Assembly (NCBI RefSeq): GCF_004355225.1
Contig: NZ_CP037933.1
Coordinates: 3,038,001-3,102,000 of the forward strand
DNA from: Flavobacterium nackdongense
GTDB lineage: Bacteria; Bacteroidota; Bacteroidia; Flavobacteriales; Flavobacteriaceae
Length of the DNA: 64,000 nucleotides
Direction: 5' to 3'
The notes below the pieces were generated by a model that saw nothing but the letters and a program-made list of their open reading frames with translations, made no database searches and was not told the origin of the DNA. The position numbers were made by a program, and so were the translations under genes. This document shows positions 1 through 64,000 of the stretch, one piece after another. The number at the start of each line of letters is the position of its first letter. Within the stretch, counting starts at the first letter, position 1.

Positions 1-108
1 GATATCCATTTGCTGCGATGCAAGTTGTTTTGCCGGTATATTTTGTTCCTGTGCAAATAGTGATGCGAGTTGGAACAGTACGAAAAAGAGGCCTAGTTTA
101 TACGACAT
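1..108 (-). CDS. Start of an exported protein, cut by the window edge
   Basis: An open frame on the minus strand starts at an ATG whose first base is 108 and runs off the window start, giving 36 residues. It opens MSYKLGLFFVLFQLASLFAQ, a typical signal peptide with a likely cut before QEQN. The other nearby ATG (four bases upstream in reading direction) hits a stop after four codons, so the start is fixed. Nothing can be said about function because only the leader is present. It is divergent from the GLPGLI gene, with about 175 bases between them. Confidence 0.6.
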   Translation of the reverse strand, partial: MSYKLGLFFVLFQLASLFAQEQNIPAKQLASQQMDI

Positions 109-284
109 ACATTGAATTCTATTGCAAAAAATTGGAACTAGTAAAGGATTTTGAATTTTAAGCTAATTTACGTTAAACCTATTTATAATCTAGCGGTCTT
201 ATTATAATATTCTTAACATTTTAAATGTAACAATATTAGTTTTTAATTGTCATATTTGATATTCAAAATTTAAACCTAAAATTT

Positions 285-1208
285 ATGAACAAAATTATTT
301 TCACAGTGGTGCTTTGGCTAGCCACTTATTTAGGACTACAAGCCCAAGAATTTCAAGGAATGGCGGTATACCAGTCTAAAACGAGTACCGAAGATATGAA
401 AGCACGTTTGTCCGGCAATAAAGACCTCACGCCCGAAATGCAAAAAACAATCGAGGAGCGTATGAAGAAAATGTTCGAAAAAACATTTATTCTTAATTTC
501 AATAAAACGGCCTCTATATATAAAGAAGAAGAAAAGCTAGATACGCCAACACAAGGCGGTTCAGGTGGAGGAATGCGTTTTATGGCCTCAATGGCAGGCG
601 GTGGCGGAACGTATTACAAAAACGTCAAAGAAAAAGCCTATACTGTCGATAAAGAATTTATGGGCAAAGAGTTTCTAATCAAAGATTCATTACCCAATTT
701 GAAATGGAAAATGGAAGGGGAAACCCGCGTTATTGGAGGCTATAATTGTTTCAAAGCGACGGCAATTCGTCCCGTTAGTAAGACCGATTTTAGAAATTTT
801 AGACCCAAACCGGAAGATAAAGATGCCAAGAAAACTGCCGATGCATTAGCGAAACCGGCTGACGCCAATAAGAAAACCAACTTTATGGACGAAATGAATC
901 TTCCTAAAGAACAAGTGGTTACAGCTTGGTACACGCCCGAAGTTCCGGTAAACCAAGGCCCTGAAAATTATTGGGGATTACCCGGTTTGATTCTTGAAAT
1001 CAACGATGGTAAAACGGTTATTTTATGTTCAAAAGTCGTGCTGAATCCCAAGGAAAAAGCCGATATCAAAGCTTCAACCAAAGGCAAAGTGGTAACTCAA
1101 GCAGAATTTGATGAAATTATGATCAAAAAAATGGAAGAATGGCGCGAAATGAATCGCGGTCGCGGAGGCAATGGAACGATGCAAATCCGAATGGGAGGAC
1201 CTAATTAA
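285..1208 (+). CDS. GLPGLI family secreted protein
   Basis: This is a 307-residue exported protein with a signal peptide (about residues 1-20, ending LGLQA). The family-defining motif GLPGLI is at about residues 230-235 in the context YWGLPGLILEI. Between about residues 80 and 110 there is a glycine/methionine-rich stretch, and the C-terminus is rich in Arg, Gly and Met. The family is restricted to Bacteroidota, has no assigned biochemical activity, and is often encoded beside a large outer-membrane receptor-like protein, exactly as here: the next gene starts 40 bases downstream on the same strand and is probably cotranscribed. Family assignment is strong; function is unknown. Confidence 0.9.
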   Translation: MNKIIFTVVLWLATYLGLQAQEFQGMAVYQSKTSTEDMKARLSGNKDLTPEMQKTIEERMKKMFEKTFILNFNKTASIYKEEEKLDTPTQGGSGGGMRFMASMAGGGGTYYKNVKEKAYTVDKEFMGKEFLIKDSLPNLKWKMEGETRVIGGYNCFKATAIRPVSKTDFRNFRPKPEDKDAKKTADALAKPADANKKTNFMDEMNLPKEQVVTAWYTPEVPVNQGPENYWGLPGLILEINDGKTVILCSKVVLNPKEKADIKASTKGKVVTQAEFDEIMIKKMEEWREMNRGRGGNGTMQIRMGGPN

Positions 1209-1248
1209 TTGTATTGTAACCATTCTAAAAATTCACGCCAACAATCTG

Positions 1249-3951
1249 ATGAAAAATTTACTCCTATTTGCTCTTGTCTTTGTAAGTTTATTTTCTTTTG
1301 CCCAAACCGTTAAGTTAGAAGGAACCGTTTCGGATACTAAAAATATCGCGTTGGAAATGGTCAATGTTATGGCTGTAAACCAAACGACAAAAGCGATGGA
1401 TTCCTACGCTATTACCAACGATAAAGGGAAATATTCCCTGAGCTTAAAGCCCAATACGACCTATACGGTTAAAATCAGTTTTTTGGGAATGCAAAGCAAA
1501 GAGATCGAAATTCAGACTACAACTATTGCCATCAGCAAAAATATTGCTTTAGAAGAAAGTGCTACCGAACTCGATGGAGTAGAAATTATTCGCGAAATGC
1601 CAGTTTCTATCAAAGGCGATACTATTGTTTACAATGCCGATTCATTCAAAACAGGAACCGAACGAAAGCTAGAAGATGTACTGAAAAAATTACCGGGAGT
1701 CGAGGTCAACGCCGATGGCGAAATCGAAGTGGAAGGGAAAAAAGTGACCAAATTGATGGTCGAAGGCAAAGACTTTTTTGATGGTGATACCAAACTCGGA
1801 GTCAAAAATATTCCTGCCGATGCCATAGATAAAGTGCAAGTCCTTCGGAATTTCAACGAGAATTCCATATTAAAAAATGTTGAAAACAACGAGGAAAATG
1901 TTGCTATGAACATTAAGCTGAAATCGGGTAAAAAGAATTTCTGGTTCGGAGATATTACGGGCGGAATTGGCGTCGGTCATACCGATTTTCGCTATGTTGC
2001 CAACCCAAAATTATTTTATTACAGTCCGAAATACAGTATTAACCTCATTACCAATTTCAATAATATTGGCGAGTTACCATTAACAGTTCAAGATTATTTC
2101 AAATTGACCGGTGGTTTTAGAGGAATGATGGCCAAAGGAGGTTCTGTCTTTAATGTTTCGTCAAATGATTTGGGGATTTCATTGCTAAGAAACAATCGAG
2201 CCAAAGAAATTGAAACGAAATTTGGAGCAGCCAACTTCTCGTATAATGTGAATAAAGCTTGGAATTTGAGCGGTTTTGGAATAATGTCCTCTTCTATTAC
2301 AGATGTCGAAACCCTTTCGCAAACCAATTTTTTGAAACCCAATTCCTCCGAAATTCAATCTACAGAAAACCGTAAAGAAACGGCGCACCAAAAAAGCGAT
2401 TTGGGAATGTTCAAATTGAGTTCGCTGTACAAGCCTTCTACTAATTTTCAATTGGATTATGATATTTTGACTAAAATTTCAAAACAAGAGGAAGACTCCC
2501 CTTTACTAAGGGAAACCATTGTCAAAGGTATTTCTGAAACGGAACTTATCAATACGACTAAAAACCAGGATCCTGTTTCGGTCAATCAAAACCTTAGTTT
2601 GTTCTATACTTTGAATGAAAAAAACATTTTCGCAGTCGAAACCCAGCATTTGTATCAAGAAGAAGATCCTTTTTACAATGCGAATCTTAAGAGCCAGCCA
2701 TTTAAATTGGTGGGCTATGACGAAAATCAAAACAGAAATGACATTAGTCAAAATCGTTTTGTAAAAACCAGTAAAATTGATGCGAAAATCGACTATTTTT
2801 ATATGCTTACCGCCAAAAGCAATATCAATATTACCCTAGGCAATACTTTTTCTGACCAGAATTTCAACTCGAATATGTATCAAATTCTCGATGATAAAAC
2901 CGTCAATGAATTGGATAGTCAAGCCAATACCAACGATGTGAGTTACAAATTCAACGATGCCTTTATAGGCTTGCATTATAAAATTTTAGCGGGTAAGTTT
3001 ACTTTTACGCCAGGGGTGAGCTTTCATAGTTTTAATATGACCGATACGCAACGTGGCAGTGATTATAATCAAAGTTTTACTAGGTTTTTACCTGATTTAT
3101 TGGCCATTTATCAAATCAAGAAAGCCGAATCATTGACCTATAATTTTTCGTACACCAATAATTTTACCGATATCAATCAGTTGGCCGAAGGTTTTGTGTT
3201 TTCCAATTACAATAGTTTACGAAAAGGAAGTAGAATTCTCGAAAACGCAACCAATATTCAACATTCGTTGCGTTATTTCAAGTACAATATGTTCAATTTA
3301 GAAAACATAACGGCTTTTTTGAATTATTCAAAACGGATCGATGCGATAAAAACAGCGGCCATTTTCGATGGCGTCAATCAAACTTCGGCACCATTCAATT
3401 CTGATTTTGCAGACGAAACCATTTCCGGAAACGGCACCTATGGACGTTCTTTTTTAAAAAATTATAAGGCTTCATTAGCGGCAAATATCAATTGGTCTTT
3501 GTTTAATAACAGACAAAACGGCATTAATATAGCCAATGAAAGTTTTACGCAGAGCTATACGATGAGAGCGTCGACGAATTATAAAAATATGCCTAATTTA
3601 GAGTTAGGGTACAATATTGTCATCAACAATTACGCCGATAATGTGTTTTATACTGACAAACCCTTTGCAAAATTGGATTATTACTTTTTGAACGCGTTTT
3701 CTTTCGTGACCGAATACGAGTTTTACCACTATTACAATACCGACAAAACGGTAAATAACGAGTACGATTTCCTAAGTGCAAGTCTAATTTATCAGAAGAA
3801 AGACAGCAAATTCGAATATAAAATTAGCGGAACCAATCTCTTGAACACCAAGTCCATCAACGACGATAGTTTCTCGCAATTCTCTACCAGAACATCACAG
3901 TATACGGTGCAGCCACGGTACTTGATTTTCTCTTTGAAGTATAATATTTAG
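1249..3951 (+). CDS. Carboxypeptidase-regulatory-like outer membrane beta-barrel protein (TonB-receptor-like)
   Basis: A 900-residue protein is read from the ATG at 1249. The open frame extends further upstream, but those codons overlap the GLPGLI gene, and the 1249 ATG begins a clean signal peptide (MKNLLLFALVFVSLFSFAQ). Residues about 20-105 form a carboxypeptidase regulatory-like beta-sandwich. About 130-230 resembles a plug domain (RKLEDVLKKLPGVEV and DAIDKVQVL are typical of such regions). The rest is rich in alternating aromatic/polar strands expected of an outer membrane barrel. It probably works at the outer membrane with the adjacent GLPGLI protein. No TonB box is evident, so transport is not shown. 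Confidence 0.82.
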   Translation: MKNLLLFALVFVSLFSFAQTVKLEGTVSDTKNIALEMVNVMAVNQTTKAMDSYAITNDKGKYSLSLKPNTTYTVKISFLGMQSKEIEIQTTTIAISKNIALEESATELDGVEIIREMPVSIKGDTIVYNADSFKTGTERKLEDVLKKLPGVEVNADGEIEVEGKKVTKLMVEGKDFFDGDTKLGVKNIPADAIDKVQVLRNFNENSILKNVENNEENVAMNIKLKSGKKNFWFGDITGGIGVGHTDFRYVANPKLFYYSPKYSINLITNFNNIGELPLTVQDYFKLTGGFRGMMAKGGSVFNVSSNDLGISLLRNNRAKEIETKFGAANFSYNVNKAWNLSGFGIMSSSITDVETLSQTNFLKPNSSEIQSTENRKETAHQKSDLGMFKLSSLYKPSTNFQLDYDILTKISKQEEDSPLLRETIVKGISETELINTTKNQDPVSVNQNLSLFYTLNEKNIFAVETQHLYQEEDPFYNANLKSQPFKLVGYDENQNRNDISQNRFVKTSKIDAKIDYFYMLTAKSNINITLGNTFSDQNFNSNMYQILDDKTVNELDSQANTNDVSYKFNDAFIGLHYKILAGKFTFTPGVSFHSFNMTDTQRGSDYNQSFTRFLPDLLAIYQIKKAESLTYNFSYTNNFTDINQLAEGFVFSNYNSLRKGSRILENATNIQHSLRYFKYNMFNLENITAFLNYSKRIDAIKTAAIFDGVNQTSAPFNSDFADETISGNGTYGRSFLKNYKASLAANINWSLFNNRQNGINIANESFTQSYTMRASTNYKNMPNLELGYNIVINNYADNVFYTDKPFAKLDYYFLNAFSFVTEYEFYHYYNTDKTVNNEYDFLSASLIYQKKDSKFEYKISGTNLLNTKSINDDSFSQFSTRTSQYTVQPRYLIFSLKYNI

Positions 3952-3990
3952 TATTTAATTGAATTTCGTTGAAAAACACCAACAATAAAA

Positions 3991-4024
3991 AACTCTGACA
4001 AATTTTATTTTGTCAGGGTTTTGT
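3991..4024 (+). terminator. Rho-independent-like terminator after the outer membrane gene
   Basis: Arms at 3991-4002 (AACTCTGACAAA) and 4009-4020 pair with one G-U, with a six-base loop, followed by TTGTGTTT. It lies 40 bases after the stop of the outer membrane protein gene and would end the two-gene transcript. Confidence 0.75.
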
Positions 4025-4039
4025 GTTTAAAAATTTTCG

Positions 4040-4074
4040 CTCCCCTATCTCGTGGAGAGGGGTTGGGGGTGAGG
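4040..4074 (+). repeat. Palindromic G-rich dispersed element, intergenic copy
   Basis: This stretch contains a CTCCCC...GGAGAGG inverted repeat followed by GGTTGGGGGTGAGG. The same block ending occurs at 23261-23300 inside the start of the siroheme gene, and a relative is at 22288-22320. Read in one frame it encodes APLSRGEGLGVR, close to SPLSFGEGLGVR at the other site. Here it lies between genes, with no convincing coding sequence around it. Confidence 0.75.
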
Positions 4075-4301
4075 ATTACAATGAAAAGCATCTTTCACTT
4101 TTTATATAAAGTGCAATTTTATTCTGTAGAAGTTGTCGGTAACAATCAAAAAATATTTTGCCAAGAGAGATTGTCCCAATCGTATCGATTATTTTGTAAT
4201 TATTGGGTACTAAAAATGCCTATTCCAATAGTATAGAAACAGGCATCTTTTGAAGATAAGGTGTATTATGGGCAACCAGTAATGGTGTCAAATCGGCAAT
4301 A

Positions 4302-4730
4302 TTAGGTTTTGGCCCAAACGTCTACTTCAGCGCGGCTTCCAATTAAATTTCTTGATCTGTACTCAAATCTAATTTTATCAATTCTTCTGCGCTGCAGTAA
4401 ATTGATTACTCTTGACTCTCCGCCTTCTTTGATGGTATTTCTTATTTCAATTTCTTGTCTCTGACCATTTTCGAAATAAATAGTCATTTTGTGGAAGTTT
4501 ACACTGTTTTTTCGAACCGTTACCTTCAGAGCGGTAAAACTATTTCTGTTCGAAGGTCTAAAATCATCCTTTTCTCCCAATTTTTGTACCGTTTGGGTTC
4601 CGATTTTAACCCATCTGCCAACAGTGTTTGCAGAGCCATATTTTTTGTTTTTGTTGCCTTGTGCTTCGATTGTTGGTGCTAACAAAATAAGTGCTAAAGT
4701 AGCAGCTAGTAATTTTAAATATTTCGTCAT
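4302..4730 (-). CDS. Small exported protein of unknown function (possible beta-sandwich)
   Basis: A 142-residue protein has a clear signal peptide (about residues 1-23, ending PTIEAQ). The mature part is basic and beta-rich, with the phrases GRWVKIGTQTV and SRAEVDVWAKT at its two ends. This pattern resembles DUF2541-like small secreted proteins, but I cannot confirm the family. It is a monocistronic minus-strand gene, convergent with the outer membrane pair and upstream of the end of metK. The ORF is almost certainly real because of its codon use, signal peptide and isolation from overlapping genes. Confidence 0.7.
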   Translation of the reverse strand: MTKYLKLLAATLALILLAPTIEAQGNKNKKYGSANTVGRWVKIGTQTVQKLGEKDDFRPSNRNSFTALKVTVRKNSVNFHKMTIYFENGQRQEIEIRNTIKEGGESRVINLLQRRRIDKIRFEYRSRNLIGSRAEVDVWAKT

Positions 4731-4965
4731 AAATTTTTCTATTAATACCTGTAAAAAGTGCAGAGCGAATTATCGCCCAGCGTCGTACAAAATGGTTGAA
4801 TTATGACAAAATTATAAAAATCTTCAAGTGTGACGATTATATTAGTTAAAAATTAACTATTTTACAGCTATATTAACAATTGTTGTACGTGATAGTTTTT
4901 TTGCTATAGGCTTATTACAAAATAGTAGTAGACAAAAATAAAGTCAAAATACTAAAGTGATTCAA

Positions 4966-5001
4966 CAAAAAAGCCTTCTTGTTACTACAACAAGAAAGCT
5001 T
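4966..5001 (-). terminator. Terminator of metK
   Basis: Arms 4971-4982 and 4990-5001 form a 12-bp hairpin (AAGCTTTCTTGT paired with ACAAGAAGGCTT on the minus strand). On the minus strand it is followed by TTTTTTG. It lies 45 bases beyond the metK stop. Confidence 0.75.
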
Positions 5002-5045
5002 AATTGATTTAATTCGAATTTTTTTTTGGAGAATTAGCGCTGGTT

Positions 5046-6296
5046 TTACAATCCAAAAGCAGCCTTCACTTCATCAACAAAATCTAATTTTTCCCAAGTA
5101 AACAATTCAACAGTAACTGTTTTTGTTTCTCCACCCGGAGCAGAAAAAGTTTTGGTTACCGTTTCTGGTGTTCTTCCCATATGTCCGTAAGCGGCGGTTT
5201 CGCTGTAAATAGGATTTCTCAATTTCAATCGTTGCTCTATAAAATAAGGACGCATATCAAAAATAGCTTCTACTTTTTTAGCAATTTCACCATTGGTCAA
5301 ATTCACTTTCGATGTTCCGTAAGTTTCAACAAAAATACCCATAGGTTGTGCCACACCAATAGCATATGAAACTTGAACCAAAATCTCGTCGGCGACACCA
5401 GCTGCAACAAGGTTTTTAGCAATGTGACGCGTAGCATAAGCAGCACTTCTATCTACTTTACTTGGATCTTTTCCGGAGAAAGCACCACCACCGTGAGCGC
5501 CTTTTCCTCCATAGGTATCCACAATAATTTTTCTTCCTGTCAATCCGGTATCGCCGTGAGGTCCGCCAATTACGAATTTCCCGGTTGGGTTAATATGGTA
5601 GGTGATTTTATCATTGAATAAGTGTGCGTACTGCGGGTATTTTAGTTTAATTCTTGGAATCAAAACAGAAACCAAATCCGTTTTGATTTTGGCCAACATT
5701 TCAGCTTCCGGCGCAAAATCATCGTGTTGAGTCGAAATAACAATCGCATCAATTCGTTGCGGTTTGTTATCGTCAGAGTATTCCAAAGTTACTTGTGATT
5801 TTGCATCAGGACGCAAATAGGTGATTTCCGTATTTTCCCTTCGTACATTAGCCAATTCGATCAATAAAGCGTGAGCAATATCTAAGGCCAATGGCATATA
5901 GTTTTCAGTTTCATTAGTAGCGTAACCAAACATCATTCCTTGGTCACCCGCGCCTTGGTCTTCTTTATTGGCTCTGTCTACACCTTGATTAATATCAGCA
6001 GATTGTTCGTGAATTGCTGAAAGAACACCACAAGAATTGGCTTCAAACATATATTCGCTTTTCGTATATCCAATTTTTTTGATGACATCTCTGGCAATAG
6101 TTTGAACGTCTAAATAGGTGTTCGATTTTACTTCACCAGCAAGAATGACTTGCCCAGTGGTAACTAAAGTTTCACAAGCTACTTTCGACTCCGGGTCAAA
6201 TGCCAAGAAATTATCAATTAATGCGTCCGAAATTTGATCAGCTACTTTGTCTGGATGTCCTTCACTCACTGATTCTGACGTAAATAAATAAGCCAT
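5046..6296 (-). CDS. metK: S-adenosylmethionine synthetase
   Basis: A 416-residue enzyme that makes S-adenosylmethionine from methionine and ATP in the cytosol. The signature motifs are all present: GHPDK at residues 13-17, GAGDQG at 115-120 and the GGGAFSGKD loop at 269-277. Length is close to the bacterial norm (about 380-420). The gene is the end point of the methionine pathway laid out to its right. Its leader carries a SAM-II riboswitch (6364-6413) just downstream of a good TTTG-N18-TACATTTG promoter, so SAM should repress its own synthesis. It is divergent from metY and monocistronic. Confidence 0.97.
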
Positions 6297-6363
6297 AATA
6301 CTATATTTTTAAATTAAGCGAGGAAGAAAAAAACGATTGCAGGGAAATACTAAAGGAGAGTTG

Positions 6364-6413
6364 CTGCTTTAGCATTTTTTTAACGAGGTTGCAATCAGTT
6401 CAAATTTTTCCTC
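6364..6413 (-). ncRNA. SAM-II riboswitch in the metK leader
   Basis: On the minus strand, stem P1 is GAGG (6413-6410) with CCTC (6388-6385). Its loop carries TTTGAACTGATTGCAA, and the tail carries GTTAAAAAAATGCTAAAGCAG. The SAM-II hallmarks TTGCAA, the A-rich linker and GCTAAAG are in the right order. The pseudoknot pairing CUG...GCA with UGC...CAG is satisfied. It lies about 68 bases before the metK ATG, and the predicted transcript start is only a few bases upstream of it. Known SAM-II switches act on translation of methionine genes; the exact off-switch here is inferred. Confidence 0.85.
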
Positions 6414-6426
6414 TAATATTCGGCTG

Positions 6427-6456
6427 CAAATGTATGAAACCAAATTGAATTGCAAA
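6427..6456 (-). promoter_or_regulatory. metK promoter
   Basis: On the minus strand there is TTTG (6456-6453), an 18-base spacer, and TACATTTG (6434-6427). This matches the Bacteroidota -33 TTTG / -7 TAnnTTTG consensus. The expected start of transcription, at about 6420, is just ahead of the SAM-II aptamer. Confidence 0.7.
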
Positions 6457-6561
6457 TTAAACTTAACTTATTTTTTGATGTTTTACAATAAAATTAGTTT
6501 TAAGATAAATTTGTTGATTGTTTAAATAATTGTTAAGTTCAGCATAATTTTTTAAAATTTG

Positions 6562-6593
6562 TTTGGATTTCTAAATAAAAATAAAGACATTTG
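6562..6593 (+). promoter_or_regulatory. Candidate promoter of the metY leader
   Basis: TTTG (6562-6565), a 20-base spacer and GACATTTG (6586-6593) match the Bacteroidota consensus except for one base of the -7 element. The predicted start near 6600 is just before the first leader ORF at 6613. Confidence 0.45.
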
Positions 6594-6612
6594 TCAAACA
6601 AAATCAAAAATA

Positions 6613-6681
6613 ATGAATTTAAATGTTTGCAATATTTATAAATCGATGCAGGAAAAATCCTGTGGGTCGCCTATTGTCTAA
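6613..6681 (+). CDS. Candidate leader peptide 1 upstream of metY (Met/Cys-containing, 22 aa)
   Basis: ATG at 6613 to TAA at 6679-6681 encodes 22 residues with two Cys and two Met, including the phrase YKSMQEKSC. A hairpin with a T-run begins 28 bases after the stop (6710-6738). The codons for Cys17-Gly18 (TGTGGG, 6661-6666) are exactly complementary to CCCACA (6713-6718) in the terminator's 5' arm, which offers a switchable antiterminator. The layout, including the 28-base gap, is repeated by leader 2. Too short for homology; the call rests on architecture. Confidence 0.45.
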   Translation: MNLNVCNIYKSMQEKSCGSPIV

Positions 6682-6709
6682 ATTTTAAATTAAAATGATA
6701 TAACAAAAG

Positions 6710-6738
6710 CCTCCCACAAGAACGGGAGGTTTTTTTTT
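6710..6738 (+). terminator. Terminator hairpin 1 in the metY leader
   Basis: CCTCCC (6710-6715), an eight-base loop and GGGAGG (6724-6729) are followed by nine T. There is no plus-strand gene upstream for it to end, except the candidate leader peptide, so it is best read as an attenuator. Confidence 0.75.
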
Positions 6739-6770
6739 GAAACTTATTTACAGCCAATTGCATCAATACA

Positions 6771-6860
6771 ATGAAGAAATTACAACAAAAACAAATGAAC
6801 AAATACACTGTCAAATCGATGATTTGTGCAAAATCGATGATGTTTGTTTGTGTCAGGTGA
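6771..6860 (+). CDS. Candidate leader peptide 2 upstream of metY (Met-rich, 29 aa)
   Basis: ATG at 6771 to TGA at 6858-6860 encodes 29 residues ending VKSMICAKSMMFVCVR. Five of the 29 residues are Met (including the initiator) and two are Cys, in front of a gene for homocysteine and methionine synthesis. An internal ATG at 6795 would give 21 residues. A terminator hairpin starts 29 bases after the stop (6890). The nine-base string AAATCGATG (Lys-Ser-Met) occurs twice here and once in leader 1. Classical attenuation by ribosome stalling at Met or Cys codons is the natural interpretation. Confidence 0.6.
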   Translation: MKKLQQKQMNKYTVKSMICAKSMMFVCVR

Positions 6861-6889
6861 ATCCGAAAGTAGAAGTTATAACAAAACTT

Positions 6890-6929
6890 AAAACCCTTTT
6901 GGATATTTTCTAAAAGGGTTTTGTTTTTT
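6890..6929 (+). terminator. Terminator hairpin 2 (attenuator) directly before metY
   Basis: An 11-bp perfect stem, AAAACCCTTTT (6890-6900) with AAAAGGGTTTT (6912-6922), is followed by GTTTTTT. It ends 57 bases before the metY ATG, so it must be bypassed for metY to be transcribed from the leader promoter. Confidence 0.75.
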
Positions 6930-6985
6930 AAGTCAAAAAGTATCAATAAAAGTCAAAACAAATCTAAAACCAAAAATAATACATT

Positions 6986-8266
6986 ATGAGTACACAAAAA
7001 TTCGCAACAAACGCTTTACACGCAGGGCACGACACGACTAAAACAGCAGGAACTAGAGCGGTACCTATTTATCAAACTAGTTCGTATGTATTTAATAATT
7101 CGGATCACGCGGCCAATTTATTTGGACTTGCCGAAGCGGGATTTATATACACCAGATTAAATAATCCGACGAATGATATCTTGGAGCAACGTTTAGCCGC
7201 GCTCGAAGGCGGAATTGCTGCAGTAGTAACCGCATCTGGAACTGCTGCCATTGCCACCTCGTTATTGGTAATGTTGAAAACAGGGGATCATATTGTAGCG
7301 TCCAATAGTTTATACGGCGGGACGTATAATTTATTGAGTGCCACGCTACCGCGATTGGGAATCACAACAACGTTCGTAGATCCATCCGATGCCAGTAATT
7401 TTACCAAAGCTGCCAATGAAAATACTAAAGTGTTTTTCGCAGAAAGTTTAGGAAATCCAAAATTAGATGTTTTGGATTTGAAAGCGATTGCAGCCGAAGC
7501 CAAGGCATTTAAAGTCCCATTTATTGTGGACAATACAGTGGCTACACCCTATTTGTTAAACCCAATCGAGCACGGTGCAAATATTGTAATTCATTCCTTG
7601 ACCAAATACATTTCAGGAAATGGAACCTCACTCGGAGGAGTGGTTATTGATGCGGGAACCTTTGATTGGAGCAGCGGAAGATTTCCTGAATTTACGGAAT
7701 CCTCGCCAAGCTATCACGGTTTGATTTATCACGAAGCTTTGGGAGCTGCCGCTTTTATTGCCAAATTCAGAATCGAAGGTTTGCGGGATTTTGGTGCAGC
7801 TTTGAGCCCATTCAACGCTTTTCAGATTATTCAAGGATTAGAAACCTTAGAAGTTCGCGTCAAGAAGCACAGTGAAAATGGCTTGGAATTAGCAAAATGG
7901 TTAGAAAATCAAGAGCAAGTCGCTTGGGTCAATTATCCGGGTTTACAGTCCAGTAAATATCACAATTTGGCAACACAGTATTTACCTAAAGGGCAAAACG
8001 GATTGCTAACTTTCGGCCTGAAAGGAGGCTTCGAAGCAGCCAAGAAAGTAGCCGATGAAACCAAGATTTTTTCGCTCTTGGCCAACATTGGAGACACCAA
8101 ATCTTTGATTATTCATCCAGCGAGTACCACGCATCAGCAGTTGACAGATGCAGAGCAGGTCGCCACAGGAGTTACCAAGGATTTAATTAGACTCTCGGTT
8201 GGACTCGAAGATATTGAAGATTTAAAGGCGGATTTAAAAGCCGTATTCGAAAATTTAGAAGTATAA
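6986..8266 (+). CDS. metY: O-acetylhomoserine sulfhydrylase
   Basis: A 426-residue PLP enzyme of the Cys/Met metabolism family. It is expected to make homocysteine directly from O-acetylhomoserine and sulfide. The PLP lysine is Lys207 in HSLTKYISGNG. The N-terminal THALHAGHD-like start and the length of about 425 favour MetY over the shorter cystathionine synthases (about 390). The substrate would come from the MetX domain encoded next, and the sulfide from the cys block. Expression is probably set by the tandem leader attenuators at 6613-6929. The methionine block continues downstream after a small ORF and the SAM-I riboswitch. Confidence 0.93.
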   Translation: MSTQKFATNALHAGHDTTKTAGTRAVPIYQTSSYVFNNSDHAANLFGLAEAGFIYTRLNNPTNDILEQRLAALEGGIAAVVTASGTAAIATSLLVMLKTGDHIVASNSLYGGTYNLLSATLPRLGITTTFVDPSDASNFTKAANENTKVFFAESLGNPKLDVLDLKAIAAEAKAFKVPFIVDNTVATPYLLNPIEHGANIVIHSLTKYISGNGTSLGGVVIDAGTFDWSSGRFPEFTESSPSYHGLIYHEALGAAAFIAKFRIEGLRDFGAALSPFNAFQIIQGLETLEVRVKKHSENGLELAKWLENQEQVAWVNYPGLQSSKYHNLATQYLPKGQNGLLTFGLKGGFEAAKKVADETKIFSLLANIGDTKSLIIHPASTTHQQLTDAEQVATGVTKDLIRLSVGLEDIEDLKADLKAVFENLEV

Positions 8267-8347
8267 AAAGTAACATATTTGAACTAAGGAAAACTGAATT
8301 CAATATGTTTAAAAATAAAGAAAGTATAACATATAAAATAAGACAGT

Positions 8348-8560
8348 ATGAAAACTCTAAAATATATAACAAACGCAACAGTTCAGTTTTTCAAAAGTTT
8401 GAATAGTAAAACAAAAGTAATAACTGAAGACCTAGACCACTTTGAATTTACATACCCAAAATTGGGAATCAATTTAAACCACGGTCCAGAATCTAAAAAA
8501 TCAGCAAAATCTTTGTTGACTCAAATGTATTCCGAAGAAAATGAAATCCTTTTTATCTAA
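8348..8560 (+). CDS. Small hypothetical protein (70 aa)
   Basis: A 70-residue ORF starts 81 bases after metY. It has no signal peptide, membrane segment or recognisable domain. It is lysine-rich at the start and acidic at the end (MYSEENEILFI). Codon use looks like its neighbours and there is no overlapping gene. It lies before the long leader of the SAM-I-controlled gene. It could be a small conserved flavobacterial protein or chance; I do not recognise it. Confidence 0.4.
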   Translation: MKTLKYITNATVQFFKSLNSKTKVITEDLDHFEFTYPKLGINLNHGPESKKSAKSLLTQMYSEENEILFI

Positions 8561-8587
8561 TAATAAGAATTTAATTACTATTAGCAC

Positions 8588-8618
8588 GATTTGACAGCTT
8601 TTTGAAAGTTGTCAAATC
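8588..8618 (+). other. Strong hairpin without T-run between metY block and SAM-I leader
   Basis: GATTTGACAGCTTT (8588-8601) pairs with its complement at 8605-8618 through 14 bp with one G-U and a tiny loop. There is no downstream T-run, so termination is doubtful. It may mark the 3' end of the small ORF transcript or be a protein-binding palindrome. Confidence 0.5.
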
Positions 8619-8647
8619 TACTGATGGGAAAACCAAGCAACACAAAA

Positions 8648-8679
8648 TTTGGTTGTTTGAAAAAATAGTGGTTAATTTG
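8648..8679 (+). promoter_or_regulatory. Candidate promoter of the SAM-I-controlled gene
   Basis: TTTG (8648-8651), a 20-base spacer and TTAATTTG (8672-8679) match the Bacteroidota -33/-7 pattern with one mismatch. The start would fall about 20 bases before the riboswitch. Confidence 0.45.
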
Positions 8680-8707
8680 TGCCATTAAGTTCACGAACGT
8701 ACTGAAA

Positions 8708-8812
8708 TGTTATAAAGAAAGCCCGAGGGAATAGACCCATTGAAAGCTTAGCAACCCTTTGCCAACGAAGAAGGTGCTACATTCTATCCCGATTTATCGG
8801 GAACAGATAACA
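8708..8812 (+). ncRNA. SAM-I (S-box) riboswitch before the metX-thrA fusion gene
   Basis: P1 is TGTTAT (8708-8713) with ATAACA (8807-8812). The S-box core follows in order: GAGGGA, TAGACCC, TGAAAGCTTAGCAACC, GGTGCTA with ATTC, and a P4 hairpin CCCGAT/ATCGGG at 8788-8801. All the conserved blocks are present at normal spacing over 105 bases. A short hairpin ACTAG/CTAGT (8823-8839) with TTTCTTTCT follows and may be a weak terminator. The gene controlled starts at 8894. Confidence 0.92.
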
Positions 8813-8893
8813 ACAAGAATTCACTAGCCTACTTCTAGTTTTCTTTCTAATATTTCCAAACACAAATCAAAAAAATCTAAAAAGATTTGAAAA

Positions 8894-11800
8894 TTGGAAA
8901 ATAAACCAACAACCATCACATTACAAAATTTCACCACCGAAAGTGGCATACTCATTTCTTCCATCAACCTAAGTTATCAGGTTTTTGGACAAGTTTTGAA
9001 TACAGCTCCTATCGTTTTGGTCAATCACGCCTTGACCGGAAATTCGCAAGTTGTGGGTGAAAACGGCTGGTGGAATAATCTTATTGGCGACAATAAAACC
9101 ATCGACACCAATAAATACACCATTTTAGCTTTCAACGTTCCGGGAAATGGATTCGATAAAACCTATATTGAAAATTATTTGGATTTTACAGCTCGAGATA
9201 TTGCCAGACTTTTTCTGGAAGGCATTCGATTGCTGAAAGTTAAAGATGTCTTTGCCCTGATTGGTGGCTCTGTCGGGGGCGGAATTGCTTGGGAAATGAT
9301 AGCTTTGGAGCCTAAATTAACTCATAATTTTTTCCCGATTGCTTCCGATTGGAAATCGACCGATTGGTTGATTGCCAATTGTTATTTGCAAGAAAAAATT
9401 CTTTGTAATTCGTCCAAACCCATCGAAGACGCGCGTATTCACGCGATGTTGTGTTACAGAACACCCGAATCTTTCAAGGAAAAATTTCAAAGAACCTCTA
9501 TGGATTCTACCGATTCTTTTCAAGTGGAAAGTTGGTTGAATCATCACGGCGAAAAGTTGCAAAAACGTTTTCAGCTTTCGGCTTACAAAATGATGAATCA
9601 GTTGTTGAAAACCATCGATATCACTCGCGGAAGAACCTCGTTTGAAGAACTAATTTCAGAAGTCGATGCCAATATTTATATCATCGGAATCAATTCGGAT
9701 TTGTTTTTTACAGCCAATGAAAACCGCGAAACTTACCACGAAATCAAAAAATTCAAGCACAATGTTTTTTATAGCGAAATCGAATCGCAACACGGACACG
9801 ACGCTTTTTTAATGGAATACGAACAATTAAACAATTTACTGGATGTTGTTTTTAAAAACAAAAAGGATAAAATGAAAATATTAAAATTTGGCGGAAAATC
9901 ATTGGCCAACGGCGAAGGAATCAATAAAGTTTTAGATATTATTATTGATAAAAAAAGCAAAGGCGAAAACATTGCAGTTGTGGTTTCGGCTAGAGGAAAA
10001 GCCACAGATGAATTAGAAGATATTTTGACCATTGCTGCCAAAAACGGCAATTACAAACCTCTGTTAGAAAGTTTCAAAAGCTATCAGCAAGACGGGTATA
10101 CCGTTGATTTGTCTGAAGAATTTACTGTTTTAGACAAACTTTTCGAAGGTGTAAGTTTGATTGGCGATTATAGCGAAAAAATCAAAGATTTAGTATTGGC
10201 ACAAGGCGAATTGCTTTCGGCAAAATTGATTACCGCTGTTTTGAACGAAAAAGGAATTAAATCCTGTTTTGCAGATACCAGAGAATTGATCAAAACCGAT
10301 TCTCACTTTGGCGATGCGCAACCCTTGGAGCAAATTTCAAAGAAAAATATCGTCCATTTTTTCAAAGAAAATAACGATACAGTCAATATAATTACTGGTT
10401 TTATTGGTTCCAACGCTAGTGGTGACACAACGACTTTAGGACGAAACGGCAGTAATTACTCGGCTTCACTGATTGCTAATTATCTTGATGCCGAAGAATT
10501 GCAAAACTACACCCACGTCGACGGAATTTATACCGCCAACCCAGAATTAGTTCCCGATGCCAAAAAAATTGACCGTTTGTCGTTTAACGAAGCAAACGAA
10601 ATTGCCAATTTTGGAGCTACCATTTTACACGCAAAAACCATAATCCCTTTATTGGAAAAAAATATTCCGTTGCGAATTCTGAATACTTTCAATCACGAAA
10701 ATCAAGGGACTTTAATCACGTCAAAATCGAATGCAGCAGGAATTAAAACCCTTTCGGTTCTAGAAAATGTGGCTTTGGTCAACCTTGAAGGAAGAGGATT
10801 GTTGGGAAAAACAGGTGTCGATGCGCGTATTTTTAAAGTAATGGGTGACAATGACATTAGCGTAAGCATCATTTCGCAAGGTTCGTCAGAAAGAGGAATT
10901 GGGCTTGTGGTTAATTCCAATCAAGCGACCAAAGCGATGATCGAATTGGAGAAAGAATTCGAGAATGATTTCTATTCGAAAGACGTAAACAAAATCTCCA
11001 TTACTGATGATGTTTCGGTGATTTCGATTATTGGTCAGGATTTGAGTACTTTCCATAAACCGTACACATCGTTGATAAAAAACAAGGTTGTACCTATTCT
11101 TTTCAACAATACGGTAACGGGTAAAAACGTGAGTTTGGTAGTGAAGAAATCGGAGTTGAACAAGGCGTTGAACGTGATTCACGGGGAGATTTTTGGAGTT
11201 TCTAAGAAAATTAATATTGCTATTTTCGGTCACGGATTGGTAGGTGGAACTTTGATTAATCAAATTTTAGAATCAGCTCCATCCATCGAAAAAAGGAAGG
11301 ATATTAAGTTAAATGTTTTTGCAATTGCCAATTCTAAAAATCTGCTTTTGAACAAAAACGGCGTTTCTCCAAATTGGAAAAACGAAATTCAAACTAACGG
11401 TTTTTCGTATACGATCGATGATGTTATTGCTTTCGCCAATGAAAATAATATGGAGAATTTGATTGCCATAGACAACACGGCAAGCGCTACTTTTGTTGAG
11501 AATTACGTGAAATTGGCAGAAAATAGTTTCGATTTAATTTCTTCGAATAAAGTGGCAAATACATTGAGTTATAAATTTTACAAAGACTTGCGAAAAGTAT
11601 TGGCAGAAAACCAGAAGAATTATTTGTACGAAACCAATGTTGGTGCAGGTTTACCATTGATTGACACCATCAAATTATTGCATCTTTCGGGTGAAAATAT
11701 CACCAAAATCAAAGGTGTTTTCTCTGGAACATTGAGTTATTTGTTCAATAATTTCTCTGCCAAAGATGTTCCGTTTAGCGAAATTTTGAAGGAAGCCATC

Positions 11801-12280
11801 GACAACGGTTACACCGAACCCGATCCAAGAGAAGATTTATGCGGAAATGATGTGGGTAGAAAATTACTAATTTTGGCGAGAGAACTGGATTTGCAAAACG
11901 AATTCGAAGAAATTAGCATTCAAAACTTAATTCCAGAACATTTGCGTGAAGGAAGTGTTGCCGATTTCTTGAATAAATTGAAAGAATTCGACCCAATTTA
12001 TACCAAAATAAAAGAAGACCAAGAACCGAATCATGTGTTGAGATACATTGGTGAATTGTCGGGCGATTTACAAAATGACAAAGGAAATCTAGAAGTAAAA
12101 TTAGTTTCCGTACCTTCGGATACTGCTTTGGGCGGATTGAAAGGTTCTGATTCGTTCTTCGAAATTTACACCGAATCCTACGGAGACCGACCAATCGTAA
12201 TTCAAGGCGCTGGTGCAGGATCGGCTGTGACAGCGAGAGGTGTTTTCGGAGATTTATTGAGATTGTCGGAAAAAGGTTAG
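8894..12280 (+). CDS. Trifunctional fusion: homoserine O-acetyltransferase, aspartokinase, homoserine dehydrogenase
   Basis: One uninterrupted 1128-codon frame. Residues 1-326 are a MetX-type alpha/beta-hydrolase: nucleophile Ser126 in GGSVGGG, Asp269 in GINSDL, His302 in QHGHDAF. Residues 327 to about 770 are an aspartokinase with KFGGKS at 331-336 and ACT-like regulatory repeats. About 771-1128 is homoserine dehydrogenase with a GHGLVGG Rossmann loop near 779. The fused product would phosphorylate aspartate, reduce the semialdehyde to homoserine and acetylate it for methionine synthesis. The linker (FKNKKDK) is very short, and a Met at 327 could also serve as a separate start for a ThrA-like protein. 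The only plausible first start is TTG at 8894. SAM-I controlled. Confidence 0.88.
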   Translation: MENKPTTITLQNFTTESGILISSINLSYQVFGQVLNTAPIVLVNHALTGNSQVVGENGWWNNLIGDNKTIDTNKYTILAFNVPGNGFDKTYIENYLDFTARDIARLFLEGIRLLKVKDVFALIGGSVGGGIAWEMIALEPKLTHNFFPIASDWKSTDWLIANCYLQEKILCNSSKPIEDARIHAMLCYRTPESFKEKFQRTSMDSTDSFQVESWLNHHGEKLQKRFQLSAYKMMNQLLKTIDITRGRTSFEELISEVDANIYIIGINSDLFFTANENRETYHEIKKFKHNVFYSEIESQHGHDAFLMEYEQLNNLLDVVFKNKKDKMKILKFGGKSLANGEGINKVLDIIIDKKSKGENIAVVVSARGKATDELEDILTIAAKNGNYKPLLESFKSYQQDGYTVDLSEEFTVLDKLFEGVSLIGDYSEKIKDLVLAQGELLSAKLITAVLNEKGIKSCFADTRELIKTDSHFGDAQPLEQISKKNIVHFFKENNDTVNIITGFIGSNASGDTTTLGRNGSNYSASLIANYLDAEELQNYTHVDGIYTANPELVPDAKKIDRLSFNEANEIANFGATILHAKTIIPLLEKNIPLRILNTFNHENQGTLITSKSNAAGIKTLSVLENVALVNLEGRGLLGKTGVDARIFKVMGDNDISVSIISQGSSERGIGLVVNSNQATKAMIELEKEFENDFYSKDVNKISITDDVSVISIIGQDLSTFHKPYTSLIKNKVVPILFNNTVTGKNVSLVVKKSELNKALNVIHGEIFGVSKKINIAIFGHGLVGGTLINQILESAPSIEKRKDIKLNVFAIANSKNLLLNKNGVSPNWKNEIQTNGFSYTIDDVIAFANENNMENLIAIDNTASATFVENYVKLAENSFDLISSNKVANTLSYKFYKDLRKVLAENQKNYLYETNVGAGLPLIDTIKLLHLSGENITKIKGVFSGTLSYLFNNFSAKDVPFSEILKEAIDNGYTEPDPREDLCGNDVGRKLLILARELDLQNEFEEISIQNLIPEHLREGSVADFLNKLKEFDPIYTKIKEDQEPNHVLRYIGELSGDLQNDKGNLEVKLVSVPSDTALGGLKGSDSFFEIYTESYGDRPIVIQGAGAGSAVTARGVFGDLLRLSEKG

Positions 12281-12361
12281 GGATTTTAGATTGCAGATTT
12301 GCGATTTTAGAATTTAGTTTTTTGGAAGGATATTGGCAAATTAATAATAGATTTTTTATTT
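12281..12361 (+). repeat. Flavobacterial spacer sequence (GATTTTAGATTGCAGATTTGCG type)
   Basis: The 81-base gap contains GATTTTAGATTGCAGATT. A similar string occurs in opposite orientation at about 37768-37795 (AATCTGCAATCTAAAATTT), next to fabD. Such near-palindromic A/T strings act as dispersed spacers in this window. No gene is seen. Confidence 0.5.
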
Positions 12362-12955
12362 ATGAATAGTTTTGAAGAAGTAAAGAAAGAGTTATATAAG
12401 TATGAAAATCTAGGAATAGAGAAATTTGAAAACGGTACAATCCTAATAGGGAAAGCTTTGCATATAGCACCATTGGCGTGGCTTAATAAAATATATCCTG
12501 TGTTAAATGAAGATGATATTTTATTAATTGAAAATGAATTAAAGACGGAAGTGCCACTAGATTATAAGAATTTTTTAATCAATTTTAGTAATGGTCTAAA
12601 TATTTTTGTTGCAACATTCAGTTTATATGGTCTAAGAAAAGTTTTAGGGCGTTCAGTAGAAGCAAGTAGACAACCATTTTCTATTTTTACGCCTAACTCA
12701 TTTGAAAGGCCAGAAAACTCGAAAGATCATTATTTTTTTATTGGAGGTTACAATTGGGATGGTTCAAATTTATACATTGACAAGCAAACTAATAAAGTTC
12801 ATTATTGTGATAGATGGGATGCTACTTCATTATTTGAGTGGAATTCATTTGATGAAATGATAGTTTCTGAAGTAAAACGAATAACTAATTTGTTTGATGA
12901 AAAAGGAGTTGTTTTGGATGAAAACAAGTATACAACTCCAATTGAAATAAAATAA
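12362..12955 (+). CDS. SUKH (SMI1/KNR4) superfamily protein
   Basis: A 197-residue soluble protein. The region LNEDDILLIENEL...VPLDYKNFLINFSNG and the later IGGYNWDGSNLYID...FEWNSFDEMI match the SMI1/KNR4 fold pattern. In bacteria this superfamily is best known as immunity proteins against polymorphic toxins, but no toxin gene is next to it. It interrupts the methionine block, between the metX-thrA fusion and an OsmC gene, and is flanked by typical flavobacterial spacer sequences. This suggests a lone acquired gene. Function here is not known. Confidence 0.72.
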   Translation: MNSFEEVKKELYKYENLGIEKFENGTILIGKALHIAPLAWLNKIYPVLNEDDILLIENELKTEVPLDYKNFLINFSNGLNIFVATFSLYGLRKVLGRSVEASRQPFSIFTPNSFERPENSKDHYFFIGGYNWDGSNLYIDKQTNKVHYCDRWDATSLFEWNSFDEMIVSEVKRITNLFDEKGVVLDENKYTTPIEIK

Positions 12956-13029
12956 TAAAGAGTATTCAGAAAAAAAGTAAAAAATCTGCGTTTGAAAATC
13001 CGTTTCATCCGTGTCCAAAAAATAAGACA

Positions 13030-13464
13030 ATGAAAGTAACATTAAAGAGAGTAAACGAAAACTTCCACTTCGAATTAAAAAACGAACGTGGACATATAGT
13101 AAATGTAGATGCGCGTCCTGATTTTGGGGGTAATGATATGGGGCCAAGTCCAATGGAATTGGTTTTAATGGGCGTTGCAGGCTGCAGCGGAATCGATATG
13201 ATTTCGATTTTGAAAAAACAACGTCAGGAAATCTCATCTTTCAAAGCAGATGTAGAAGGCGTGAGAGAGGAAGTTGGCGATGCAAAACCATTCAAAGATA
13301 TTTTTGTGGTATTTTATTTAGAAGGAAATATCAAAGAAAATAAAGCATTGACCGCTGCGCAACTTTCTTTTGAAAAATATTGCTCAGTGGCCAAAACTGT
13401 AGAACCAACAGCAACAATTCATTATAAAGTAGTTTTAAATGGGGTGGAATTGGCAAAAATTTAA
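13030..13464 (+). CDS. OsmC/Ohr family peroxiredoxin-like protein
   Basis: A 144-residue OsmC-family protein. The two redox cysteines are Cys52 (in AGCSGIDM) and Cys118 (in EKYCSVAKT), and the N-terminal PSPMELVLMG block is typical. The family reduces organic hydroperoxides with thiols. The YhfA-like subgroup has less certain substrates. It ends 45 bases before the metZ-like gene and is probably cotranscribed with it. A thiol peroxidase beside sulfur genes fits protection of reduced sulfur metabolism, but that link is inference. Confidence 0.88.
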   Translation: MKVTLKRVNENFHFELKNERGHIVNVDARPDFGGNDMGPSPMELVLMGVAGCSGIDMISILKKQRQEISSFKADVEGVREEVGDAKPFKDIFVVFYLEGNIKENKALTAAQLSFEKYCSVAKTVEPTATIHYKVVLNGVELAKI

Positions 13465-13508
13465 TTTCAGCAACCATAAACTATAAACAACAAACAATAA
13501 ACGTTACA

Positions 13509-14681
13509 ATGAACGAACAAGATTTTGGTTTTGAAACCAATGCCATACGCAATCAATTAGAGCGCACTCAATATTTAGAACATTCCGTGCCTTTGTACTT
13601 AACTTCCAGTTTTGTATTCGAAGATGCCGAAGATATGCGTGCTTCCTTTGCCGACGAAAAAGATAGAAATATTTACAGCCGTTACAGCAATCCGAATACC
13701 AATGAGTTTGTGGATAAAGTGTGTCAAATGGAAGGTGCAGCAGCTGGATTTGCTTTTGCATCGGGAATGGCGGCAGTGTATTCCACCTTGGCGGCTTTAT
13801 TGAATTCAGGTGATCATATCGTTTCGGCAGGCAGTGTATTTGGCGCAACACACTCTTTGTTTATCAATTATTTTCCAAAATGGGGAATCGAAACTACCTA
13901 TTTTGATATCAATAAACCCGAAACTATTGAAAGTTATATCCAGCCAAATACCAAAATTCTTTTTGCCGAATCGCCTACCAATCCAGCGGTAGATATTATT
14001 GATTTGGAGTTGTTGGGTACAATTGCCAAAAAACACAATTTAATTTTGATCATCGACAACTGTTTTGCTACGCCTTATTTACAACAACCTATAAAATGGG
14101 GAGCCGATTTGGTTATCCATTCGGCGACCAAATTAATGGACGGTCAAGGTAGAGTTTTGGGTGGAATAACCGTTGGTGATGCCGAATTGATTCAAAAAAT
14201 CTATTTGTTTTCACGCTTAACAGGTCCTGCTTTATCGCCTTTTAATGCTTGGGTATTGTCTAAAAGTTTAGAAACTTTATCTATTCGTTTAGACAGACAT
14301 TGCGAAAATGCCTTAAAAGTAGCCGAGTTTTTAGAACAACATCCGAATGTAAGTTTGGTGAAATATCCGTTCCTGAAATCGCACCCTCAATATGAAATTG
14401 CCAAAAAGCAAATGAAATTGGGAGGCAATATTGTCGCTTTTGAAATCAAAGGAGGTCTTGAAGCGGGAAGAGCTTTTTTAGATAAAATAAAATTGTGTTC
14501 ATTGTCACCCAATTTAGGAGATACCAGAACGATTGTGACACATCCAGCCTCAACCACCCACAGTAAATTATCTGTCGAAGAACGTTTGGCAGTAAGCATC
14601 ACCGATGGTTTGGTGCGAGTTTCTGTAGGTTTGGAAACTGTAAAAGATGTTATTGCAGATTTGGAGCAGGCTTTGTCGTAA
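13509..14681 (+). CDS. metZ: O-succinyl/acetylhomoserine sulfhydrylase-like PLP enzyme
   Basis: A 390-residue member of the Cys/Met PLP family. The catalytic lysine is Lys208 in HSATKLMDGQGR, and the SRYSNPN phosphate-binding block is at about 57-63. Length and the MDGQGR motif fit MetZ-type sulfhydrylases, a second route to homocysteine beside MetY. Cystathionine gamma-synthase is an alternative that sequence alone cannot exclude. It follows the osmC gene and is ended by a hairpin at 14712. This gives the window two homocysteine-forming enzymes for one acetylated substrate. Confidence 0.8.
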   Translation: MNEQDFGFETNAIRNQLERTQYLEHSVPLYLTSSFVFEDAEDMRASFADEKDRNIYSRYSNPNTNEFVDKVCQMEGAAAGFAFASGMAAVYSTLAALLNSGDHIVSAGSVFGATHSLFINYFPKWGIETTYFDINKPETIESYIQPNTKILFAESPTNPAVDIIDLELLGTIAKKHNLILIIDNCFATPYLQQPIKWGADLVIHSATKLMDGQGRVLGGITVGDAELIQKIYLFSRLTGPALSPFNAWVLSKSLETLSIRLDRHCENALKVAEFLEQHPNVSLVKYPFLKSHPQYEIAKKQMKLGGNIVAFEIKGGLEAGRAFLDKIKLCSLSPNLGDTRTIVTHPASTTHSKLSVEERLAVSITDGLVRVSVGLETVKDVIADLEQALS

Positions 14682-14711
14682 AAAATTATAATTATTGATT
14701 CATACAAATAG

Positions 14712-14741
14712 CCCACGGTTTTAATCGTGGGTTTTGTGTTT
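14712..14741 (+). terminator. Terminator after the metZ-like gene
   Basis: CCCACG (14712-14717), loop GTTTTAAT and CGTGGG (14726-14731) are followed by TTTTGTGTTT. It is 30 bases past the stop. Confidence 0.75.
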
Positions 14742-14831
14742 ATTTAAAGTTGAGAAATTATCAATTCATCAAAATATAAATAGGTTTTTGAATGTAGAAT
14801 TTTGTAAATTTGGTTTTTATCTTACATATTT

Positions 14832-15524
14832 ATGAAGAATTTTCAAAAAATAACATCGCTTTTAATTTTACTCATTTTTGTTTCAAGTTGCGAAAAGAAA
14901 CAAACAGAATTAGAATTTGAAAAAAGTGTTATGACTGAAATTTTTCCAAGTTTGGTTGATTCAATTTGTGTTGATTGTAGAATTTTATTTCTTCCGATGC
15001 CATTGGGAAAATCAATTTATGATAAAAATGATAATTACATCGGTCAAGACACTTCTAATATAAAGGCTGAGAGAGAAAAATGGGAAAAGGAATTAGTCAA
15101 AATTAAAAATGATACCTCAAAAATAATCATTGCTTTTGAAACCAAAATGAAATGGAGTCACTATAGTTTAAAAGATGATTTTGTTAAACATTTTAGCGGA
15201 ATTAAAGTTGCATATTCAAAAATAAATCAAGATTTGGAGTATGATTTTGACTTCAAAGACATTAAATTAAACAATAAATTTAAGTTGAGAAATCTTTCAG
15301 AATTCCCGAAAGAAAGAGGGAAAATTTGGAATACTAAATACAATTTTGTTTTTTCAGGTGTTTTGGATTTCTCAAGGATACAATTTGACAAAGACAAAAA
15401 ATTTGGAGTTTTAGACGCTGGATTTGGTTGTGGAAGCAAATTTGGTCAAGGTTCTAGAATTTACATAAAGAAAGTAAATAACAAATGGATTATTGATAAA
15501 ATTGAAGGAACTTGGATTTCATAA
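14832..15524 (+). CDS. Putative lipoprotein of unknown function
   Basis: A 230-residue protein with a lipoprotein signal: a hydrophobic run then LIFVSSC, with Cys20 as the lipid-bearing residue. The mature part is Lys/Glu/Asp-rich with a C-terminal glycine-rich segment (GVLDAGFGCGSKFGQGSRIY) and shows no domain I know. A -7 element TAAATTTG lies at 14805-14812. It stands between the metZ terminator and the Bro-N insertion. The envelope location is supported; function is unknown. Confidence 0.65.
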   Translation: MKNFQKITSLLILLIFVSSCEKKQTELEFEKSVMTEIFPSLVDSICVDCRILFLPMPLGKSIYDKNDNYIGQDTSNIKAEREKWEKELVKIKNDTSKIIIAFETKMKWSHYSLKDDFVKHFSGIKVAYSKINQDLEYDFDFKDIKLNNKFKLRNLSEFPKERGKIWNTKYNFVFSGVLDFSRIQFDKDKKFGVLDAGFGCGSKFGQGSRIYIKKVNNKWIIDKIEGTWIS

Positions 15525-15565
15525 TAAATATCGTACATATAATATCGTAAATCAAACATCAAAAA

Positions 15566-15626
15566 ATGCTCTCAAAAAAAACAAAATAAGGAATCAAAGC
15601 ACTGACTTTTTTGGCAAGAAAGGAAG
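15566..15626 (+). pseudogene. Remnant of the 5' end of an rrf2-type regulator gene
   Basis: This stretch is a diverged copy of the first 60-odd bases of the intact rrf2 gene at 16532. Translated it reads MLSKKTK-stop-GIKALTFLAR, against MLSKKTKYGIKALTFLAR in the intact gene. The Tyr codon is now TAA and the frame ends soon after. It lies directly upstream of the Bro-N gene, so an inserted segment is bracketed by two copies of the rrf2 start. Confidence 0.85.
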
Positions 15627-15669
15627 ATTAATAGATTGTGAGGATTGTTAAAAAACAAAATAAATTACA

Positions 15670-16503
15670 ATGCAAAGTCCAAATGAAATAAAATTATTTG
15701 AAGAAAAAAAAGTCCGCACTTTATGGAGTGAAGATAAGGAAGAATGGTATTTTTCGGTAATAGACATAATCGAATCCTTGACGGAAAGTAGTATTCCCAA
15801 AAGATATTGGTCAGATTTAAAAAAGAAACTTCTTAAGGAAGGTAGCCAGTTGTACGAGAAAATCGTACAACTGAAATTCAAGGCTTCTGATGGAAAAAGA
15901 TATGCAACAGACTGTCTTGAAACTCAAGATGTTTTCCGGTTAATACAATCTATTCCTTCGCCCAAAGCAGAGCCTTTTAAGTTGTGGTTAGCACAAGTAG
16001 CCAACGAGCGATTAAACGAAATGCAAGATCCAGAGCTTACTATTGATAGAGCTTTGGAACAATATCTGAATCTTGGATACAGCGAAAATTGGATCAATCA
16101 GCGCTTGAAAAGTATTGAAATCCGCAAAGAGTTGACTGATGAGTGGAAAAGATTAGGATTGAAAGAGGGGCAACAATTTGCTAGTTTGACCGATATTATT
16201 ACCAAAACTTGGTCTGGAAAAACAACCAAAGAATACAAAACATTAAAAGGGTTGAAAAAAGAAAATCTTCGGGACAATATGACCAACACCGAATTGATTT
16301 TGAATATGCTGGCGGAAGCTTCGACTAAAGATATATCCCAAGCCGTGAATCCGAAAAATTTTACTGAAAGCGCAACAGTAGCAAAACGAGGCGGAACTAT
16401 TGCAGGAAATGCGCGTAAAGAATTAGAACAACAAACAGGTAAAAAAGTAGTTACTAACTTAAATGCAAAAACTTTTTTAGAGGATAAAAAGAAATTGTTG
16501 TAA
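15670..16503 (+). CDS. Bro-N domain protein (phage antirepressor-like)
   Basis: A 277-residue protein. Residues about 5-110 match a Bro-N domain, with KKVRTLWSEDKEEWYFSVIDI followed by PKRYWSDLKKKL and the QDVFRLIQSIPSPKAEPFK segment. The C-terminal half is helical and charged. Bro-N proteins bind DNA and are common in phages, and also occur as single genes in Bacteroidota chromosomes. Here it sits between a dead copy of the rrf2 start and the live rrf2 gene, so it is almost surely an acquired cassette. It ends 28 bases before rrf2 and could be cotranscribed with it. Confidence 0.85.
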   Translation: MQSPNEIKLFEEKKVRTLWSEDKEEWYFSVIDIIESLTESSIPKRYWSDLKKKLLKEGSQLYEKIVQLKFKASDGKRYATDCLETQDVFRLIQSIPSPKAEPFKLWLAQVANERLNEMQDPELTIDRALEQYLNLGYSENWINQRLKSIEIRKELTDEWKRLGLKEGQQFASLTDIITKTWSGKTTKEYKTLKGLKKENLRDNMTNTELILNMLAEASTKDISQAVNPKNFTESATVAKRGGTIAGNARKELEQQTGKKVVTNLNAKTFLEDKKKLL

Positions 16504-16531
16504 ATTTAACAACTATTCATAAACCTTATAA

Positions 16532-16942
16532 ATGCTCTCCAAAAAAACAAAATACGGAATCAAAGCACTTACTTTCTTGGCTCGCCAGAAAGACAATACA
16601 CCAGTGCAAATTGCTGAAATTGCCAAAGCGGAACACATTTCGCTAAAATTTTTAGAAAGTATTTTGTTGCTCCTGCGTCATTCCGGTTTTTTGGGTGCCA
16701 AAAAAGGCAAAGGCGGAGGTTACTATCTCATCAAAGAGCCCAAAGACATCAATATGGCCAAAGTGTATCGCATTCTCGAAGGACCAATTGCTTTGTTGCC
16801 TTGTGCCAGTCACAACTTCTACGAAAAATGCGACGATTGTACCGATGAATCCATTTGTGCTGTTCGCAAATTGATGATGGAAGTTCGCGACAATACCTTG
16901 ATGATATTGGAAAACAACTCTCTTGCCGATATTGCATTTTAA
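16532..16942 (+). CDS. Rrf2 family transcriptional regulator with cysteine cluster
   Basis: A 136-residue Rrf2 protein. A winged helix-turn-helix occupies about residues 1-65, with the usual LSKKTKYGIKAL start and a basic GKGGGYYL wing. Cysteines 91, 100, 103 and 109 form a cluster where IscR-type relatives bind an iron-sulfur cluster, so redox or cluster sensing is possible. The CymR subgroup controls cysteine genes. The gene directly precedes the cysH-cysD-cysN-sulfite reductase block, whose promoter overlaps an inverted repeat at 17001-17030 that may be its operator. Regulation of sulfur assimilation is a reasonable inference. Confidence 0.88.
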   Translation: MLSKKTKYGIKALTFLARQKDNTPVQIAEIAKAEHISLKFLESILLLLRHSGFLGAKKGKGGGYYLIKEPKDINMAKVYRILEGPIALLPCASHNFYEKCDDCTDESICAVRKLMMEVRDNTLMILENNSLADIAF

Positions 16943-16965
16943 TCCTCATTTTTTTTGAATAAAGT

Positions 16966-17030
16966 TTTGTAGTTCAGTAAAAAGTATTATTTTTGCCAAC
17001 TAATCTACTAAACCGATAGGGTAATAGATT
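16966..17030 (+). promoter_or_regulatory. Promoter and candidate operator of the sulfate assimilation operon
   Basis: TTTG (16966-16969), an 18-base spacer and TATTTTTG (16988-16995) match the Bacteroidota promoter consensus. Where transcription would start lies an imperfect inverted repeat AATCTACTAA...TAATAGATT (17001-17030) with CCGATAGGG at its centre. Its position next to the rrf2 gene makes it a candidate Rrf2 site. Confidence 0.6.
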
Positions 17031-17050
17031 TAAAAATTAAAAAAAAAGAA

Positions 17051-17752
17051 ATGAGTGTATCGATAGTAAATACTTTATTAGAAAAAACAGCTAGTTTCTC
17101 TATGGAGGAAACCTTGGCTTTTTTGGCTAGTGAATATGAAGGAAAAGTAGTGTTTTCGACTTCTTTCGGACAGGAAGACCAAGTGATTACAGCTTTAATC
17201 GCCAAGAATGATTTGGCAATAAACATTTTTACATTAGACACAGGGCGTTTGTTTCAGGAAACCTACGATGTTTTTCATAAAACTCAGAAGAAGTACAAAA
17301 AAGACATAAAAGTGTATTTTCCAGAAGCAGCTGCAGTAGAAAAATTATTGGAAGAAAAAGGTCCAAACAGTTTCTACGATTCGGTCGAGAACCGAAAAGA
17401 ATGTTGTTTTATTCGAAAAGTAGCTCCATTGACCAAAGCTTTGAAAGGAAATGCCATTTGGATTACAGGTTTAAGAGCCGAACAATCGGAGAATAGAAAT
17501 AGTTTGGATTTGTTTGAATACGATGCACATTTTGATATTATCAAATTCAATCCATTATTGAAATGGACTCTAGAAGACGTTCAGAACTACATAGACGATA
17601 ATAATGTACCACAAAATGCACTTCACAAACAAGGTTTTGTAAGCATTGGTTGCGCGCCTTGTACCAGAGCAATTTCTGAGGGCGAAGACATAAGAGCCGG
17701 AAGATGGTGGTGGGAATCCAGTCATAAAGAGTGCGGTTTGCACCAAAAATAA
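17051..17752 (+). CDS. cysH: Adenylyl-sulfate (APS/PAPS) reductase
   Basis: A 233-residue reductase that converts activated sulfate to sulfite. It carries the iron-sulfur signature of the APS-reducing branch: Cys118-Cys119 and Cys201-x2-Cys204. The C-terminal catalytic ECGLH has Cys228. The paired cysteines indicate a [4Fe-4S] enzyme using adenylyl sulfate directly, consistent with no APS kinase (cysC) gene in this block and no kinase extension on CysN. It is the first gene of the sulfate operon, followed by cysD. A consensus promoter sits 55 bases upstream. Confidence 0.93.
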   Translation: MSVSIVNTLLEKTASFSMEETLAFLASEYEGKVVFSTSFGQEDQVITALIAKNDLAINIFTLDTGRLFQETYDVFHKTQKKYKKDIKVYFPEAAAVEKLLEEKGPNSFYDSVENRKECCFIRKVAPLTKALKGNAIWITGLRAEQSENRNSLDLFEYDAHFDIIKFNPLLKWTLEDVQNYIDDNNVPQNALHKQGFVSIGCAPCTRAISEGEDIRAGRWWWESSHKECGLHQK

Positions 17753-17774
17753 TAGAATGTTAATATAAATACGG

Positions 17775-17845
17775 CCACGAATTTCACGGATTGAATGAAC
17801 TTTGTTGAATTAGTAGTTAATAAAAATAATTCGTGAATGGGTGGC
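17775..17845. repeat. Solo inverted repeat of the GCCACGAATT type
   Basis: The gap between cysH and cysD begins GCCACGAATTTCACGGATT (from 17775) and ends with ATTCGTGAATGGGTGGC (17829-17845), an imperfect inverted pair. The left end matches the first bases of the inverted repeats around the GxxExxY gene at 55870 and 56399. No nuclease gene lies between them here, so it may be an empty or collapsed copy. Confidence 0.6.
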
Positions 17846-17861
17846 AAAATATCAAAATAAA

Positions 17862-18761
17862 ATGAGTTCCATATTAAAAACAAATGCTTTAGAAAGCGAA
17901 GCGATTTACATATTTAGAGAAGTAATTTCTCAATTCGAAAAGCCAGTTTTGCTTTTTTCTGGAGGAAAAGACTCCATTACATTGGTGCGATTAGCGCAAA
18001 AAGCGTTCTTCCCAGCCAAGATTCCTTTTCCGTTGTTACACGTTGACACAGGTCATAATTTTCCTGAAACTATCGAATTTAGAGACAAATTAGTAGCGGA
18101 ATTAGGATTAGAATTAATCGTTCGCAATGTTCAGGATTCTATCGACCAAGGAAAAGTGGTGGAAGAAACGGGGCGTTATTCGAGTCGTAATATGTTGCAA
18201 ACAACTACTCTTTTAGATGCTATCGAAGAATTCAAATTCGATGCTTGTATTGGTGGAGCGCGACGCGACGAAGAAAAAGCAAGAGCAAAAGAACGTATAT
18301 TCTCGGTTCGTGATGATTTTGGTCAATGGGACGAAAAAAATCAACGCCCTGAATTATTCGATTTATTGAACGGAAAAATAGAAATAGGGCAAAACGTTCG
18401 TGTTTTCCCAATTTCAAATTGGACAGAATTAGATGTTTGGAGTTATATAGAACAAGAGCAAATCGAAATTCCATCGATTTACTTTTCACACAAACGTAAA
18501 GTTTTTTTGAGGGACGGTTTAATTTGGTCACATTCTCCTTATGTGTATCAAGAAGAAGACGAACAAGTCGAAGAACGAATTGTTCGCTTCAGAACCGTTG
18601 GTGATATGAGTTGTACCGCGGCAGTCGAATCGTATGCAGCTACAATCGCCGAAGTGGTTGGGGAAATCAGAACATCAACCATATCCGAAAGAGGCGCCAG
18701 AATCGATGACAAACGTTCTGAGGCCGCAATGGAAAAAAGAAAACAACAAGGATACTTTTAA
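17862..18761 (+). CDS. cysD: Sulfate adenylyltransferase subunit 2
   Basis: A 299-residue catalytic subunit that makes APS from ATP and sulfate. The PP-loop SGGKDS is at residues 33-38. The IGGARRDEEKARAKER block and the RTVGDMSCT segment are classic for CysD. I start at the ATG at 17862. An in-frame GTG seven codons earlier lies inside the spacer repeat and is unlikely to be used. It works as a complex with CysN, encoded next. Confidence 0.96.
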   Translation: MSSILKTNALESEAIYIFREVISQFEKPVLLFSGGKDSITLVRLAQKAFFPAKIPFPLLHVDTGHNFPETIEFRDKLVAELGLELIVRNVQDSIDQGKVVEETGRYSSRNMLQTTTLLDAIEEFKFDACIGGARRDEEKARAKERIFSVRDDFGQWDEKNQRPELFDLLNGKIEIGQNVRVFPISNWTELDVWSYIEQEQIEIPSIYFSHKRKVFLRDGLIWSHSPYVYQEEDEQVEERIVRFRTVGDMSCTAAVESYAATIAEVVGEIRTSTISERGARIDDKRSEAAMEKRKQQGYF

Positions 18762-18837
18762 ACGTTTTTGGTTTTTCGTTTATAGTTTAGAGCTATAAAC
18801 CACAAACAATGAACTACAAACAATAAACAAAACAAGA

Positions 18838-20082
18838 ATGGAAGTTTTAAAAATAGCAACAGCAGGAAGTGTAGATGACGGAAAGAGCACCTTAATCGGA
18901 AGATTATTATACGACACACAATCGTTGACGACGGATAAAATTGAAGCAATAGAAAGAAGCAGCAAACAAAAAGGATACGATTATCTCGATTTTTCTTTGG
19001 CTACTGATGGTTTGGTTGCCGAAAGAGAACAAGGAATTACGATTGATGTAGCACACATTTATTTTTCGACAGCCAAGAAAAGTTACATCATTGCCGATAC
19101 ACCAGGTCACGTTGAATATACCCGAAATATGGTTACGGGAGCTTCGACTTCGCAAGTTTCTATTATTTTGATTGATGCCCGAAAAGGCGTTATTGAGCAA
19201 ACCTATCGTCACTTTTTCATCAATAATTTATTGAGAGTAAAAGATGTGATTGTGGCAGTAAACAAAATGGACTTGGTGGACTATTCCGAAGAAGTTTTCA
19301 ACAAAATCAAAGCTGATTTTCAAGCCTTGAATGCGAAAAGTTCATACAAAGAACAAAATGTAAACTATATCCCTTTAAGTGCATTGACTGGAGATAATGT
19401 AGTCGAAACCTTGGGTAAAATGCCTTGGTACAAAGGGCAAACTATCCTACAACATTTAGAAGGATTAGAAGCGAAAGATATTTATGAAAAAGGTAAAGTA
19501 CGTTTCCCGGTGCAAACGGTGATTCGTCCAAAAACTGAAGATTACCACGATTTTAGAGGATATGCTGGAAAAATATACGGCAATACTATCAAAGTAGGCG
19601 ATGCCGTAACGGTGCTTCCTTCTTTGACAGAATCTAAAGTTTCGAAAATTCATTTTTTCGATCAACAATTTGACGAAGCCGTTGCAGGTTCTTCGATAGT
19701 TTTAGAATTAGAAAATGACATCAACGTGACTCGCGGCGATATGATTGTAAAATCAGGCGAATTGCCAAGAGTCGAAAAAGATATTGAAACCACAGTTTGT
19801 TGGATGGACAGTAAAAAATTGGTGGCAGGAACAAAATACATCGTTCAGCACAATACGAACCGCGTTTTGGCAAAAATTGATGCAGTAAAAAACACAATTT
19901 CCACTGATTATTCAGGAACAAAAGAAGCGTCACAATTAGCCATCAACGAAATTGGAGAAGTACAGATAAAATTGAGCAAGCCATTATATTTCGATGCGTA
20001 CAGCGAAAACAAATCGAATGGCGCATTTATATTAATTGATACAGCTACGAACACTACCGCAGGAGTTGGATTTATAAAATAA
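18838..20082 (+). CDS. cysN: Sulfate adenylyltransferase subunit 1 (GTPase)
   Basis: A 414-residue EF-Tu-like GTPase that drives APS formation by CysD. The P-loop GSVDDGKS is at residues 10-17, DTPGH at 87-91 and NKMD at 142-145. The protein stops after the GTPase and beta-barrel domains, so it is not a CysNC fusion and brings no APS kinase. This agrees with the APS-type CysH. It is separated from cysD by an A/C-rich spacer containing simple repeats (ACAAACAATGAAC). Confidence 0.96.
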   Translation: MEVLKIATAGSVDDGKSTLIGRLLYDTQSLTTDKIEAIERSSKQKGYDYLDFSLATDGLVAEREQGITIDVAHIYFSTAKKSYIIADTPGHVEYTRNMVTGASTSQVSIILIDARKGVIEQTYRHFFINNLLRVKDVIVAVNKMDLVDYSEEVFNKIKADFQALNAKSSYKEQNVNYIPLSALTGDNVVETLGKMPWYKGQTILQHLEGLEAKDIYEKGKVRFPVQTVIRPKTEDYHDFRGYAGKIYGNTIKVGDAVTVLPSLTESKVSKIHFFDQQFDEAVAGSSIVLELENDINVTRGDMIVKSGELPRVEKDIETTVCWMDSKKLVAGTKYIVQHNTNRVLAKIDAVKNTISTDYSGTKEASQLAINEIGEVQIKLSKPLYFDAYSENKSNGAFILIDTATNTTAGVGFIK

Positions 20083-20156
20083 GTTAATAGTTTATGGTTT
20101 GTAGTTCGACATAACTACAAACCATTAACTATAAAAAACAAACACAAACAGAAAAT
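20083..20156 (+). repeat. Inverted repeat spacer between cysN and the sulfite reductase gene
   Basis: GGTTTGTAGTT (from 20097) and AACTACAAACC (from about 20114) form a perfect 11-bp stem around CGACAT. Related ATAAACTATAAAC-type strings fill the cysD-cysN and osmC-metZ gaps. There is no T-run, so the operon should continue through it. Confidence 0.55.
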
Positions 20157-22247
20157 ATGCAAAGTTTTAGAACCGAAATAGAAGATCCGATTGTTCAAAA
20201 GGACATCATCGATTTAGAAAGAAAAATTGCTTTATTCCGTGAAGGGAAAATTGATGAGGAACGTTTTCGTAGCCTTCGATTGGCGCGTGGTGTTTATGGT
20301 CAACGTCAGGAAGGTGTGCAAATGATTCGTATCAAATTGCCTTTCGGAAAAGTAACGAGCGAGCAATTGCATCGAATTTCTGATGTTTCAGATGAATATT
20401 CAAGAGGTCGTTTGCATATTACAACCCGTCAAGATATCCAAATTCACTACGTAAGTTTAGACAGAACGCCGGAACTTTGGGCAGAATTAGAAAAAAGCGA
20501 TATCACGCTTCGTGAAGCTTGTGGGAACACGGTTCGAAACATTACCGCTAGCGAAAATGCAGGAATCGACCCCGAAGAACCTTTCGATGTATCGCCTTAT
20601 GCTTATGCTTTATTTCAATATCTTTTGAGAAATCCGGTTTGTCAGGAAATGGGACGAAAAGTTAAAATGTCATTTTCATCATCGGACAAGGATACTGCTT
20701 TGAGCTATTTGCACGATTTAGGATTTATTCCAAAAATTGTAAATGGCGAAAGAGGTTTCAAAGTAATGTTAGGTGGTGGATTAGGTTCTCAGCCACATCA
20801 CGCCGAATTGTTATCGGAATTTGTTCCCGCAAACCAAATAATTCCAACCACCGAAGGAATTCTTAGAGTATTTGACCGTCACGGCGAAAGAGCCAAACGT
20901 TTGAAAGCCCGTATGAAATTCTTAGTGAAAGATTTGGGGAAAGACGAATTTTTACGATTGGTCGACGAAGAGAAAAAAGCCTTGTCTTGCCAGTCTTTCG
21001 AAATAGATACTACCGCTTTTGAAGGGGCAATTCCAGAACCATTATTAGTTGCTCCTAAAGTTGAAATTGCAGATGTTGCCGCTTTCGAAGCTTGGAAAAA
21101 AGCGAATGTATTTGCACAGAAACAAGCCGGATATGTTGCCATTGGAATCAAAGTTCCAGTAGGGGATTTTTATACAGACAAAGCCCGATTGTTGGCCGAT
21201 TTGGTTAAAAATTATGGTGCCAATGAGTTGCGCTTTTCATTACGCCAAAATATTCTTATTCGTAACATAAAAGAAGATAATTTGGTCTTTTTTTACCAAG
21301 AATTAGAAAAACTTGGTTTTGTGACTTTAGGATACAATTCGACTGCCGATATTACCGCTTGTCCGGGGACTGATACTTGTAATCTTGGAATTGCAAGTAG
21401 TACCGGAATTGCCACCGAACTGGAAAGAGTTTTGGCTGCCGAATATCCGCAATACAATAATAATGCTGACATTACCATAAAAATCAGTGGTTGTATGAAT
21501 GCTTGTGGCCAACATAATATGGCGCAGATCGGTTTTCAAGGAATGTCAATCAATTCAGGAAAATTGGTCGCTCCGGCGCTTCAGGTGTTGTTAGGAGGAG
21601 GAAATTTAGGAAACGGAAATGGAAGATTTGCCGATAAAGTAATCAAAATTCCGAGTCGCCGTGGCCCGGATGCTTTGCGTTTTATTTTAAATGATTTTGA
21701 ATCGAATGCTAATGGTTTATCCTTTTTAGATTATTACGATGCCAAGGGCGAAAAATACTTTTTCGATTTATTGACACCGCTTGCTAATATTTCTAACCTA
21801 ACCGACGCTGATTTCGTCGATTGGGGAAATGCAGATAATTATGTAAAAGCAATTGGAGTAGGCGAATGTGCCGGAGTTGTAATCGATTTGGTGGCTACTT
21901 TAATTTTCGAAGCCAAAGATAAATTGACGTTCGCAAACGAAGCTTTTGAAGATGGAAAATGGTCAGATGCTATATATTTAGCCTATGCAGGAATTGTTAA
22001 TGGTGCCAAAGCCTTATTGCTTGCCGAAAATCAAAAAACAAATCACCACGCCGGAATCATCGATTTATTCGATACCGTTTTTGTCGAAACCAAGAAAATT
22101 GCCTTGAATTCGTCTTTCAAAGAATTAGTGTATCAAATTAATAAAAACGAACCGTCTGAGGAATTTGCCAAAAAATACATTCTAGAAGGAATTGCTTTTT
22201 TTGAAAATATTGAAACGTATAGAGCCAAAGATTTAAAAAATGACTAA
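20157..22247 (+). CDS. Siroheme sulfite reductase with C-terminal HEPN-like extension
   Basis: A 696-residue protein. The first roughly 560 residues are a nitrite/sulfite reductase hemoprotein with two ferredoxin-like halves. The siroheme/[4Fe-4S] ligands are Cys402 and Cys408 (CPGTDTC) and Cys446 and Cys450 (SGCMNAC). It would take sulfite to sulfide using six electrons, probably from ferredoxin, since no CysJ flavoprotein gene is present. Residues about 565-690 are an added helical domain (WSDAIYLAYAGIVNGAKAL) resembling HEPN domains. It lacks an obvious R-x4-6-H nuclease motif. Neighbours make its siroheme cofactor. The role of the extension is unknown. Confidence 0.88.
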   Translation: MQSFRTEIEDPIVQKDIIDLERKIALFREGKIDEERFRSLRLARGVYGQRQEGVQMIRIKLPFGKVTSEQLHRISDVSDEYSRGRLHITTRQDIQIHYVSLDRTPELWAELEKSDITLREACGNTVRNITASENAGIDPEEPFDVSPYAYALFQYLLRNPVCQEMGRKVKMSFSSSDKDTALSYLHDLGFIPKIVNGERGFKVMLGGGLGSQPHHAELLSEFVPANQIIPTTEGILRVFDRHGERAKRLKARMKFLVKDLGKDEFLRLVDEEKKALSCQSFEIDTTAFEGAIPEPLLVAPKVEIADVAAFEAWKKANVFAQKQAGYVAIGIKVPVGDFYTDKARLLADLVKNYGANELRFSLRQNILIRNIKEDNLVFFYQELEKLGFVTLGYNSTADITACPGTDTCNLGIASSTGIATELERVLAAEYPQYNNNADITIKISGCMNACGQHNMAQIGFQGMSINSGKLVAPALQVLLGGGNLGNGNGRFADKVIKIPSRRGPDALRFILNDFESNANGLSFLDYYDAKGEKYFFDLLTPLANISNLTDADFVDWGNADNYVKAIGVGECAGVVIDLVATLIFEAKDKLTFANEAFEDGKWSDAIYLAYAGIVNGAKALLLAENQKTNHHAGIIDLFDTVFVETKKIALNSSFKELVYQINKNEPSEEFAKKYILEGIAFFENIETYRAKDLKND

Positions 22248-22256
22248 TACTGACAA

Positions 22257-23084
22257 ATGAATTCGAAATCAACTTTCAATAGTTCTTACTCCCTCCCTTT
22301 TGGGAAGGGTCGGGGTGGAGCTAAAGTAACCTTAGTAGGCGCTGGTCCTGGTGATCCAGATTTGCTGACTATCAAAGGCGTGAAAGCTCTTGCTGAAGCT
22401 AATGTGGTTTTGTATGATGCTTTGGCAAACGAAGAAATATTGGCGTATGCACCCAAAAAATCCATCAAGATATTTGTTGGAAAAAGAAAAGGTTGTCACG
22501 CCTATTCGCAAGATCAAATCAACCAATTGATTGTGGATAATGCGCTCACTTATGGAAATCTAGTGCGACTAAAAGGTGGCGATCCTTTTATTTTTGGTCG
22601 TGGAAGCGAAGAGATCGAATATGTGGAGAGTTTCGGAATTCCTACATTTGTGGTTCCCGGAATATCCTCATCGATTGCTGTTCCTGCCAATCAAGGAATT
22701 TCTTTGACTAAAAGAGGTGTTTCCGAAAGTTTTTGGGTAATCACAGGCACCACTTCGGATAGAAATTTATCAAAAGATGTATCTTTGGCAGCCCAATCTA
22801 CGGCAACTGTCGTAATTTTGATGGGAATGAGCAAATTGGAACAAATTGTAGCACTTTTTCAAAACGAATCCAAAGGAGAAACTCCCATTGCGATTATTCA
22901 AAACGGAACAATGCCAAACGAAAAAGTGGGTTTTGGAACCATCGATACGATTTTACAAGTCGTAAAAGACAACAATTTGAGTTCACCAGCCATCATTGTT
23001 ATTGGCGAAGTGGTGAATGAACGCAATGAATTAAAAGGATTTTACAAGGAATTTATTTCCAATAAAGTTTGCGCCAGAGAATAG
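22257..23084 (+). CDS. cobA: Uroporphyrinogen-III C-methyltransferase (SUMT)
   Basis: A 275-residue SAM-dependent enzyme making precorrin-2, the first step to siroheme for the sulfite reductase encoded 9 bases upstream. VTLVGAGPGDPDLLTIKG marks the true start of the fold. LKGGDPFIFGRG and VPGISSSIAVPAN are conserved family blocks. Before the fold, about 20 extra residues (SSYSLPFGKGRGGAK) come from a palindromic element at 22288-22320 that was inserted in frame just after the start. The catalytic domain is intact. Confidence 0.93.
   Translation: MNSKSTFNSSYSLPFGKGRGGAKVTLVGAGPGDPDLLTIKGVKALAEANVVLYDALANEEILAYAPKKSIKIFVGKRKGCHAYSQDQINQLIVDNALTYGNLVRLKGGDPFIFGRGSEEIEYVESFGIPTFVVPGISSSIAVPANQGISLTKRGVSESFWVITGTTSDRNLSKDVSLAAQSTATVVILMGMSKLEQIVALFQNESKGETPIAIIQNGTMPNEKVGFGTIDTILQVVKDNNLSSPAIIVIGEVVNERNELKGFYKEFISNKVCARE
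22288..22320 (+). repeat. Palindromic element inserted in frame in the SUMT gene
   Basis: CTCCCTCCC, TTTTG and GGAAGGGTCGGGG form the palindrome. It encodes SLPFGKGRGG, related to PLSFGEGLGVR at 23261. It sits between the start codon and the first residues of the conserved fold. Confidence 0.8.
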
Positions 23085-23225
23085 AACAATTGGATTTTCT
23101 GTTAAGCAAACCCAAAAAGCAGTATTTTTATAAACCATTAAGATAGTAAGAAAATTAAGTTTAGTCTTAATGAACCTTAATATCTTAATGGTTTCAAGCT
23201 AATAAAGACCTTTTTTATAAAAATA

Positions 23226-23873
23226 ATGGACAAAAAAAAATCACATCACAACAATCCAGACTCGTCTCCCCTCTCTTTTGGAGAGGGGTTGGGGGTGAGG
23301 AACGAACTATACCCAATTTTTCTAAAACTGCACCAACTCGATGTACTCATCGTGGGTGGAGGAAATGTGGGTTTAGAAAAATTGTCCTTTATGCTCAAAT
23401 CCAGTCCCAATGCCAATGTTGAGGTGGTGGCGATACAATTTTTACCCGAATTAGAAGCCTTAGTCGAAAAACATCCTTCGGTGAAATTGACCCAATCCAA
23501 GTTCAAGAAAAAAATGCTCAAAAAACGACATTTGGTTATTGCTTGCACTGATAATTTAGAAGTCAACAAACGAGTGTACGATTTATGCCGAAAAAAACAT
23601 TTGATTTGCAACATCGCCGATACACCGCCATTGTGCGATTATTATTTGGGCGGAATAGTGACCAAAGGAAATGTAAAAATCGCCATTTCCACCAATGGAA
23701 AATCCCCAACTACTGCCAAAAGATTACGCGAGTTTTTCGAAGAAATTATTCCCGACGATATCAACAAAATGGTCGAAAACCTGAACGAATACCGCAAAAC
23801 CCTCAAAGGCGATTTTCAGGAAAAAGTGGATAAAATGAATGAAATTACCCAATCCTTGAAAGGCAAACAATAA
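23226..23873 (+). CDS. Precorrin-2 dehydrogenase / sirohydrochlorin ferrochelatase
   Basis: A 215-residue Met8/CysG-N-type protein that oxidises precorrin-2 and inserts iron to give siroheme. The NAD-binding VLIVGGGNVG is at about residues 39-48 and KLHQLDV precedes it. The ISTNGKSPTTAKRLRE block is typical. Normal homologs start near NELYPIFLKL. Here a dispersed palindrome encodes SPLSFGEGLGVR just upstream, so the start now lies before it (ATG 23226, or possibly the GTG within the element). Together with SUMT this replaces a single CysG. Confidence 0.9.
   Translation: MDKKKSHHNNPDSSPLSFGEGLGVRNELYPIFLKLHQLDVLIVGGGNVGLEKLSFMLKSSPNANVEVVAIQFLPELEALVEKHPSVKLTQSKFKKKMLKKRHLVIACTDNLEVNKRVYDLCRKKHLICNIADTPPLCDYYLGGIVTKGNVKIAISTNGKSPTTAKRLREFFEEIIPDDINKMVENLNEYRKTLKGDFQEKVDKMNEITQSLKGKQ
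23261..23300 (+). repeat. Palindromic element inserted in frame in the Met8-type gene
   Basis: CTCCCCTCTC, TTTTG and GAGAGGGG are followed by TTGGGGGTGAGG. The terminal 20 bases are identical to those of the intergenic copy at 4040-4074. It encodes SPLSFGEGLGVR in the gene's frame. Confidence 0.85.
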
Positions 23874-24231
23874 ACACTCCTTATGTTTGCGATTCATCGC
23901 GCTATGTCTTTACTTTGCACCGATTATTTTTTAGCATTAAATGGCACTGAAATGGTTCATTTTTAGGCTAATCAATAACGATTAACATCAAAAATTAGCG
24001 TATGTGCTTTTGCACCTTTGCGTTTTGTTTTTTAAAAATAAATAAATTAAACGCATAGACACATAGAAAAAAGAATGGGATAGCCCAATTCTTGGGTTCA
24101 CAAAGCTATGTGTGCTATATAAAGTGAAACGCTTGGAATTATTTAATTAAAAACTATGTTTCTATGTGTTAAAAAAAAACATAACCCTTTGCGTCCTTGC
24201 GACTTTGCGGTGAAAAAATAAAAAATAAGTT
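23874..24231. repeat. 358-base gap of flavobacterial spacer repeats, no gene seen
   Basis: The gap holds three strings that look like dispersed spacer units: ACGCATAGACACATAG with its counterpart CTATGTTTCTATGTG, and CCTTTGCGTCCTTGCGACTT just before metH. A similar CTTTGTGTGCTTTGTGG motif lies at 43740-43770. I see no riboswitch, terminator with a T-run or credible ORF. The metH promoter could not be pinned down. Confidence 0.5.
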
Positions 24232-25233
24232 ATGCCAAACATTCAAGAAGAAATCAAAAAACGAATTCTCGTACTCGATGGAGCAATGGGAACGATGTTG
24301 CAACGCTATAATTTCTCGGAAGAAGATTTCCGAGGAGAACAATTCAAGGATTTTCCACATCCGCTCAAAGGGAACAACGATTTATTGTCCATTACCCAAC
24401 CCAAAGCGATAAAAGAAGTGCACGCTTTGTATTTTGAAGCTGGAGCCGATATTGTAGAAACCAATACGTTCTCGGGAACGACTATCGGAATGGCAGATTA
24501 TCATCTCGAAGAGTATGTTTATGAATTGAACTACGAATCAGCAAAATTAGCTCGTGAAGTAGCCGACGAATTCACGGCAAAAAATCCAGAAAAACCACGA
24601 TTTGTAGCCGGTTCGATTGGACCAACAAATAGAACGGCAAGTATGTCGCCAGACGTGAACGATCCAGGTTACAGAGCCGTAACTTTTGACGATTTGCGCA
24701 TTGCCTATAAACAACAAGTAGAAGCCTTAATTGATGGTGGCGTAGATTTACTTTTGGTAGAAACTATTTTCGATACTTTAAATGCTAAAGCCGCACTTTT
24801 CGCTATCGAACAAGTGAAAGAAGAACGCAAAATCGATATCCCAATTATGGTTTCCGGAACAATTACCGATGCTTCAGGAAGAACCCTTTCAGGACAAACG
24901 GTAGAGGCGTTCCTGATTTCCGTGTCACATATTCCGTTGTTGAGCGTAGGATTCAATTGCGCTTTGGGTGCCGATTTGTTGAAACCTTATTTGCAAACTT
25001 TGTCACAAAACACTTCATTCAATGTGTCTGCACATCCTAATGCAGGATTGCCAAACGCCTTTGGAGAATACGATGAAACACCAGAGCAAATGCAAGCGCA
25101 AATACGAAGCTATCTCGAAGATAATTTAGTAAATATCATAGGCGGTTGTTGCGGAACAACCCCCGAGCACATCAAATTGATTGCTGATATTGCGACGGAT
25201 TATAAGCCGAGAGTTTCAGAGGCGGTGATGTAG
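24232..25233 (+). CDS. metH: Methionine synthase, homocysteine S-methyltransferase half
   Basis: A 333-residue homocysteine-binding module of cobalamin-dependent methionine synthase. It has the [10 protein letters not shown] start, and zinc ligands Cys243 (FNCALG) and Cys306-Cys307 (GGCCGTTP). It takes the methyl group from B12 held on the partner protein encoded at 27518. Splitting MetH into two genes is common in Bacteroidota. Unusually for a two-part enzyme, about 2.3 kb of unrelated accessory DNA now separates the halves. Confidence 0.93.
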
Positions 25234-25301
25234 ATAATAATGAAATTCGTACACGTTGTAAATCTTTCTTTACTTTGTCTATAATATAATATTGAAATTT
25301 T

Positions 25302-25865
25302 ATGAAAAAAGTATTAATAATTGTATTCTCATTCTTCGTAAGCGCATTTTTTTATGCTCAAAATAAAAGGGTAATGAACTTTGAGGGGGAAATAATAAAT
25401 AATATGCAAGATATTCTAGTTATTGAAACCAAGAATGGTAAAGAAATTATGATTTCGAAGGATGGCGTTTTTAAAGATACTATTAATACTACTCCAAGAA
25501 TTTATAATATGTGGTATGGAAAGGTTCTTTTTCATGTTTTTTTTAAAAATGATTTTAATTTAGCTTTAAAAATGAATTCGGATTCACATACTTCGCTAGT
25601 TTTTTCCGGAAAGGGTGCGGCTGAAAATAATTTTTTAACTCAGAACCCTTATTATCCCAATCCGATTTATTTTCATAGTTTGTTAAGTTTAAACAAAGGT
25701 GATTTTTTAAAAGAAATAAAAAAGTTTAAATCAAATCTTTTGAAAAAATTGAAAACAGAAGATTTAGATCCTGATTTTAACAGAGTTTATAAAGATTATC
25801 TGGAATATTTTTATGAGAAATCAAAAAAAGCTTATAATAAAAAGAAAGTAAAGGTAAATTTGTAA
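25302..25865 (+). CDS. Exported protein, possibly a truncated TlpA-type thioredoxin protein
   Basis: A 187-residue protein with a signal peptide (MKKVLIIVFSFFVSAFFYAQ). The middle part (SDSHTSLVFSGKGAAENNFL) resembles the N-terminal domain that precedes the thioredoxin domain in flavobacterial TlpA-like thiol-disulfide proteins. No thioredoxin domain or CxxC follows. The frame stops and a field of palindromic repeats begins within 10 bases. It may be a gene fragment cut by repeat insertion, or a short independent protein. The family link is tentative. Confidence 0.5.
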   Translation: MKKVLIIVFSFFVSAFFYAQNKRVMNFEGEIINNMQDILVIETKNGKEIMISKDGVFKDTINTTPRIYNMWYGKVLFHVFFKNDFNLALKMNSDSHTSLVFSGKGAAENNFLTQNPYYPNPIYFHSLLSLNKGDFLKEIKKFKSNLLKKLKTEDLDPDFNRVYKDYLEYFYEKSKKAYNKKKVKVNL

Positions 25866-25877
25866 CCTAGCTCCCCA

Positions 25878-26062
25878 GCTAGCGCGAGCGTCCCGCTCGT
25901 GACCACAAACAGAGGCAGGGAAAATATTTTGAAAAAAATAAAATACGAACGAGCGTGACACTCCCAGATAGCGCGAGCTTCTAGCTCGTGCAAACAAATA
26001 AAGGCAGACAAAAATAGTTGAAAAATAAAATAGGCACGAGCGTGACGCTCGCGCAAGCAACA
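25878..26062. repeat. Cluster of REP-like palindromes (GCGCGAGC...GCTCGTG)
   Basis: GCGCGAGCGTCCCGCTCGTG occurs at 25882, a variant GCGCGAGCTTCTAGCTCGTG at 25971, and the inverted form CACGAGCGTGACGCTCGCGC at 26035. Each is a self-complementary hairpin of about 20 bases. AAACARAGGCAG follows the first two. Opposed GC-rich hairpins in an AT-rich region are the signature of REP/BIME-type elements mobilised by Y1 (RAYT) transposases. No such transposase gene is in this window. Confidence 0.75.
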
Positions 26063-26066
26063 TAAG

Positions 26067-26114
26067 AGTTCCGTAGGAACGTCACATTTTGTAGCAACGG
26101 ATTTTAATCCGTTG
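26067..26114 (+). repeat. Left 48-bp direct repeat flanking the DUF1016 gene
   Basis: It consists of the palindrome GTTCCGTAGGAAC, a CACATTTTGTAG linker and the palindrome CAACGGATTTTAATCCGTTG. The copy at 27445-27492 differs at one base. Confidence 0.9.
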
Positions 26115-26236
26115 GATGAAGATGTCAATTGCAACGAAATTTATTCCGTTGTGAATAATAAAAATGTCAATTGTAACGGATTTTAATCCGTTGTAAATAA
26201 TGAGAGTTTCAATTGCAACGGAATTCATTCCGTTGA
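26095..26236. repeat. Tandem array of four CAACGGATTTTAATCCGTTG palindromes
   Basis: Palindromes begin at 26095, 26132, 26175 and 26215, with spacing of about 37-43 bases. They are separated by TGTCAATT-type linkers. The stem is ACGGA/TCCGT-like with small changes between copies. The last ends 13 bases before the DUF1016 start codon. A fifth copy lies after the gene at 27473. Confidence 0.85.
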
Positions 26237-26248
26237 AAATTAAAAAAT

Positions 26249-27433
26249 ATGGAAATACAAGGAGCTAATAATTATTTACAGGCGGTACAGCAAATAAAAA
26301 CAGCGATTTTACGAAGTCGTTACGAAGCTGCTGCGCGTGCTAATAAAGAATTACTCAAGTTGTATTTTGGAATTGGTCAATATGTATCCTTCCATAGCCG
26401 AAATAAAAATTGGGGAAAAGGAGCTATTGACAGTATTTCGAATTTGTTGCAACAAGAATTGCACGGTTTGAGAGGTTTTTCGGCTACGAATATAAAGAAT
26501 ATGCGTCTTTTTTATGAAGGATGGGAATTTTTGCAACCTTTTTTGATAGACGAAAAAGAACCTCTTTTTCAATTTTCGGAGGAGGAATTAAATCGGCAGA
26601 TACCGTCTGCCGAATTGAAAAACTCAAATCGTCAGTTGCTGACTGACGATTTGAATGATGGTTTTGTAATTCGTCAGTTGCCAACTGACGAATTACAAAA
26701 TGAGTTTGTTACTATGTTTTTAAAAAACGGTTTCACGCATCATATTGCAATAATAAACAACACTGAAAATATAGAAGAACGTGTTTTTTATATACAAAAA
26801 ACAGCAACCGAATTTTGGAATAATACGACTTTAAAACACCATTTAAAGTCAGATTTGTACCAAAGACAAGGGAAATTAACGCATAATTTTCAAACGACTT
26901 TAGCTGAAAATAGTTTTAGACAAAAAGCGTTAATGGCATTTAAGGACGAAATGCTTTTGGATTTCATCAATATTGAAGATGCCGATGAAGAGCCAAACGA
27001 ACGTATTTTGGAAAATGCGATTGTGCAGAACATCAAAAAATTCATAATGGCTTTGGGTTCTGAATTTAGTTTTATCGGAAATCAACACCGATTGATTATA
27101 GAAGACGAAGAGTATTTTATAGATTTGTTGTTTTTTAATCGGAAAATTCAAAGTCTAGTCGCTATCGAATTGAAGAAAGGAAAGTTCAAAGCAGAATATG
27201 TAGGAAAAATGAATTTGTATCTTTCGGCTTTGGACGAAATGGTCAAACAACCGCATGAAAATCCATCTATTGGAATAATTCTTTGCAAAGAAAAAAACAA
27301 TAAAATAGTGGAATTTGCATTTAGAGACACCTCAAAACCAATGGGAGTGGTGACCTATAAAACCTACAATGATTTGCCAGAAGCCTATAAAAATATTCTG
27401 CCAGATACTGAAACGTTGAAAGGATTGTTATAA
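26249..27433 (+). CDS. DUF1016 / YhcG family PD-(D/E)XK nuclease-domain protein
   Basis: A 394-residue protein. The N-terminal DUF1016 domain (about residues 5-100) has the LLKLYFGIGQYVS and WGKGAIDSISNLLQ blocks. The C-terminal PD-(D/E)XK fold has FIDLLFFN near 290 and VAIELKKGKFKAEY near 306-320, giving the D...ExK nuclease residues. Between them, residues about 114-152 are encoded by three perfect palindromes and read NRQIPSAEL, NRQLLTDDL and IRQLPTDEL. The gene lies between 48-bp direct repeats in the middle of the split metH locus. Members are linked to mobile DNA and restriction loci. Activity here is unproved. Confidence 0.88.
   Translation: MEIQGANNYLQAVQQIKTAILRSRYEAAARANKELLKLYFGIGQYVSFHSRNKNWGKGAIDSISNLLQQELHGLRGFSATNIKNMRLFYEGWEFLQPFLIDEKEPLFQFSEEELNRQIPSAELKNSNRQLLTDDLNDGFVIRQLPTDELQNEFVTMFLKNGFTHHIAIINNTENIEERVFYIQKTATEFWNNTTLKHHLKSDLYQRQGKLTHNFQTTLAENSFRQKALMAFKDEMLLDFINIEDADEEPNERILENAIVQNIKKFIMALGSEFSFIGNQHRLIIEDEEYFIDLLFFNRKIQSLVAIELKKGKFKAEYVGKMNLYLSALDEMVKQPHENPSIGIILCKEKNNKIVEFAFRDTSKPMGVVTYKTYNDLPEAYKNILPDTETLKGLL
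26594..26700 (+). repeat. Three in-frame palindromes inside the DUF1016 gene
   Basis: Stems: CGGCAGA/TCTGCCG (26594-26612), CAAATCGTCAGT/ACTGACGATTTG (26625-26653), and a perfect 19-bp stem at 26662-26680 with 26682-26700 around one C. Each encodes a variant of RQLPTDEL, so the repeats change protein length in a linker without breaking the frame. Confidence 0.92.
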
Positions 27434-27444
27434 ATAAATGCAAA

Positions 27445-27492
27445 AGTTCCGTAGGAACGACACATTTTGTAGCAACGGATTTTAATCCGTTG
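27445..27492 (+). repeat. Right 48-bp direct repeat flanking the DUF1016 gene
   Basis: Same as 26067-26114 except A for T after GGAACG. It starts 12 bases after the DUF1016 stop and ends 25 bases before the second metH gene. Confidence 0.9.
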
Positions 27493-27517
27493 TTGTAAAT
27501 AAAAGAAAATAAAAAAA

Positions 27518-30199
27518 ATGGCAGTAGCAGAAAAAAGAAGAAATTTAGTATTATCGGGATTAGAACCCTTAATCATTACGCCGGACAGCGTATTTGTAAA
27601 CATTGGGGAACGAACGAACGTTACCGGTTCTAGAAAATTTCTTCGATTAATCAAGGAAGAGAAATACGACGAAGCATTGAGCATTGCCAAAGAGCAAGTA
27701 GAGGGAGGAGCGCAAATCATCGATATCAATATGGATGAAGGAATGCTTGATGGCGAATATGCAATGACTAAATTTCTGAATTTAATTGCTGCCGAACCCG
27801 ATATTTCTCGTGTGCCGATTATGATTGACAGCTCGAAATGGGACATCATTGAAGCCGGTTTGAAAGTTGTGCAAGGAAAATGTGTGGTCAACTCGATTTC
27901 ATTGAAAGAGGGCGAAGAAGCTTTTATCCATCACGCCAAATTGATCAAACGCTACGGAGCTGCGGCTATTATTATGGCTTTTGACGAAGTGGGTCAAGCC
28001 GATAATTACGAAAGACGAATTGAAATTTGCCAACGTTCTTATGATATTTTAGTCAATAAAGTAAACTTTCCTCCTCAGGATATTATTTTCGATTTGAACA
28101 TATTCCCCGTAGCAACAGGAATGGAAGAACATCGCTTGAACGCTTTGGATTTCTTCAGGGGAACCAAATGGGTTCGCGAGAATTTGCCACACGCACACAT
28201 CAGTGGTGGAGTGAGCAATGTTTCGTTCTCGTTTAGAGGAAATGATACGGTTCGTGAAGCGATGCACTCGGTTTTCTTGTACCACGCCATCAAGAACGGA
28301 ATGACGATGGGCATCGTAAATCCTGAGATGTTGTCTATTTACGATGAAATTCCAAAAGATTTATTAGATCACGTAGAAGATGTAATTTTGGACCGACGTG
28401 ATGATGCTACTGAGCGTTTGTTAGATTTAGCTGAAAGTTTCAAAGGAGATGCAAAAGTTAATGATAAAGCAGTACAAGAGTGGCGAAATAATACATTTCA
28501 AGAACGATTAATTTACTCGCTTGTAAAAGGAACCGACGAATTTATTGACCAAGATGTCGAAGAGGCGCGGCTTAATTCGGCAAAAGCTATTGATGTGATC
28601 GAAATCCATTTGATGGCCGGAATGTCGCAAGTAGGCGATTTGTTTGGTTCTGGAAAAATGTTTTTGCCACAGGTAGTAAAATCGGCACGAGTAATGAAAA
28701 AAGCGGTGGCTTATTTATTGCCTTTTATCGAGGCAGAAAAAGTAGGAAGGTCATCATCGGCTGGAAAAATACTTATTGCCACTGTAAAAGGGGATGTACA
28801 CGATATTGGTAAAAATATTGTCTCGGTAGTAATGGCTTGTAACAATTTTGAAATGATAGATTTGGGTGTAATGGTCCCACCTGAAAAAATAATTGCGGAA
28901 GCCATAAAGCACAATGTCGATATTATCGCATTAAGTGGTTTGATAACGCCTTCGTTAGATGAAATGGTTTTTATGGCCAAGGAAATGAAACGTCATAAAA
29001 TGACTATTCCGTTGATGGTTGGTGGAGCGACTACTTCTAGAGCGCATACTGCGGTCAAGATTGCGCCCGAATATCCTTATACTGTTTTGCATACGACTGA
29101 TGCTTCTAAAGCGGTTGGCGGCGCCAGTAATTTGATGCAAGCAGACACTAACGAGGCGTACAAAAAAAGTATTAAAGAGGAATATGATGCTCTTCGAGAA
29201 GGCTATTTAAGCAGAAGTCGAGATAAAAATTTCTTGTCTATCGAAGAGGCTCGAAAAAATAAATTAAAATTGGATTGGGACAGTTTCAAGCCCGTTAAGC
29301 CCAACTTTATTGGAATACAATCTATTGAGGTAGATTTGAATGATTTAATTGAGTTTATCGATTGGACACCATTTTTTCAATCTTGGGAGCTGTTCGGAAA
29401 ATATCCAGCTATTTTAACCGATGAGGTTGTTGGCGAACAAGCAACAATCGTTTTTGCTGACGCTAAGAAAATGCTTCAACAACTTTTGTCCGAAAAATGG
29501 TTGACTGCCAAAGCGATCTACGGTATTTTTCCAGCGAATCAGGTCAATGATGACGATATACAAGTGTATGATGATAAAGGAAATGAATTGGAAAAGTTTC
29601 TAACTCTGCGGCAACAATCCCAAAAAACGGCGGGAGCTCCAAATATTGCCTTGGCGGATTTTATTGCACCAAAAAATGATGGAATTCAAGATTTTATGGG
29701 TTGTTTTTGCGTTACAACTGGTTTCGGAGTGGATGAAAAAGTAGCAGAATTCGAAAAAGATTTAGACGATTATAATTCGATTTTAATCAAAGCTTTAGCC
29801 GATCGTTTTGCAGAGGCTTTTGCCGAATATTTGCATTTAAAAATTAGAAAAGAAATTTGGGGATACGCAGCTGACGAAAATTTATCGAACCAAGATTTAA
29901 TCAAAGAAGGGTATAGTGGTATTCGTCCAGCGCCAGGTTATCCGGCTTGTCCCGACCATTTAGAAAAACCAACCATTTGGAAATTGCTGAATGTCGAAAA
30001 AGAAATCGGAGTGACTCTGACCGATAGTATGGCGATGTGGCCCACTTCATCGGTCTCCGGATATTATTTTGGCAATCCAGAAAGCAAGTATTTCGGACTC
30101 GGAAAAATCAAAGAAGACCAAGTCGTTGATTACGCCAAACGTCGAAGTATTTCGACCGATAAAGCAATGAAATGGTTGAGCCCTAATATAGCAGATTAG
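27518..30199 (+). CDS. metH: Methionine synthase, pterin/B12/activation half
   Basis: An 893-residue protein with the methyltetrahydrofolate domain first ([15 protein letters not shown], about residues 26-40). The cobalamin domain follows, with DVHDIGK at about 426-432 supplying the lower-ligand His. The C-terminal SAM-binding reactivation domain has [12 protein letters not shown] near 800-812. With the 333-residue partner it makes methionine from homocysteine and methyl-THF. The methyl-THF comes from MetF, encoded next. The start is close to the right direct repeat of the DUF1016 insertion, so the insertion may have replaced its original upstream region. Confidence 0.96.
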
Positions 30200-30300
30200 A
30201 GCCCCCTAACCCCCGAAGGGGGAATGGGAGCTGCTTAAAAAAACAGAAATTAACACCTGACCCCTCTATCAGGAATTCCCCCTTCGGGGGTTAGGGGGCT
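30200..30300. repeat. Long inverted repeat pair between metH and metF
   Basis: AGCCCCCTAACCCCCGAAGG (from 30200, 26 bases in all) has its inverted complement at 30275-30300. Each arm also contains its own CCCCC/GGGGG hairpin. The pair could fold into a cruciform, or as RNA into one long stem just before the metF start. It belongs to the same G/C-rich class as the elements at 4040, 22288 and 23261. Confidence 0.85.
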
Positions 30301-30305
30301 TGACT

Positions 30306-31259
30306 ATGAAAGTAACACAACATATTGGAAACGCCAATGGGAAACCATTGTTTTCTTTCGAAATTGTTCCGCCTCAAAAAGGAACAAATATTAAAGATTT
30401 GTATCAAAATATCGATCCCTTGATGGAGTTTAAGCCGCCATTTATTGATGTAACCACTTCCAGAGAGGAATATGTATATATCGAAAAAGACGGACTTTTT
30501 GATCGTCGAATCACTCGTATGCGGCCGGGAACGGTTGGGATTTGCGCTTCTATTCAACATAAATATGGCGTAGACGCAATCCCACACGTACTTTGCGGTG
30601 GTTTTACTAAAGAAGAAACCGAGTATTTATTGGTCGATTGTCATTATTTAGGAATTGACAATTTGGTCGCCCTTCGTGGCGATCCAATGAAAGGCGAAAA
30701 ATATTTCGAACCTACCAAAGGTGGAAATGGGTATGCGGTGGATTTGGTAAAACAAATCAAAGCGATGAATGCAGGTCAGTTTTTGCACGATACTTTGCCA
30801 ATGCAAAATGCGCCTGATTTTTGTGTTGGTGTGGCGGGCTATCCTGAAAAACATATAGAAGCACCAAGTTTGGAAGCCGATTTGAAAAGACTAAAAGATA
30901 AAGTCGATGCAGGAGCAGACTACGTTGTAACGCAAATGTTTTTTGATAATCAAAAGTATTTCAAATTTGTCGAAGCGGCACGTGCTATAGGAATTACCGT
31001 TCCAATTATTCCTGGAATCAAGCCAGTTGCGGTAAAACGTCATTTGCAATTGTTGCCACAAGTTTTTTGGTTGGATATGCCTCAAGATTTGATTCATGAT
31101 ATCGAACAAGCTAAAGATAACGCTGCAGTTCGTCAAATAGGAGTGGAGTTTGCCGTTCAACAGTCTAAAGAATTAATCGAATTTGGTGTGCCTTGTGTGC
31201 ATTATTATTCGATGGGGAAATCAGATAATATTCATCAAATAGCGAGTCAGGTTTTTTAA
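30306..31259 (+). CDS. metF: Methylenetetrahydrofolate reductase
   Basis: A 317-residue TIM-barrel flavoprotein that reduces methylene-THF to methyl-THF for MetH. FSFEIVPPQKG near the start holds the catalytic Glu. VALRGDP and YVVTQMFFDN are conserved family blocks, and the ending around GVPCVHYYSMG fits bacterial and eukaryotic MTHFRs. I use the ATG at 30306; the TTG six bases earlier falls in the inverted repeat. It is the last gene of the methionine block and is followed by a strong terminator. Confidence 0.94.
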   Translation: MKVTQHIGNANGKPLFSFEIVPPQKGTNIKDLYQNIDPLMEFKPPFIDVTTSREEYVYIEKDGLFDRRITRMRPGTVGICASIQHKYGVDAIPHVLCGGFTKEETEYLLVDCHYLGIDNLVALRGDPMKGEKYFEPTKGGNGYAVDLVKQIKAMNAGQFLHDTLPMQNAPDFCVGVAGYPEKHIEAPSLEADLKRLKDKVDAGADYVVTQMFFDNQKYFKFVEAARAIGITVPIIPGIKPVAVKRHLQLLPQVFWLDMPQDLIHDIEQAKDNAAVRQIGVEFAVQQSKELIEFGVPCVHYYSMGKSDNIHQIASQVF

Positions 31260-31276
31260 CTATAGACTCTATTCGC

Positions 31277-31314
31277 AAAAAAGCCATTACACTTGTCGTG
31301 AATGGCTTTTTTTT
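31277..31314 (+). terminator. Terminator after metF
   Basis: AAAAGCCATT (31279-31288) pairs with AATGGCTTTT (31301-31310), followed by TTTT. It lies 18 bases beyond the metF stop. Confidence 0.85.
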
Positions 31315-31373
31315 ATATAAGTAGGTTTTTATCACATCTGAATCCAGCAGAAATTTAATTCAAATAAGACCAA

Positions 31374-31402
31374 AAAAAAGCCATTCGCCAAGGCGAATAG
31401 CT
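31374..31402 (-). terminator. Terminator of the Ala-rich lipoprotein gene
   Basis: AGCTATTCGCC with GGCGAATGGCT (31379-31402 on the minus strand, two-base loop) is followed by eight T on the minus strand. Confidence 0.8.
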
Positions 31403-31425
31403 TATTTTTTTACTGTAATTTAGAA

Positions 31426-31638
31426 TTACTTAGCAGGTGCAGCAGCAGGTGCAGCAGCAGGTGCAGCAGCAGCAGCAGTATCAACAGCAGCAGCAGCAGT
31501 ATCAGCTACAACAGCAGCAGTATCAACAGCAACAGCAGTAGTATCTACAGCTTCAGCAGCAGGAGCCTCTTCAGCTTTTTTACATGATACAACAGTCAAA
31601 ACAGCAACAACAGCTAAACTTAAAAGTACTTTTTTCAT
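31426..31638 (-). CDS. Small Ala/Pro-rich lipoprotein with VDTA repeats
   Basis: A 70-residue protein with a lipoprotein signal ending LTVVSC (Cys19). The mature part is almost wholly low-complexity: repeated VDTTA/VDTAA units, then AAPAAAPAAAPAK. The encoding DNA is a run of GCAGCA/GCTGCT-type repeats prone to length change. Such small lipoproteins are common in flavobacteria and have no known activity. It is monocistronic, between two convergent terminators on its left and a long gap on its right. Confidence 0.75.
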   Translation of the reverse strand: MKKVLLSLAVVAVLTVVSCKKAEEAPAAEAVDTTAVAVDTAAVVADTAAAAVDTAAAAAPAAAPAAAPAK

Positions 31639-32225
31639 CTTACTTAATTATAAAAGGTTAATTATTAATTCGGGGCAAAGATATAAATTTTTTAATAGTT
31701 AAAATATTTTTTCATTATTTTTTTTAAAATATTTTTGTTTCAAAGCCTATTGAAGAATTACAAACAGATTGGCGATAAGTCTGAAATAAAAATAAATCAG
31801 GGATTCAATACTTGGTTTTCTTTAATTAAAAATCAAAAAATTGTGAGTTTTGCTTATTGTTGAATTCTACTTTTTGGGATGAACCAATTTCAATGCATTG
31901 ATTAAATTTGGACTCCTGCAAATTCATCCATAATGTCTAACATAGCGCACATCGGCCATATTATTTCTACAGATAGTTCAGTTATTACATAGGTTACTCC
32001 TGGTGATTTCCCATCCTCGGTCTAATTTAAGACTATCAAATTATGTTTGGTACCAATGACAAAACCTCCTGATTGGCATCCAATAGAGTAATTTTTTGCA
32101 ATTAAACAAGCAGCCATTTTACTTTTTCGGCAGAATGGGCCGCAGTGTTTGGAGTGTTATAAATCGATTAATTTAGTAGGAACATCAAATTCATAATCAT
32201 CCTTAAGTATGCACGAATTCTGATT
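31639..32225. other. 587-base gap; possible unrecognisable gene relic on the minus strand
   Basis: No open frame of useful length exists. Parts read on the minus strand look coding-like in short pieces (for example ACLIAKNYSIGCQSGGFVIG and MLDIMDEFAGVQ) but in different frames with stops between them. This suggests a decayed gene, which I could not match to a family. The left 100 bases are the AT-rich promoter region of the lipoprotein gene. Confidence 0.3.
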
Positions 32226-33464
32226 TTAAGAAATTTGATTCAAAATGATGTTCGTTGCTCCTTTGTTCATTTGCACAAAAGTGCTGCAAATATGGCCTTT
32301 TTCGTGTCGGAGCGTTTCGTCGGAAATTAGATTAGAAAAGACTTTAGTAAGTTCATTTTTATTAGCAATAGAAATGCAGCCTTCTAAATTTACCAAAGCA
32401 GTAGCTTCGGCAAAATGGCTGAAATTGGGGCCAATAACTATGGGAACTCCAAAAGTAGCGGGTTCCAAAATATTATGAACACCAGGATTTCCAAAGCCGC
32501 CACCAACATAGGCAATATCGGCATAGCTGTAAATCTTGGTGAGAATTCCGATGGTATCGATGATAAAAACATCGAAATCTTGTAGGGACAGGTCGCGACC
32601 GGTCCTTACTTCTGAAAACAACACCGCTTTTTTAGAAATAGCATTTTTCAATTCTTGAATTTGCTCGCTGTTGATGTTGTGTGGAGCGATAATAAACTTG
32701 ACTTTTTTAGCGGTTTGATTGATGAAATCCACCAATAAACTTTCGTCTTTTGGCCAAGAACTTCCAATAACAACGGTCAAAGTATCATTTTTGAAGGTTT
32801 CGATAAAATCTAAAGAGTTGTCTTTTTCCAAAATAGTTGCCACTCGGTCAAAACGAGTATCGCCCGAAACGGCCACATTGGTTTTACCTAATTGCAATAA
32901 TAATTTTTTGGAACTTTCATTTTGTACAAAAAAGTAAGTAAACGCCTCCAGTGCTTTTCTGTAAAAACCGCCATACCATTTAAAGAACATTTGGTTTTTT
33001 CTAAATATTCCCGAAATCAAATAGGTTGGGGTTTCCAGCTTTCGAAGTTCATTCAAATAATTGGGCCAATATTCGTATTTGATGAAGAAAACCATTTCTG
33101 GATGTACCAATTTCAAAAATTGTTTCGCATTTTTTTGAGTATCCAAAGGCAAATAAACCGTGGCATCGGCAACAGTATTGTTTTTCCTCACTTCATAACC
33201 TGAAGGCGAAAAAAATGAAATCACGATTTTATGATGGGGAAATTTTCCTTTTATTTTTTCGATAACAGGCAATCCTTGCTCGTATTCGCCCAATGAAGCC
33301 GCGTGGAACCAAATGGTTTTGTCTTCGGTTCTAATTTTTGAGGCTAAAATTTCAAAAACAGGCTTGCGACCTTCGACAAAAAGTTTCATTTTTGGGCTGA
33401 AAGTAGCGACGATTTTCAATAAAAAATTCGCAATTTGAACTATTAAGTTGTAGATAAAAAGCAT
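32226..33464 (-). CDS. waaA: 3-deoxy-D-manno-octulosonic acid transferase
   Basis: A 412-residue GT30 glycosyltransferase that adds KDO to lipid A precursor at the inner membrane. The N-terminal hydrophobic anchor (MLFIYNLIVQIANFLLKIVA) is followed by VEGRK and the family block WFHAASLGEYEQ, with its catalytic Glu. A C-terminal Rossmann domain ends near GVPIVIGPNFSHF. I start at MLFIYN; seven codons upstream another start is in frame but does not match usual homologs. It is divergent from the DegT-type aminotransferase gene, so both may belong to envelope polysaccharide synthesis. Confidence 0.93.
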   Translation of the reverse strand: MLFIYNLIVQIANFLLKIVATFSPKMKLFVEGRKPVFEILASKIRTEDKTIWFHAASLGEYEQGLPVIEKIKGKFPHHKIVISFFSPSGYEVRKNNTVADATVYLPLDTQKNAKQFLKLVHPEMVFFIKYEYWPNYLNELRKLETPTYLISGIFRKNQMFFKWYGGFYRKALEAFTYFFVQNESSKKLLLQLGKTNVAVSGDTRFDRVATILEKDNSLDFIETFKNDTLTVVIGSSWPKDESLLVDFINQTAKKVKFIIAPHNINSEQIQELKNAISKKAVLFSEVRTGRDLSLQDFDVFIIDTIGILTKIYSYADIAYVGGGFGNPGVHNILEPATFGVPIVIGPNFSHFAEATALVNLEGCISIANKNELTKVFSNLISDETLRHEKGHICSTFVQMNKGATNIILNQIS

Positions 33465-33618
33465 ATCAAAAATTTTCTTGGGCAAAAATACGTTTTCTTT
33501 TAATTATCTATAAAATCATTCTTCTAAAATCCCTATTTTTGTTGTGAATTTAAAACAGGCTCAGCGAAAGGAATCGAAGTAAAATTTTGTTTCGAATGAA
33601 CTCTAAACACAAGATTAA

Positions 33619-34749
33619 ATGAAAAAATTGCAAATGGTTGACCTAAAAAGTCAATATGATAAAATTAAAGAAACCGTAAACACTTCGATCCAAGAAGTTC
33701 TTGACAGCAATACGTACATCAACGGACCACAGGTTCATCAATTTCAAAAAAATCTCGAAGAATATCTCGATGTAAAACACGTAATCCCTTGTGCCAACGG
33801 TACCGATGCTTTGCAAATTGCGATGATGGGATTAGGTCTGAAACCTGGTGATGAGGTGATAACAGCCGATTTTACTTTTGCTGCTACAGTCGAAGTGATT
33901 GCTTTATTACAGCTGACACCTGTTTTGGTTGATGTTGATATGGTGAATATGAATATTTCTATCGAAGCCATCAAAAAAGCGATCACACCAAAAACCAAAG
34001 CGATTGTTCCTGTCCATTTATTTGGCCGTGCCGCCAATATGGAAGCAATTATGGCGATTGCTAACGAACACAATCTGTATGTTATCGAGGATAATGCCCA
34101 AGCGATTGGTGCAAATTGTAAGTTTTCGGATGGAACCAAAAAGAAAGCGGGAGTGATTGGACACGTTGGAGCGACTTCGTTTTTTCCTTCTAAAAATTTA
34201 GGTTGTTATGGCGATGGTGGGGCTATTTTCACCAACGATGATGCTTTGGCACATACTATTCGCGGAATTGTTAATCACGGAATGTACGAACGGTACCATC
34301 ACGATGTTGTGGGCGTCAATTCGAGGTTAGACAGTATTCAAGCAGCGGTTTTAAATGCTAAATTGCCTTTATTGGATACCTATAATGCTGCGCGTCAAAA
34401 TGCGGCTAGAAAATACTCGGCTGCTTTTGAAGGGCATAAAAATATCATTGCACCTAGTATTTGCGATATTTGTGATTGCCACGTTTTTCATCAATACACC
34501 CTACGAATTATTGATGCCGACAGAAATGGGTTGATGCAACATTTACTAGACAAAGGCATTCCATGTGCCATTTATTATCCAATTCCGTTGCATTCTCAAA
34601 AAGCATATCTTGATCCTCGTTACAAAGAAGAGGATTTTCCGGTGACCAATCAGTTGGTAAAAGAGGTGATTTCCTTGCCAATGCACACCGAATTAGACGA
34701 TGAACAAATCCAATTTATTACTGATTCAGTTTTAGAATTTCTAAAATAA
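33619..34749 (+). CDS. DegT/DnrJ/EryC1 family sugar aminotransferase
   Basis: A 376-residue PLP enzyme that aminates keto-sugar nucleotides for surface polysaccharide. The PLP lysine is in FFPSKNLGCYGDGG, and HLFGRAANMEAI and EDNAQAIGA are typical of the WbpE/WlbE-like branch that acts on UDP-3-keto sugars. The exact substrate cannot be read from sequence. It is followed after 7 bases by an NTF2-like gene and then galE, which points to one transcript linked to sugar metabolism. A TATTTTTG -7 element is at 33534-33541. Confidence 0.88.
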   Translation: MKKLQMVDLKSQYDKIKETVNTSIQEVLDSNTYINGPQVHQFQKNLEEYLDVKHVIPCANGTDALQIAMMGLGLKPGDEVITADFTFAATVEVIALLQLTPVLVDVDMVNMNISIEAIKKAITPKTKAIVPVHLFGRAANMEAIMAIANEHNLYVIEDNAQAIGANCKFSDGTKKKAGVIGHVGATSFFPSKNLGCYGDGGAIFTNDDALAHTIRGIVNHGMYERYHHDVVGVNSRLDSIQAAVLNAKLPLLDTYNAARQNAARKYSAAFEGHKNIIAPSICDICDCHVFHQYTLRIIDADRNGLMQHLLDKGIPCAIYYPIPLHSQKAYLDPRYKEEDFPVTNQLVKEVISLPMHTELDDEQIQFITDSVLEFLK

Positions 34750-34756
34750 GTAATTC

Positions 34757-35212
34757 ATGAAATATAGTAAGATAATTGTCGCTGTACTTTTGTTTCAATG
34801 CTCGGGATGGGCTCAGGATAGGACTACTAATAAAGAAGAAGCAGTTGTAGCTTCGCAAGTAGAACTATTGCGACAAGGATTAATGACCGCCGACGGAACA
34901 AAACTAGCTGCAGTAACTTCAAGTGGTCTAACTTATGGGCATTCAGGGGGAAATATTGAAAATCAATCGGCGTTTATCGAAAATGTGGTAAAAAAGAAAT
35001 CCAATGTTATTTCTTTAGAATTTCAAAATCAGACCATTTCATTCGCGGGAAACACTGCTATTGTGAGACATATTTATTTATCCCATACTAAAGATGGTGG
35101 AGTAGAGAAGGAAACCAAAATAGGAGTAATGCAAGTTTGGCAAAAACAAAAAAAACAATGGTTAATGATAGCCAGACAGGCCTATAAATTGCCAGCACCA
35201 GAAAAAATATAA
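34757..35212 (+). CDS. Exported NTF2-like (DUF4440) protein
   Basis: A 151-residue protein with a signal peptide ending SGWAQ. The mature part has the cone fold pattern of DUF4440/SnoaL-like proteins: LLRQGLMTADGTKLAAVTSSG, then GNTAIVRHIYLSH and VMQVWQKQKKQWLMIARQ. This fold serves as a small binding pocket in many settings, and the ligand is not predictable. It starts 7 bases after the aminotransferase, and its stop codon overlaps the first possible ATG of galE (TAATG), indicating translational coupling. Confidence 0.8.
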   Translation: MKYSKIIVAVLLFQCSGWAQDRTTNKEEAVVASQVELLRQGLMTADGTKLAAVTSSGLTYGHSGGNIENQSAFIENVVKKKSNVISLEFQNQTISFAGNTAIVRHIYLSHTKDGGVEKETKIGVMQVWQKQKKQWLMIARQAYKLPAPEKI

Positions 35213-35214
35213 TG

Positions 35215-36228
35215 ATGAAAATACTAGTAACAGGCGGTTTAGGATTTATTGGTTCTCATACTGTAGTTGAATTGCAAAATCAAGGTTTTGAAGTAGTGAT
35301 TGTAGATGATCTTTCGAATTCATCCGAAAATGTTTTAAACGGAATTGTGGCCATCAGCAATAAAAAGCCCCTTTTCGAAAAGTTGGATTTGCGCGAGAAA
35401 AACAAAGTGCAGGATTTTTTCAAAAAGCACCAAGATATTTCAGGCGTAATCCATTTTGCAGCGTCCAAAGCCGTTGGCGAAAGTGTTGGAAATCCGCTTT
35501 TGTACTACGAAAACAACATCAATACTTTGGTGTATTTGCTTCAAGAACTACAAAAACTGCCGGAAGCCAACTTTATTTTTAGTTCGTCTTGCACGGTTTA
35601 CGGTCAAGCCGAAAAAATGCCAATTACCGAAGATGCTTCTATTCAACTTGCAATGTCGCCTTACGGAAACACCAAGCAAATTGGAGAAGAGATCATTACA
35701 GACACAGCCAAAGTGACCAATATCAATGCGATTTTGTTGCGTTATTTCAACCCGATTGGAGCACATCCGTCGGCTGAAATTGGTGAATTGCCAATTGGAG
35801 TTCCTCAAAATTTAGTACCATTCATTACCCAAACGGGTTTCGGATTACGAAAAGAATTATCGGTTTACGGCGATGATTATCCCACCCCGGATGGAACAGC
35901 AGTGCGCGATTATATTCACGTAGTCGATTTGGCGAAAGCCCATGTTATCGCGATGCAACGTTTATTGGATAAAAAGAATTTGGACAAAGTCGAAATCTTC
36001 AATCTAGGAACGGGAACAGGAAGTTCGGTTCTAGAAGTGATTCATTCTTTCGAGAAAGTAAGCGGACAAAAACTACCTTATAAAATCGTAGCTCGAAGAG
36101 AAGGTGATATTACTTCAGCTTACGCCAATACGGATAAAGCCAACAATGTTCTAGGTTGGAAAGCACAATCTACTTTAGACGAAGCGATGGCAAGTGCCTG
36201 GAAATGGGAACAGAAAGTTAGGAGCTAG
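35215..36228 (+). CDS. galE: UDP-glucose 4-epimerase
   Basis: A 337-residue short-chain dehydrogenase-type epimerase interconverting UDP-glucose and UDP-galactose. GGLGFIGSHT is the NAD-binding loop. SSSCTVYG and SPYGNTK hold the Ser/Tyr/Lys catalytic residues, and RYFNPIGAHPS is typical GalE. Two adjacent ATGs exist (35212 and 35215); either fits. It closes a three-gene unit likely supplying sugars for surface polysaccharide, and a terminator follows. Confidence 0.95.
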   Translation: MKILVTGGLGFIGSHTVVELQNQGFEVVIVDDLSNSSENVLNGIVAISNKKPLFEKLDLREKNKVQDFFKKHQDISGVIHFAASKAVGESVGNPLLYYENNINTLVYLLQELQKLPEANFIFSSSCTVYGQAEKMPITEDASIQLAMSPYGNTKQIGEEIITDTAKVTNINAILLRYFNPIGAHPSAEIGELPIGVPQNLVPFITQTGFGLRKELSVYGDDYPTPDGTAVRDYIHVVDLAKAHVIAMQRLLDKKNLDKVEIFNLGTGTGSSVLEVIHSFEKVSGQKLPYKIVARREGDITSAYANTDKANNVLGWKAQSTLDEAMASAWKWEQKVRS

Positions 36229-36277
36229 TAATTAGTGTTCAGTTCCGAGGCTTCGAGATTAGTGTTTAGTGAAAATT

Positions 36278-36314
36278 AAAATCCTAAATTATCAGTAGAT
36301 AGTTTAGGATTTTT
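36278..36314 (+). terminator. Terminator after galE
   Basis: AAAATCCTAAA (36278-36288) pairs with TTTAGGATTTT (36303-36313), with a 14-base loop. The T-rich 3' arm runs into TTTTG. Confidence 0.7.
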
Positions 36315-36363
36315 GCATGTATACTGATTGTTTACTTATGAAGCCCAATACACTATTCCAATT

Positions 36364-36422
36364 GTCACGCTGGAAGCGTCTCAGCGCACGAGCCACATAA
36401 TTTAGACGCTTCCAGCGTGACA
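36364..36422. repeat. GC-rich 19-bp inverted repeat
   Basis: TGTCACGCTGGAAGCGTCT (36364-36382) and its exact complement (36404-36422) enclose a 21-base loop containing CAGCGCACGAGCC. The GC content and perfect stem stand out from the surroundings and recall REP-like units at 25878-26062. Confidence 0.85.
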
Positions 36423-36546
36423 AATAGAAAGAATAAAGAATGAGCAAAATTCGTTTTTGAGTTGTTTTGTAATAATTTCAAATGTTGTAAATGAAAATTT
36501 AAGTTTTAAATGATTAGTTGTAAATTCGTTACGTAAAACAAAAGTT

Positions 36547-36741
36547 ATGAATCCTAAAAATGAAAATTTGAAAATCAGCAAAGCGGAAGTAACTTCTGCG
36601 GCTTATGAAACTTCGAAAATTAACTTCAAAAGTATTGATAGAACCACTTTTGATTTTGATGAAGAATTTAAAAATGGATTAACTCCCGCTGAAGCCAAAG
36701 CAGAATCAATTAGAAGAATTAGAGAATGGTGGGGAAAATAA
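36547..36741 (+). CDS. Putative antitoxin of a RelE/ParE-type pair
   Basis: A 64-residue acidic/basic mixed protein (MNPKNENLKISKAEV...AESIRRIREWWGK) of the size and composition of small type II antitoxins. Its last codons overlap by 16 bases the ATG of a toxin-like reading frame, the usual TA arrangement. The toxin frame is broken (see 36726-37051), so the antitoxin appears to be a surviving partner. Family assignment rests mostly on context. Confidence 0.6.
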   Translation: MNPKNENLKISKAEVTSAAYETSKINFKSIDRTTFDFDEEFKNGLTPAEAKAESIRRIREWWGK

Positions 36742-37051
36742 AAGTTATTTTCACACCACACGTAATAGATTTTTAGATGATTTAGTTCGTTTTTTATACA
36801 AAAAAGAATATTTTGGTTTTATAGAAACCGCCGAAGAATATGTCTTGAAAATTTATGATGCAGTTCCAGAGAATATTAAATTAAGCACTCATAAAGTATC
36901 TCTTAAAAACCTAAAACACTTCGGTTCCAGCTACATTTTTTACAAATCCAATAATTGAACAACTTGGTATATTTTCTTTGAAAAAAAGAATAGTAATTAT
37001 TTGATTACAAGAATTATTAATAATCACTGTGAGCAAGCGAATGAGTTGTAA
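36726..37051 (+). pseudogene. Broken RelE/ParE-type toxin gene
   Basis: The ATG at 36726 opens a frame MVGKIKVIFTPHVIDF that stops at TAG 36774. A one-base shift at the T-run there restores LDDLVRFLYKKEYF and on to HFGSSYIFYKSNN. That frame meets TGA at 36956 (where Arg CGA would fit), then continues TTWYIFFEKKNSNYLITRII to TAA at 37049. The joined product of about 107 residues has the ParE/RelE toxin layout with the late SYIFYK strand. Two separate lesions indicate inactivation. Confidence 0.78.
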
Positions 37052-37095
37052 CAAAAAATCTCTACAAGCATAGTAGCAGCTGTCAATAACTAACT

Positions 37096-37635
37096 TTACC
37101 ATTTCATTGTTAAATAGTATTCTATTATCCTCAAGAATACAAAACAAATAAAAGCTATAACTAGTTTGATTATAAATTTATATTTAGGTTCTTCCGATAT
37201 ACTGAAAATTAGCAAATCCTCGATGCTTTGAATAACTTTATCTTTATTGAACCATAAAATACATAGAATTAGTAATAGGTAGAAGATTGCAGCTTTTAGA
37301 GCACCAACATGAACTTTGAAAAAAATGTCTTGTAAAATCACATTTACTAGTATAGTTGCTGTGAATAAGCATCCTATAATTCTGCTTCTTTTTATCAAAA
37401 TCAAAGTTCCGCCTACTATTTCAAATAGCCCTAAGGTCATTGCGTATGATTTAGAATAACCATAAAAAGCCCACATCAATTCCATTCCTGTCATTTCTGA
37501 AACCGTTTTGTCAATTTCAGAGGCTCCATCAAACTGTATTACTTTTGCTCCACCGTAAACGAACATAGCAAATACTACAATCCAACTTATTGCATTTTCA
37601 GCTATTTCTATTTTATCTTTTCTATTAAAGTTCAT
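37096..37635 (-). CDS. DoxX-like integral membrane protein
   Basis: A 179-residue protein with four to five membrane spans: about residues 14-30 (SWIVVFAMFVYGG), 64-82, 85-105, 110-128 and 152-172. The segment YGGAKVIQF and the following GLFEIVGGTLILI fit the DoxX-like family of small quinone-linked or unknown-function membrane proteins. It is on the opposite strand to the TA pair and converges with it. Its substrate or partner is not known. Confidence 0.72.
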   Translation of the reverse strand: MNFNRKDKIEIAENAISWIVVFAMFVYGGAKVIQFDGASEIDKTVSEMTGMELMWAFYGYSKSYAMTLGLFEIVGGTLILIKRSRIIGCLFTATILVNVILQDIFFKVHVGALKAAIFYLLLILCILWFNKDKVIQSIEDLLIFSISEEPKYKFIIKLVIAFICFVFLRIIEYYLTMKW

Positions 37636-37795
37636 TATTCGTGTTTTCTTTCATTTGTTGCTAACTCTGTAAATATATACAACTTCCTGCAATGCATTAA
37701 CGACATTAAAAGAAAAATTCCCCACAAACATAAGTTTATGAGGATTCTCTATTTACAAACTGAAATCTAAATTCTGAAATCTGCAATCTAAAATT

Positions 37796-38668
37796 TTAAG
37801 CGTTTGCCGTCGCAGCTTCTCTATCAATTTTTCCAATCAATCCAGCCAAGACTTTTCCGGGACCCACTTCGGTAAACAATGTGGCGCCATCGGCAATCAT
37901 TTGTTTTACAGATTGTGTCCATTTTACAGGAGCTGTCAATTGGATGATTAGGTTTTTCTTGATTTCGTTGGCATCAGAAACGGCCGTTGCTGTCACGTTT
38001 TGGTACACTGGGCAAATAGGAGTAGAGAAAGTGGTTGCTTCAATGGCTGCGGCCAATTCCTCTCTTGCAGGTTCCATCATTGGGGAGTGAAAACCACCGC
38101 CAACAGGAAGTATCAAGGCACGTTTTGCGCCAGCTTCTTTCATTTTTTCGCAAGCCAATTCTACAGCTTTGTATTCGCCTGAAATAACCAATTGACCGGG
38201 ACAGTTGTAATTGGCAGCCACCACTACGCCATCGATAGAAGCGCAAATGTCTTCCACAATTTTGTCCTCTAAATTAAGAACGGCAGCCATTGTCGAAGGT
38301 TTTATTTCGCAAGCTTTTTGCATTGCCAAAGCGCGTTGTGAAACTAATTTCAATCCGTCTTCGAATGACAAAACGCCATTGGCAACCAAGGCTGAAAATT
38401 CGCCCAAAGAATGTCCTGCCACCATTTCTGGTTTGAAATCTTCTAAAGTTTTAGCCAAAATCACGGAATGTAAGAAAACGGCTGGTTGGGTAACTTTGGT
38501 TTCTTTCAATTCTTCGGCAGTGCCTTCAAACATAATGTCTGTAATACGAAAACCTAAAATTTCATTGGCTTTTTCGAAAAGTGATTTGGCTAATTCGGAG
38601 TTTTCATATAAGTCTTTGCCCATTCCTATAAATTGTGCGCCTTGACCAGGAAATACGTATGCTTTCAT
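37796..38668 (-). CDS. fabD: Malonyl-CoA:ACP transacylase
   Basis: A 290-residue fatty acid synthesis enzyme transferring malonyl groups to acyl carrier protein. GQGAQFIGMG at residues 8-17 and the nucleophile elbow GHSLGE at about 85-90 are diagnostic. QRALAMQ supplies the conserved Arg, and GGGFHSPMM the catalytic His. Length is typical. It stands alone on the minus strand; no other fab genes are adjacent. Confidence 0.96.
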   Translation of the reverse strand: MKAYVFPGQGAQFIGMGKDLYENSELAKSLFEKANEILGFRITDIMFEGTAEELKETKVTQPAVFLHSVILAKTLEDFKPEMVAGHSLGEFSALVANGVLSFEDGLKLVSQRALAMQKACEIKPSTMAAVLNLEDKIVEDICASIDGVVVAANYNCPGQLVISGEYKAVELACEKMKEAGAKRALILPVGGGFHSPMMEPAREELAAAIEATTFSTPICPVYQNVTATAVSDANEIKKNLIIQLTAPVKWTQSVKQMIADGATLFTEVGPGKVLAGLIGKIDREAATANA

Positions 38669-38891
38669 AATTTTATTGAATTTATTGCAGTTTCATTGTG
38701 TACTGATTATTAGTAAAAGTTGTCATTCAATTGAATAATAAACCTTACGACTTTTTATCTAAAGTAAAGAAAACTACTTTGAGATTATTATTTTCATCGA
38801 TTTGACTTATTTCTATCGAGCAAAAATACTTACTTTGTAACAAACTAAAAAAACAAATGTCTAATAAGTGTAAAACTAAATAGAAAGTAAA

Positions 38892-40523
38892 ATGAGAAAA
38901 ATTTTCCCTATCGCAATCATCCTAATTATCACGTTTTTTTATTTTTATAGTACGCTACCGGTTTTAAATTATGGATTTGTAGGCGTTACTGTCTTACTTT
39001 TAATTATCGCCGCAATATTGTTTTTCTCGTTTTCTAAATTTACTATTAGTTCGGACGGAAAAAGCTACAAACCAATAACAGTATTCTGGAAAATTCCAGC
39101 ATTATTAGTAGGTATTTCGATTATATATTCATTTGTGCTTCCTTTTTTCACATCGCATCCTGTTTTTCGAAATCAAGACTTTCGAAATTTAATTGGAAAG
39201 GTGGAAAACGGCGAAAAATTAACCAATCATATCGCTCCAATTTCTATGAATGAAATTCGTGTTGTCGATGAAAGTTTAGCGTATTTATTGGGCGAAAAAA
39301 TATTAGGTTCGCAACCTGCATTAGGAAGTCAAGCGCAATTACAAGAATTTTTTATCCAGAAAGTGAAGGGCAAATTATATTGGGTTGCGCCTTTAGAACA
39401 TTCCGGTTTTTTTAAATGGATGAATAACAAAAGCGGTACAACAGGTTATGTGATGGTGTCGGCAACAAATGAACGTGATGTAAAATTAGTACAAGAAGTA
39501 AACGGAAAACCATTATTTTTAAAATACCAAAGAGAAGCTTATTTTGGCAGTAATTTGCACCGATATTTATATTTTAATGGCTATAACACTGTAGGTTTGA
39601 CGGATTTTAGTTTTGAAATTGACGACGAAGGCGTGCCGTATTGGGTGGTTACTAAATATGCTAAAAAAGTTGGCTTTTCTGGAAACGATGCTACTGGCGT
39701 TGTAGTTGTCAATGCGCAAAATGGGGCTATAAAAGAATACAATATTAAAAACACGCCGCTTTGGGTAGATAGAATTCAGCCCATTTCATTTATTAAAGAT
39801 CAGTTGAATGATTGGGGCGAATATGTAAAAGGCTATTGGAATTTTTCTAACGAAAACAAACTTCAAATTACAGAGGATTTAACCTTGGTTTACGGAAAAG
39901 ATAATAAATCCTATTGGTACACCGGAATTACTTCTGTAGGAAAAGATGAATCTGCGGTAGGATTTGTTTTAGTAGATACAAGAACTAAAGAAACTACTTT
40001 TTACAAGCAAAGTGGTGCTACAGAATTTGCTGCGCAAAGCTCGGCACAAGGAAAAGTGCAAGAAAAAGGTTTTAGCGCTTCATTGCCTATTCCGTATAAC
40101 ATCAATACGATTCCCACCTATGTAATGACCTTAAAAGACAAAGGCGGCTTGGTAAAAATGTATGCTATGGTTTCAATTGCAGATTACACCATTGTTGGCA
40201 CGGGAAATACGATGCGCGAGGCTTTAACGGCTTATAAAACAGCCTTTAACTCTTCGGGAAATAAAATAAATGCAGGCGAAAAATCCGCACGAAAAGTAGT
40301 TGAATCGGTGGTGGTTCGTATTCAGAATGATGTCAAAAACGGGAATAGTTTTTATTATTTTACAGTAAAAGATTATGCGAATATTTTTGTAGGTTCGTCC
40401 CAAATATCCAATCAATTACCCATTACCGCAGTTGGGGATATGGTGAAAATTTCATTCGATTTAGACGGTGAAGAAATTGTTGATGTGTCTACATTTGAGA
40501 ATATTAGCTTGAAATCGAAGTAA
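38892..40523 (+). CDS. Membrane-anchored protein with large soluble domain, unknown function
   Basis: A 543-residue protein with three N-terminal hydrophobic segments (about residues 4-22, 26-48 and 68-90), then a soluble part of about 450 residues. The soluble part has repeated beta-rich motifs: GKLYWVAPLEHSGFFKW, DDEGVPYWVVTKYAKK, DNKSYWYTGITSVGKDES. The YW-x-V/Y-T pattern resembles proteins that carry PepSY-like units, but I cannot assign a family. The C-terminus (VVRIQNDVKNGNSFYYF) looks like a small OB-type domain. It is a single gene with a strong terminator after it. Confidence 0.6.
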   Translation: MRKIFPIAIILIITFFYFYSTLPVLNYGFVGVTVLLLIIAAILFFSFSKFTISSDGKSYKPITVFWKIPALLVGISIIYSFVLPFFTSHPVFRNQDFRNLIGKVENGEKLTNHIAPISMNEIRVVDESLAYLLGEKILGSQPALGSQAQLQEFFIQKVKGKLYWVAPLEHSGFFKWMNNKSGTTGYVMVSATNERDVKLVQEVNGKPLFLKYQREAYFGSNLHRYLYFNGYNTVGLTDFSFEIDDEGVPYWVVTKYAKKVGFSGNDATGVVVVNAQNGAIKEYNIKNTPLWVDRIQPISFIKDQLNDWGEYVKGYWNFSNENKLQITEDLTLVYGKDNKSYWYTGITSVGKDESAVGFVLVDTRTKETTFYKQSGATEFAAQSSAQGKVQEKGFSASLPIPYNINTIPTYVMTLKDKGGLVKMYAMVSIADYTIVGTGNTMREALTAYKTAFNSSGNKINAGEKSARKVVESVVVRIQNDVKNGNSFYYFTVKDYANIFVGSSQISNQLPITAVGDMVKISFDLDGEEIVDVSTFENISLKSK

Positions 40524-40529
40524 AAAAGC

Positions 40530-40564
40530 GTCCCATCTTGCTAATTAAGAGGGGACATTTTTTT
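40530..40564 (+). terminator. Terminator between convergent genes
   Basis: GTCCCATCTT (40530-40539) pairs with AAGAGGGGAC (40547-40556) apart from one mismatch, followed by ATTTTTTT. It serves the plus-strand membrane gene. The 3' arm also encodes the last residues of the minus-strand FMN reductase. Confidence 0.7.
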
Positions 40565-41083
40565 AAATAGCATTACGATTTTCATCAGTTCACGGTGCAA
40601 TTCTGGATTTGTAATTCCTTTTTCGGAATCAAAATTAGCGCTAAAATTGGGTAGTGAAAAACTCCCTTTCACCACTCCTCCTTGAAAAGGAAAACGGCCT
40701 TTGGCAATTTCTAAAACCGTTGCGCCACCTCTTGGACCTGGGGAAGTTGACAATAAAAGCATTTCTTTTTCTTGAAATGTTTTGCCATTTATTCTTGAAG
40801 TCCAATCAAAAATGTTTTTGAAAGCGGTAGAATAGGCTCCATTATGTTCGGCAAATGAAATAATGATGAGGTCTGAATTTCCAATTTTAGCATAGAAATC
40901 CTGAGCTAATTGCGGAATTCCAGTCGCTGATTCTTTGTCCATAGAATAGATTGGCATTTCGTAATCGTTTAAATCTAAAATTTCAACGGTTGCATTTTCG
41001 AATTGATTGGCTGCATAAGTAGCCAATTGTTTGTTGATGGAAGTCTTGCTGGATGAAGCTCCAAAAGCGAGTATTTTTTTCAT
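40541..41083 (-). CDS. NAD(P)H-dependent FMN reductase family protein
   Basis: A 180-residue flavodoxin-like protein. It opens KILAFGASSSKTSINKQLA, the FMN phosphate-binding loop of the YhdA/ChrR-like group. SFAEHNGAYSTAFKNIFDW and the LLSTSPGPRGG loop are further family marks. It likely reduces FMN or quinones with NAD(P)H. It follows the pirin gene by 14 bases on the same strand. The pirin/FMN-reductase pairing is common and suggests a redox stress unit. Confidence 0.88.
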   Translation of the reverse strand: MKKILAFGASSSKTSINKQLATYAANQFENATVEILDLNDYEMPIYSMDKESATGIPQLAQDFYAKIGNSDLIIISFAEHNGAYSTAFKNIFDWTSRINGKTFQEKEMLLLSTSPGPRGGATVLEIAKGRFPFQGGVVKGSFSLPNFSANFDSEKGITNPELHRELMKIVMLFKKMSPLN

Positions 41084-41097
41084 TTTTTAAATTAAAA

Positions 41098-41811
41098 TTA
41101 GTTCATAGGAATTTCCATTACTAAAAATTTAGCATCGGTTGTGGCTTTGATTTCAATGTCGTTCGTTTCCCAAATGCCTATAGCATCTCTTTTTTCTAAT
41201 TTTTCGCCATTTACTTCAATTTCTCCCTCAATATTCATAATGTAAAATCCGTTTCCTTCTTTTTTTAAAGATAGACTTTTCGAAAATTCACTATCAAAAT
41301 CAGCTAAATAAAACCAAGCATCTTGATGAATCCAAACACCAGCATCCTCGGCATTTGGAGAAAGAATTTGGGCAAAATTGTTTTTTTGTTCCGCAGGATT
41401 CAGTGTAATTTGCTGGTAGCGAGGTTCCACATTTTTTGTTCTTGGAAACAACCAAATCTGGAATAACTTAGTTTGTTGGTCGGCATTCGGGTTGAATTCG
41501 CTATGTCTAATTCCGGTGCCCGCACTCATCACTTGAACATCGCCCGTTTTGATAGTTTCGGCATTTCCCATACTGTCTTTGTGTGCCAAATCGCCTTCTA
41601 GCGGAATGGTAATGATTTCCATATTATCGTGTCCGTGTTCGCCAAAACCCATTCCTGCGGCTATGGCGTCGTCATTTAAAACCCGAAGAACGCCAAACTG
41701 AACTCTTTCGGGATTATACCAACTGCCAAAACTAAAACTGTGATGCGCATTTAACCATCCGTGATCGGCGTGACCTCTTGTGTCTGCTGTATGTAAAACT
41801 GTATTTTTCAT
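41098..41811 (-). CDS. Pirin family protein (YhaK/YhhW-like bicupin)
   Basis: A 237-residue bicupin. The N-terminal metal ligands are seen in GFGEHGHDNMEIITI (His, His, Glu) and GIRHSEFN (His). The beginning HGWLNAHHSFSFGSWY is a family hallmark. Relatives such as E. coli YhhW have quercetin dioxygenase activity in vitro; the physiological role is unsure. It is cotranscribed with the FMN reductase gene. A Crp-like regulator lies 0.9 kb upstream. Confidence 0.9.
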   Translation of the reverse strand: MKNTVLHTADTRGHADHGWLNAHHSFSFGSWYNPERVQFGVLRVLNDDAIAAGMGFGEHGHDNMEIITIPLEGDLAHKDSMGNAETIKTGDVQVMSAGTGIRHSEFNPNADQQTKLFQIWLFPRTKNVEPRYQQITLNPAEQKNNFAQILSPNAEDAGVWIHQDAWFYLADFDSEFSKSLSLKKEGNGFYIMNIEGEIEVNGEKLEKRDAIGIWETNDIEIKATTDAKFLVMEIPMN

Positions 41812-42000
41812 TGTATGTAAGTTTATGGATTATTTGTTACAAATTTATGGACAATGAAAACAAAAGGAACTTAATGTAGATTAAGAAAAAAGTGTTCGCT
41901 GTTCCGATTTTTAGTATTCAGCGAATCGTTAAGGAAAATATAAAGCCGCTCACTTTGAAATATACTGTTATTGCCATTAAGTACTTATGTGCTAAGCACT

Positions 42001-42041
42001 GATTACTTCCTCAAAATGTTGCTTTTTAGTTTTTTGAAAAA
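42001..42041 (-). pseudogene. Remnant of the 3' end of a crp-type gene
   Basis: On the minus strand, directly after the kinase-like gene stop, the sequence reads FKKLKSNILRK-stop. The intact regulator at 42745 ends YSKMKSKLLRK-stop. About 30 of 41 bases agree without gaps, and AAAAGCAA and TTTTGAGGAA are identical blocks. It appears to be the tail of a diverged allele of the regulator, left on the far side of the inserted kinase gene. Confidence 0.65.
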
Positions 42042-42049
42042 CATCAAAA

Positions 42050-42700
42050 TTATTCTTTTACGTTGACGAAGAAAACGGTGTCAATAAAGAATAGAACATT
42101 GGAGTTTACGATTACATTTTCATCGTGGATGTCTTCTAAAATTAATCCTAATTCTTCGTTATAATAATCATTTCTTCGAATGTTTTCAAAACCATTATAT
42201 TCCAATAGATGTTTTACTTCCTTTAAATTTACGGGGTTATCCGAAATGATGAAAGCTTGTTTTAAAACTGCATAAAGCATTTCGTTGGATCGATTAAAGC
42301 CAAGTAATTCATATTTTGTTCCCTCAAAGAATAAATTATGGATAAGGATACTATTGAAAAAATCCAGCCAAGTGAAATAATAAACAGCATCGTTAAGTTT
42401 AATTACACTTTTATTGTCTTTGCCGAAGTAAATTTTAGCTTCTCCTCCTTCGGTAAGATAGTTTTCTTGAGCAGCAATATCAGTTATCCACAGATTATGG
42501 TTAGTAATATAATCATCTAGATGTTTTGCCTGCTCTTTTTTGATTTCGCATTGTTTGTCGAAATCTCTTTTAGTTGTTGTATCTGTTGTAAAGCTTGAGC
42601 ATAATTGATTTCGGGTTGTTGTGAGTGTATCATTTTTGCCTTCAATGATAGTTCCGCTAATGATATTTTTAAGAGTTTGTTTGGTATCATTTGAAATCAT
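42050..42700 (-). CDS. Polyvalent-protein-type kinase-like domain protein
   Basis: A 216-residue protein with a degenerate protein-kinase-like fold: GGEAKIYFGKDNKSVIKLND carries the ATP-binding Gly-rich strand and Lys. LILEDIHDENVIV contains the catalytic D-x-H-x-x-N. FIDTVFF gives the metal-binding Asp. This matches the small kinase domains found in polyvalent proteins of Bacteroidota conjugative elements and phages. It stands alone between an intact crp-type gene and a remnant of that gene's 3' end, so it is likely acquired. The target is unknown. Confidence 0.68.
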   Translation of the reverse strand: MISNDTKQTLKNIISGTIIEGKNDTLTTTRNQLCSSFTTDTTTKRDFDKQCEIKKEQAKHLDDYITNHNLWITDIAAQENYLTEGGEAKIYFGKDNKSVIKLNDAVYYFTWLDFFNSILIHNLFFEGTKYELLGFNRSNEMLYAVLKQAFIISDNPVNLKEVKHLLEYNGFENIRRNDYYNEELGLILEDIHDENVIVNSNVLFFIDTVFFVNVKE

Positions 42701-42744
42701 TTTTATGCAAATGTAATAATTAATTTTTATTTAATAATGGTTGA

Positions 42745-43320
42745 CTATTTCCTCAAAAGCTTGCTTTTCATCTTACTATAAAACTCAGGAGTTACCCCAA
42801 TGTAGGAAGCCAAATGTTTTTGAGGTACTTTCTGGATTAAATCAGGGTATTTTTTGCACAGTTTTTCAAAACGTTGTTCAGCAGATAAACTCAAATTATC
42901 CATTAAACGTTCTTGATGAGCGACCAATGAATTTTCGGTTAGAATCCTGAAAAACCGTTCTAGTTTGGGGATTTCACGATAGAGAATTTCTTGGTTTTCT
43001 TTGGAAAGTAACAGTACTTCTGCATCTTCGAGAACTTCTATAAACAAGTTGCCTGGTTGCTGCGATAGCAAACTATACATATCACCAATCCACCAACCAC
43101 TACAAGCGAAACCCAAGACGTGCTCCATAATATTGTCATTGATGTTAAAACTTCGAAGCACTCCTGAATTTACAAAATAGGAAGTTTTGCAAATTTCGCC
43201 AGCGTTGAGCAAAATGGTTTTGGCTTTGTAATGATGTATTTCGGTTTTAGACAAAAATAAATGCTCTTCTTCGGGTGTTAAGGAAACGATTTTAGCAATA
43301 TTTTGAAGAATTAACTCCAT
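42745..43320 (-). CDS. Crp/Fnr family transcriptional regulator
   Basis: A 191-residue regulator. An N-terminal cyclic-nucleotide-binding-like beta-barrel (LNAGEICKTSYFVNSGVLRSF) is followed by a long dimer helix. A C-terminal helix-turn-helix is marked by VPQKHLASYIGVTPEFYSKMKS. Many flavobacterial relatives bind no known nucleotide and control redox or stress genes. It begins one base after the stop of the upstream DUF6370-like gene, so the two are probably cotranscribed. Its 3' end is partly duplicated beyond the kinase gene. Confidence 0.9.
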   Translation of the reverse strand: MELILQNIAKIVSLTPEEEHLFLSKTEIHHYKAKTILLNAGEICKTSYFVNSGVLRSFNINDNIMEHVLGFACSGWWIGDMYSLLSQQPGNLFIEVLEDAEVLLLSKENQEILYREIPKLERFFRILTENSLVAHQERLMDNLSLSAEQRFEKLCKKYPDLIQKVPQKHLASYIGVTPEFYSKMKSKLLRK

Positions 43321-43641
43321 TTATTTTGTCTCTGGAATCAATTTGAAAAAAGTGGCTTTGAAACGATTGTCGACTATTTCCCCTACTACTTCAGCTTTTC
43401 TAACTTTTGCACAAAATCCATCCGAGCCGTGCGCATCGCCGTGCTGGTCAATATGCGTTCCGTCAACAAAATAGGGTTTTCCATCAATGCGAACGGCCAA
43501 ATCACAGGATTTTCCTTCCATCCCAAATTGACATTGTCCGCAGGAAGCCTCTACAATTTGTTTTTTAGGTTGTTCTATTATTTCTTGTGAGAAAACTGTA
43601 AAACTTATTAATGCGATGCAAAAGGTGAGGACTTTTTTCAT
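43321..43641 (-). CDS. Small exported Cys-rich protein (DUF6370-like)
   Basis: A 106-residue protein from the ATG at 43641. The frame is open further upstream, but MKKVLTFCIALISFTVFSQ is a clean signal peptide. The mature part has CGQC, SCDLAVRIDGKPYFVDGT and HGDAHGSDGFCAKVRKAEV: four cysteines and a His cluster that could bind metal or form disulfides. It resembles the DUF6370 family of Bacteroidota. It sits directly before the crp-type gene. Confidence 0.75.
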   Translation of the reverse strand: MKKVLTFCIALISFTVFSQEIIEQPKKQIVEASCGQCQFGMEGKSCDLAVRIDGKPYFVDGTHIDQHGDAHGSDGFCAKVRKAEVVGEIVDNRFKATFFKLIPETK

Positions 43642-43684
43642 TTTGTGGTAAAGAAATAGGATGGTTCGAAATACAAAACAAAAA

Positions 43685-43773
43685 TAGTTGTTTAACCTCA
43701 AAGTTCGCAAAGATTTTGAAATAAATCTTTGCGAACCTTGTGTAAACCTTTGTGTGCTTTGTGGTTAAATATT
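43685..43773. repeat. Flavobacterial spacer with CTTTGCGAAC/GTTCGCAAAG inverted repeat
   Basis: GTTCGCAAAGATTT (43703-43716) pairs with AAATCTTTGCGAAC (about 43724-43737), followed by CTTTGTGTGCTTTGTGG. The same type of string precedes metH. Nothing else is seen between the two genes. Confidence 0.6.
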
Positions 43774-45645
43774 TTAATGAAAATGGTCTTCTTCGATTTC
43801 GAATTCGGCATCTTTTTCCCAAATTTCCATTTCGCAGGGTTTGCAATTGAATTTGAGTTTGTATTCCAGTTCGCCTTGTTTCAAAATCAAAGGTTCCTTG
43901 AGTTTTCCATCCATATTAGGATGGTATTTTGGGCATTTTTCCAATTCGTATTTGATGCAGTATTTGGTAGTCATCACACGTGATTTTCCCGGATCCCATT
44001 GCAATTCGAAGGCTTTTTCGATTTCGGTTACGCCGTGACGCTCGTAGAATTTCCGAGCTAATTTGTTAGAAACATTGTACATAAAATCCAGTTTGGTTTC
44101 TGGATAAGGATGCGATGTTTTGACCAATTGGTGTTCTTCACGTTTGTAGTTTGCCAAACGAATTTCAGACAATTGTTCGAAAACGGTTCTTCGCATTTCG
44201 TTGATTTTAGAAATAGGAAGGAACCAATTTTCGGAGAACATAATTGTTATTTCATCGGCGGTGTAAGGTGTGAAACCTGTTTTTGCCAAATTGATTTTGA
44301 AATTTTCTTCAATAGATTCGTTGTTTTTGGTTCTTTCTTTTGGATGAACCAAATTGACGCTGCTAACATTTCCGTCTTCGTCGGTGGCAGTCAATTCAAA
44401 ACCGTTTTCGTTTTCGGTCAATAGTAAGTTTGTACTGATTTTTCGAATGGCACTGTCTTCTCTTTCTACAATTTTGATGAAAGCAGTGTCATTATTTCGG
44501 TAAATAAAGGCACCTGCTTTTACCTCTTTTAGTACAAAAGGATACGCCAAGCCGTTTTCGACTTTGTTGATGTAAATGCCATCGGCTTCATTTTTTTCGT
44601 TGATGTAGCAAAGACCATCGCCATTGCTCAGTAAATGTCCGTTTTCTATTTCGTAAGCATTGCCCACAATTTTGATGAGTTTGCCAATATATTCGCCTTT
44701 TGATTTTGGGCTATTCCAAGAGCCGATGGCTTGGTGTCTTTCATTGACAAAATAATCGGTATACCCGCGATTAAAGGTTTTGTCTAATGCCGAATCAAAA
44801 GTATAGCTGCATTTTCCCGAAGAAGCTTTGGTGTATTTGTCACTTCCTTCATTTTCAAGAAAAGCATCTAATTTTTGACGCAAATACGACACATTATTTT
44901 TTACATAAACAATATCTTTCAATCGCCCTTCGATTTTGAAAGAGCAAATTCCAGCTTCAATCAAATTCGGAAGTTGGTCTGAAACATCAAAATCTTTGAT
45001 GGAAAGCAAGTGACTATTTTTGATTAAGGTCTCGCCGTGACCGTCGATTAAGTTATACGGCAAGCGGCAGTTTTGGGCACACGAACCACGATTGGCAGAA
45101 CGTTCGCCATTGGCAACACTCATATAACAATTCCCGCTAAACGAAACGCACAAAGCGCCGGTCACGAAAAATTCGAGTTCCACATCGCTCGCTTCACTAA
45201 TTTCTTTGATTTGGTGCAAGTTCAATTCCCGAGCTAAAACCACCCGTTTCATACCGGCATCTTTCAAGAATTTGATTTTATCGGCATCGCGGTTGTTGGC
45301 TTGTGTGCTGGCGTGCAAAACGATAGGTGGTAAGTCCATTTCCATAATTGCCATATCTTGAACAATCAGGGCATCGACACCAATGTCGTATAATTTCCAA
45401 ATCATTTGGCGACAGGTTTCGAGTTCGCTGTCGTACAAAATGGTGTTGACCACCACAAAAACCTGTGCATTGAATAAATGGGCGTATTCTACCAATTTCG
45501 CCACATCTTCAATCGAGTTGGTGGCGTTGGAACGAGCGCCGTATAAAGGGGCTCCAATATAAACGGCATCGGCACCAGCGTTAATGGCGGCCATACCGTG
45601 AATAAGATCTTTGGCGGGAGCCAGTATTTCTATTTTTTTCTTCAT
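43774..45645 (-). CDS. U32 family peptidase-like protein (RlhA/TrhP-type)
   Basis: A 623-residue protein of peptidase family U32, whose studied bacterial members act in tRNA or rRNA hydroxylation rather than proteolysis. EILAPAKDLIHGMAAINAGADAVY is the barrel start. GNCYMSVANGERSANRGSCAQNCRLPY contains the clustered cysteines expected to hold an iron-sulfur site, with further Cys in the C-terminal KYCIKYELEKCPKYHP and FNCKPCEME. The C-terminal extension makes it closest in size to RlhA (YdcP). It is monocistronic. Confidence 0.88.
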   Translation of the reverse strand: MKKKIEILAPAKDLIHGMAAINAGADAVYIGAPLYGARSNATNSIEDVAKLVEYAHLFNAQVFVVVNTILYDSELETCRQMIWKLYDIGVDALIVQDMAIMEMDLPPIVLHASTQANNRDADKIKFLKDAGMKRVVLARELNLHQIKEISEASDVELEFFVTGALCVSFSGNCYMSVANGERSANRGSCAQNCRLPYNLIDGHGETLIKNSHLLSIKDFDVSDQLPNLIEAGICSFKIEGRLKDIVYVKNNVSYLRQKLDAFLENEGSDKYTKASSGKCSYTFDSALDKTFNRGYTDYFVNERHQAIGSWNSPKSKGEYIGKLIKIVGNAYEIENGHLLSNGDGLCYINEKNEADGIYINKVENGLAYPFVLKEVKAGAFIYRNNDTAFIKIVEREDSAIRKISTNLLLTENENGFELTATDEDGNVSSVNLVHPKERTKNNESIEENFKINLAKTGFTPYTADEITIMFSENWFLPISKINEMRRTVFEQLSEIRLANYKREEHQLVKTSHPYPETKLDFMYNVSNKLARKFYERHGVTEIEKAFELQWDPGKSRVMTTKYCIKYELEKCPKYHPNMDGKLKEPLILKQGELEYKLKFNCKPCEMEIWEKDAEFEIEEDHFH

Positions 45646-45978
45646 CGTGAGGATGATATTTTTTATAATGGATAGAATTTTAGGTTTTTAAGTTTTCGCC
45701 CAAAAAGTCTGCAAAGGTCTTATAAAAAATTCGGGATTTCTAATTCGGGAATGGATTTTTTGGAAAAATGTTGTTTTGTGTACTGTTTCGCGTGAGGGAT
45801 AGCAGTGGAAATCCTTTTCCTTTTTTCTTTAAAAAGGAAAAGATTACTTCACTAATTTTATATTTTCAGTGGTGTTCAGTGAACTCCGTTTGCAACGAAT
45901 AGCCCGTTCGCCGCGGCGAACACGCCCAAAAAAAAGCCCCAAGTTTCCTTGAGGCTTGTGATATAAATCAGGTTTTGA
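45646..45978. repeat. 333-base gap with a flavobacterial stem-loop element
   Basis: From about 45790 the text GCGTGAGGGATAGCAGTGG leads into a hairpin (45810-45825 with 45831-45845, C/T-rich against A/G-rich, one bulge). It is followed by AGCCCGTTCGCCGCGGCGAAC (perfect palindrome 45906-45921). The end blocks GGATAGCAGTGG and GCCCG recall a recurrent spacer of flavobacteria. A related but different structure is at 57960-58110. No gene is seen. The promoter of the U32 gene should lie in the first 130 bases. Confidence 0.55.
45927..45957 (-). terminator. Terminator of the aminotransferase gene
   Basis: On the minus strand AAGCCTCAAGG pairs with CTTGGGGCTT (45934-45957), including one G-U, and is followed by TTTTTTTGGG. 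Confidence 0.8.
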
Positions 45979-47169
45979 CTATCCGGCCAAAGCGTTTTTG
46001 ATTCTTTTTAAGGCTTCGATCAATTGTTCTTCGCTGGTGGCATAAGAAAAACGAATACAGTTTGGGTTTCCGAAAGCGTCGCCTGTCACTGTTGCTACGC
46101 AAGCTTCAGCTAATAAGTACATTGAAACGTCGTTGGCATCTTTGATTTCGGTTCCTTTTAAGGTCTTGCCAAAGAATGAAGATACGTCTGGAAATACATA
46201 AAATGCGCCTTCCGGAATGTTGATTTTGATTCCTGGAATTTCTTTCAATAATCCAACCACTAAATCTCTACGAGAATGGAACGCCTGAACCATATGATTC
46301 AATACGCTTGGATCTGCATCTACAGCAGTGATTGCAGCAATTTGTGCTACTGAATTGGCTCCAGAAGTTACTTGACCTTGAATTTTTGTACACGCTTTTG
46401 CAATAAATTCTGGCGCTCCGATGTAACCAATTCTATATCCAGTCATCGCGAAAGCTTTAGCCAATCCATTTACAGTAACTGTTTTTTCTAACATTCCTGG
46501 GATGGACCCGATACTGCAAAAAGTTCCAGAGAAATTGATGTGCTCGTAGATTTCGTCAGCAACGACGATGATGTTTGGATATTTTTCTAATACTTTAGCA
46601 ATAGCCGTCAATTCTTCTCTGTTGTAAACCGATCCTGATGGATTACAAGGAGAAGAGAACCACATCATTTTTGTTTTTGGTGTGATGGCTGCTTCTAGTT
46701 GTTCTGGTGTGATTTTGAAATCTGTTTCTACCGAAGTGGGAACTTCTACAGGAACGCCGCCTGATAATTTCACGATTTCGAAGTAAGAAACCCAATATGG
46801 TGCTGGTAAAATCACTTCGTCACCGTCGTTTAACATTACTTGTGCAATGTTGTATAAAGATTGTTTTGCTCCAGTTGAAACTACAATTTGAGATGGTTTG
46901 TAATCCAATCCGTTGTCTCTTTTGAATTTTCTGCAAATGGCTTCTTTCAAATCGCCGTATCCATCTACTGGCGAATAAGTGCTGTAGTTGTCATCTATGG
47001 CTTTTTTGGCGGCTTCTTTGATAAATTCCGGAGTGTTGAAATCAGGTTCTCCTAAACTCAAACTGATAATATCTTTTCCTTGTGCTTTTAATTCTCTGGC
47101 CAATGCTGCCATTGCCAATGTTTGCGAGGTAGCTAAATTGTTGATTCTGTCTGAAAGCAAATTGTTCAT
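45979..47169 (-). CDS. Class I pyridoxal-phosphate aminotransferase (aspartate aminotransferase type)
   Basis: A 396-residue fold-type I aminotransferase. SLGEPDFNTP is the entrance loop, SSPCNPSGSVY the substrate-side Asn, VVADEIYEHI the PLP-binding Asp/Tyr, and NGLAKAFAMTGYRIGY carries the PLP Lys. The subgroup Ib features fit aspartate aminotransferase, which would supply the aspartate consumed by the aspartokinase domain. Prephenate or other amino acids remain possible substrates. A terminator follows. Confidence 0.9.
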   Translation of the reverse strand: MNNLLSDRINNLATSQTLAMAALARELKAQGKDIISLSLGEPDFNTPEFIKEAAKKAIDDNYSTYSPVDGYGDLKEAICRKFKRDNGLDYKPSQIVVSTGAKQSLYNIAQVMLNDGDEVILPAPYWVSYFEIVKLSGGVPVEVPTSVETDFKITPEQLEAAITPKTKMMWFSSPCNPSGSVYNREELTAIAKVLEKYPNIIVVADEIYEHINFSGTFCSIGSIPGMLEKTVTVNGLAKAFAMTGYRIGYIGAPEFIAKACTKIQGQVTSGANSVAQIAAITAVDADPSVLNHMVQAFHSRRDLVVGLLKEIPGIKINIPEGAFYVFPDVSSFFGKTLKGTEIKDANDVSMYLLAEACVATVTGDAFGNPNCIRFSYATSEEQLIEALKRIKNALAG

Positions 47170-47212
47170 TAATTGTAAATTTTAATTTATAAAGTTGGTT
47201 GTTGATTTATTA

Positions 47213-48304
47213 CTATAAAGCAGGTTTTACACCTAGTTCTTTCAAATGTTGGAAATGGGCAATCACCGCGCTTCTAAAGGTTTTGTATTCGTAATAAGGG
47301 AGATTGCATTCTTGGGCGGTTTCCTTGACAATTTTTGCAATTTTGCCGTAATGAATATGGCTAATATTCGGAAAAATATGATGCTCGATTTGATGGTTCA
47401 GTCCTCCGGTGTACCAATTGATAATCCAATTTTTTGGAGCAAAATTGGTCGTTGTAAATAATTGATGAATGGCCCAAGTGTTTTCAATTTCGCCATCTTC
47501 ATTTGGAACTGGATTGGTGGTTTCTTTGACCACGTGTGCCAATTGAAAAACGATGCTCAAAATTAGGCCAGCGGTATAGTGCATTACAAAAAAAGCGACT
47601 AACACTTTCCACCAAGTGATTCCGATGATCATCGGCAAAACGATCCAAATAGAGAAATAAATAGCTTTGGTGATCAATAAAGTGGTCCAAAGAATTTTTG
47701 GGTTTTTAGCCTCGCCATAAGAAAGTTTTCTTTTGAGATAGCTTTTCATTTGCTTAAAATCAGTAGTAATTGCCCAGTTGAAAGTCAATAATCCGTATAA
47801 AAACACCGAATAATATTGTTGAAATCGATGAAAACTATACCATTTGGCATCTTTGGAAAATCGGATTACTCGACCGGCATCTAGATCTTCGTCGTGGCCA
47901 ACAATATTGGTGTACGTATGGTGTAAAACATTGTGTTGCACCTGCCAATTGTAGACATTTCCGGCCAGAATATAAATGGTTCCACCCATAAATTTGTTGA
48001 CCCAACTGATGTTCGAATACGAACCGTGATTGCCATCGTGCATTACATTCATTCCTACCCCCGCCATTCCTATTCCTATGACAATTGCCAAAAGCAAATG
48101 CAACCAAAAAGGCATATCGAGGGTCAAAATCACAAAATAAGGAGTGAGGAAAACGGCAAACATAATTATTGTTTTTAGATACAGTTTCCAGTTGCCTGTT
48201 TTTTGGATGTTGTTTTCTTTAAAATAATTGTTTACCCGCGAATTAAGTGTTCTAAAAAACTTTAGATTATCTTGTTTTGCAAATGTAGGGGCTACGTTGT
48301 TCAT
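47213..48304 (-). CDS. Membrane fatty acid desaturase
   Basis: A 363-residue di-iron desaturase with three His boxes: MHDGNHGSYS, HNVLHHTYTN and NHQIEHHIFP. Four membrane spans lie between them. The N-terminal part has no cytochrome b5 domain. I start at MNNVAPTFAKQ (first base 48304). The longer frame adds 15 residues unlike normal homologs. It probably acts on acyl lipids or acyl-CoA/ACP to adjust membrane fluidity. It is monocistronic and divergent from rsmG. Confidence 0.92.
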   Translation of the reverse strand: MNNVAPTFAKQDNLKFFRTLNSRVNNYFKENNIQKTGNWKLYLKTIIMFAVFLTPYFVILTLDMPFWLHLLLAIVIGIGMAGVGMNVMHDGNHGSYSNISWVNKFMGGTIYILAGNVYNWQVQHNVLHHTYTNIVGHDEDLDAGRVIRFSKDAKWYSFHRFQQYYSVFLYGLLTFNWAITTDFKQMKSYLKRKLSYGEAKNPKILWTTLLITKAIYFSIWIVLPMIIGITWWKVLVAFFVMHYTAGLILSIVFQLAHVVKETTNPVPNEDGEIENTWAIHQLFTTTNFAPKNWIINWYTGGLNHQIEHHIFPNISHIHYGKIAKIVKETAQECNLPYYEYKTFRSAVIAHFQHLKELGVKPAL

Positions 48305-48410
48305 ATAAATTTTGAATATGGTGCAAAGGTAATTATTAATAATTTTCAATCTGTAAAATTGAGTTAAATATTCAAAACTAAAAACTGTACTTTTGTTAAA
48401 ATTTATAACA

Positions 48411-49040
48411 ATGGACGAGATTCAAAAGTATTTCCCTTATTTGACTGATATTCAGAAACAACAATTCGCAAAACTGGATGCTTTGTACCACGATTGGAAT
48501 GCCAAAATCAACGTTATTTCCCGCAAGGATATCGATGAATTGTACACCAAACATATTTTGCATTCGTTAGGAATAGCTAAGATAATTCAATTCGAACCCG
48601 GAACTTTTGTTCTCGATGTGGGAACTGGCGGAGGATTTCCGGGAATTCCATTAGCGATTCTTTTTCCGGAAACCCGTTTTTATTTGATTGATGTGATTGC
48701 CAAAAAAATAAAAGTGGTGCAGGCAGTTGTCGATGCTTTGGAATTAAAAAATGTAAAAGCCGAACAAAAGAGAGCCGAATTGGTCAAAGGTGATTTTGAT
48801 TTTATCGTGAGTCGTGCCGTGACCAATATGCCTGATTTTGTATCTTGGGTAAAAGACAAAATCAAAAAGAAAAACAAACACGAACTTAGAAACGGAATTC
48901 TCTATCTAAAAGGCGGCGATTTAACCGAAGAATTGAAGTATTTCCCCAAAGCCACCGAATATAATTTAGCAGATTTCTTTCAAGATGAGTTTTTTGAGAC
49001 TAAAAAAGTAGTGCATTTGCCATTGAAGTTTACGAGTTAA
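48411..49040 (+). CDS. rsmG: 16S rRNA (guanine527-N7)-methyltransferase
   Basis: A 209-residue GidB/RsmG enzyme methylating G527 of 16S rRNA. The SAM loop VLDVGTGGGFPGIPLAIL is at about residues 67-84, with ISRKDI and VSRAV as family blocks. I start at the ATG at 48411, which follows a TACTTTTG -7 element at 48388-48395. An in-frame TTG 18 bases upstream overlaps that element. A second, synonymously diverged copy of its last 20 codons lies 0.63 kb downstream, beyond the TA pair. Confidence 0.94.
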   Translation: MDEIQKYFPYLTDIQKQQFAKLDALYHDWNAKINVISRKDIDELYTKHILHSLGIAKIIQFEPGTFVLDVGTGGGFPGIPLAILFPETRFYLIDVIAKKIKVVQAVVDALELKNVKAEQKRAELVKGDFDFIVSRAVTNMPDFVSWVKDKIKKKNKHELRNGILYLKGGDLTEELKYFPKATEYNLADFFQDEFFETKKVVHLPLKFTS

Positions 49041-49138
49041 AACAAAGCCAGTTTTGACATTTTTTTTGTAAATTTGTTTTTATAATAGATATAGTCACAA
49101 TTAAAAACAAAAGCAATATAATTTAATATCAATCGATT

Positions 49139-49372
49139 ATGTATACAACCTATCATTTAGATTCTGCCCAAGACATTACTCCTGATATTTTAGATGCAAT
49201 TAAAATTGCTTTTAAATCGAAACCTATTACCATTACAATTGTGGAAGATGATGATTTTGAACTTACCGAAGAAATGAAAGCGATTTTAGACGAAAGACTA
49301 CAGGAAGACGGAAGCGATTATATTTCTGCCGAAGAGTCTATTAGTATGCTAAAATCTAAATATGGTTTATAA
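49139..49372 (+). CDS. Antitoxin of a RelE/ParE-type system
   Basis: A 77-residue acidic protein (ITIVEDDDFELTEEMKAILDERLQEDG, then SAEESISMLKSKYGL). The pattern of a short beta N-terminus and a helical toxin-binding tail is typical of Bacteroidota antitoxins paired with RelE/ParE toxins. Its end overlaps the toxin start by 11 bases, so the pair is translationally coupled. A TAAATTTG promoter element lies at 49069-49076. Confidence 0.82.
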   Translation: MYTTYHLDSAQDITPDILDAIKIAFKSKPITITIVEDDDFELTEEMKAILDERLQEDGSDYISAEESISMLKSKYGL

Positions 49373-49652
49373 AATCATCGTCTCTCCTCGTGCCCAAAAT
49401 GAAATTGTTAAAGCAATAGATTTTTATGCGCTACATAGTTTTGATGCGCCAAATAATTTCATATTGCAACTGCAAAAAGGCTACAGAATTTTAGCCATAA
49501 ATCCTTTTTTCAGAGTTCAATACAAAAATGTAAGATCATTAAACCTAAAAAATTTTCCTTATTCTCTTTACTACACGATTGATGAAAATCAAAATACCGT
49601 CCGTGTTCTTTCTTGTTTTCACAATAAAAGAAATCCTAAAAAGAGACCTTAA
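49362..49652 (+). CDS. RelE/ParE family toxin
   Basis: A 96-residue basic protein with the RelE/ParE layout: the VYKIIVSPRAQNEIVKAIDFY start, FRVQYKNVRSL in the central sheet, FPYSLYYTIDE, then VRVLSCFHNKRNPKK at the end. Members either cut mRNA at the ribosome or poison gyrase; which applies here is not decided by sequence. The frame is intact, unlike the toxin at 36.7 kb. The TA pair lies between rsmG and a remnant copy of rsmG's 3' end. Confidence 0.88.
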   Translation: MVYKIIVSPRAQNEIVKAIDFYALHSFDAPNNFILQLQKGYRILAINPFFRVQYKNVRSLNLKNFPYSLYYTIDENQNTVRVLSCFHNKRNPKKRP

Positions 49653-49671
49653 TTTCTAAGAAAATTAGAAG

Positions 49672-49739
49672 GTTTTTTTGAAGATGAGTTTTTCGAGACG
49701 AAGAAAGTGGTGCATTTGCCGTTGAAGTTTACGAGTTAG
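49672..49739 (+). pseudogene. Remnant of the 3' end of another rsmG allele
   Basis: The sequence encodes FFEDEFFETKKVVHLPLKFTS-stop in one frame. The intact rsmG ends FFQDEFFETKKVVHLPLKFTS-stop. Over the last 59 bases the two differ at six positions, all synonymous (for example TTT/TTC, AAA/AAG, CCA/CCG, TAA/TAG). That pattern means the copy came from a functional, diverged allele, not from decay in place. Confidence 0.92.
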
Positions 49740-49817
49740 GAATTGTTGTTGACGGGGATATTTATTGATATTCAAAACTTAACAGATAAAATTGTGCCGA
49801 AAAAAACAAAAAACAAA

Positions 49818-50309
49818 ATGAAACTAAAATATTTTACTCTTTTTATCTGTTCAATATGTTTTTCTCAAAATGAAAATTTAGGAACTTATAAAGATGCTTT
49901 TGGAAATAAAATAGAACTTCTTGAAAACAATAAATTTAGACATACTTGGCATTTTGATTTAGCTGCATCTTGGACAGTTGGAAAATGGGTAGTTAATAAT
50001 GACACCTTAAAGCTTAAAATAATTAAAGTTTATGACACTTTAAAAGTATTTAATAAAAATCAAAATGTTTATAAAGACAGTTTGGTTTTAGCTGAAGATG
50101 AGATTCCTAAAAGAGTTACAGAAGTTGAAAACGCAATTAAGACTTTATCTTCTGTCGGACAAAATAAAATTTTACCAAACACAGTTTTTTTAATTAGAAA
50201 AAAGAAGCTTATTGTCATAAATGAAGTTGGAAAATTACAAACCGAAAGAATATTAGGTTTTTGGGGAAATAAAAAATACTATACTTGGTACGTAAAAGAA
50301 GAAGATTAA
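49818..50309 (+). CDS. Small exported protein of unknown function
   Basis: A 163-residue protein from the ATG at 49818 with a short signal peptide (MKLKYFTLFICSICFSQ). The frame is open 75 bases further upstream, but that part overlaps the spacer after the rsmG remnant. The mature part begins NLGTYKDAFGNKIELLENNKF and has DLAASWTVGKWVVNNDTLKLK, a lipocalin-like sequence rhythm seen in many flavobacterial small secreted proteins. Function unknown. It converges on groL. Confidence 0.62.
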   Translation: MKLKYFTLFICSICFSQNENLGTYKDAFGNKIELLENNKFRHTWHFDLAASWTVGKWVVNNDTLKLKIIKVYDTLKVFNKNQNVYKDSLVLAEDEIPKRVTEVENAIKTLSSVGQNKILPNTVFLIRKKKLIVINEVGKLQTERILGFWGNKKYYTWYVKEED

Positions 50310-50354
50310 AATAATTACAACATTTGTAATTGTTGCAAAATCTCATTAAAAACA

Positions 50355-50393
50355 AAACCCACAAAAACTCAATTACTTTGATTCTTGTGGGTT
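50355..50393 (-). terminator. Terminator of groL
   Basis: AAACCCACAA (50357-50366) pairs with TTGTGGGTTT (50384-50393). On the minus strand it is followed by TGTTTTT. It is placed between convergent genes and may act in both directions. Confidence 0.7.
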
Positions 50394-50448
50394 TATAAAT
50401 TTGGAACTTCCTAAAGTGTTGCTCCTATTTCAAACTTCGTATTGCGAA

Positions 50449-52089
<1,641 letters not shown>

Positions 52090-52156
52090 TTAATTGTTTA
52101 AAGTGTAAGGTTTAAGGTTGCGTTTCGCACTTGAAACTTGAAACCTGAAACAAAAT

Positions 52157-52432
52157 TTAGATAATTGCGAGAATATCGTCCTCACGCATAATCAAATAAT
52201 CTTTTCCTTCTAATTTTAGTTCTGTTCCGGCGTATTTTCCGTAAAGGACAGAATCGCCTATTTTTACTGTCATTTCGTGGTCTTTTGTACCATTACCAAC
52301 AGCAACTACAGTTCCTTTTTGTGGTTTTTCTTTTGCAGTGTCAGGAATGAAAATTCCGGAAGCGGTCTTGGTTTCAGCAGCTACGGGTTCAATAAGAACG
52401 CGGTCTGAAAGCGGTTTAATGTTTAAAGCCAT
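52157..52432 (-). CDS. groS: Co-chaperonin GroES
   Basis: A 91-residue GroES. It starts [16 protein letters not shown], and the mobile loop [19 protein letters not shown] is intact. I start at the second in-frame Met (first base 52432); the longer frame adds 14 residues not found in GroES. First gene of the groESL operon. Confidence 0.97.
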
Positions 52433-52515
52433 AATGATATATTGTTTGTTGTTACTAATTTGATGCAATGCCAATTTCAGAAATTATGCCAAGGGCAAAA
52501 AACTGACATTTTTTC

Positions 52516-52549
52516 TTAAAAAAAATGCCAGCTTTGACAGGCTGGCATT
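52516..52549 (-). terminator. Terminator of secG
   Basis: AATGCCAGC (minus strand, 52549-52541) pairs with GCTGGCATT (52532-52524), followed by TTTTTTTAAG. It separates the secG transcript from groESL. Confidence 0.8.
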
Positions 52550-52570
52550 CAGTATATTTTGATGTACAAT

Positions 52571-52912
52571 CTATTTTTTTGTCGCAGGAGTCGCCGGAGC
52601 AGGAGTTGCCGGAGCCGGTGTTGCTGCTTTTGGCGCAGGAGCTTCTGTTTTGTCGATAATTTTTGAATCTGGTGTTCCTAAAGCTCCACCAAAACTCAAG
52701 CTAGAAAGCAAAATAAGTCCAATTAAAATGGCGCCTAATGTCCAAGTGCTTTTGTCTAAAAAGTCGGTAGTTTTTTGTACTCCACCGATTTGAGTTGATC
52801 CGCCTAAGGATGAAGAAAGTCCGCCGCCTTTAGGATTTTGAACCATTATTACTACTACAAGTAGGAAGCAAACTATTGTTATTAATACTAAAAAAATTGA
52901 AAATGTGCTCAT
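52571..52912 (-). CDS. secG: Preprotein translocase subunit SecG
   Basis: A 113-residue SecG with two membrane helices (about residues 3-24 and 56-76) around the conserved QNPKGGGLSSSLGG loop. After residue 85 the tail is Ala/Pro/Thr repeats (APATPAPATPATKK), encoded by repeated CCGGAGCAGGAG-type DNA. It belongs to the SecYEG inner-membrane channel. It starts three bases after the stop of the upstream TPR gene, so the two are cotranscribed with lptE. Confidence 0.95.
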   Translation of the reverse strand: MSTFSIFLVLITIVCFLLVVVIMVQNPKGGGLSSSLGGSTQIGGVQKTTDFLDKSTWTLGAILIGLILLSSLSFGGALGTPDSKIIDKTEAPAPKAATPAPATPAPATPATKK

Positions 52913-52915
52913 TGT

Positions 52916-53767
52916 TTAATTATTATTTTGTTGTAAAATCTTGATATCCGCAATTCGGTCTGCAAAGAAACTACTTTTTTCTGGATATTTCAAAATTAAT
53001 ATCTCATAAGCTTGAATAGCACGTTGATATTTTTTTTGTTCTAAATATACTCTTGCTAAAGTCTCTGTCATTAAATAGGAATTATCTGTTTTATTGATGT
53101 CAATTTGAACAGAAGCTTCCGACTGGGGTTTTATGGGTGAAATTTTAGGGCTAGCTTCAATAAATTTATCAATTAGCGCTGCTTTTTTCTTTTTGTCATC
53201 CTCTACAGCAGAAGATTCTATTCGTTCCGTGGTTTCTTTTTCTCTAACAATTGGCTGCGTCCGGGACAGTTGAAGCCATTCTTGGAAGGAATGTTTCTCG
53301 TTTTTAGAAAAGCCCAATGGTGTACCAATGGCGAGATTCTCTTCAGCTAGTTTTGTAGCGGAATCCTCTTCTACAGTCGCCGCTCCTTTGATTGTAGTTA
53401 GGATGGATTGTTCTAAGGTGTTTATTTTGGGTTCTAGTCGAATTTCAGGCGCAATAACTTCAAAATCGGTGACGCTAATGTCCAGTAATTCGAGAATTTT
53501 CTTGTCGTACAATCCTTTTTGAATAGCAACAAAAGTATCCGAAGTGATGAAATCAAACAAAACGGTTCTGTCGGTGGTATGCGAAGCCGTAACTTTCAGA
53601 GCGTAATTGTATCGGAAACTATTTTGATTGAAAAGTCCCTTCAATCGCATCGCTCTTGCACTTTGAAAATACGGAAATTCATCCAGCACTCTTCCCAAAG
53701 CGTCCGTTTGCTTCTCGTTGATAGCGTCGGGTTTGTTTATTAGATAAGTATAATCGGTTACGTTCAT
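52916..53767 (-). CDS. Bacteroidota TPR-containing protein
   Basis: A 283-residue cytosolic protein. The N-terminal part (EFPYFQSARAMRLKGLFNQ) is a conserved helical domain seen in Bacteroidota. The centre is charged and low-complexity. The C-terminus has one clear TPR (TLARVYLEQKKYQRAIQAYEILILKYPE). It lies between lptE and secG in a minus-strand cluster and may help envelope assembly, but only context says so. Confidence 0.78.
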   Translation of the reverse strand: MNVTDYTYLINKPDAINEKQTDALGRVLDEFPYFQSARAMRLKGLFNQNSFRYNYALKVTASHTTDRTVLFDFITSDTFVAIQKGLYDKKILELLDISVTDFEVIAPEIRLEPKINTLEQSILTTIKGAATVEEDSATKLAEENLAIGTPLGFSKNEKHSFQEWLQLSRTQPIVREKETTERIESSAVEDDKKKKAALIDKFIEASPKISPIKPQSEASVQIDINKTDNSYLMTETLARVYLEQKKYQRAIQAYEILILKYPEKSSFFADRIADIKILQQNNN

Positions 53768-53841
53768 AGAAAGGTTAATTGTTTATTTGGTTAATTGGTT
53801 AAACGATTAAGCAAATAAGCGATTAACCGATTAACCTTACA

Positions 53842-54345
53842 CTACCATTTTGCCAGGGATTCGTTGAAAACATCTTGAGTAATTCTTTCGAAAATAACTT
53901 TGATGGCGCTGTCTAAAGTAGGGCCACTAAGCTGCTGTGCTGCGGGATAATCGTAGAAAAATTCAAAAGTTTTGTCGAAGTTATCGGCTTCTTTATTTTT
54001 ATTAGTGAATTGGACTTTAACTCTGATGGTCAATCGGTTTTGCGCTGCTTGGATGTCGGCAGTTGCCATCATAGGCGTCACACGATAGTCTATAATTTCG
54101 CCTTCGTAGGTTAAATCTCCACCGTTTTTAACCAAGTTCAAATTGGTTTGATTTTGGATAAGATCTTGTAAATTCAAGGTAAACGTTCGGTCAATTCCGG
54201 GTTGAACCAATTCAGCCGTATTTGGAAAAAAATTCACCTGAAAAGTTTTGGCGTCAATTTTGCCCGTTCCAGTAAAGTTGTAAACATTGCAACTGTTTAT
54301 AGTAAACAACAAGATTAGCAATAAAAGAGGATGTGTTTTTTTCAT
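53842..54345 (-). CDS. lptE: LptE family LPS-assembly lipoprotein
   Basis: A 167-residue lipoprotein from the ATG whose first base is 54345. The lipobox is TINSC (Cys19). The domain contains the INFFPNTAELVQPG-like strand, GDLTYEGEIIDYRV and NRLTIRVKVQFTN, matching Bacteroidota LptE, which plugs the LptD barrel in the outer membrane. The upstream extension of the frame reads WNLEF-type repeat peptides and is spurious. It follows the sigma-54 activator gene on the same strand. Confidence 0.9.
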   Translation of the reverse strand: MKKTHPLLLLILLFTINSCNVYNFTGTGKIDAKTFQVNFFPNTAELVQPGIDRTFTLNLQDLIQNQTNLNLVKNGGDLTYEGEIIDYRVTPMMATADIQAAQNRLTIRVKVQFTNKNKEADNFDKTFEFFYDYPAAQQLSGPTLDSAIKVIFERITQDVFNESLAKW

Positions 54346-54360
54346 AAGATGTTTAGTAAA

Positions 54361-54577
54361 TTCCAATTTAGAAATTTCCAAATTCCAATCATTTTTAAAA
54401 TTCCAAAAATAAAATTCCAAATTCCAATCATTTTTAAAATTCCAAACTTTTGAAATTCCAATCATTTAAACGATGATTTAATTCGATTACAAATATACTA
54501 TTTTGGAATTTGGAATTTCTGTTTTGGAATTTCTATTTTTTTTGGAATTTGGAATTTATTTTTTGGAATTTCAATTG
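54361..54577. repeat. AT-rich TTCCAAATTCCAA repeat cluster with inverted right half
   Basis: A 32-bp perfect direct repeat lies at 54376-54407 and 54415-54446. Further ATTCCAA units continue to 54470. After a 30-base spacer, TTTGGAATTTGGAATTT units in the opposite sense run from about 54500 to 54577. The whole could fold as a long hairpin. It fills the gap between the sigma-54 activator gene and lptE, and creates false WNLEF-type peptides in several frames. Confidence 0.85.
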
Positions 54578-54580
54578 TTT

Positions 54581-55861
54581 TTATAGGTCAAATTGTTTTA
54601 TTTTTCGATACAAAGTTCTTTCGGAAATTCCCAATTCATCGGCGGCCGCTTTTCGTTTACCTTTGTTTTTTTCTAATGATTTTTTAATCATTTCGATTTC
54701 TCTTTGTTCCAATTTTAGAATTTCTTCTTCTTCGACTGTTTCGGCAAATTGAAAATCGTCTTCGTTTTCTACAAAATTGATTTTTTCAGTTGGATTTGTT
54801 CCAAAACTCCGGGACTCGGGCGAAAATACGGCATTGTTTGGTTCTTCTTCAAACGAAATTTCACTTTCAGATTCTTTGGAGCCGTATATTTTTTGAATCA
54901 AATTGGTATTGATGTCTTGCACTTTTGCAGAACCATTTTTCATTAATTCCAAAGTCAATTTTTTCAAATCGTGCAAATCGGCTTTCATGTCAAAAAGCAC
55001 TTTGTACAGAATATCTCTTTCGGTCGAAAAATCATTTTCGGCTTTCTTGTCTTTGATTACAGAAGGCAAATTACTGGCTTCGGCTGGCAAATAGGATTGC
55101 AAAGTTGCTGCAGAAATGTCGCGATTGGTTTCTAAAACGGAGATTTGCTCGGCTACATTTCGCAACTGACGTATATTTCCTCCCCAACGGAATTTTTGCA
55201 ATAATTGTACTGCATTATCATCGAGTTTGATCGGAGGCATTTTATATTTATGAGCAAAATCGGCAGCAAATTTTCGGAATAATAAATGAATGTCGTCTTT
55301 TCGGTCGCGCAATGGCGGCAACGTAATGTCCACGGTACTCAATCGGTAGTACAAATCTTCACGGAATTTCCCTTTTTCGATGGCGTCGAATAAATTGACA
55401 TTGGTAGCCGCCACAATTCGCACATCGGTTTTTTGAACTTGTGAAGAACCTACTTTCAGAAACTCACCATTTTCTAAAATCCTAAGCAAACGAACTTGAG
55501 TAGTCAATGGCAATTCGCCTACTTCATCCAGAAATATTGTTCCGCCGCTAGCCACCTCAAAATAGCCTTCACGAGTAGAAGTTGCTCCTGTAAAAGAGCC
55601 TTTTTCGTGGCCAAAAAGCTCGCTGTCGATGGTTCCTTCGGGGATGGCACCGCAGTTTACGGCAATATATTTACCGTGTTTTCTGTGCGAAAGCGAATGT
55701 ATGATTTTTGGAATACTTTCTTTTCCAACGCCACTTTCACCCACTACCAATACCGAAATATCCGTTGGTGCGACCTGAATGGCTTTTTCTATCGCGCGAT
55801 TGAGTTTCGGGTCGTTCCCGATAATCTCAAATCGTTGTTTTATTGATTGAACTGTTTCCAT
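54581..55861 (-). CDS. Sigma-54 interacting transcriptional activator
   Basis: A 426-residue AAA+ activator. Walker A GESGVGKE is at residues 41-48, the sigma-54 contact loop at 88-93 reads GSFTGA (usual GAFTGA), and Walker B GGTIFLDE at 106-113. A C-terminal Fis-type helix-turn-helix (KRKAAADELGISERTLYRKI) occupies about 395-424. There is no N-terminal receiver or GAF domain, so it is constitutively competent or controlled by partners. Its position before lptE, the TPR gene and secG is conserved in flavobacteria as far as I know. The target promoters are unknown. Confidence 0.93.
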   Translation of the reverse strand: METVQSIKQRFEIIGNDPKLNRAIEKAIQVAPTDISVLVVGESGVGKESIPKIIHSLSHRKHGKYIAVNCGAIPEGTIDSELFGHEKGSFTGATSTREGYFEVASGGTIFLDEVGELPLTTQVRLLRILENGEFLKVGSSQVQKTDVRIVAATNVNLFDAIEKGKFREDLYYRLSTVDITLPPLRDRKDDIHLLFRKFAADFAHKYKMPPIKLDDNAVQLLQKFRWGGNIRQLRNVAEQISVLETNRDISAATLQSYLPAEASNLPSVIKDKKAENDFSTERDILYKVLFDMKADLHDLKKLTLELMKNGSAKVQDINTNLIQKIYGSKESESEISFEEEPNNAVFSPESRSFGTNPTEKINFVENEDDFQFAETVEEEEILKLEQREIEMIKKSLEKNKGKRKAAADELGISERTLYRKIKQFDL

Positions 55862-55869
55862 AATGTTTA

Positions 55870-56399
55870 GCCACGAATTTCACAAATTGGCACTAATTTT
55901 AATTTCACATAATTATTTACTTCGCCTGTTCACTGTTGCTCGGGTCACGAATTTTTAAATTACAACTCTTTTATGTTGTAGGGATTTATGAGAAAAGTTT
56001 GCAAGAATTCCTAGCCCACTTTTTGTGATAGACATATAATTTAAAGTTTGAGTTATGTTTTCATCTACTAATAATTTTGCTGCTTTTACTTCTAAAATGA
56101 TTTCATCATAAACTATAAAATCTGCATAAAACTTTTTCTTTAATCGATGCCCTTTATATTCAATTACAAATTCTTTTTCTCTTTCATAAGGGATATTATG
56201 AAAATCAAATTCAATTTCAAGAGCTTCTTTATAAACAGCTTCCAAAAGTCCACCTCCAAGAATTCTGTGAACTTCCATACACAGACCAATTATCTTATAA
56301 TATTCCTCCTGCTTATATAATTCCATAATTCAATATTTTTAAAATTTGTGTAATTCAAAAAAAATTAAAAAATTAGTGCTAATTCGTGTAATTCGTGGC
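55870..56399. mobile_element. GxxExxY nuclease cassette bounded by 31-bp inverted repeats
   Basis: The left end (55870-55900) and the inverted right end (56369-56399) agree at 28 of 31 positions. Both begin GCCACGAATT at the outer edge and reach GCACTAATTTT inward. They enclose only the GxxExxY gene. The unit fills the whole interval between the sigma-54 activator start and the miaB stop. A similar end pair without a gene is at 17775-17845. Confidence 0.65.
55955..56326 (-). CDS. GxxExxY family protein (PD-(D/E)XK nuclease-like)
   Basis: A 123-residue protein with the defining GLLEAVY motif at residues 26-32. It also has YADFIVYDEIILEVKAAK, which supplies the D...E-x-K residues of a PD-(D/E)XK fold. 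Biological activity has not been assigned to this family, which is found in many copies across Bacteroidota and other phyla. Here it is the only gene within a pair of imperfect inverted repeats, suggesting that the nuclease is linked to the spread of the cassette. Confidence 0.88.
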   Translation of the reverse strand: MELYKQEEYYKIIGLCMEVHRILGGGLLEAVYKEALEIEFDFHNIPYEREKEFVIEYKGHRLKKKFYADFIVYDEIILEVKAAKLLVDENITQTLNYMSITKSGLGILANFSHKSLQHKRVVI

Positions 56400-56408
56400 G
56401 AACTTTTT

Positions 56409-57854
56409 TTAATTCATCTCACTCAAACCAACCGCTTCGCCAATCAAGGTTCCGCTGGTGCAACGGGTAATTTTTACATTGACAAAATCACCAATTTTAT
56501 AATCTTCTTTTGGGAAAACCACCACAATGTTTTGCGAATTTCTTCCAGACCAATCGTTTTCTGATCTTTTGGATGCTTTTTCCACCAGAACTTCTACCGT
56601 TTTTCCAACAAATTCTTGGGTTCTCATCGCGCTGTGTTCACGTTGCAAATCAACAATTTCTTGCAGTCTTCTCAATTTTGTTGGTTCTGGGACATCGTCT
56701 TCCATTTTGCGTTCCGCCAAAGTTCCCGGACGTTCCGAGTAGGCATACATATAACCAAAACTGTATTTCACGTATTCCATCAAACTCAAAGTATCTTGAT
56801 GATCTTCTTCGGTTTCGGTTGGAAAACCAGCAATCAAGTCTTGGGTTATCGAGCAATCTGGAATTATAGAATTGATTTTATCAATCAGAGTCATATACTG
56901 TTCGCGACTGTGTAAGCGGTTCATTTCCTTAAGGATTCTGTTGCTTCCCGATTGAACTGGTAAGTGAATGTGGTTGCAAATGTTCGAATGTTTTGCAATC
57001 ACGTGCAACACACTTTCGTGCATATCTTGCGGATTGGAAGTTGAAAAGCGAATGCGCATTTTTGGAAAACCAAGGGCTACCATTTTCAACAATTGATCAA
57101 AATCTACTGCAGTTGCTTTTTGCATTTCAGAAGAGTTGACGAAATCTTTTTTCAGTCCGCCGCCATACCAAAGATAGCTGTCCACATTTTGCCCCAAAAG
57201 TGTAATTTCCTTAAAACCTTTGTCCCACAAATCCTGAATTTCTTTCATAATACTTTGTGGTTCACGGCTGCGTTCGCGACCTCGGGTGAAAGGCACCACG
57301 CAGAAAGTACACATATTATCGCAGCCTCGAGTGATCGAAACAAAAGCCGAAACGCCATTCGAATTCAATCGAACGGGCGAAATATCACCATAGGTTTCTT
57401 CTTTGGATAAAATCACGTTGATGGCATCTCGACCTTCTTCGACTTCGGCCAATAAATTGGGTAAATCTTTGTAAGCATCAGGCCCCACGACCAGGTCAAC
57501 AATCTTTTCTTCTTCAAGAAATTGACTTTTCAAACGTTCTGCCATACAACCCAAAACACCTACTTTCATCTTTGTATTGACGCGTTTTACGGCATTGTAT
57601 TTTTCCAATCGTTTGCGAATCGTTTGTTCCGCTTTGTCCCGAATCGAACAGGTATTGACCAAAACCAAATCGGCTTCTTCAAGGATTTGTGTGGTGTTAT
57701 AACCATTAGACGATAGGATGGAAGCCACGATTTCGCTGTCCGAAAAATTCATCGCGCAGCCGTAACTTTCTATAAATAGTTTCTTGGTATTTTCGGGTTT
57801 GAACTCTAAAACTAAGCTTTCGCCTTGTTTGGTTTCATCAATAATCTTTTCCAT
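56409..57854 (-). CDS. miaB: tRNA 2-methylthio-N6-dimethylallyladenosine synthase
   Basis: A 481-residue radical SAM methylthiotransferase modifying A37 of tRNAs. The N-terminal cluster ligands are Cys33, Cys69 and Cys103 (GCAMN, NTCSIR, LGCMAE). The radical SAM CxxxCxxC is at about 178-185 (GCDNMCTFC), and a C-terminal TRAM domain ends the protein. I start at MEKII (first base 57854); a TTG start four codons earlier is in frame. No partner gene is adjacent. Confidence 0.96.
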   Translation of the reverse strand: MEKIIDETKQGESLVLEFKPENTKKLFIESYGCAMNFSDSEIVASILSSNGYNTTQILEEADLVLVNTCSIRDKAEQTIRKRLEKYNAVKRVNTKMKVGVLGCMAERLKSQFLEEEKIVDLVVGPDAYKDLPNLLAEVEEGRDAINVILSKEETYGDISPVRLNSNGVSAFVSITRGCDNMCTFCVVPFTRGRERSREPQSIMKEIQDLWDKGFKEITLLGQNVDSYLWYGGGLKKDFVNSSEMQKATAVDFDQLLKMVALGFPKMRIRFSTSNPQDMHESVLHVIAKHSNICNHIHLPVQSGSNRILKEMNRLHSREQYMTLIDKINSIIPDCSITQDLIAGFPTETEEDHQDTLSLMEYVKYSFGYMYAYSERPGTLAERKMEDDVPEPTKLRRLQEIVDLQREHSAMRTQEFVGKTVEVLVEKASKRSENDWSGRNSQNIVVVFPKEDYKIGDFVNVKITRCTSGTLIGEAVGLSEMN

Positions 57855-57866
57855 AGTCACTTTCAA

Positions 57867-58198
57867 AAGTGTATTTTTAATAAGAAGGCAAAGTTACAAT
57901 TATTTGAATGAATCTGACAAGTTGTCAGATGAAGAATTAACAGAATTTTATTAGAAGCTATTTCCAGCTTTACGTTACAAGTCCTCACAAAAAAAGTAAA
58001 GTTTCCAAAGTCCTAAAAAGAGCTTCCGTAGGTCGCTTTTTTAGAACAGGAGACTTTTACTTTTTTTGCTCCGGGCTTTTCTCTGCAATCTGGGCTAGCG
58101 ATTGGATAAACTAGAACTAATTTCATCAGAACCCAAAAGCATATTAAAGCCTTTCAATTATAAGAATGTTATATGGATATCTAGTCATTTACTTTAGT
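57867..58198. repeat. 332-base gap with long imperfect stem-loop
   Basis: GTCCTCACAAAAAAAGTAAAG (from 57979) pairs with CTTTTACTTTTTTTGCTCC near 58051-58072. Within it CTAAAAAGAGCTTCCGTAGG and GGTCGCTTTTTTAGAAC give a second stem. Flanks read TTTCCAGCTTTACG on the left and CGGGCTTTTCTCTGCAATC on the right. These borders are of the recurrent flavobacterial spacer type. No coding sequence is visible. Confidence 0.6.
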
Positions 58199-61100
58199 TT
58201 ACGAACCTTCTACAATCGCTATATCTTCCTCGTTCAAACCATACAATTCATAAATCATTGCATCTATTTCGTGCTCTAAGGTTTGCGTATCGGCTTGTGG
58301 GTTGTCGGATTTTAAGGAAAGAATTTCGTTGACTTTATCAATGAAGGGTTTTTGGTTTTCTTTTAAGATTTCTTTGATTGGAAATTCTTCAATTGTTGCT
58401 TTTTTCAGTGTGTATGCACCGCCAGCTGTCATAACTCCAATTTGTGTGAATAAAAAATTCATTAATTTTGAGTTTAAAACACTCAATAAATATTTCAAAT
58501 CTAAAGTTTCTGAAATTAACATAAAACCGCCGCTTGACAGATAATTTTTTTCAGTATCCAAGGCAAATCCCCATTTATCTGCGGTTAATGGCCAAATGAT
58601 TTTATCTTTATCAAAATTCTTATAATACGCAATATTGTCTTGAATTTCATACCATTTATATTCGCCAGATTTTCGTCCTCTAATTTCATCTTTTTTTCTT
58701 GGTCTTAAATCTTCATAAAAAGCAAATAGGTGTTCTTTAATTAGCATATCTTCTTCAATATCGTAACCTCGTCTTGTGAAAATAAGGCTAAGTTCCGAAT
58801 TTACCGTTTTATATTTCTTAATATGGGCACCTTTAAGAAGGGGTTTAATGACTGTGTTGTTAGAAATTTGATTTGCAACTTCATTCGAAATAATAAATGC
58901 TGGATCAAATCCTGTAGTGACTCCACGTTTAATATCAATAGTATTAATGTTCTTAAGTTTATTAGAATTTAAATATAATTTTTCAATTAGGCTAGAAGTT
59001 ACATTAGCATTAAAAGCCCAAGATGATTCACTGACAGAATCGGGCAAAATAATTGAATTTCTTATAGAAATTTGATTACTAAAATCTAAAAGAGGGGACG
59101 GCTCTTTTGAAAATTCACAAAATGAAAATTCTGATTTCATTTTATTTTTCTCAAAAATAATTATCAAACTTGAAACTAAAGCTTCATCAAAAATTGGAAC
59201 TTGTTCAAAATTTACAATCGAATGAATTTTATTATCAGAAATGAATTTCCGTAATGGTTTACCATATTCAGTTCTGAAAAATTTGTTTGTATTGATAAAG
59301 GAAACAAAGCCATTGTCCTTTAAAACATTGATTCCTAATTCAAAAAAATAACTACTCAAATCAGAACTACTATAATATACTTTGAATTTTTCTTTTAATA
59401 AAATACTAATATCGGCGAGTTTTTTGGCATCAATATACGGCGGATTCCCAATCACCACGTCAAATCCCACAAAATCGCCATCCTCATTCAATACTTCGGG
59501 AAATTCAAAACGCCATTCAAATGCGTTTTCATAAATCTTGTTGTTTTTTATTTCTTCAATATGGGCTTCTAGTTTTTTTATTTCTTTTTCTAGTTTTTCT
59601 TTCTCTAATTTTCTTTTTTTCTCTAATTCTTTTTCACTTTTGCCATAAGGAGTTTCGGATTCAAAAAGGAATGTACCTGTAAATCGGTGATACAATTCAC
59701 TTGATAATTTTTCTAATCTAGTTTTAACAGGATCATTTAGTCTTATTTCTGTGCTAAAACTTTGCTTAATTGAAAGAATAAGTCCCTCCATTTCCTTTTT
59801 TTGTTCTTTGCTTTCAGCATTTTGATACGTTTTAACAGCATTTTTATAAACATCAATAGAAAGTTTACTTTGCTTTAAGGCTTTTTTCAAATCGGCATCC
59901 AATCCAAAACGCGAAATAAGCGAGTTGCCACATTTGATGTTGATGTCAATGTTGGGCAAGGTTTCGAGTTCATTGGTATTCGGTTTATAGAAGGCGTTTT
60001 TCAATAATTCAATCCACAAACGTAAGCGGCAAATTTTTACCGAATTGGGGTTTATGTCAACCCCAAATAAACAGTTTTCAATTAGGGTTTGCTTTTCGTG
60101 AAATAAAGATTCTTGTACACGTTGACTTTCCTTATTCTTTGGTTTGTACGAAAATGCTATGTCGTCTTCATCGGTCACGATCAATTCATCATTGATTACC
60201 TCGATGGTATATTTATTCAAAGGTTCCCAATTGTTATCTACAAGAATGTTTAACTCGCTTTTGATGGCAATTAATTCGTTGAGAACCGATACTAAAAAAT
60301 GACCTGAACCTACTGCTGGGTCACATATTTTAAGGCTGTTAATGATCTCATTGGCTTTTTTTCTTACTTCTTTGCGGTCGCCAGCCTTCAATTCTTGTTG
60401 AATATCTTCTTTCAATTCTTCAAATGATTGACAATTCCAACCTTTTATTATATTGAATTTTTGGACTACAGCTCTGCGAATAGTATTGCGAGACATATAC
60501 ATTGTTATAAATCCTGGAGTAAATATTGAGCCGTCTTTATAACCATTTATTTTTTCGAAAATCAGTCCTAAAACTGAGGCATTGATCAAGGTTTTATTGT
60601 CTTCCTGAATGTCTTCGCTACCTTCGCTAGCAAAATCATAAGCATCAAGGAAGGAAAAGAAATAGGCCAATGCCTTTTTAGAGCCGGTAATTTTTTTGCC
60701 TTGGTTGTCCTTGATTACGGTGGAACTCAATAGGGGCAAATGGGCATTGTCTTCAAGACCCGACACAAAAAGGGTTTCGTGTTCTAAATCAGTTGGTTCA
60801 AAAAGGGAACTATTCAAGTAGGGCACTTTGGCAAAATCAGTTTGTACCCTGTCGGTGCGGTCTTGGGGTTTTCGCGCTAGAACCTGAAAAAACAAGCTAT
60901 TCAGGTTGTCGTAATCTTTTATCAAATCCGAATTCAAAAAGGAATAACTTTTGTCTCCTTTATGATATGCAATCAATTGGGCTTCCAACAATTTCAAAAA
61001 CAAAATCCGATTGACCCACGTAATTGTAAGCTCCAATGCCACTGTAAACAAGCGTTCTTCGTACGTTTCACCGTATTGTTTGGCACTTTGCAAACGCGAA

Positions 61101-61996
61101 ATTTTATCCAGACTGTCCAATTGTTCAATTGTATTTTCTAATAAGGAACCCGAATGGCGGTTGTCTTTTTTATGACGTTCTATCAGTTTTTTTCCGTTTT
61201 CTTTCACTTCGGTTAAGCCAATAATGTGCAAGAGTTCGTTATAAAAGTTTTTGTCCAGGGAATTGCTGTCGTTGGCAAAAGATAATTTCAATAGATGTTC
61301 TGGCGAAATTAATTTGTATAGGGCGATAAGAGGTTTGTCGTCTTCTTTGTTTATATTTCGCAAGGGTTTTTCATACTTTCGAATATCAAAATAGGCAAAC
61401 ACAATCTCGTTTTGCAAATTTTCTATAAAGGGCTTTGCGATTTCTTTATAAAAAAAGTCTGTTGTTTTTCCAGACAATCGACCTTCTTCAAAATCAGTAA
61501 ATTGTTTTACAAAGGATTTCTTTTCGGCAAACAACTTATTAAAAAGTTGGGCGTCAAAAACAAACCATTCATAAATATTAGTAACAACAAGATGCTTTAA
61601 TTCGGTGTTTTTGTGTGTAATGCGTTCCCGCAGATAATACAAAACCAACTCTTGCAAGGCTTTTCCGTTGAGGTTGTCACCGGTAATCATTTCGGTTTTG
61701 TTAGAAGGGCTTTTGGCTTCTATAATAACACCAACGTTGGATTTGGCGTCTTTTCCATTGTGAATTACAAGGTCGTTTCTCCCTTTTGTATTCAAAGAAT
61801 AGTTAGGGTCGTAATAGGTTTTCTTCAAAAAATCTATAACTAAATTTTTGTGAAATTCTTCTGTTTCTTTCTCGTTGATAGCATCTAAAACTCCAATTAA
61901 ATGGGTTTTAAAAGTTTCGATTTGAGAACGACTCGGTTTGATTTTTAGGAAAGCTTTGTTGAGTGCTTTGCGAGGTTCAAGAAGAATTGTGATCAT
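58199..61996 (-). CDS. Type IIG-like restriction enzyme/DNA methyltransferase (Eco57I type)
   Basis: A 1265-residue single-chain restriction-modification protein. The N-terminal nuclease part has Asp75 and Glu93-x-Lys95 (NDLV...IIEAKSPSN), a PD-(D/E)XK site. The methyltransferase has DPAVGSGHF (motif I, about 559-567) and NPPY (motif IV, about 851-854). The helical region KKRKLEKEKLEKEIKKLEAHIEEI is a coiled coil. The C-terminal 350 residues should hold the target recognition domain. Cutting and modification in one polypeptide need no partner, and none is nearby. Recognition sequence unknown. Likely acquired defence gene. Confidence 0.9.
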   Translation of the reverse strand: MITILLEPRKALNKAFLKIKPSRSQIETFKTHLIGVLDAINEKETEEFHKNLVIDFLKKTYYDPNYSLNTKGRNDLVIHNGKDAKSNVGVIIEAKSPSNKTEMITGDNLNGKALQELVLYYLRERITHKNTELKHLVVTNIYEWFVFDAQLFNKLFAEKKSFVKQFTDFEEGRLSGKTTDFFYKEIAKPFIENLQNEIVFAYFDIRKYEKPLRNINKEDDKPLIALYKLISPEHLLKLSFANDSNSLDKNFYNELLHIIGLTEVKENGKKLIERHKKDNRHSGSLLENTIEQLDSLDKISRLQSAKQYGETYEERLFTVALELTITWVNRILFLKLLEAQLIAYHKGDKSYSFLNSDLIKDYDNLNSLFFQVLARKPQDRTDRVQTDFAKVPYLNSSLFEPTDLEHETLFVSGLEDNAHLPLLSSTVIKDNQGKKITGSKKALAYFFSFLDAYDFASEGSEDIQEDNKTLINASVLGLIFEKINGYKDGSIFTPGFITMYMSRNTIRRAVVQKFNIIKGWNCQSFEELKEDIQQELKAGDRKEVRKKANEIINSLKICDPAVGSGHFLVSVLNELIAIKSELNILVDNNWEPLNKYTIEVINDELIVTDEDDIAFSYKPKNKESQRVQESLFHEKQTLIENCLFGVDINPNSVKICRLRLWIELLKNAFYKPNTNELETLPNIDINIKCGNSLISRFGLDADLKKALKQSKLSIDVYKNAVKTYQNAESKEQKKEMEGLILSIKQSFSTEIRLNDPVKTRLEKLSSELYHRFTGTFLFESETPYGKSEKELEKKRKLEKEKLEKEIKKLEAHIEEIKNNKIYENAFEWRFEFPEVLNEDGDFVGFDVVIGNPPYIDAKKLADISILLKEKFKVYYSSSDLSSYFFELGINVLKDNGFVSFINTNKFFRTEYGKPLRKFISDNKIHSIVNFEQVPIFDEALVSSLIIIFEKNKMKSEFSFCEFSKEPSPLLDFSNQISIRNSIILPDSVSESSWAFNANVTSSLIEKLYLNSNKLKNINTIDIKRGVTTGFDPAFIISNEVANQISNNTVIKPLLKGAHIKKYKTVNSELSLIFTRRGYDIEEDMLIKEHLFAFYEDLRPRKKDEIRGRKSGEYKWYEIQDNIAYYKNFDKDKIIWPLTADKWGFALDTEKNYLSSGGFMLISETLDLKYLLSVLNSKLMNFLFTQIGVMTAGGAYTLKKATIEEFPIKEILKENQKPFIDKVNEILSLKSDNPQADTQTLEHEIDAMIYELYGLNEEDIAIVEGS

Positions 61997-62262
61997 AAGG
62001 AAAAGTTATCATTTCGTGGGTATCAAAAATAATAATAATTACAACAACATCCTGATTTGCAAAATAAAATTTAATAGGTTTTTTAGAGGGCAGTTTTTTT
62101 TGGTCAAGTAAATTTTTGGTCAAAAAAAAACCTGGCAAAAAAATACCAGGTTTATAATATTATTTTCTAGGATACTAACTTTTTTCTAAGTCAGGAAAAC
62201 AATATTTCACTCTAAACAAAACTAATCAATACTCAATTAACTAAACTTTTTCACTATCATTT
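61997..62262. other. Upstream region of the type IIG gene and end of the hexosaminidase transcript
   Basis: The 266-base gap contains the terminator at 62122-62153 and otherwise AT-rich sequence. I see no ORF or repeat. Confidence 0.5.
62122..62153 (-). terminator. Terminator of the GH20 gene
   Basis: On the minus strand AAACCTGG (62153-62146) pairs with CCAGGTTT (62135-62128), with a loop of ten bases. Six further T follow. It is about 110 bases beyond the hexosaminidase stop. Confidence 0.8.
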
Positions 62263-64000
62263 TTACTCAGCCGAATTTAATTTTTTTAGACTGTTGTAAA
62301 CCGCCAATTCTACGTCGGCATGATTTTTAGCATTGCATTTTTCTACTAAATCGTTCATTATATTTGGATTCACAGCTTGCTTTTTTTCAATTTTTAACAG
62401 CAGTTGTTCCGACAAATCGCTTACGCTTTTAGATAGGGGCAAAAGCGGTTGAATCAGCGGCGCATTGGCGCTTAATGCCATCAGTTTGCTATGGATATCA
62501 ATCCATTTTTTTAAATAATCAGTAACCAGAATCTGGTTTTCGGTGCTTTTGTTTTTCAAATAATTACTTACTGCTTCATTAAAACCTAAGGCATCAACGG
62601 CATCAGGTGTACAAACGTCTGCAAATAGGGTGAAAGGGGAGTAGGTCTTGTATTCCGTACCTCCAGCATTTCGTGAATACACTTTTAGCGGTTCACAAAT
62701 TTTTGAAAAATCCTCTAAAGCAGCTGTATTTTGATAGTTGCTAATGTTTCTCAAAAGCACGCCTTTATTACTGATGTGCGTGATTCCAAGGCCTTCCAAT
62801 TGAAATGAAATAGTATTCATTCTTTGGAACAAACTTTTCAAATCCTTCACATTTTCATCGGACCATAATCGTTCGGCTATGGCGGCAGTTCGGGGCCAAA
62901 TTCTAGAATCTATTGTTGTTGGCGTTGCCAATTCGCTCCACATTGTGGCTTCTCCGCCCAAAATTTGTGCTTTTTCTTCAGCGGAAAGGGTACTGTTTTT
63001 AGGCATTGGATCATTCAAATAATGACTTTCTACTCCAAGCATCAAATCAATATAAAAGCCGTTGGATAAAACTGTTTTGTAGCCATTTTTGGCAGCAGTG
63101 GTCAGCGATTGTCCTGCAGGAACTCCTTCGTTTATTCCTTTCCAAGAATGAATGATAGCTTCTTTAGACATATTTTTGGTCATAATTTCTTCCCAACCCA
63201 TCAAGGTTTTGTTGTGTTTTTTCAACATCGGAATCAATTGCATCGTAAAATAGGTTTGCAAGTCGTGATTGGTTTCCAACTTGTTTTTCTTCTTGAATTC
63301 CTGAATTTTTGGATTCGAATCCCAGTCTTTTCCTTCGTTTTCGTCTCCGCCAATGTGAAAATAGTTTCCGCTAAACAGGGGACAAACTTCGTCGAATATT
63401 TCACTCAATAATTGATAGGTTTTGGGATTGGAAGGATCCAATGTTGGCGTAAAAATTCCCGAATTTCTTTCGACAGCATAGGTGTTTTGATCAAATTTTA
63501 TTCTGCTTCCCACTTCTGGATAAACTGAAAGTATCGCCGAAGCGTGACCCGGAACGTCTATTTCAGGAACCACGAGAATCCCTCTTTCATCGGCATAGTG
63601 CACGATATTTTTGATTTCTTCTTGCGTATAATATTGTCCATCCGATGCCAATTGCGTTAGCTTAGGATGGTTTTTCAATTCGATTCTCCAGCCTTGATCA
63701 TCGGTCAAATGCCAATGAAAAACATTCATTTTCATCGCAGCCATCGCATCCAAATTCCTTTTGATAACATCAATAGGTTGAAAATGGCGAGCCGCATCGA
63801 TCATCAATCCACGCCAAGTAAATCTCGGAAAATCCGAAATCGTAGCCGTTGGGAAATAGTAAGAAGTACTATTGTTTTGAAGCAGCTGCAATAGGGTTTC
63901 CAATGCATGAATCGCTCCTAAATCGGAACTAGCGTTGATGTTTATTTTATCAGATTTAATTTCTAATTGATAGCTTTCATCCTGGTTGATGCCAATCTTT
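62263..64000 (-). CDS. Beta-N-acetylhexosaminidase (GH20), 5' end outside the window
   Basis: The frame is open to the window edge; the first visible residues (KIGINQDESYQLEIKSDKINI) belong to the small N-terminal GH20b domain. FRGLMIDAARHF-like RFTWRGLMIDAARHFQP starts the catalytic barrel. NVFHWHLTDDQGWRIE and HIGGDENEG follow, the latter holding the catalytic Asp-Glu pair. It would remove terminal GlcNAc or GalNAc from glycans such as chitin or host oligosaccharides. About 579 residues are present. A TTG at 63903 could be mistaken for the start but lies inside the domain. Confidence 0.93.
   Translation of the reverse strand, partial: KIGINQDESYQLEIKSDKININASSDLGAIHALETLLQLLQNNSTSYYFPTATISDFPRFTWRGLMIDAARHFQPIDVIKRNLDAMAAMKMNVFHWHLTDDQGWRIELKNHPKLTQLASDGQYYTQEEIKNIVHYADERGILVVPEIDVPGHASAILSVYPEVGSRIKFDQNTYAVERNSGIFTPTLDPSNPKTYQLLSEIFDEVCPLFSGNYFHIGGDENEGKDWDSNPKIQEFKKKNKLETNHDLQTYFTMQLIPMLKKHNKTLMGWEEIMTKNMSKEAIIHSWKGINEGVPAGQSLTTAAKNGYKTVLSNGFYIDLMLGVESHYLNDPMPKNSTLSAEEKAQILGGEATMWSELATPTTIDSRIWPRTAAIAERLWSDENVKDLKSLFQRMNTISFQLEGLGITHISNKGVLLRNISNYQNTAALEDFSKICEPLKVYSRNAGGTEYKTYSPFTLFADVCTPDAVDALGFNEAVSNYLKNKSTENQILVTDYLKKWIDIHSKLMALSANAPLIQPLLPLSKSVSDLSEQLLLKIEKKQAVNPNIMNDLVEKCNAKNHADVELAVYNSLKKLNSAE

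Follow-up and report, generated by a model that had tools for sequence, protein, structure and literature searches.

Ribosome-mediated attenuators of the trp/his/leu type are found in Proteobacteria and Actinobacteria, and polycysteine uORFs are present in mycobacteria. The usual view of methionine genes is that they respond to SAM, by means of a riboswitch or a repressor. Several reports come closer to the locus described here. Cys-rich leader peptides precede cys operons of Actinobacteria, with no obvious intrinsic terminator according to the portion of the report at hand (PMC1262725). Among the Bacteroidota, leader-peptide attenuation was suggested in 2021 for amino-acid operons of Flavobacterium psychrophilum (main-text section of PMC9723704), and short ORFs resembling leader peptides have been observed in Bacteroides thetaiotaomicron (excerpt of PMC7366714). 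The met operon of Xanthomonas has a regulatory 5'UTR, and the available part of that text mentions no leader peptide (PMC6230763). Finally, there are known cases in which RNA sensors upstream of one gene have replaced each other (partial text of PMC2965389).

The locus lies in the window, that is, the whole 64,000-nucleotide stretch of Flavobacterium nackdongense DNA analysed here. The metK gene (5046-6296, minus strand) is divergent from an ORF with homologues at 6986-8266 on the plus strand, which we take, after the original prediction, to be metY (O-acetylhomoserine sulfhydrylase-like), the regulated gene in our proposal. The metK-metY intergenic region contains two short ORFs on the plus strand, each followed by an intrinsic terminator and of the lengths first announced, 22 and 29 codons. 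L1 (6613-6681, stop codon 6679-6681; MNLNVCNIYKSMQEKSCGSPIV) has three Met/Cys codons, Cys6 (6628-6630), Met12 (6646-6648) and Cys17 (6661-6663); L2 (6771-6860, stop codon 6858-6860; MKKLQQKQMNKYTVKSMICAKSMMFVCVR) has Met9, Met17, Cys19, Met23, Met24 and Cys27. Describing both as rich in Met and Cys suits L2 (6 of the 28 residues after the start) but overstates the case for L1, where the content is modest (3 of 21). The L1 terminator (6705-6738, plus strand) is a hairpin with a T-run at 6730-6738, and that of L2 (6889-6929, plus strand) a stem at 6889-6923 with its T-run, 56 nt before metY; the ends at 6738 and 6929 agree with those given earlier. The original prediction had also noticed that TGTGGG (6661-6666) is complementary to CCCACA (6713-6718), and this pairing, supported by folding and by covariation in relatives, is the 2:3 antiterminator of L1. 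Folding and pair counts further place a 1:2 hairpin within L1, with an outer helix (GCAATA 6629-6634 with TATTGT 6672-6677) and an inner one (GCAGGA 6648-6653 with TCCTGT 6658-6663). No clear antiterminator had been recognised for the second unit; there is one, however, directly 3' of the L2 stop codon, where ATCCGAAAG (6861-6869) pairs with CTTTTGGAT (6896-6904) on the plus strand, around a small hairpin (6873-6877/6885-6889), and none of 100 shuffles equalled it.

We propose, with a probability of about 0.86, that L1 and L2 are two ribosome-mediated transcription attenuators placed in series on one mRNA upstream of metY, and that they sense the charging of Met- and Cys-tRNA. In this scheme the polymerase would transcribe L1 while a ribosome translates it. 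With Met-tRNA (or Cys-tRNA) charged, the ribosome would reach the stop codon and cover the 5' arm of the antiterminator; the terminator would then form and transcription would end. A ribosome waiting at a Met codon or one of the early Cys codons, at least about 15 nt short of the arm, would let the antiterminator form first and lead to read-through. L2 would repeat the decision taken at L1, metY being made only if both terminators are passed, and two units in series should give a low leak and a steeper response. Translation of the leaders, premature termination, sensing of tRNA charging and the logic of two units in series are all predictions of this model, which was built from the ORFs and terminators observed, from stems that covary and exclude one another, and from the position of the codons and their match to the pathway.

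The original prediction had staked its reading on the conservation of these elements in relatives. In a scan of named genomes we kept the best 80 of 542 metY loci, a set biased to close relatives and nearly all Flavobacterium. A unit was called when a short ORF with at least 3 Met/Cys preceded a terminator, a threshold that L1 of the window just reaches. All 81 loci (the window and the best 80 of 542) have one or more such units in the 1 kb preceding metY; in three of them less sequence is available there or near it. In the same 81 loci the units were sorted into 52 L1, 65 L2 and four unrelated hairpins, the latter set aside as class X (opposite-strand or chance hairpins); both L1 and L2 are found in 36 loci, L2 only in 29 and L1 only in 16. 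All 52 L1 units, including a degenerate one (L026), and all 65 L2 units were aligned. As an estimate of chance, we counted terminator-like hairpins in the sequence flanking the 80 loci (989,526 nt over the two strands): there are 436, of which 52 follow a short ORF with at least 3 Met/Cys and 32 one with at least 5. By eye, 31 of these 32 belong to the same leader family, the exception being L082. Taking the remaining 21 of the 52 as chance occurrences, one would expect about 2 such units in the roughly 81 kb before metY.

A duplication of one unit into L1 and L2 is plausible. The nine-mer AAATCGATG occurs once in L1 (6640-6648) and twice in L2 (6813-6821 and 6831-6839), as the original prediction had stated. 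In L006 this Lys-Ser/Ala-Met nine-mer reads AAAGCCATG, both at its L1 position and at the second of its L2 positions, as if the two units had changed together. Covariance models of the two units (R1 for L1, R2 for L2) match each other's sites, mostly far more weakly than their own, and shared Met/Cys codons could explain these cross-matches. The near-equal gaps of 28 and 29 bases first put forward were rejected as evidence of duplication: the stop-to-stem distances are 23 and 28 nt as the stems are drawn here, and they range among relatives from 17 to 39 nt for L1 and from 20 to 45 nt for L2.

Met and Cys make up 15.7% and 9.9% of the residues after the start in L1 and 19.3% and 18.3% in L2, against 1.4% and 0.3% in five proteins of the window, i.e. 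25.6%, 37.6% and 1.7%, respectively, for the two together. Met is tied to the reading frame (at most 0.8% in other frames), and Cys less so (frame +1 gives 11.8% against 9.9% in frame for L1, and 11.4% for L2); both TGT and TGC are in use. Codon diversity at the first, second and third positions is 0.30, 0.39 and 0.47 in L1 (37 ORFs) and 0.10, 0.16 and 0.14 in L2 (23 ORFs). The third-position changes suggested as a check of coding are thus seen in L1, and L2 shows no such trend. An A stands at position -3 of the start in 47 of 52 L1 and 52 of 65 L2 units. This is the initiation context favoured in F. johnsoniae, in the portion of the study at hand (PMC6847099), and it makes leader translation without a Shine-Dalgarno site reasonable. 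The promoter-like motif TAnnTTTG is common within 150 nt before L1 (20 of 52 loci) and rare before L2 (3 of 65), with a background of 0.085 per 150 nt, which is consistent with one transcript for both units; the window's own candidate promoter lies 107 nt before L1.

The covariation check also turned out in favour of the prediction, as the terminator and antiterminator stems of both units covary. Two-sided changes are found in 5 of 10 pairs of the L1 terminator stem and in 3 of 12 pairs of the L2 stem. For the L1 antiterminator, 93.7% of the cells are paired (at most 61.6% in slid controls) and the covariation score is 0.346 against 0.157 after shuffling, with 0 of 500 shuffles as high, while two other measures, the number of pairs with two-sided change (292/500) and pair types (260/500), are not above shuffles. 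The L2 antiterminator, taken with its inner hairpins, is paired in 91.3% of the cells (slid controls at most 62.4%; 0/500 shuffles); its two-sided changes sit in the inner hairpins, the outer arm showing none, and its pair types are not above shuffles (140/500). The L1 1:2 hairpin is paired in 80.2% of the cells, slid controls reaching at most 48.5%, with pair types again not above shuffles (488/500). When terminator arms were swapped within a class (L026 left out), the own arm was better just slightly, because the arms within a class are alike. As many as 9 of 100 shuffles matched the core helix of L1 in the window, which is not striking alone, and the support for the L1 antiterminator therefore comes from covariation in relatives. 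More than 5 of 100 shuffles were as good in 13 of 52 L1 and 15 of 65 L2 units.

Folding of the window's leader indicates how a choice between the stems could be made. With the L1 RNA free from 6661, as it would be with a ribosome waiting at Met12, the antiterminator folds at -13.8 kcal/mol before the right arm exists; with the ribosome on the stop codon it is absent and the terminator remains (-16.3 kcal/mol). A ribosome at Cys6 would free the inner 1:2 hairpin too and the antiterminator is then just partial; Met12 is therefore the better sensor in L1 of the window. In the absence of a ribosome, the 1:2 hairpin of L1 can hold the antiterminator arm, according to folding and pair counts. The L2 antiterminator folds at -8.6 kcal/mol against about -19 for its terminator. 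As soon as the right arm is present the terminator appears in every fold run, full-length folds included; the switch must therefore be kinetic and decided during transcription, as in classical attenuators. One could imagine that the terminators are real and that the ORFs act by reinitiation or translational coupling, without any terminator/antiterminator choice. The metY leader does contain short ORFs, and ribosome reinitiation at leader peptides has been proposed (in the excerpt seen of PMC4833913). Nevertheless, such a scheme leaves aside a covarying antiterminator kept at a near-fixed place, the 56 nt that separate the L2 terminator from metY, and the pathway-matched codons described below, and we consider it very improbable.

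Codon placement agrees with the attenuation reading. Among 48 L1 units (L012, L017, L026 and L054 left out), 39 have their last Met codon beginning 14-16 nt upstream of the arm, a distance close to that of the leading edge of a stalled ribosome; among 63 L2 units (L061 and L080 left out), the corresponding distance is 20-24 nt in 50. L2 ORFs often have Cys codons just 1-7 nt from the arm as well; a ribosome stalled there would prevent antitermination, so that the earlier Met/Cys codons must be the sensors. In L1 of the window, one of the three Met/Cys codons lies inside the antiterminator arm. Moreover, the L1 arm motif GCAGAG/GCAGGG starts in frame 0 in 25 of 52 units and in frame 2 in 13, the other 14 having a variant arm, while a CTATTG-like stretch after the arm stands in one and the same frame in 11 units of the frame-0 group and 10 of the frame-2 group. 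The arm is thus kept as RNA in an ORF that stays open.

We then searched R1 and R2 in 150 Flavobacterium genomes (E up to 1e-3). R1 matches were found in 108 genomes and R2 matches in 117, a close metY (E up to 1e-150) being present in 84. Many genomes have several matches, some of which are weak matches of one model to the other unit. The window's genome has a single strong R1 match, at metY (the next at E 0.04), and R2 matches at metY and at weaker sites from E 1e-4; in the family, R1 was found in 38 of 199 genomes at E 1e-3. Among 30 R1 loci that were fetched (L086, L102-L130), 15 contain metY, 2 metX-thrA without metY, 2 only metK, and 11, all weak, none of these. In L211 (6651-9497), L1 is separated from L2-metY by a TonB-dependent receptor gene, and R1-to-metY distances suggest the same arrangement in several other genomes.

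A further 40 stretches, mostly away from metY, were chosen and fetched; they give no measure of frequency, and their downstream genes were identified from their resemblance to window genes or to each other, with Pfam for a few. The leaders precede metX-thrA, metH, an OsmC gene followed by metH, a metB-like gene, cysH, a TonB receptor gene, a gene for a nitrite/sulfite reductase-like protein, a gene for a cysE-like hexapeptide protein followed by one for a cysK-like enzyme, a gene for an OsmC-like protein followed by an ABC transporter ATPase gene (L219) and, once, ilvN. Leaders of cysH/cysE-like genes carry Cys (e.g. NMCCCMG or VCCMC), and those of metB and metH carry Met (e.g. MMMQMMMM, MAMMMM). 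The Cys:Met count is 45:25 in 13 cysH/cysE-like leaders and 5:28 in 6 metB/metH leaders (Fisher 2.5e-6, rank test 0.001), P values that overstate the independence of related sequences, in leaders that were grouped and trimmed by hand. This comparison left out the leaders of metX, OsmC-metH, the TonB receptor, the reductase-like gene and metY, as well as those of L219-L222, L225 and L226. OsmC-metH leaders, which fit less well, and several metX leaders are poor in Met/Cys. Leader units with few Met/Cys codons also stand before the OsmC-like and ABC transporter-like genes of L219 and L220, and in L233, a met locus, another small gene lies between leader and metH. At the one ilvN locus (L230, 2230-2640) there are two leaders rich in Ile (MKNIINITFIIITIIIR, MKNLVQNSIIISIIIIRIT), both having a terminator of their own, which suggests that the tandem plan is used beyond sulfur genes. 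The control codons thus follow the pathway, Cys for cysH/cysE-like genes, Met for metB/metH and Ile in the single ilvN case, and the best reading is that the leaders are part of a sulfur regulon. Together with conservation and covariation, this supports the Met/Cys-sensing attenuation that was originally predicted.

The same data bear on the idea that Met/Cys-rich peptides use their thiols to sense a metal, copper for instance, or the redox state, stalling or peptide binding then controlling the terminators. Motifs such as MMMCC and CCC do look metal-binding-like, and a copper-sensing nascent exported protein provides a precedent, as the excerpt at hand describes it (PMC9973294). However, many of the downstream genes are for Met/Cys biosynthesis, Cys is almost absent from the leaders of metB (L216, L231) and metH (L218), Ile takes the place of Met/Cys before ilvN, and the C-terminal part of the peptide shifts frame while the RNA arm is kept. 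We therefore regard this explanation as highly unlikely.

The question of SAM sensing arises from the neighbourhood itself. In the window, Rfam identifies a SAM-II riboswitch of metK (6359-6419, minus strand) and a SAM-I riboswitch (8707-8813) of the metX-thrA fusion gene downstream of metY. We examined metY upstream regions in 60 other genera of Flavobacteriaceae and 20 genomes outside the family; the 60 genera came from 134 genomes outside the genus with a metY match, the most similar first, five being passed over (some near a contig end). Before metY and in the same sense, SAM-I was found in 50 of the 60, Met/Cys leaders in 5 (L131, L139, L143, L148, L165), neither in 5 and both in none; a hit in L187 was dropped, its ORF lying about 825 nt upstream with no Met/Cys run at a locus that has SAM-I. 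Given this prevalence of SAM-I, the two hairpins might overlap a riboswitch for SAM or another small molecule that went unrecognised. Yet the plus strand of the metY leader (6613-6929) gave nothing in Rfam at gathering score, SAM-I, SAM-II and T-box included, none of the 20 leader-type relatives scanned has SAM-I in the 1 kb preceding metY, and the conserved parts are the ORF and the switch arms. A hidden riboswitch is accordingly the explanation to which we give the least credit.

Outside the family, SAM-I is found at 17 of 20 metY loci. In two of these genomes, L195 and L205, a Met/Cys leader with a terminator (MKIQIKNTSGKLNMAMCMCCMCNIGPR and MKRIQKHICRLCCMCMCMPHLQPED) stands directly upstream of SAM-I, in what appears to be a two-sensor leader; in L205, SAM-I is some 700 nt from metY and another gene may come first. 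Five others (L199, L200, L207, L209, L210) have a Cys-rich ORF before metY (e.g. HMMCCCCCCMPFGA, QQPCCMCICCPCC) for which a terminator was not found; it is downstream of SAM-I in four of them and resembles polycysteine uORFs. In L204, a Met/Cys-rich ORF about 890-990 nt before metY lies inside a long inverted repeat, followed by SAM-I. A scan of 20 loci gave 11 in which the order is L1-L2 pair, SAM-I, metX; L103 has L1 then SAM-I, and leaders precede metX with no SAM-I match in L212, L213, L214, L216 and L223. Ten of the 11 series loci encode, between the L1-L2 pair and SAM-I, a small protein ending like NSLLFLMYSKENETLFI. A 70 aa small protein of the window (8348-8560), without a Pfam match, ends in SLLTQMYSEENEILFI and lies 5' of SAM-I and metX; ORFs with a similar end are also present between L2 and metY in many relatives.

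Altogether, we lean, with some reserve, towards a broader scenario in which a movable pair of tRNA-charging attenuators runs the sulfur-amino-acid regulon of Flavobacterium, with Met and Cys codons swapped for each operon (metY, metB, metH, cysH, cysE). The pair would have displaced an ancestral SAM-I at metY and would act in series with SAM-I at metX-thrA, where one RNA would check Met/Cys-tRNA twice and then SAM; Met/Cys-rich leaders adjoining SAM-I also exist elsewhere in the Bacteroidota (L195, L205). As metY is apparently read via tRNA charging in one genus and via SAM in most sister genera sampled, this locus offers a detailed view of how one sensor is exchanged for another. These leaders may also yield codon-level rules for attenuation in bacteria where Shine-Dalgarno sites are lacking and, for study in a laboratory strain, a natural RNA leader with two or three sensors.

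Attenuation as such is of a known kind, the trp/his type, and only the Met/Cys case is new as far as our searches show: we found no Met-specific attenuator of the leader-peptide type in the literature searched, subscription papers and supplements lying outside its scope. The original prediction knew of no amino-acid-sensing attenuation of methionine genes in Bacteroidota. That statement stands in the literature searched for Met/Cys, but attenuation in the phylum had been proposed for F. psychrophilum; that work shares with ours the genus and the general idea, its main-text section names no Met/Cys genes, and an overlap with its SI D9/Table S7 is possible (PMC9723704). As in trp/his/leu-type attenuators, the units have a leader ORF with control codons, a 1:2 hairpin (in L1), a 2:3 antiterminator and a 3:4 terminator; at the sequence level we find cognate control codons (weak in L1 of the window, 3/21), a terminator, an exclusive antiterminator and the codon placement. 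They differ in their Met and Cys control codons, in the two units in series, in the lack of a Shine-Dalgarno site and in belonging to Bacteroidota. With the Cys leaders of Actinobacteria they share Cys codons in an ORF upstream of sulfur genes, as far as the portion at hand tells (PMC1262725). Unlike these leaders and the polycysteine uORFs, which have no obvious intrinsic terminator, each unit here has both terminator and antiterminator and thus falls outside the polycysteine class. SAM-I (RF00162) precedes metY in most sister genera sampled and senses SAM rather than charged tRNA; it is absent before metY here. The tandem attenuators of Salmonella mgtCBR also place two short ORFs in one leader, but they respond to other signals and control other genes, according to the excerpt seen (PMC3641672), whereas our units are alike in plan and both Met/Cys. 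Finally, the part consulted on hisS describes RNA sensors replacing each other before one gene, a T-box and a His leader in Firmicutes (PMC2965389); here the sensors concerned are SAM-I and Met/Cys leaders, and the gene is metY.
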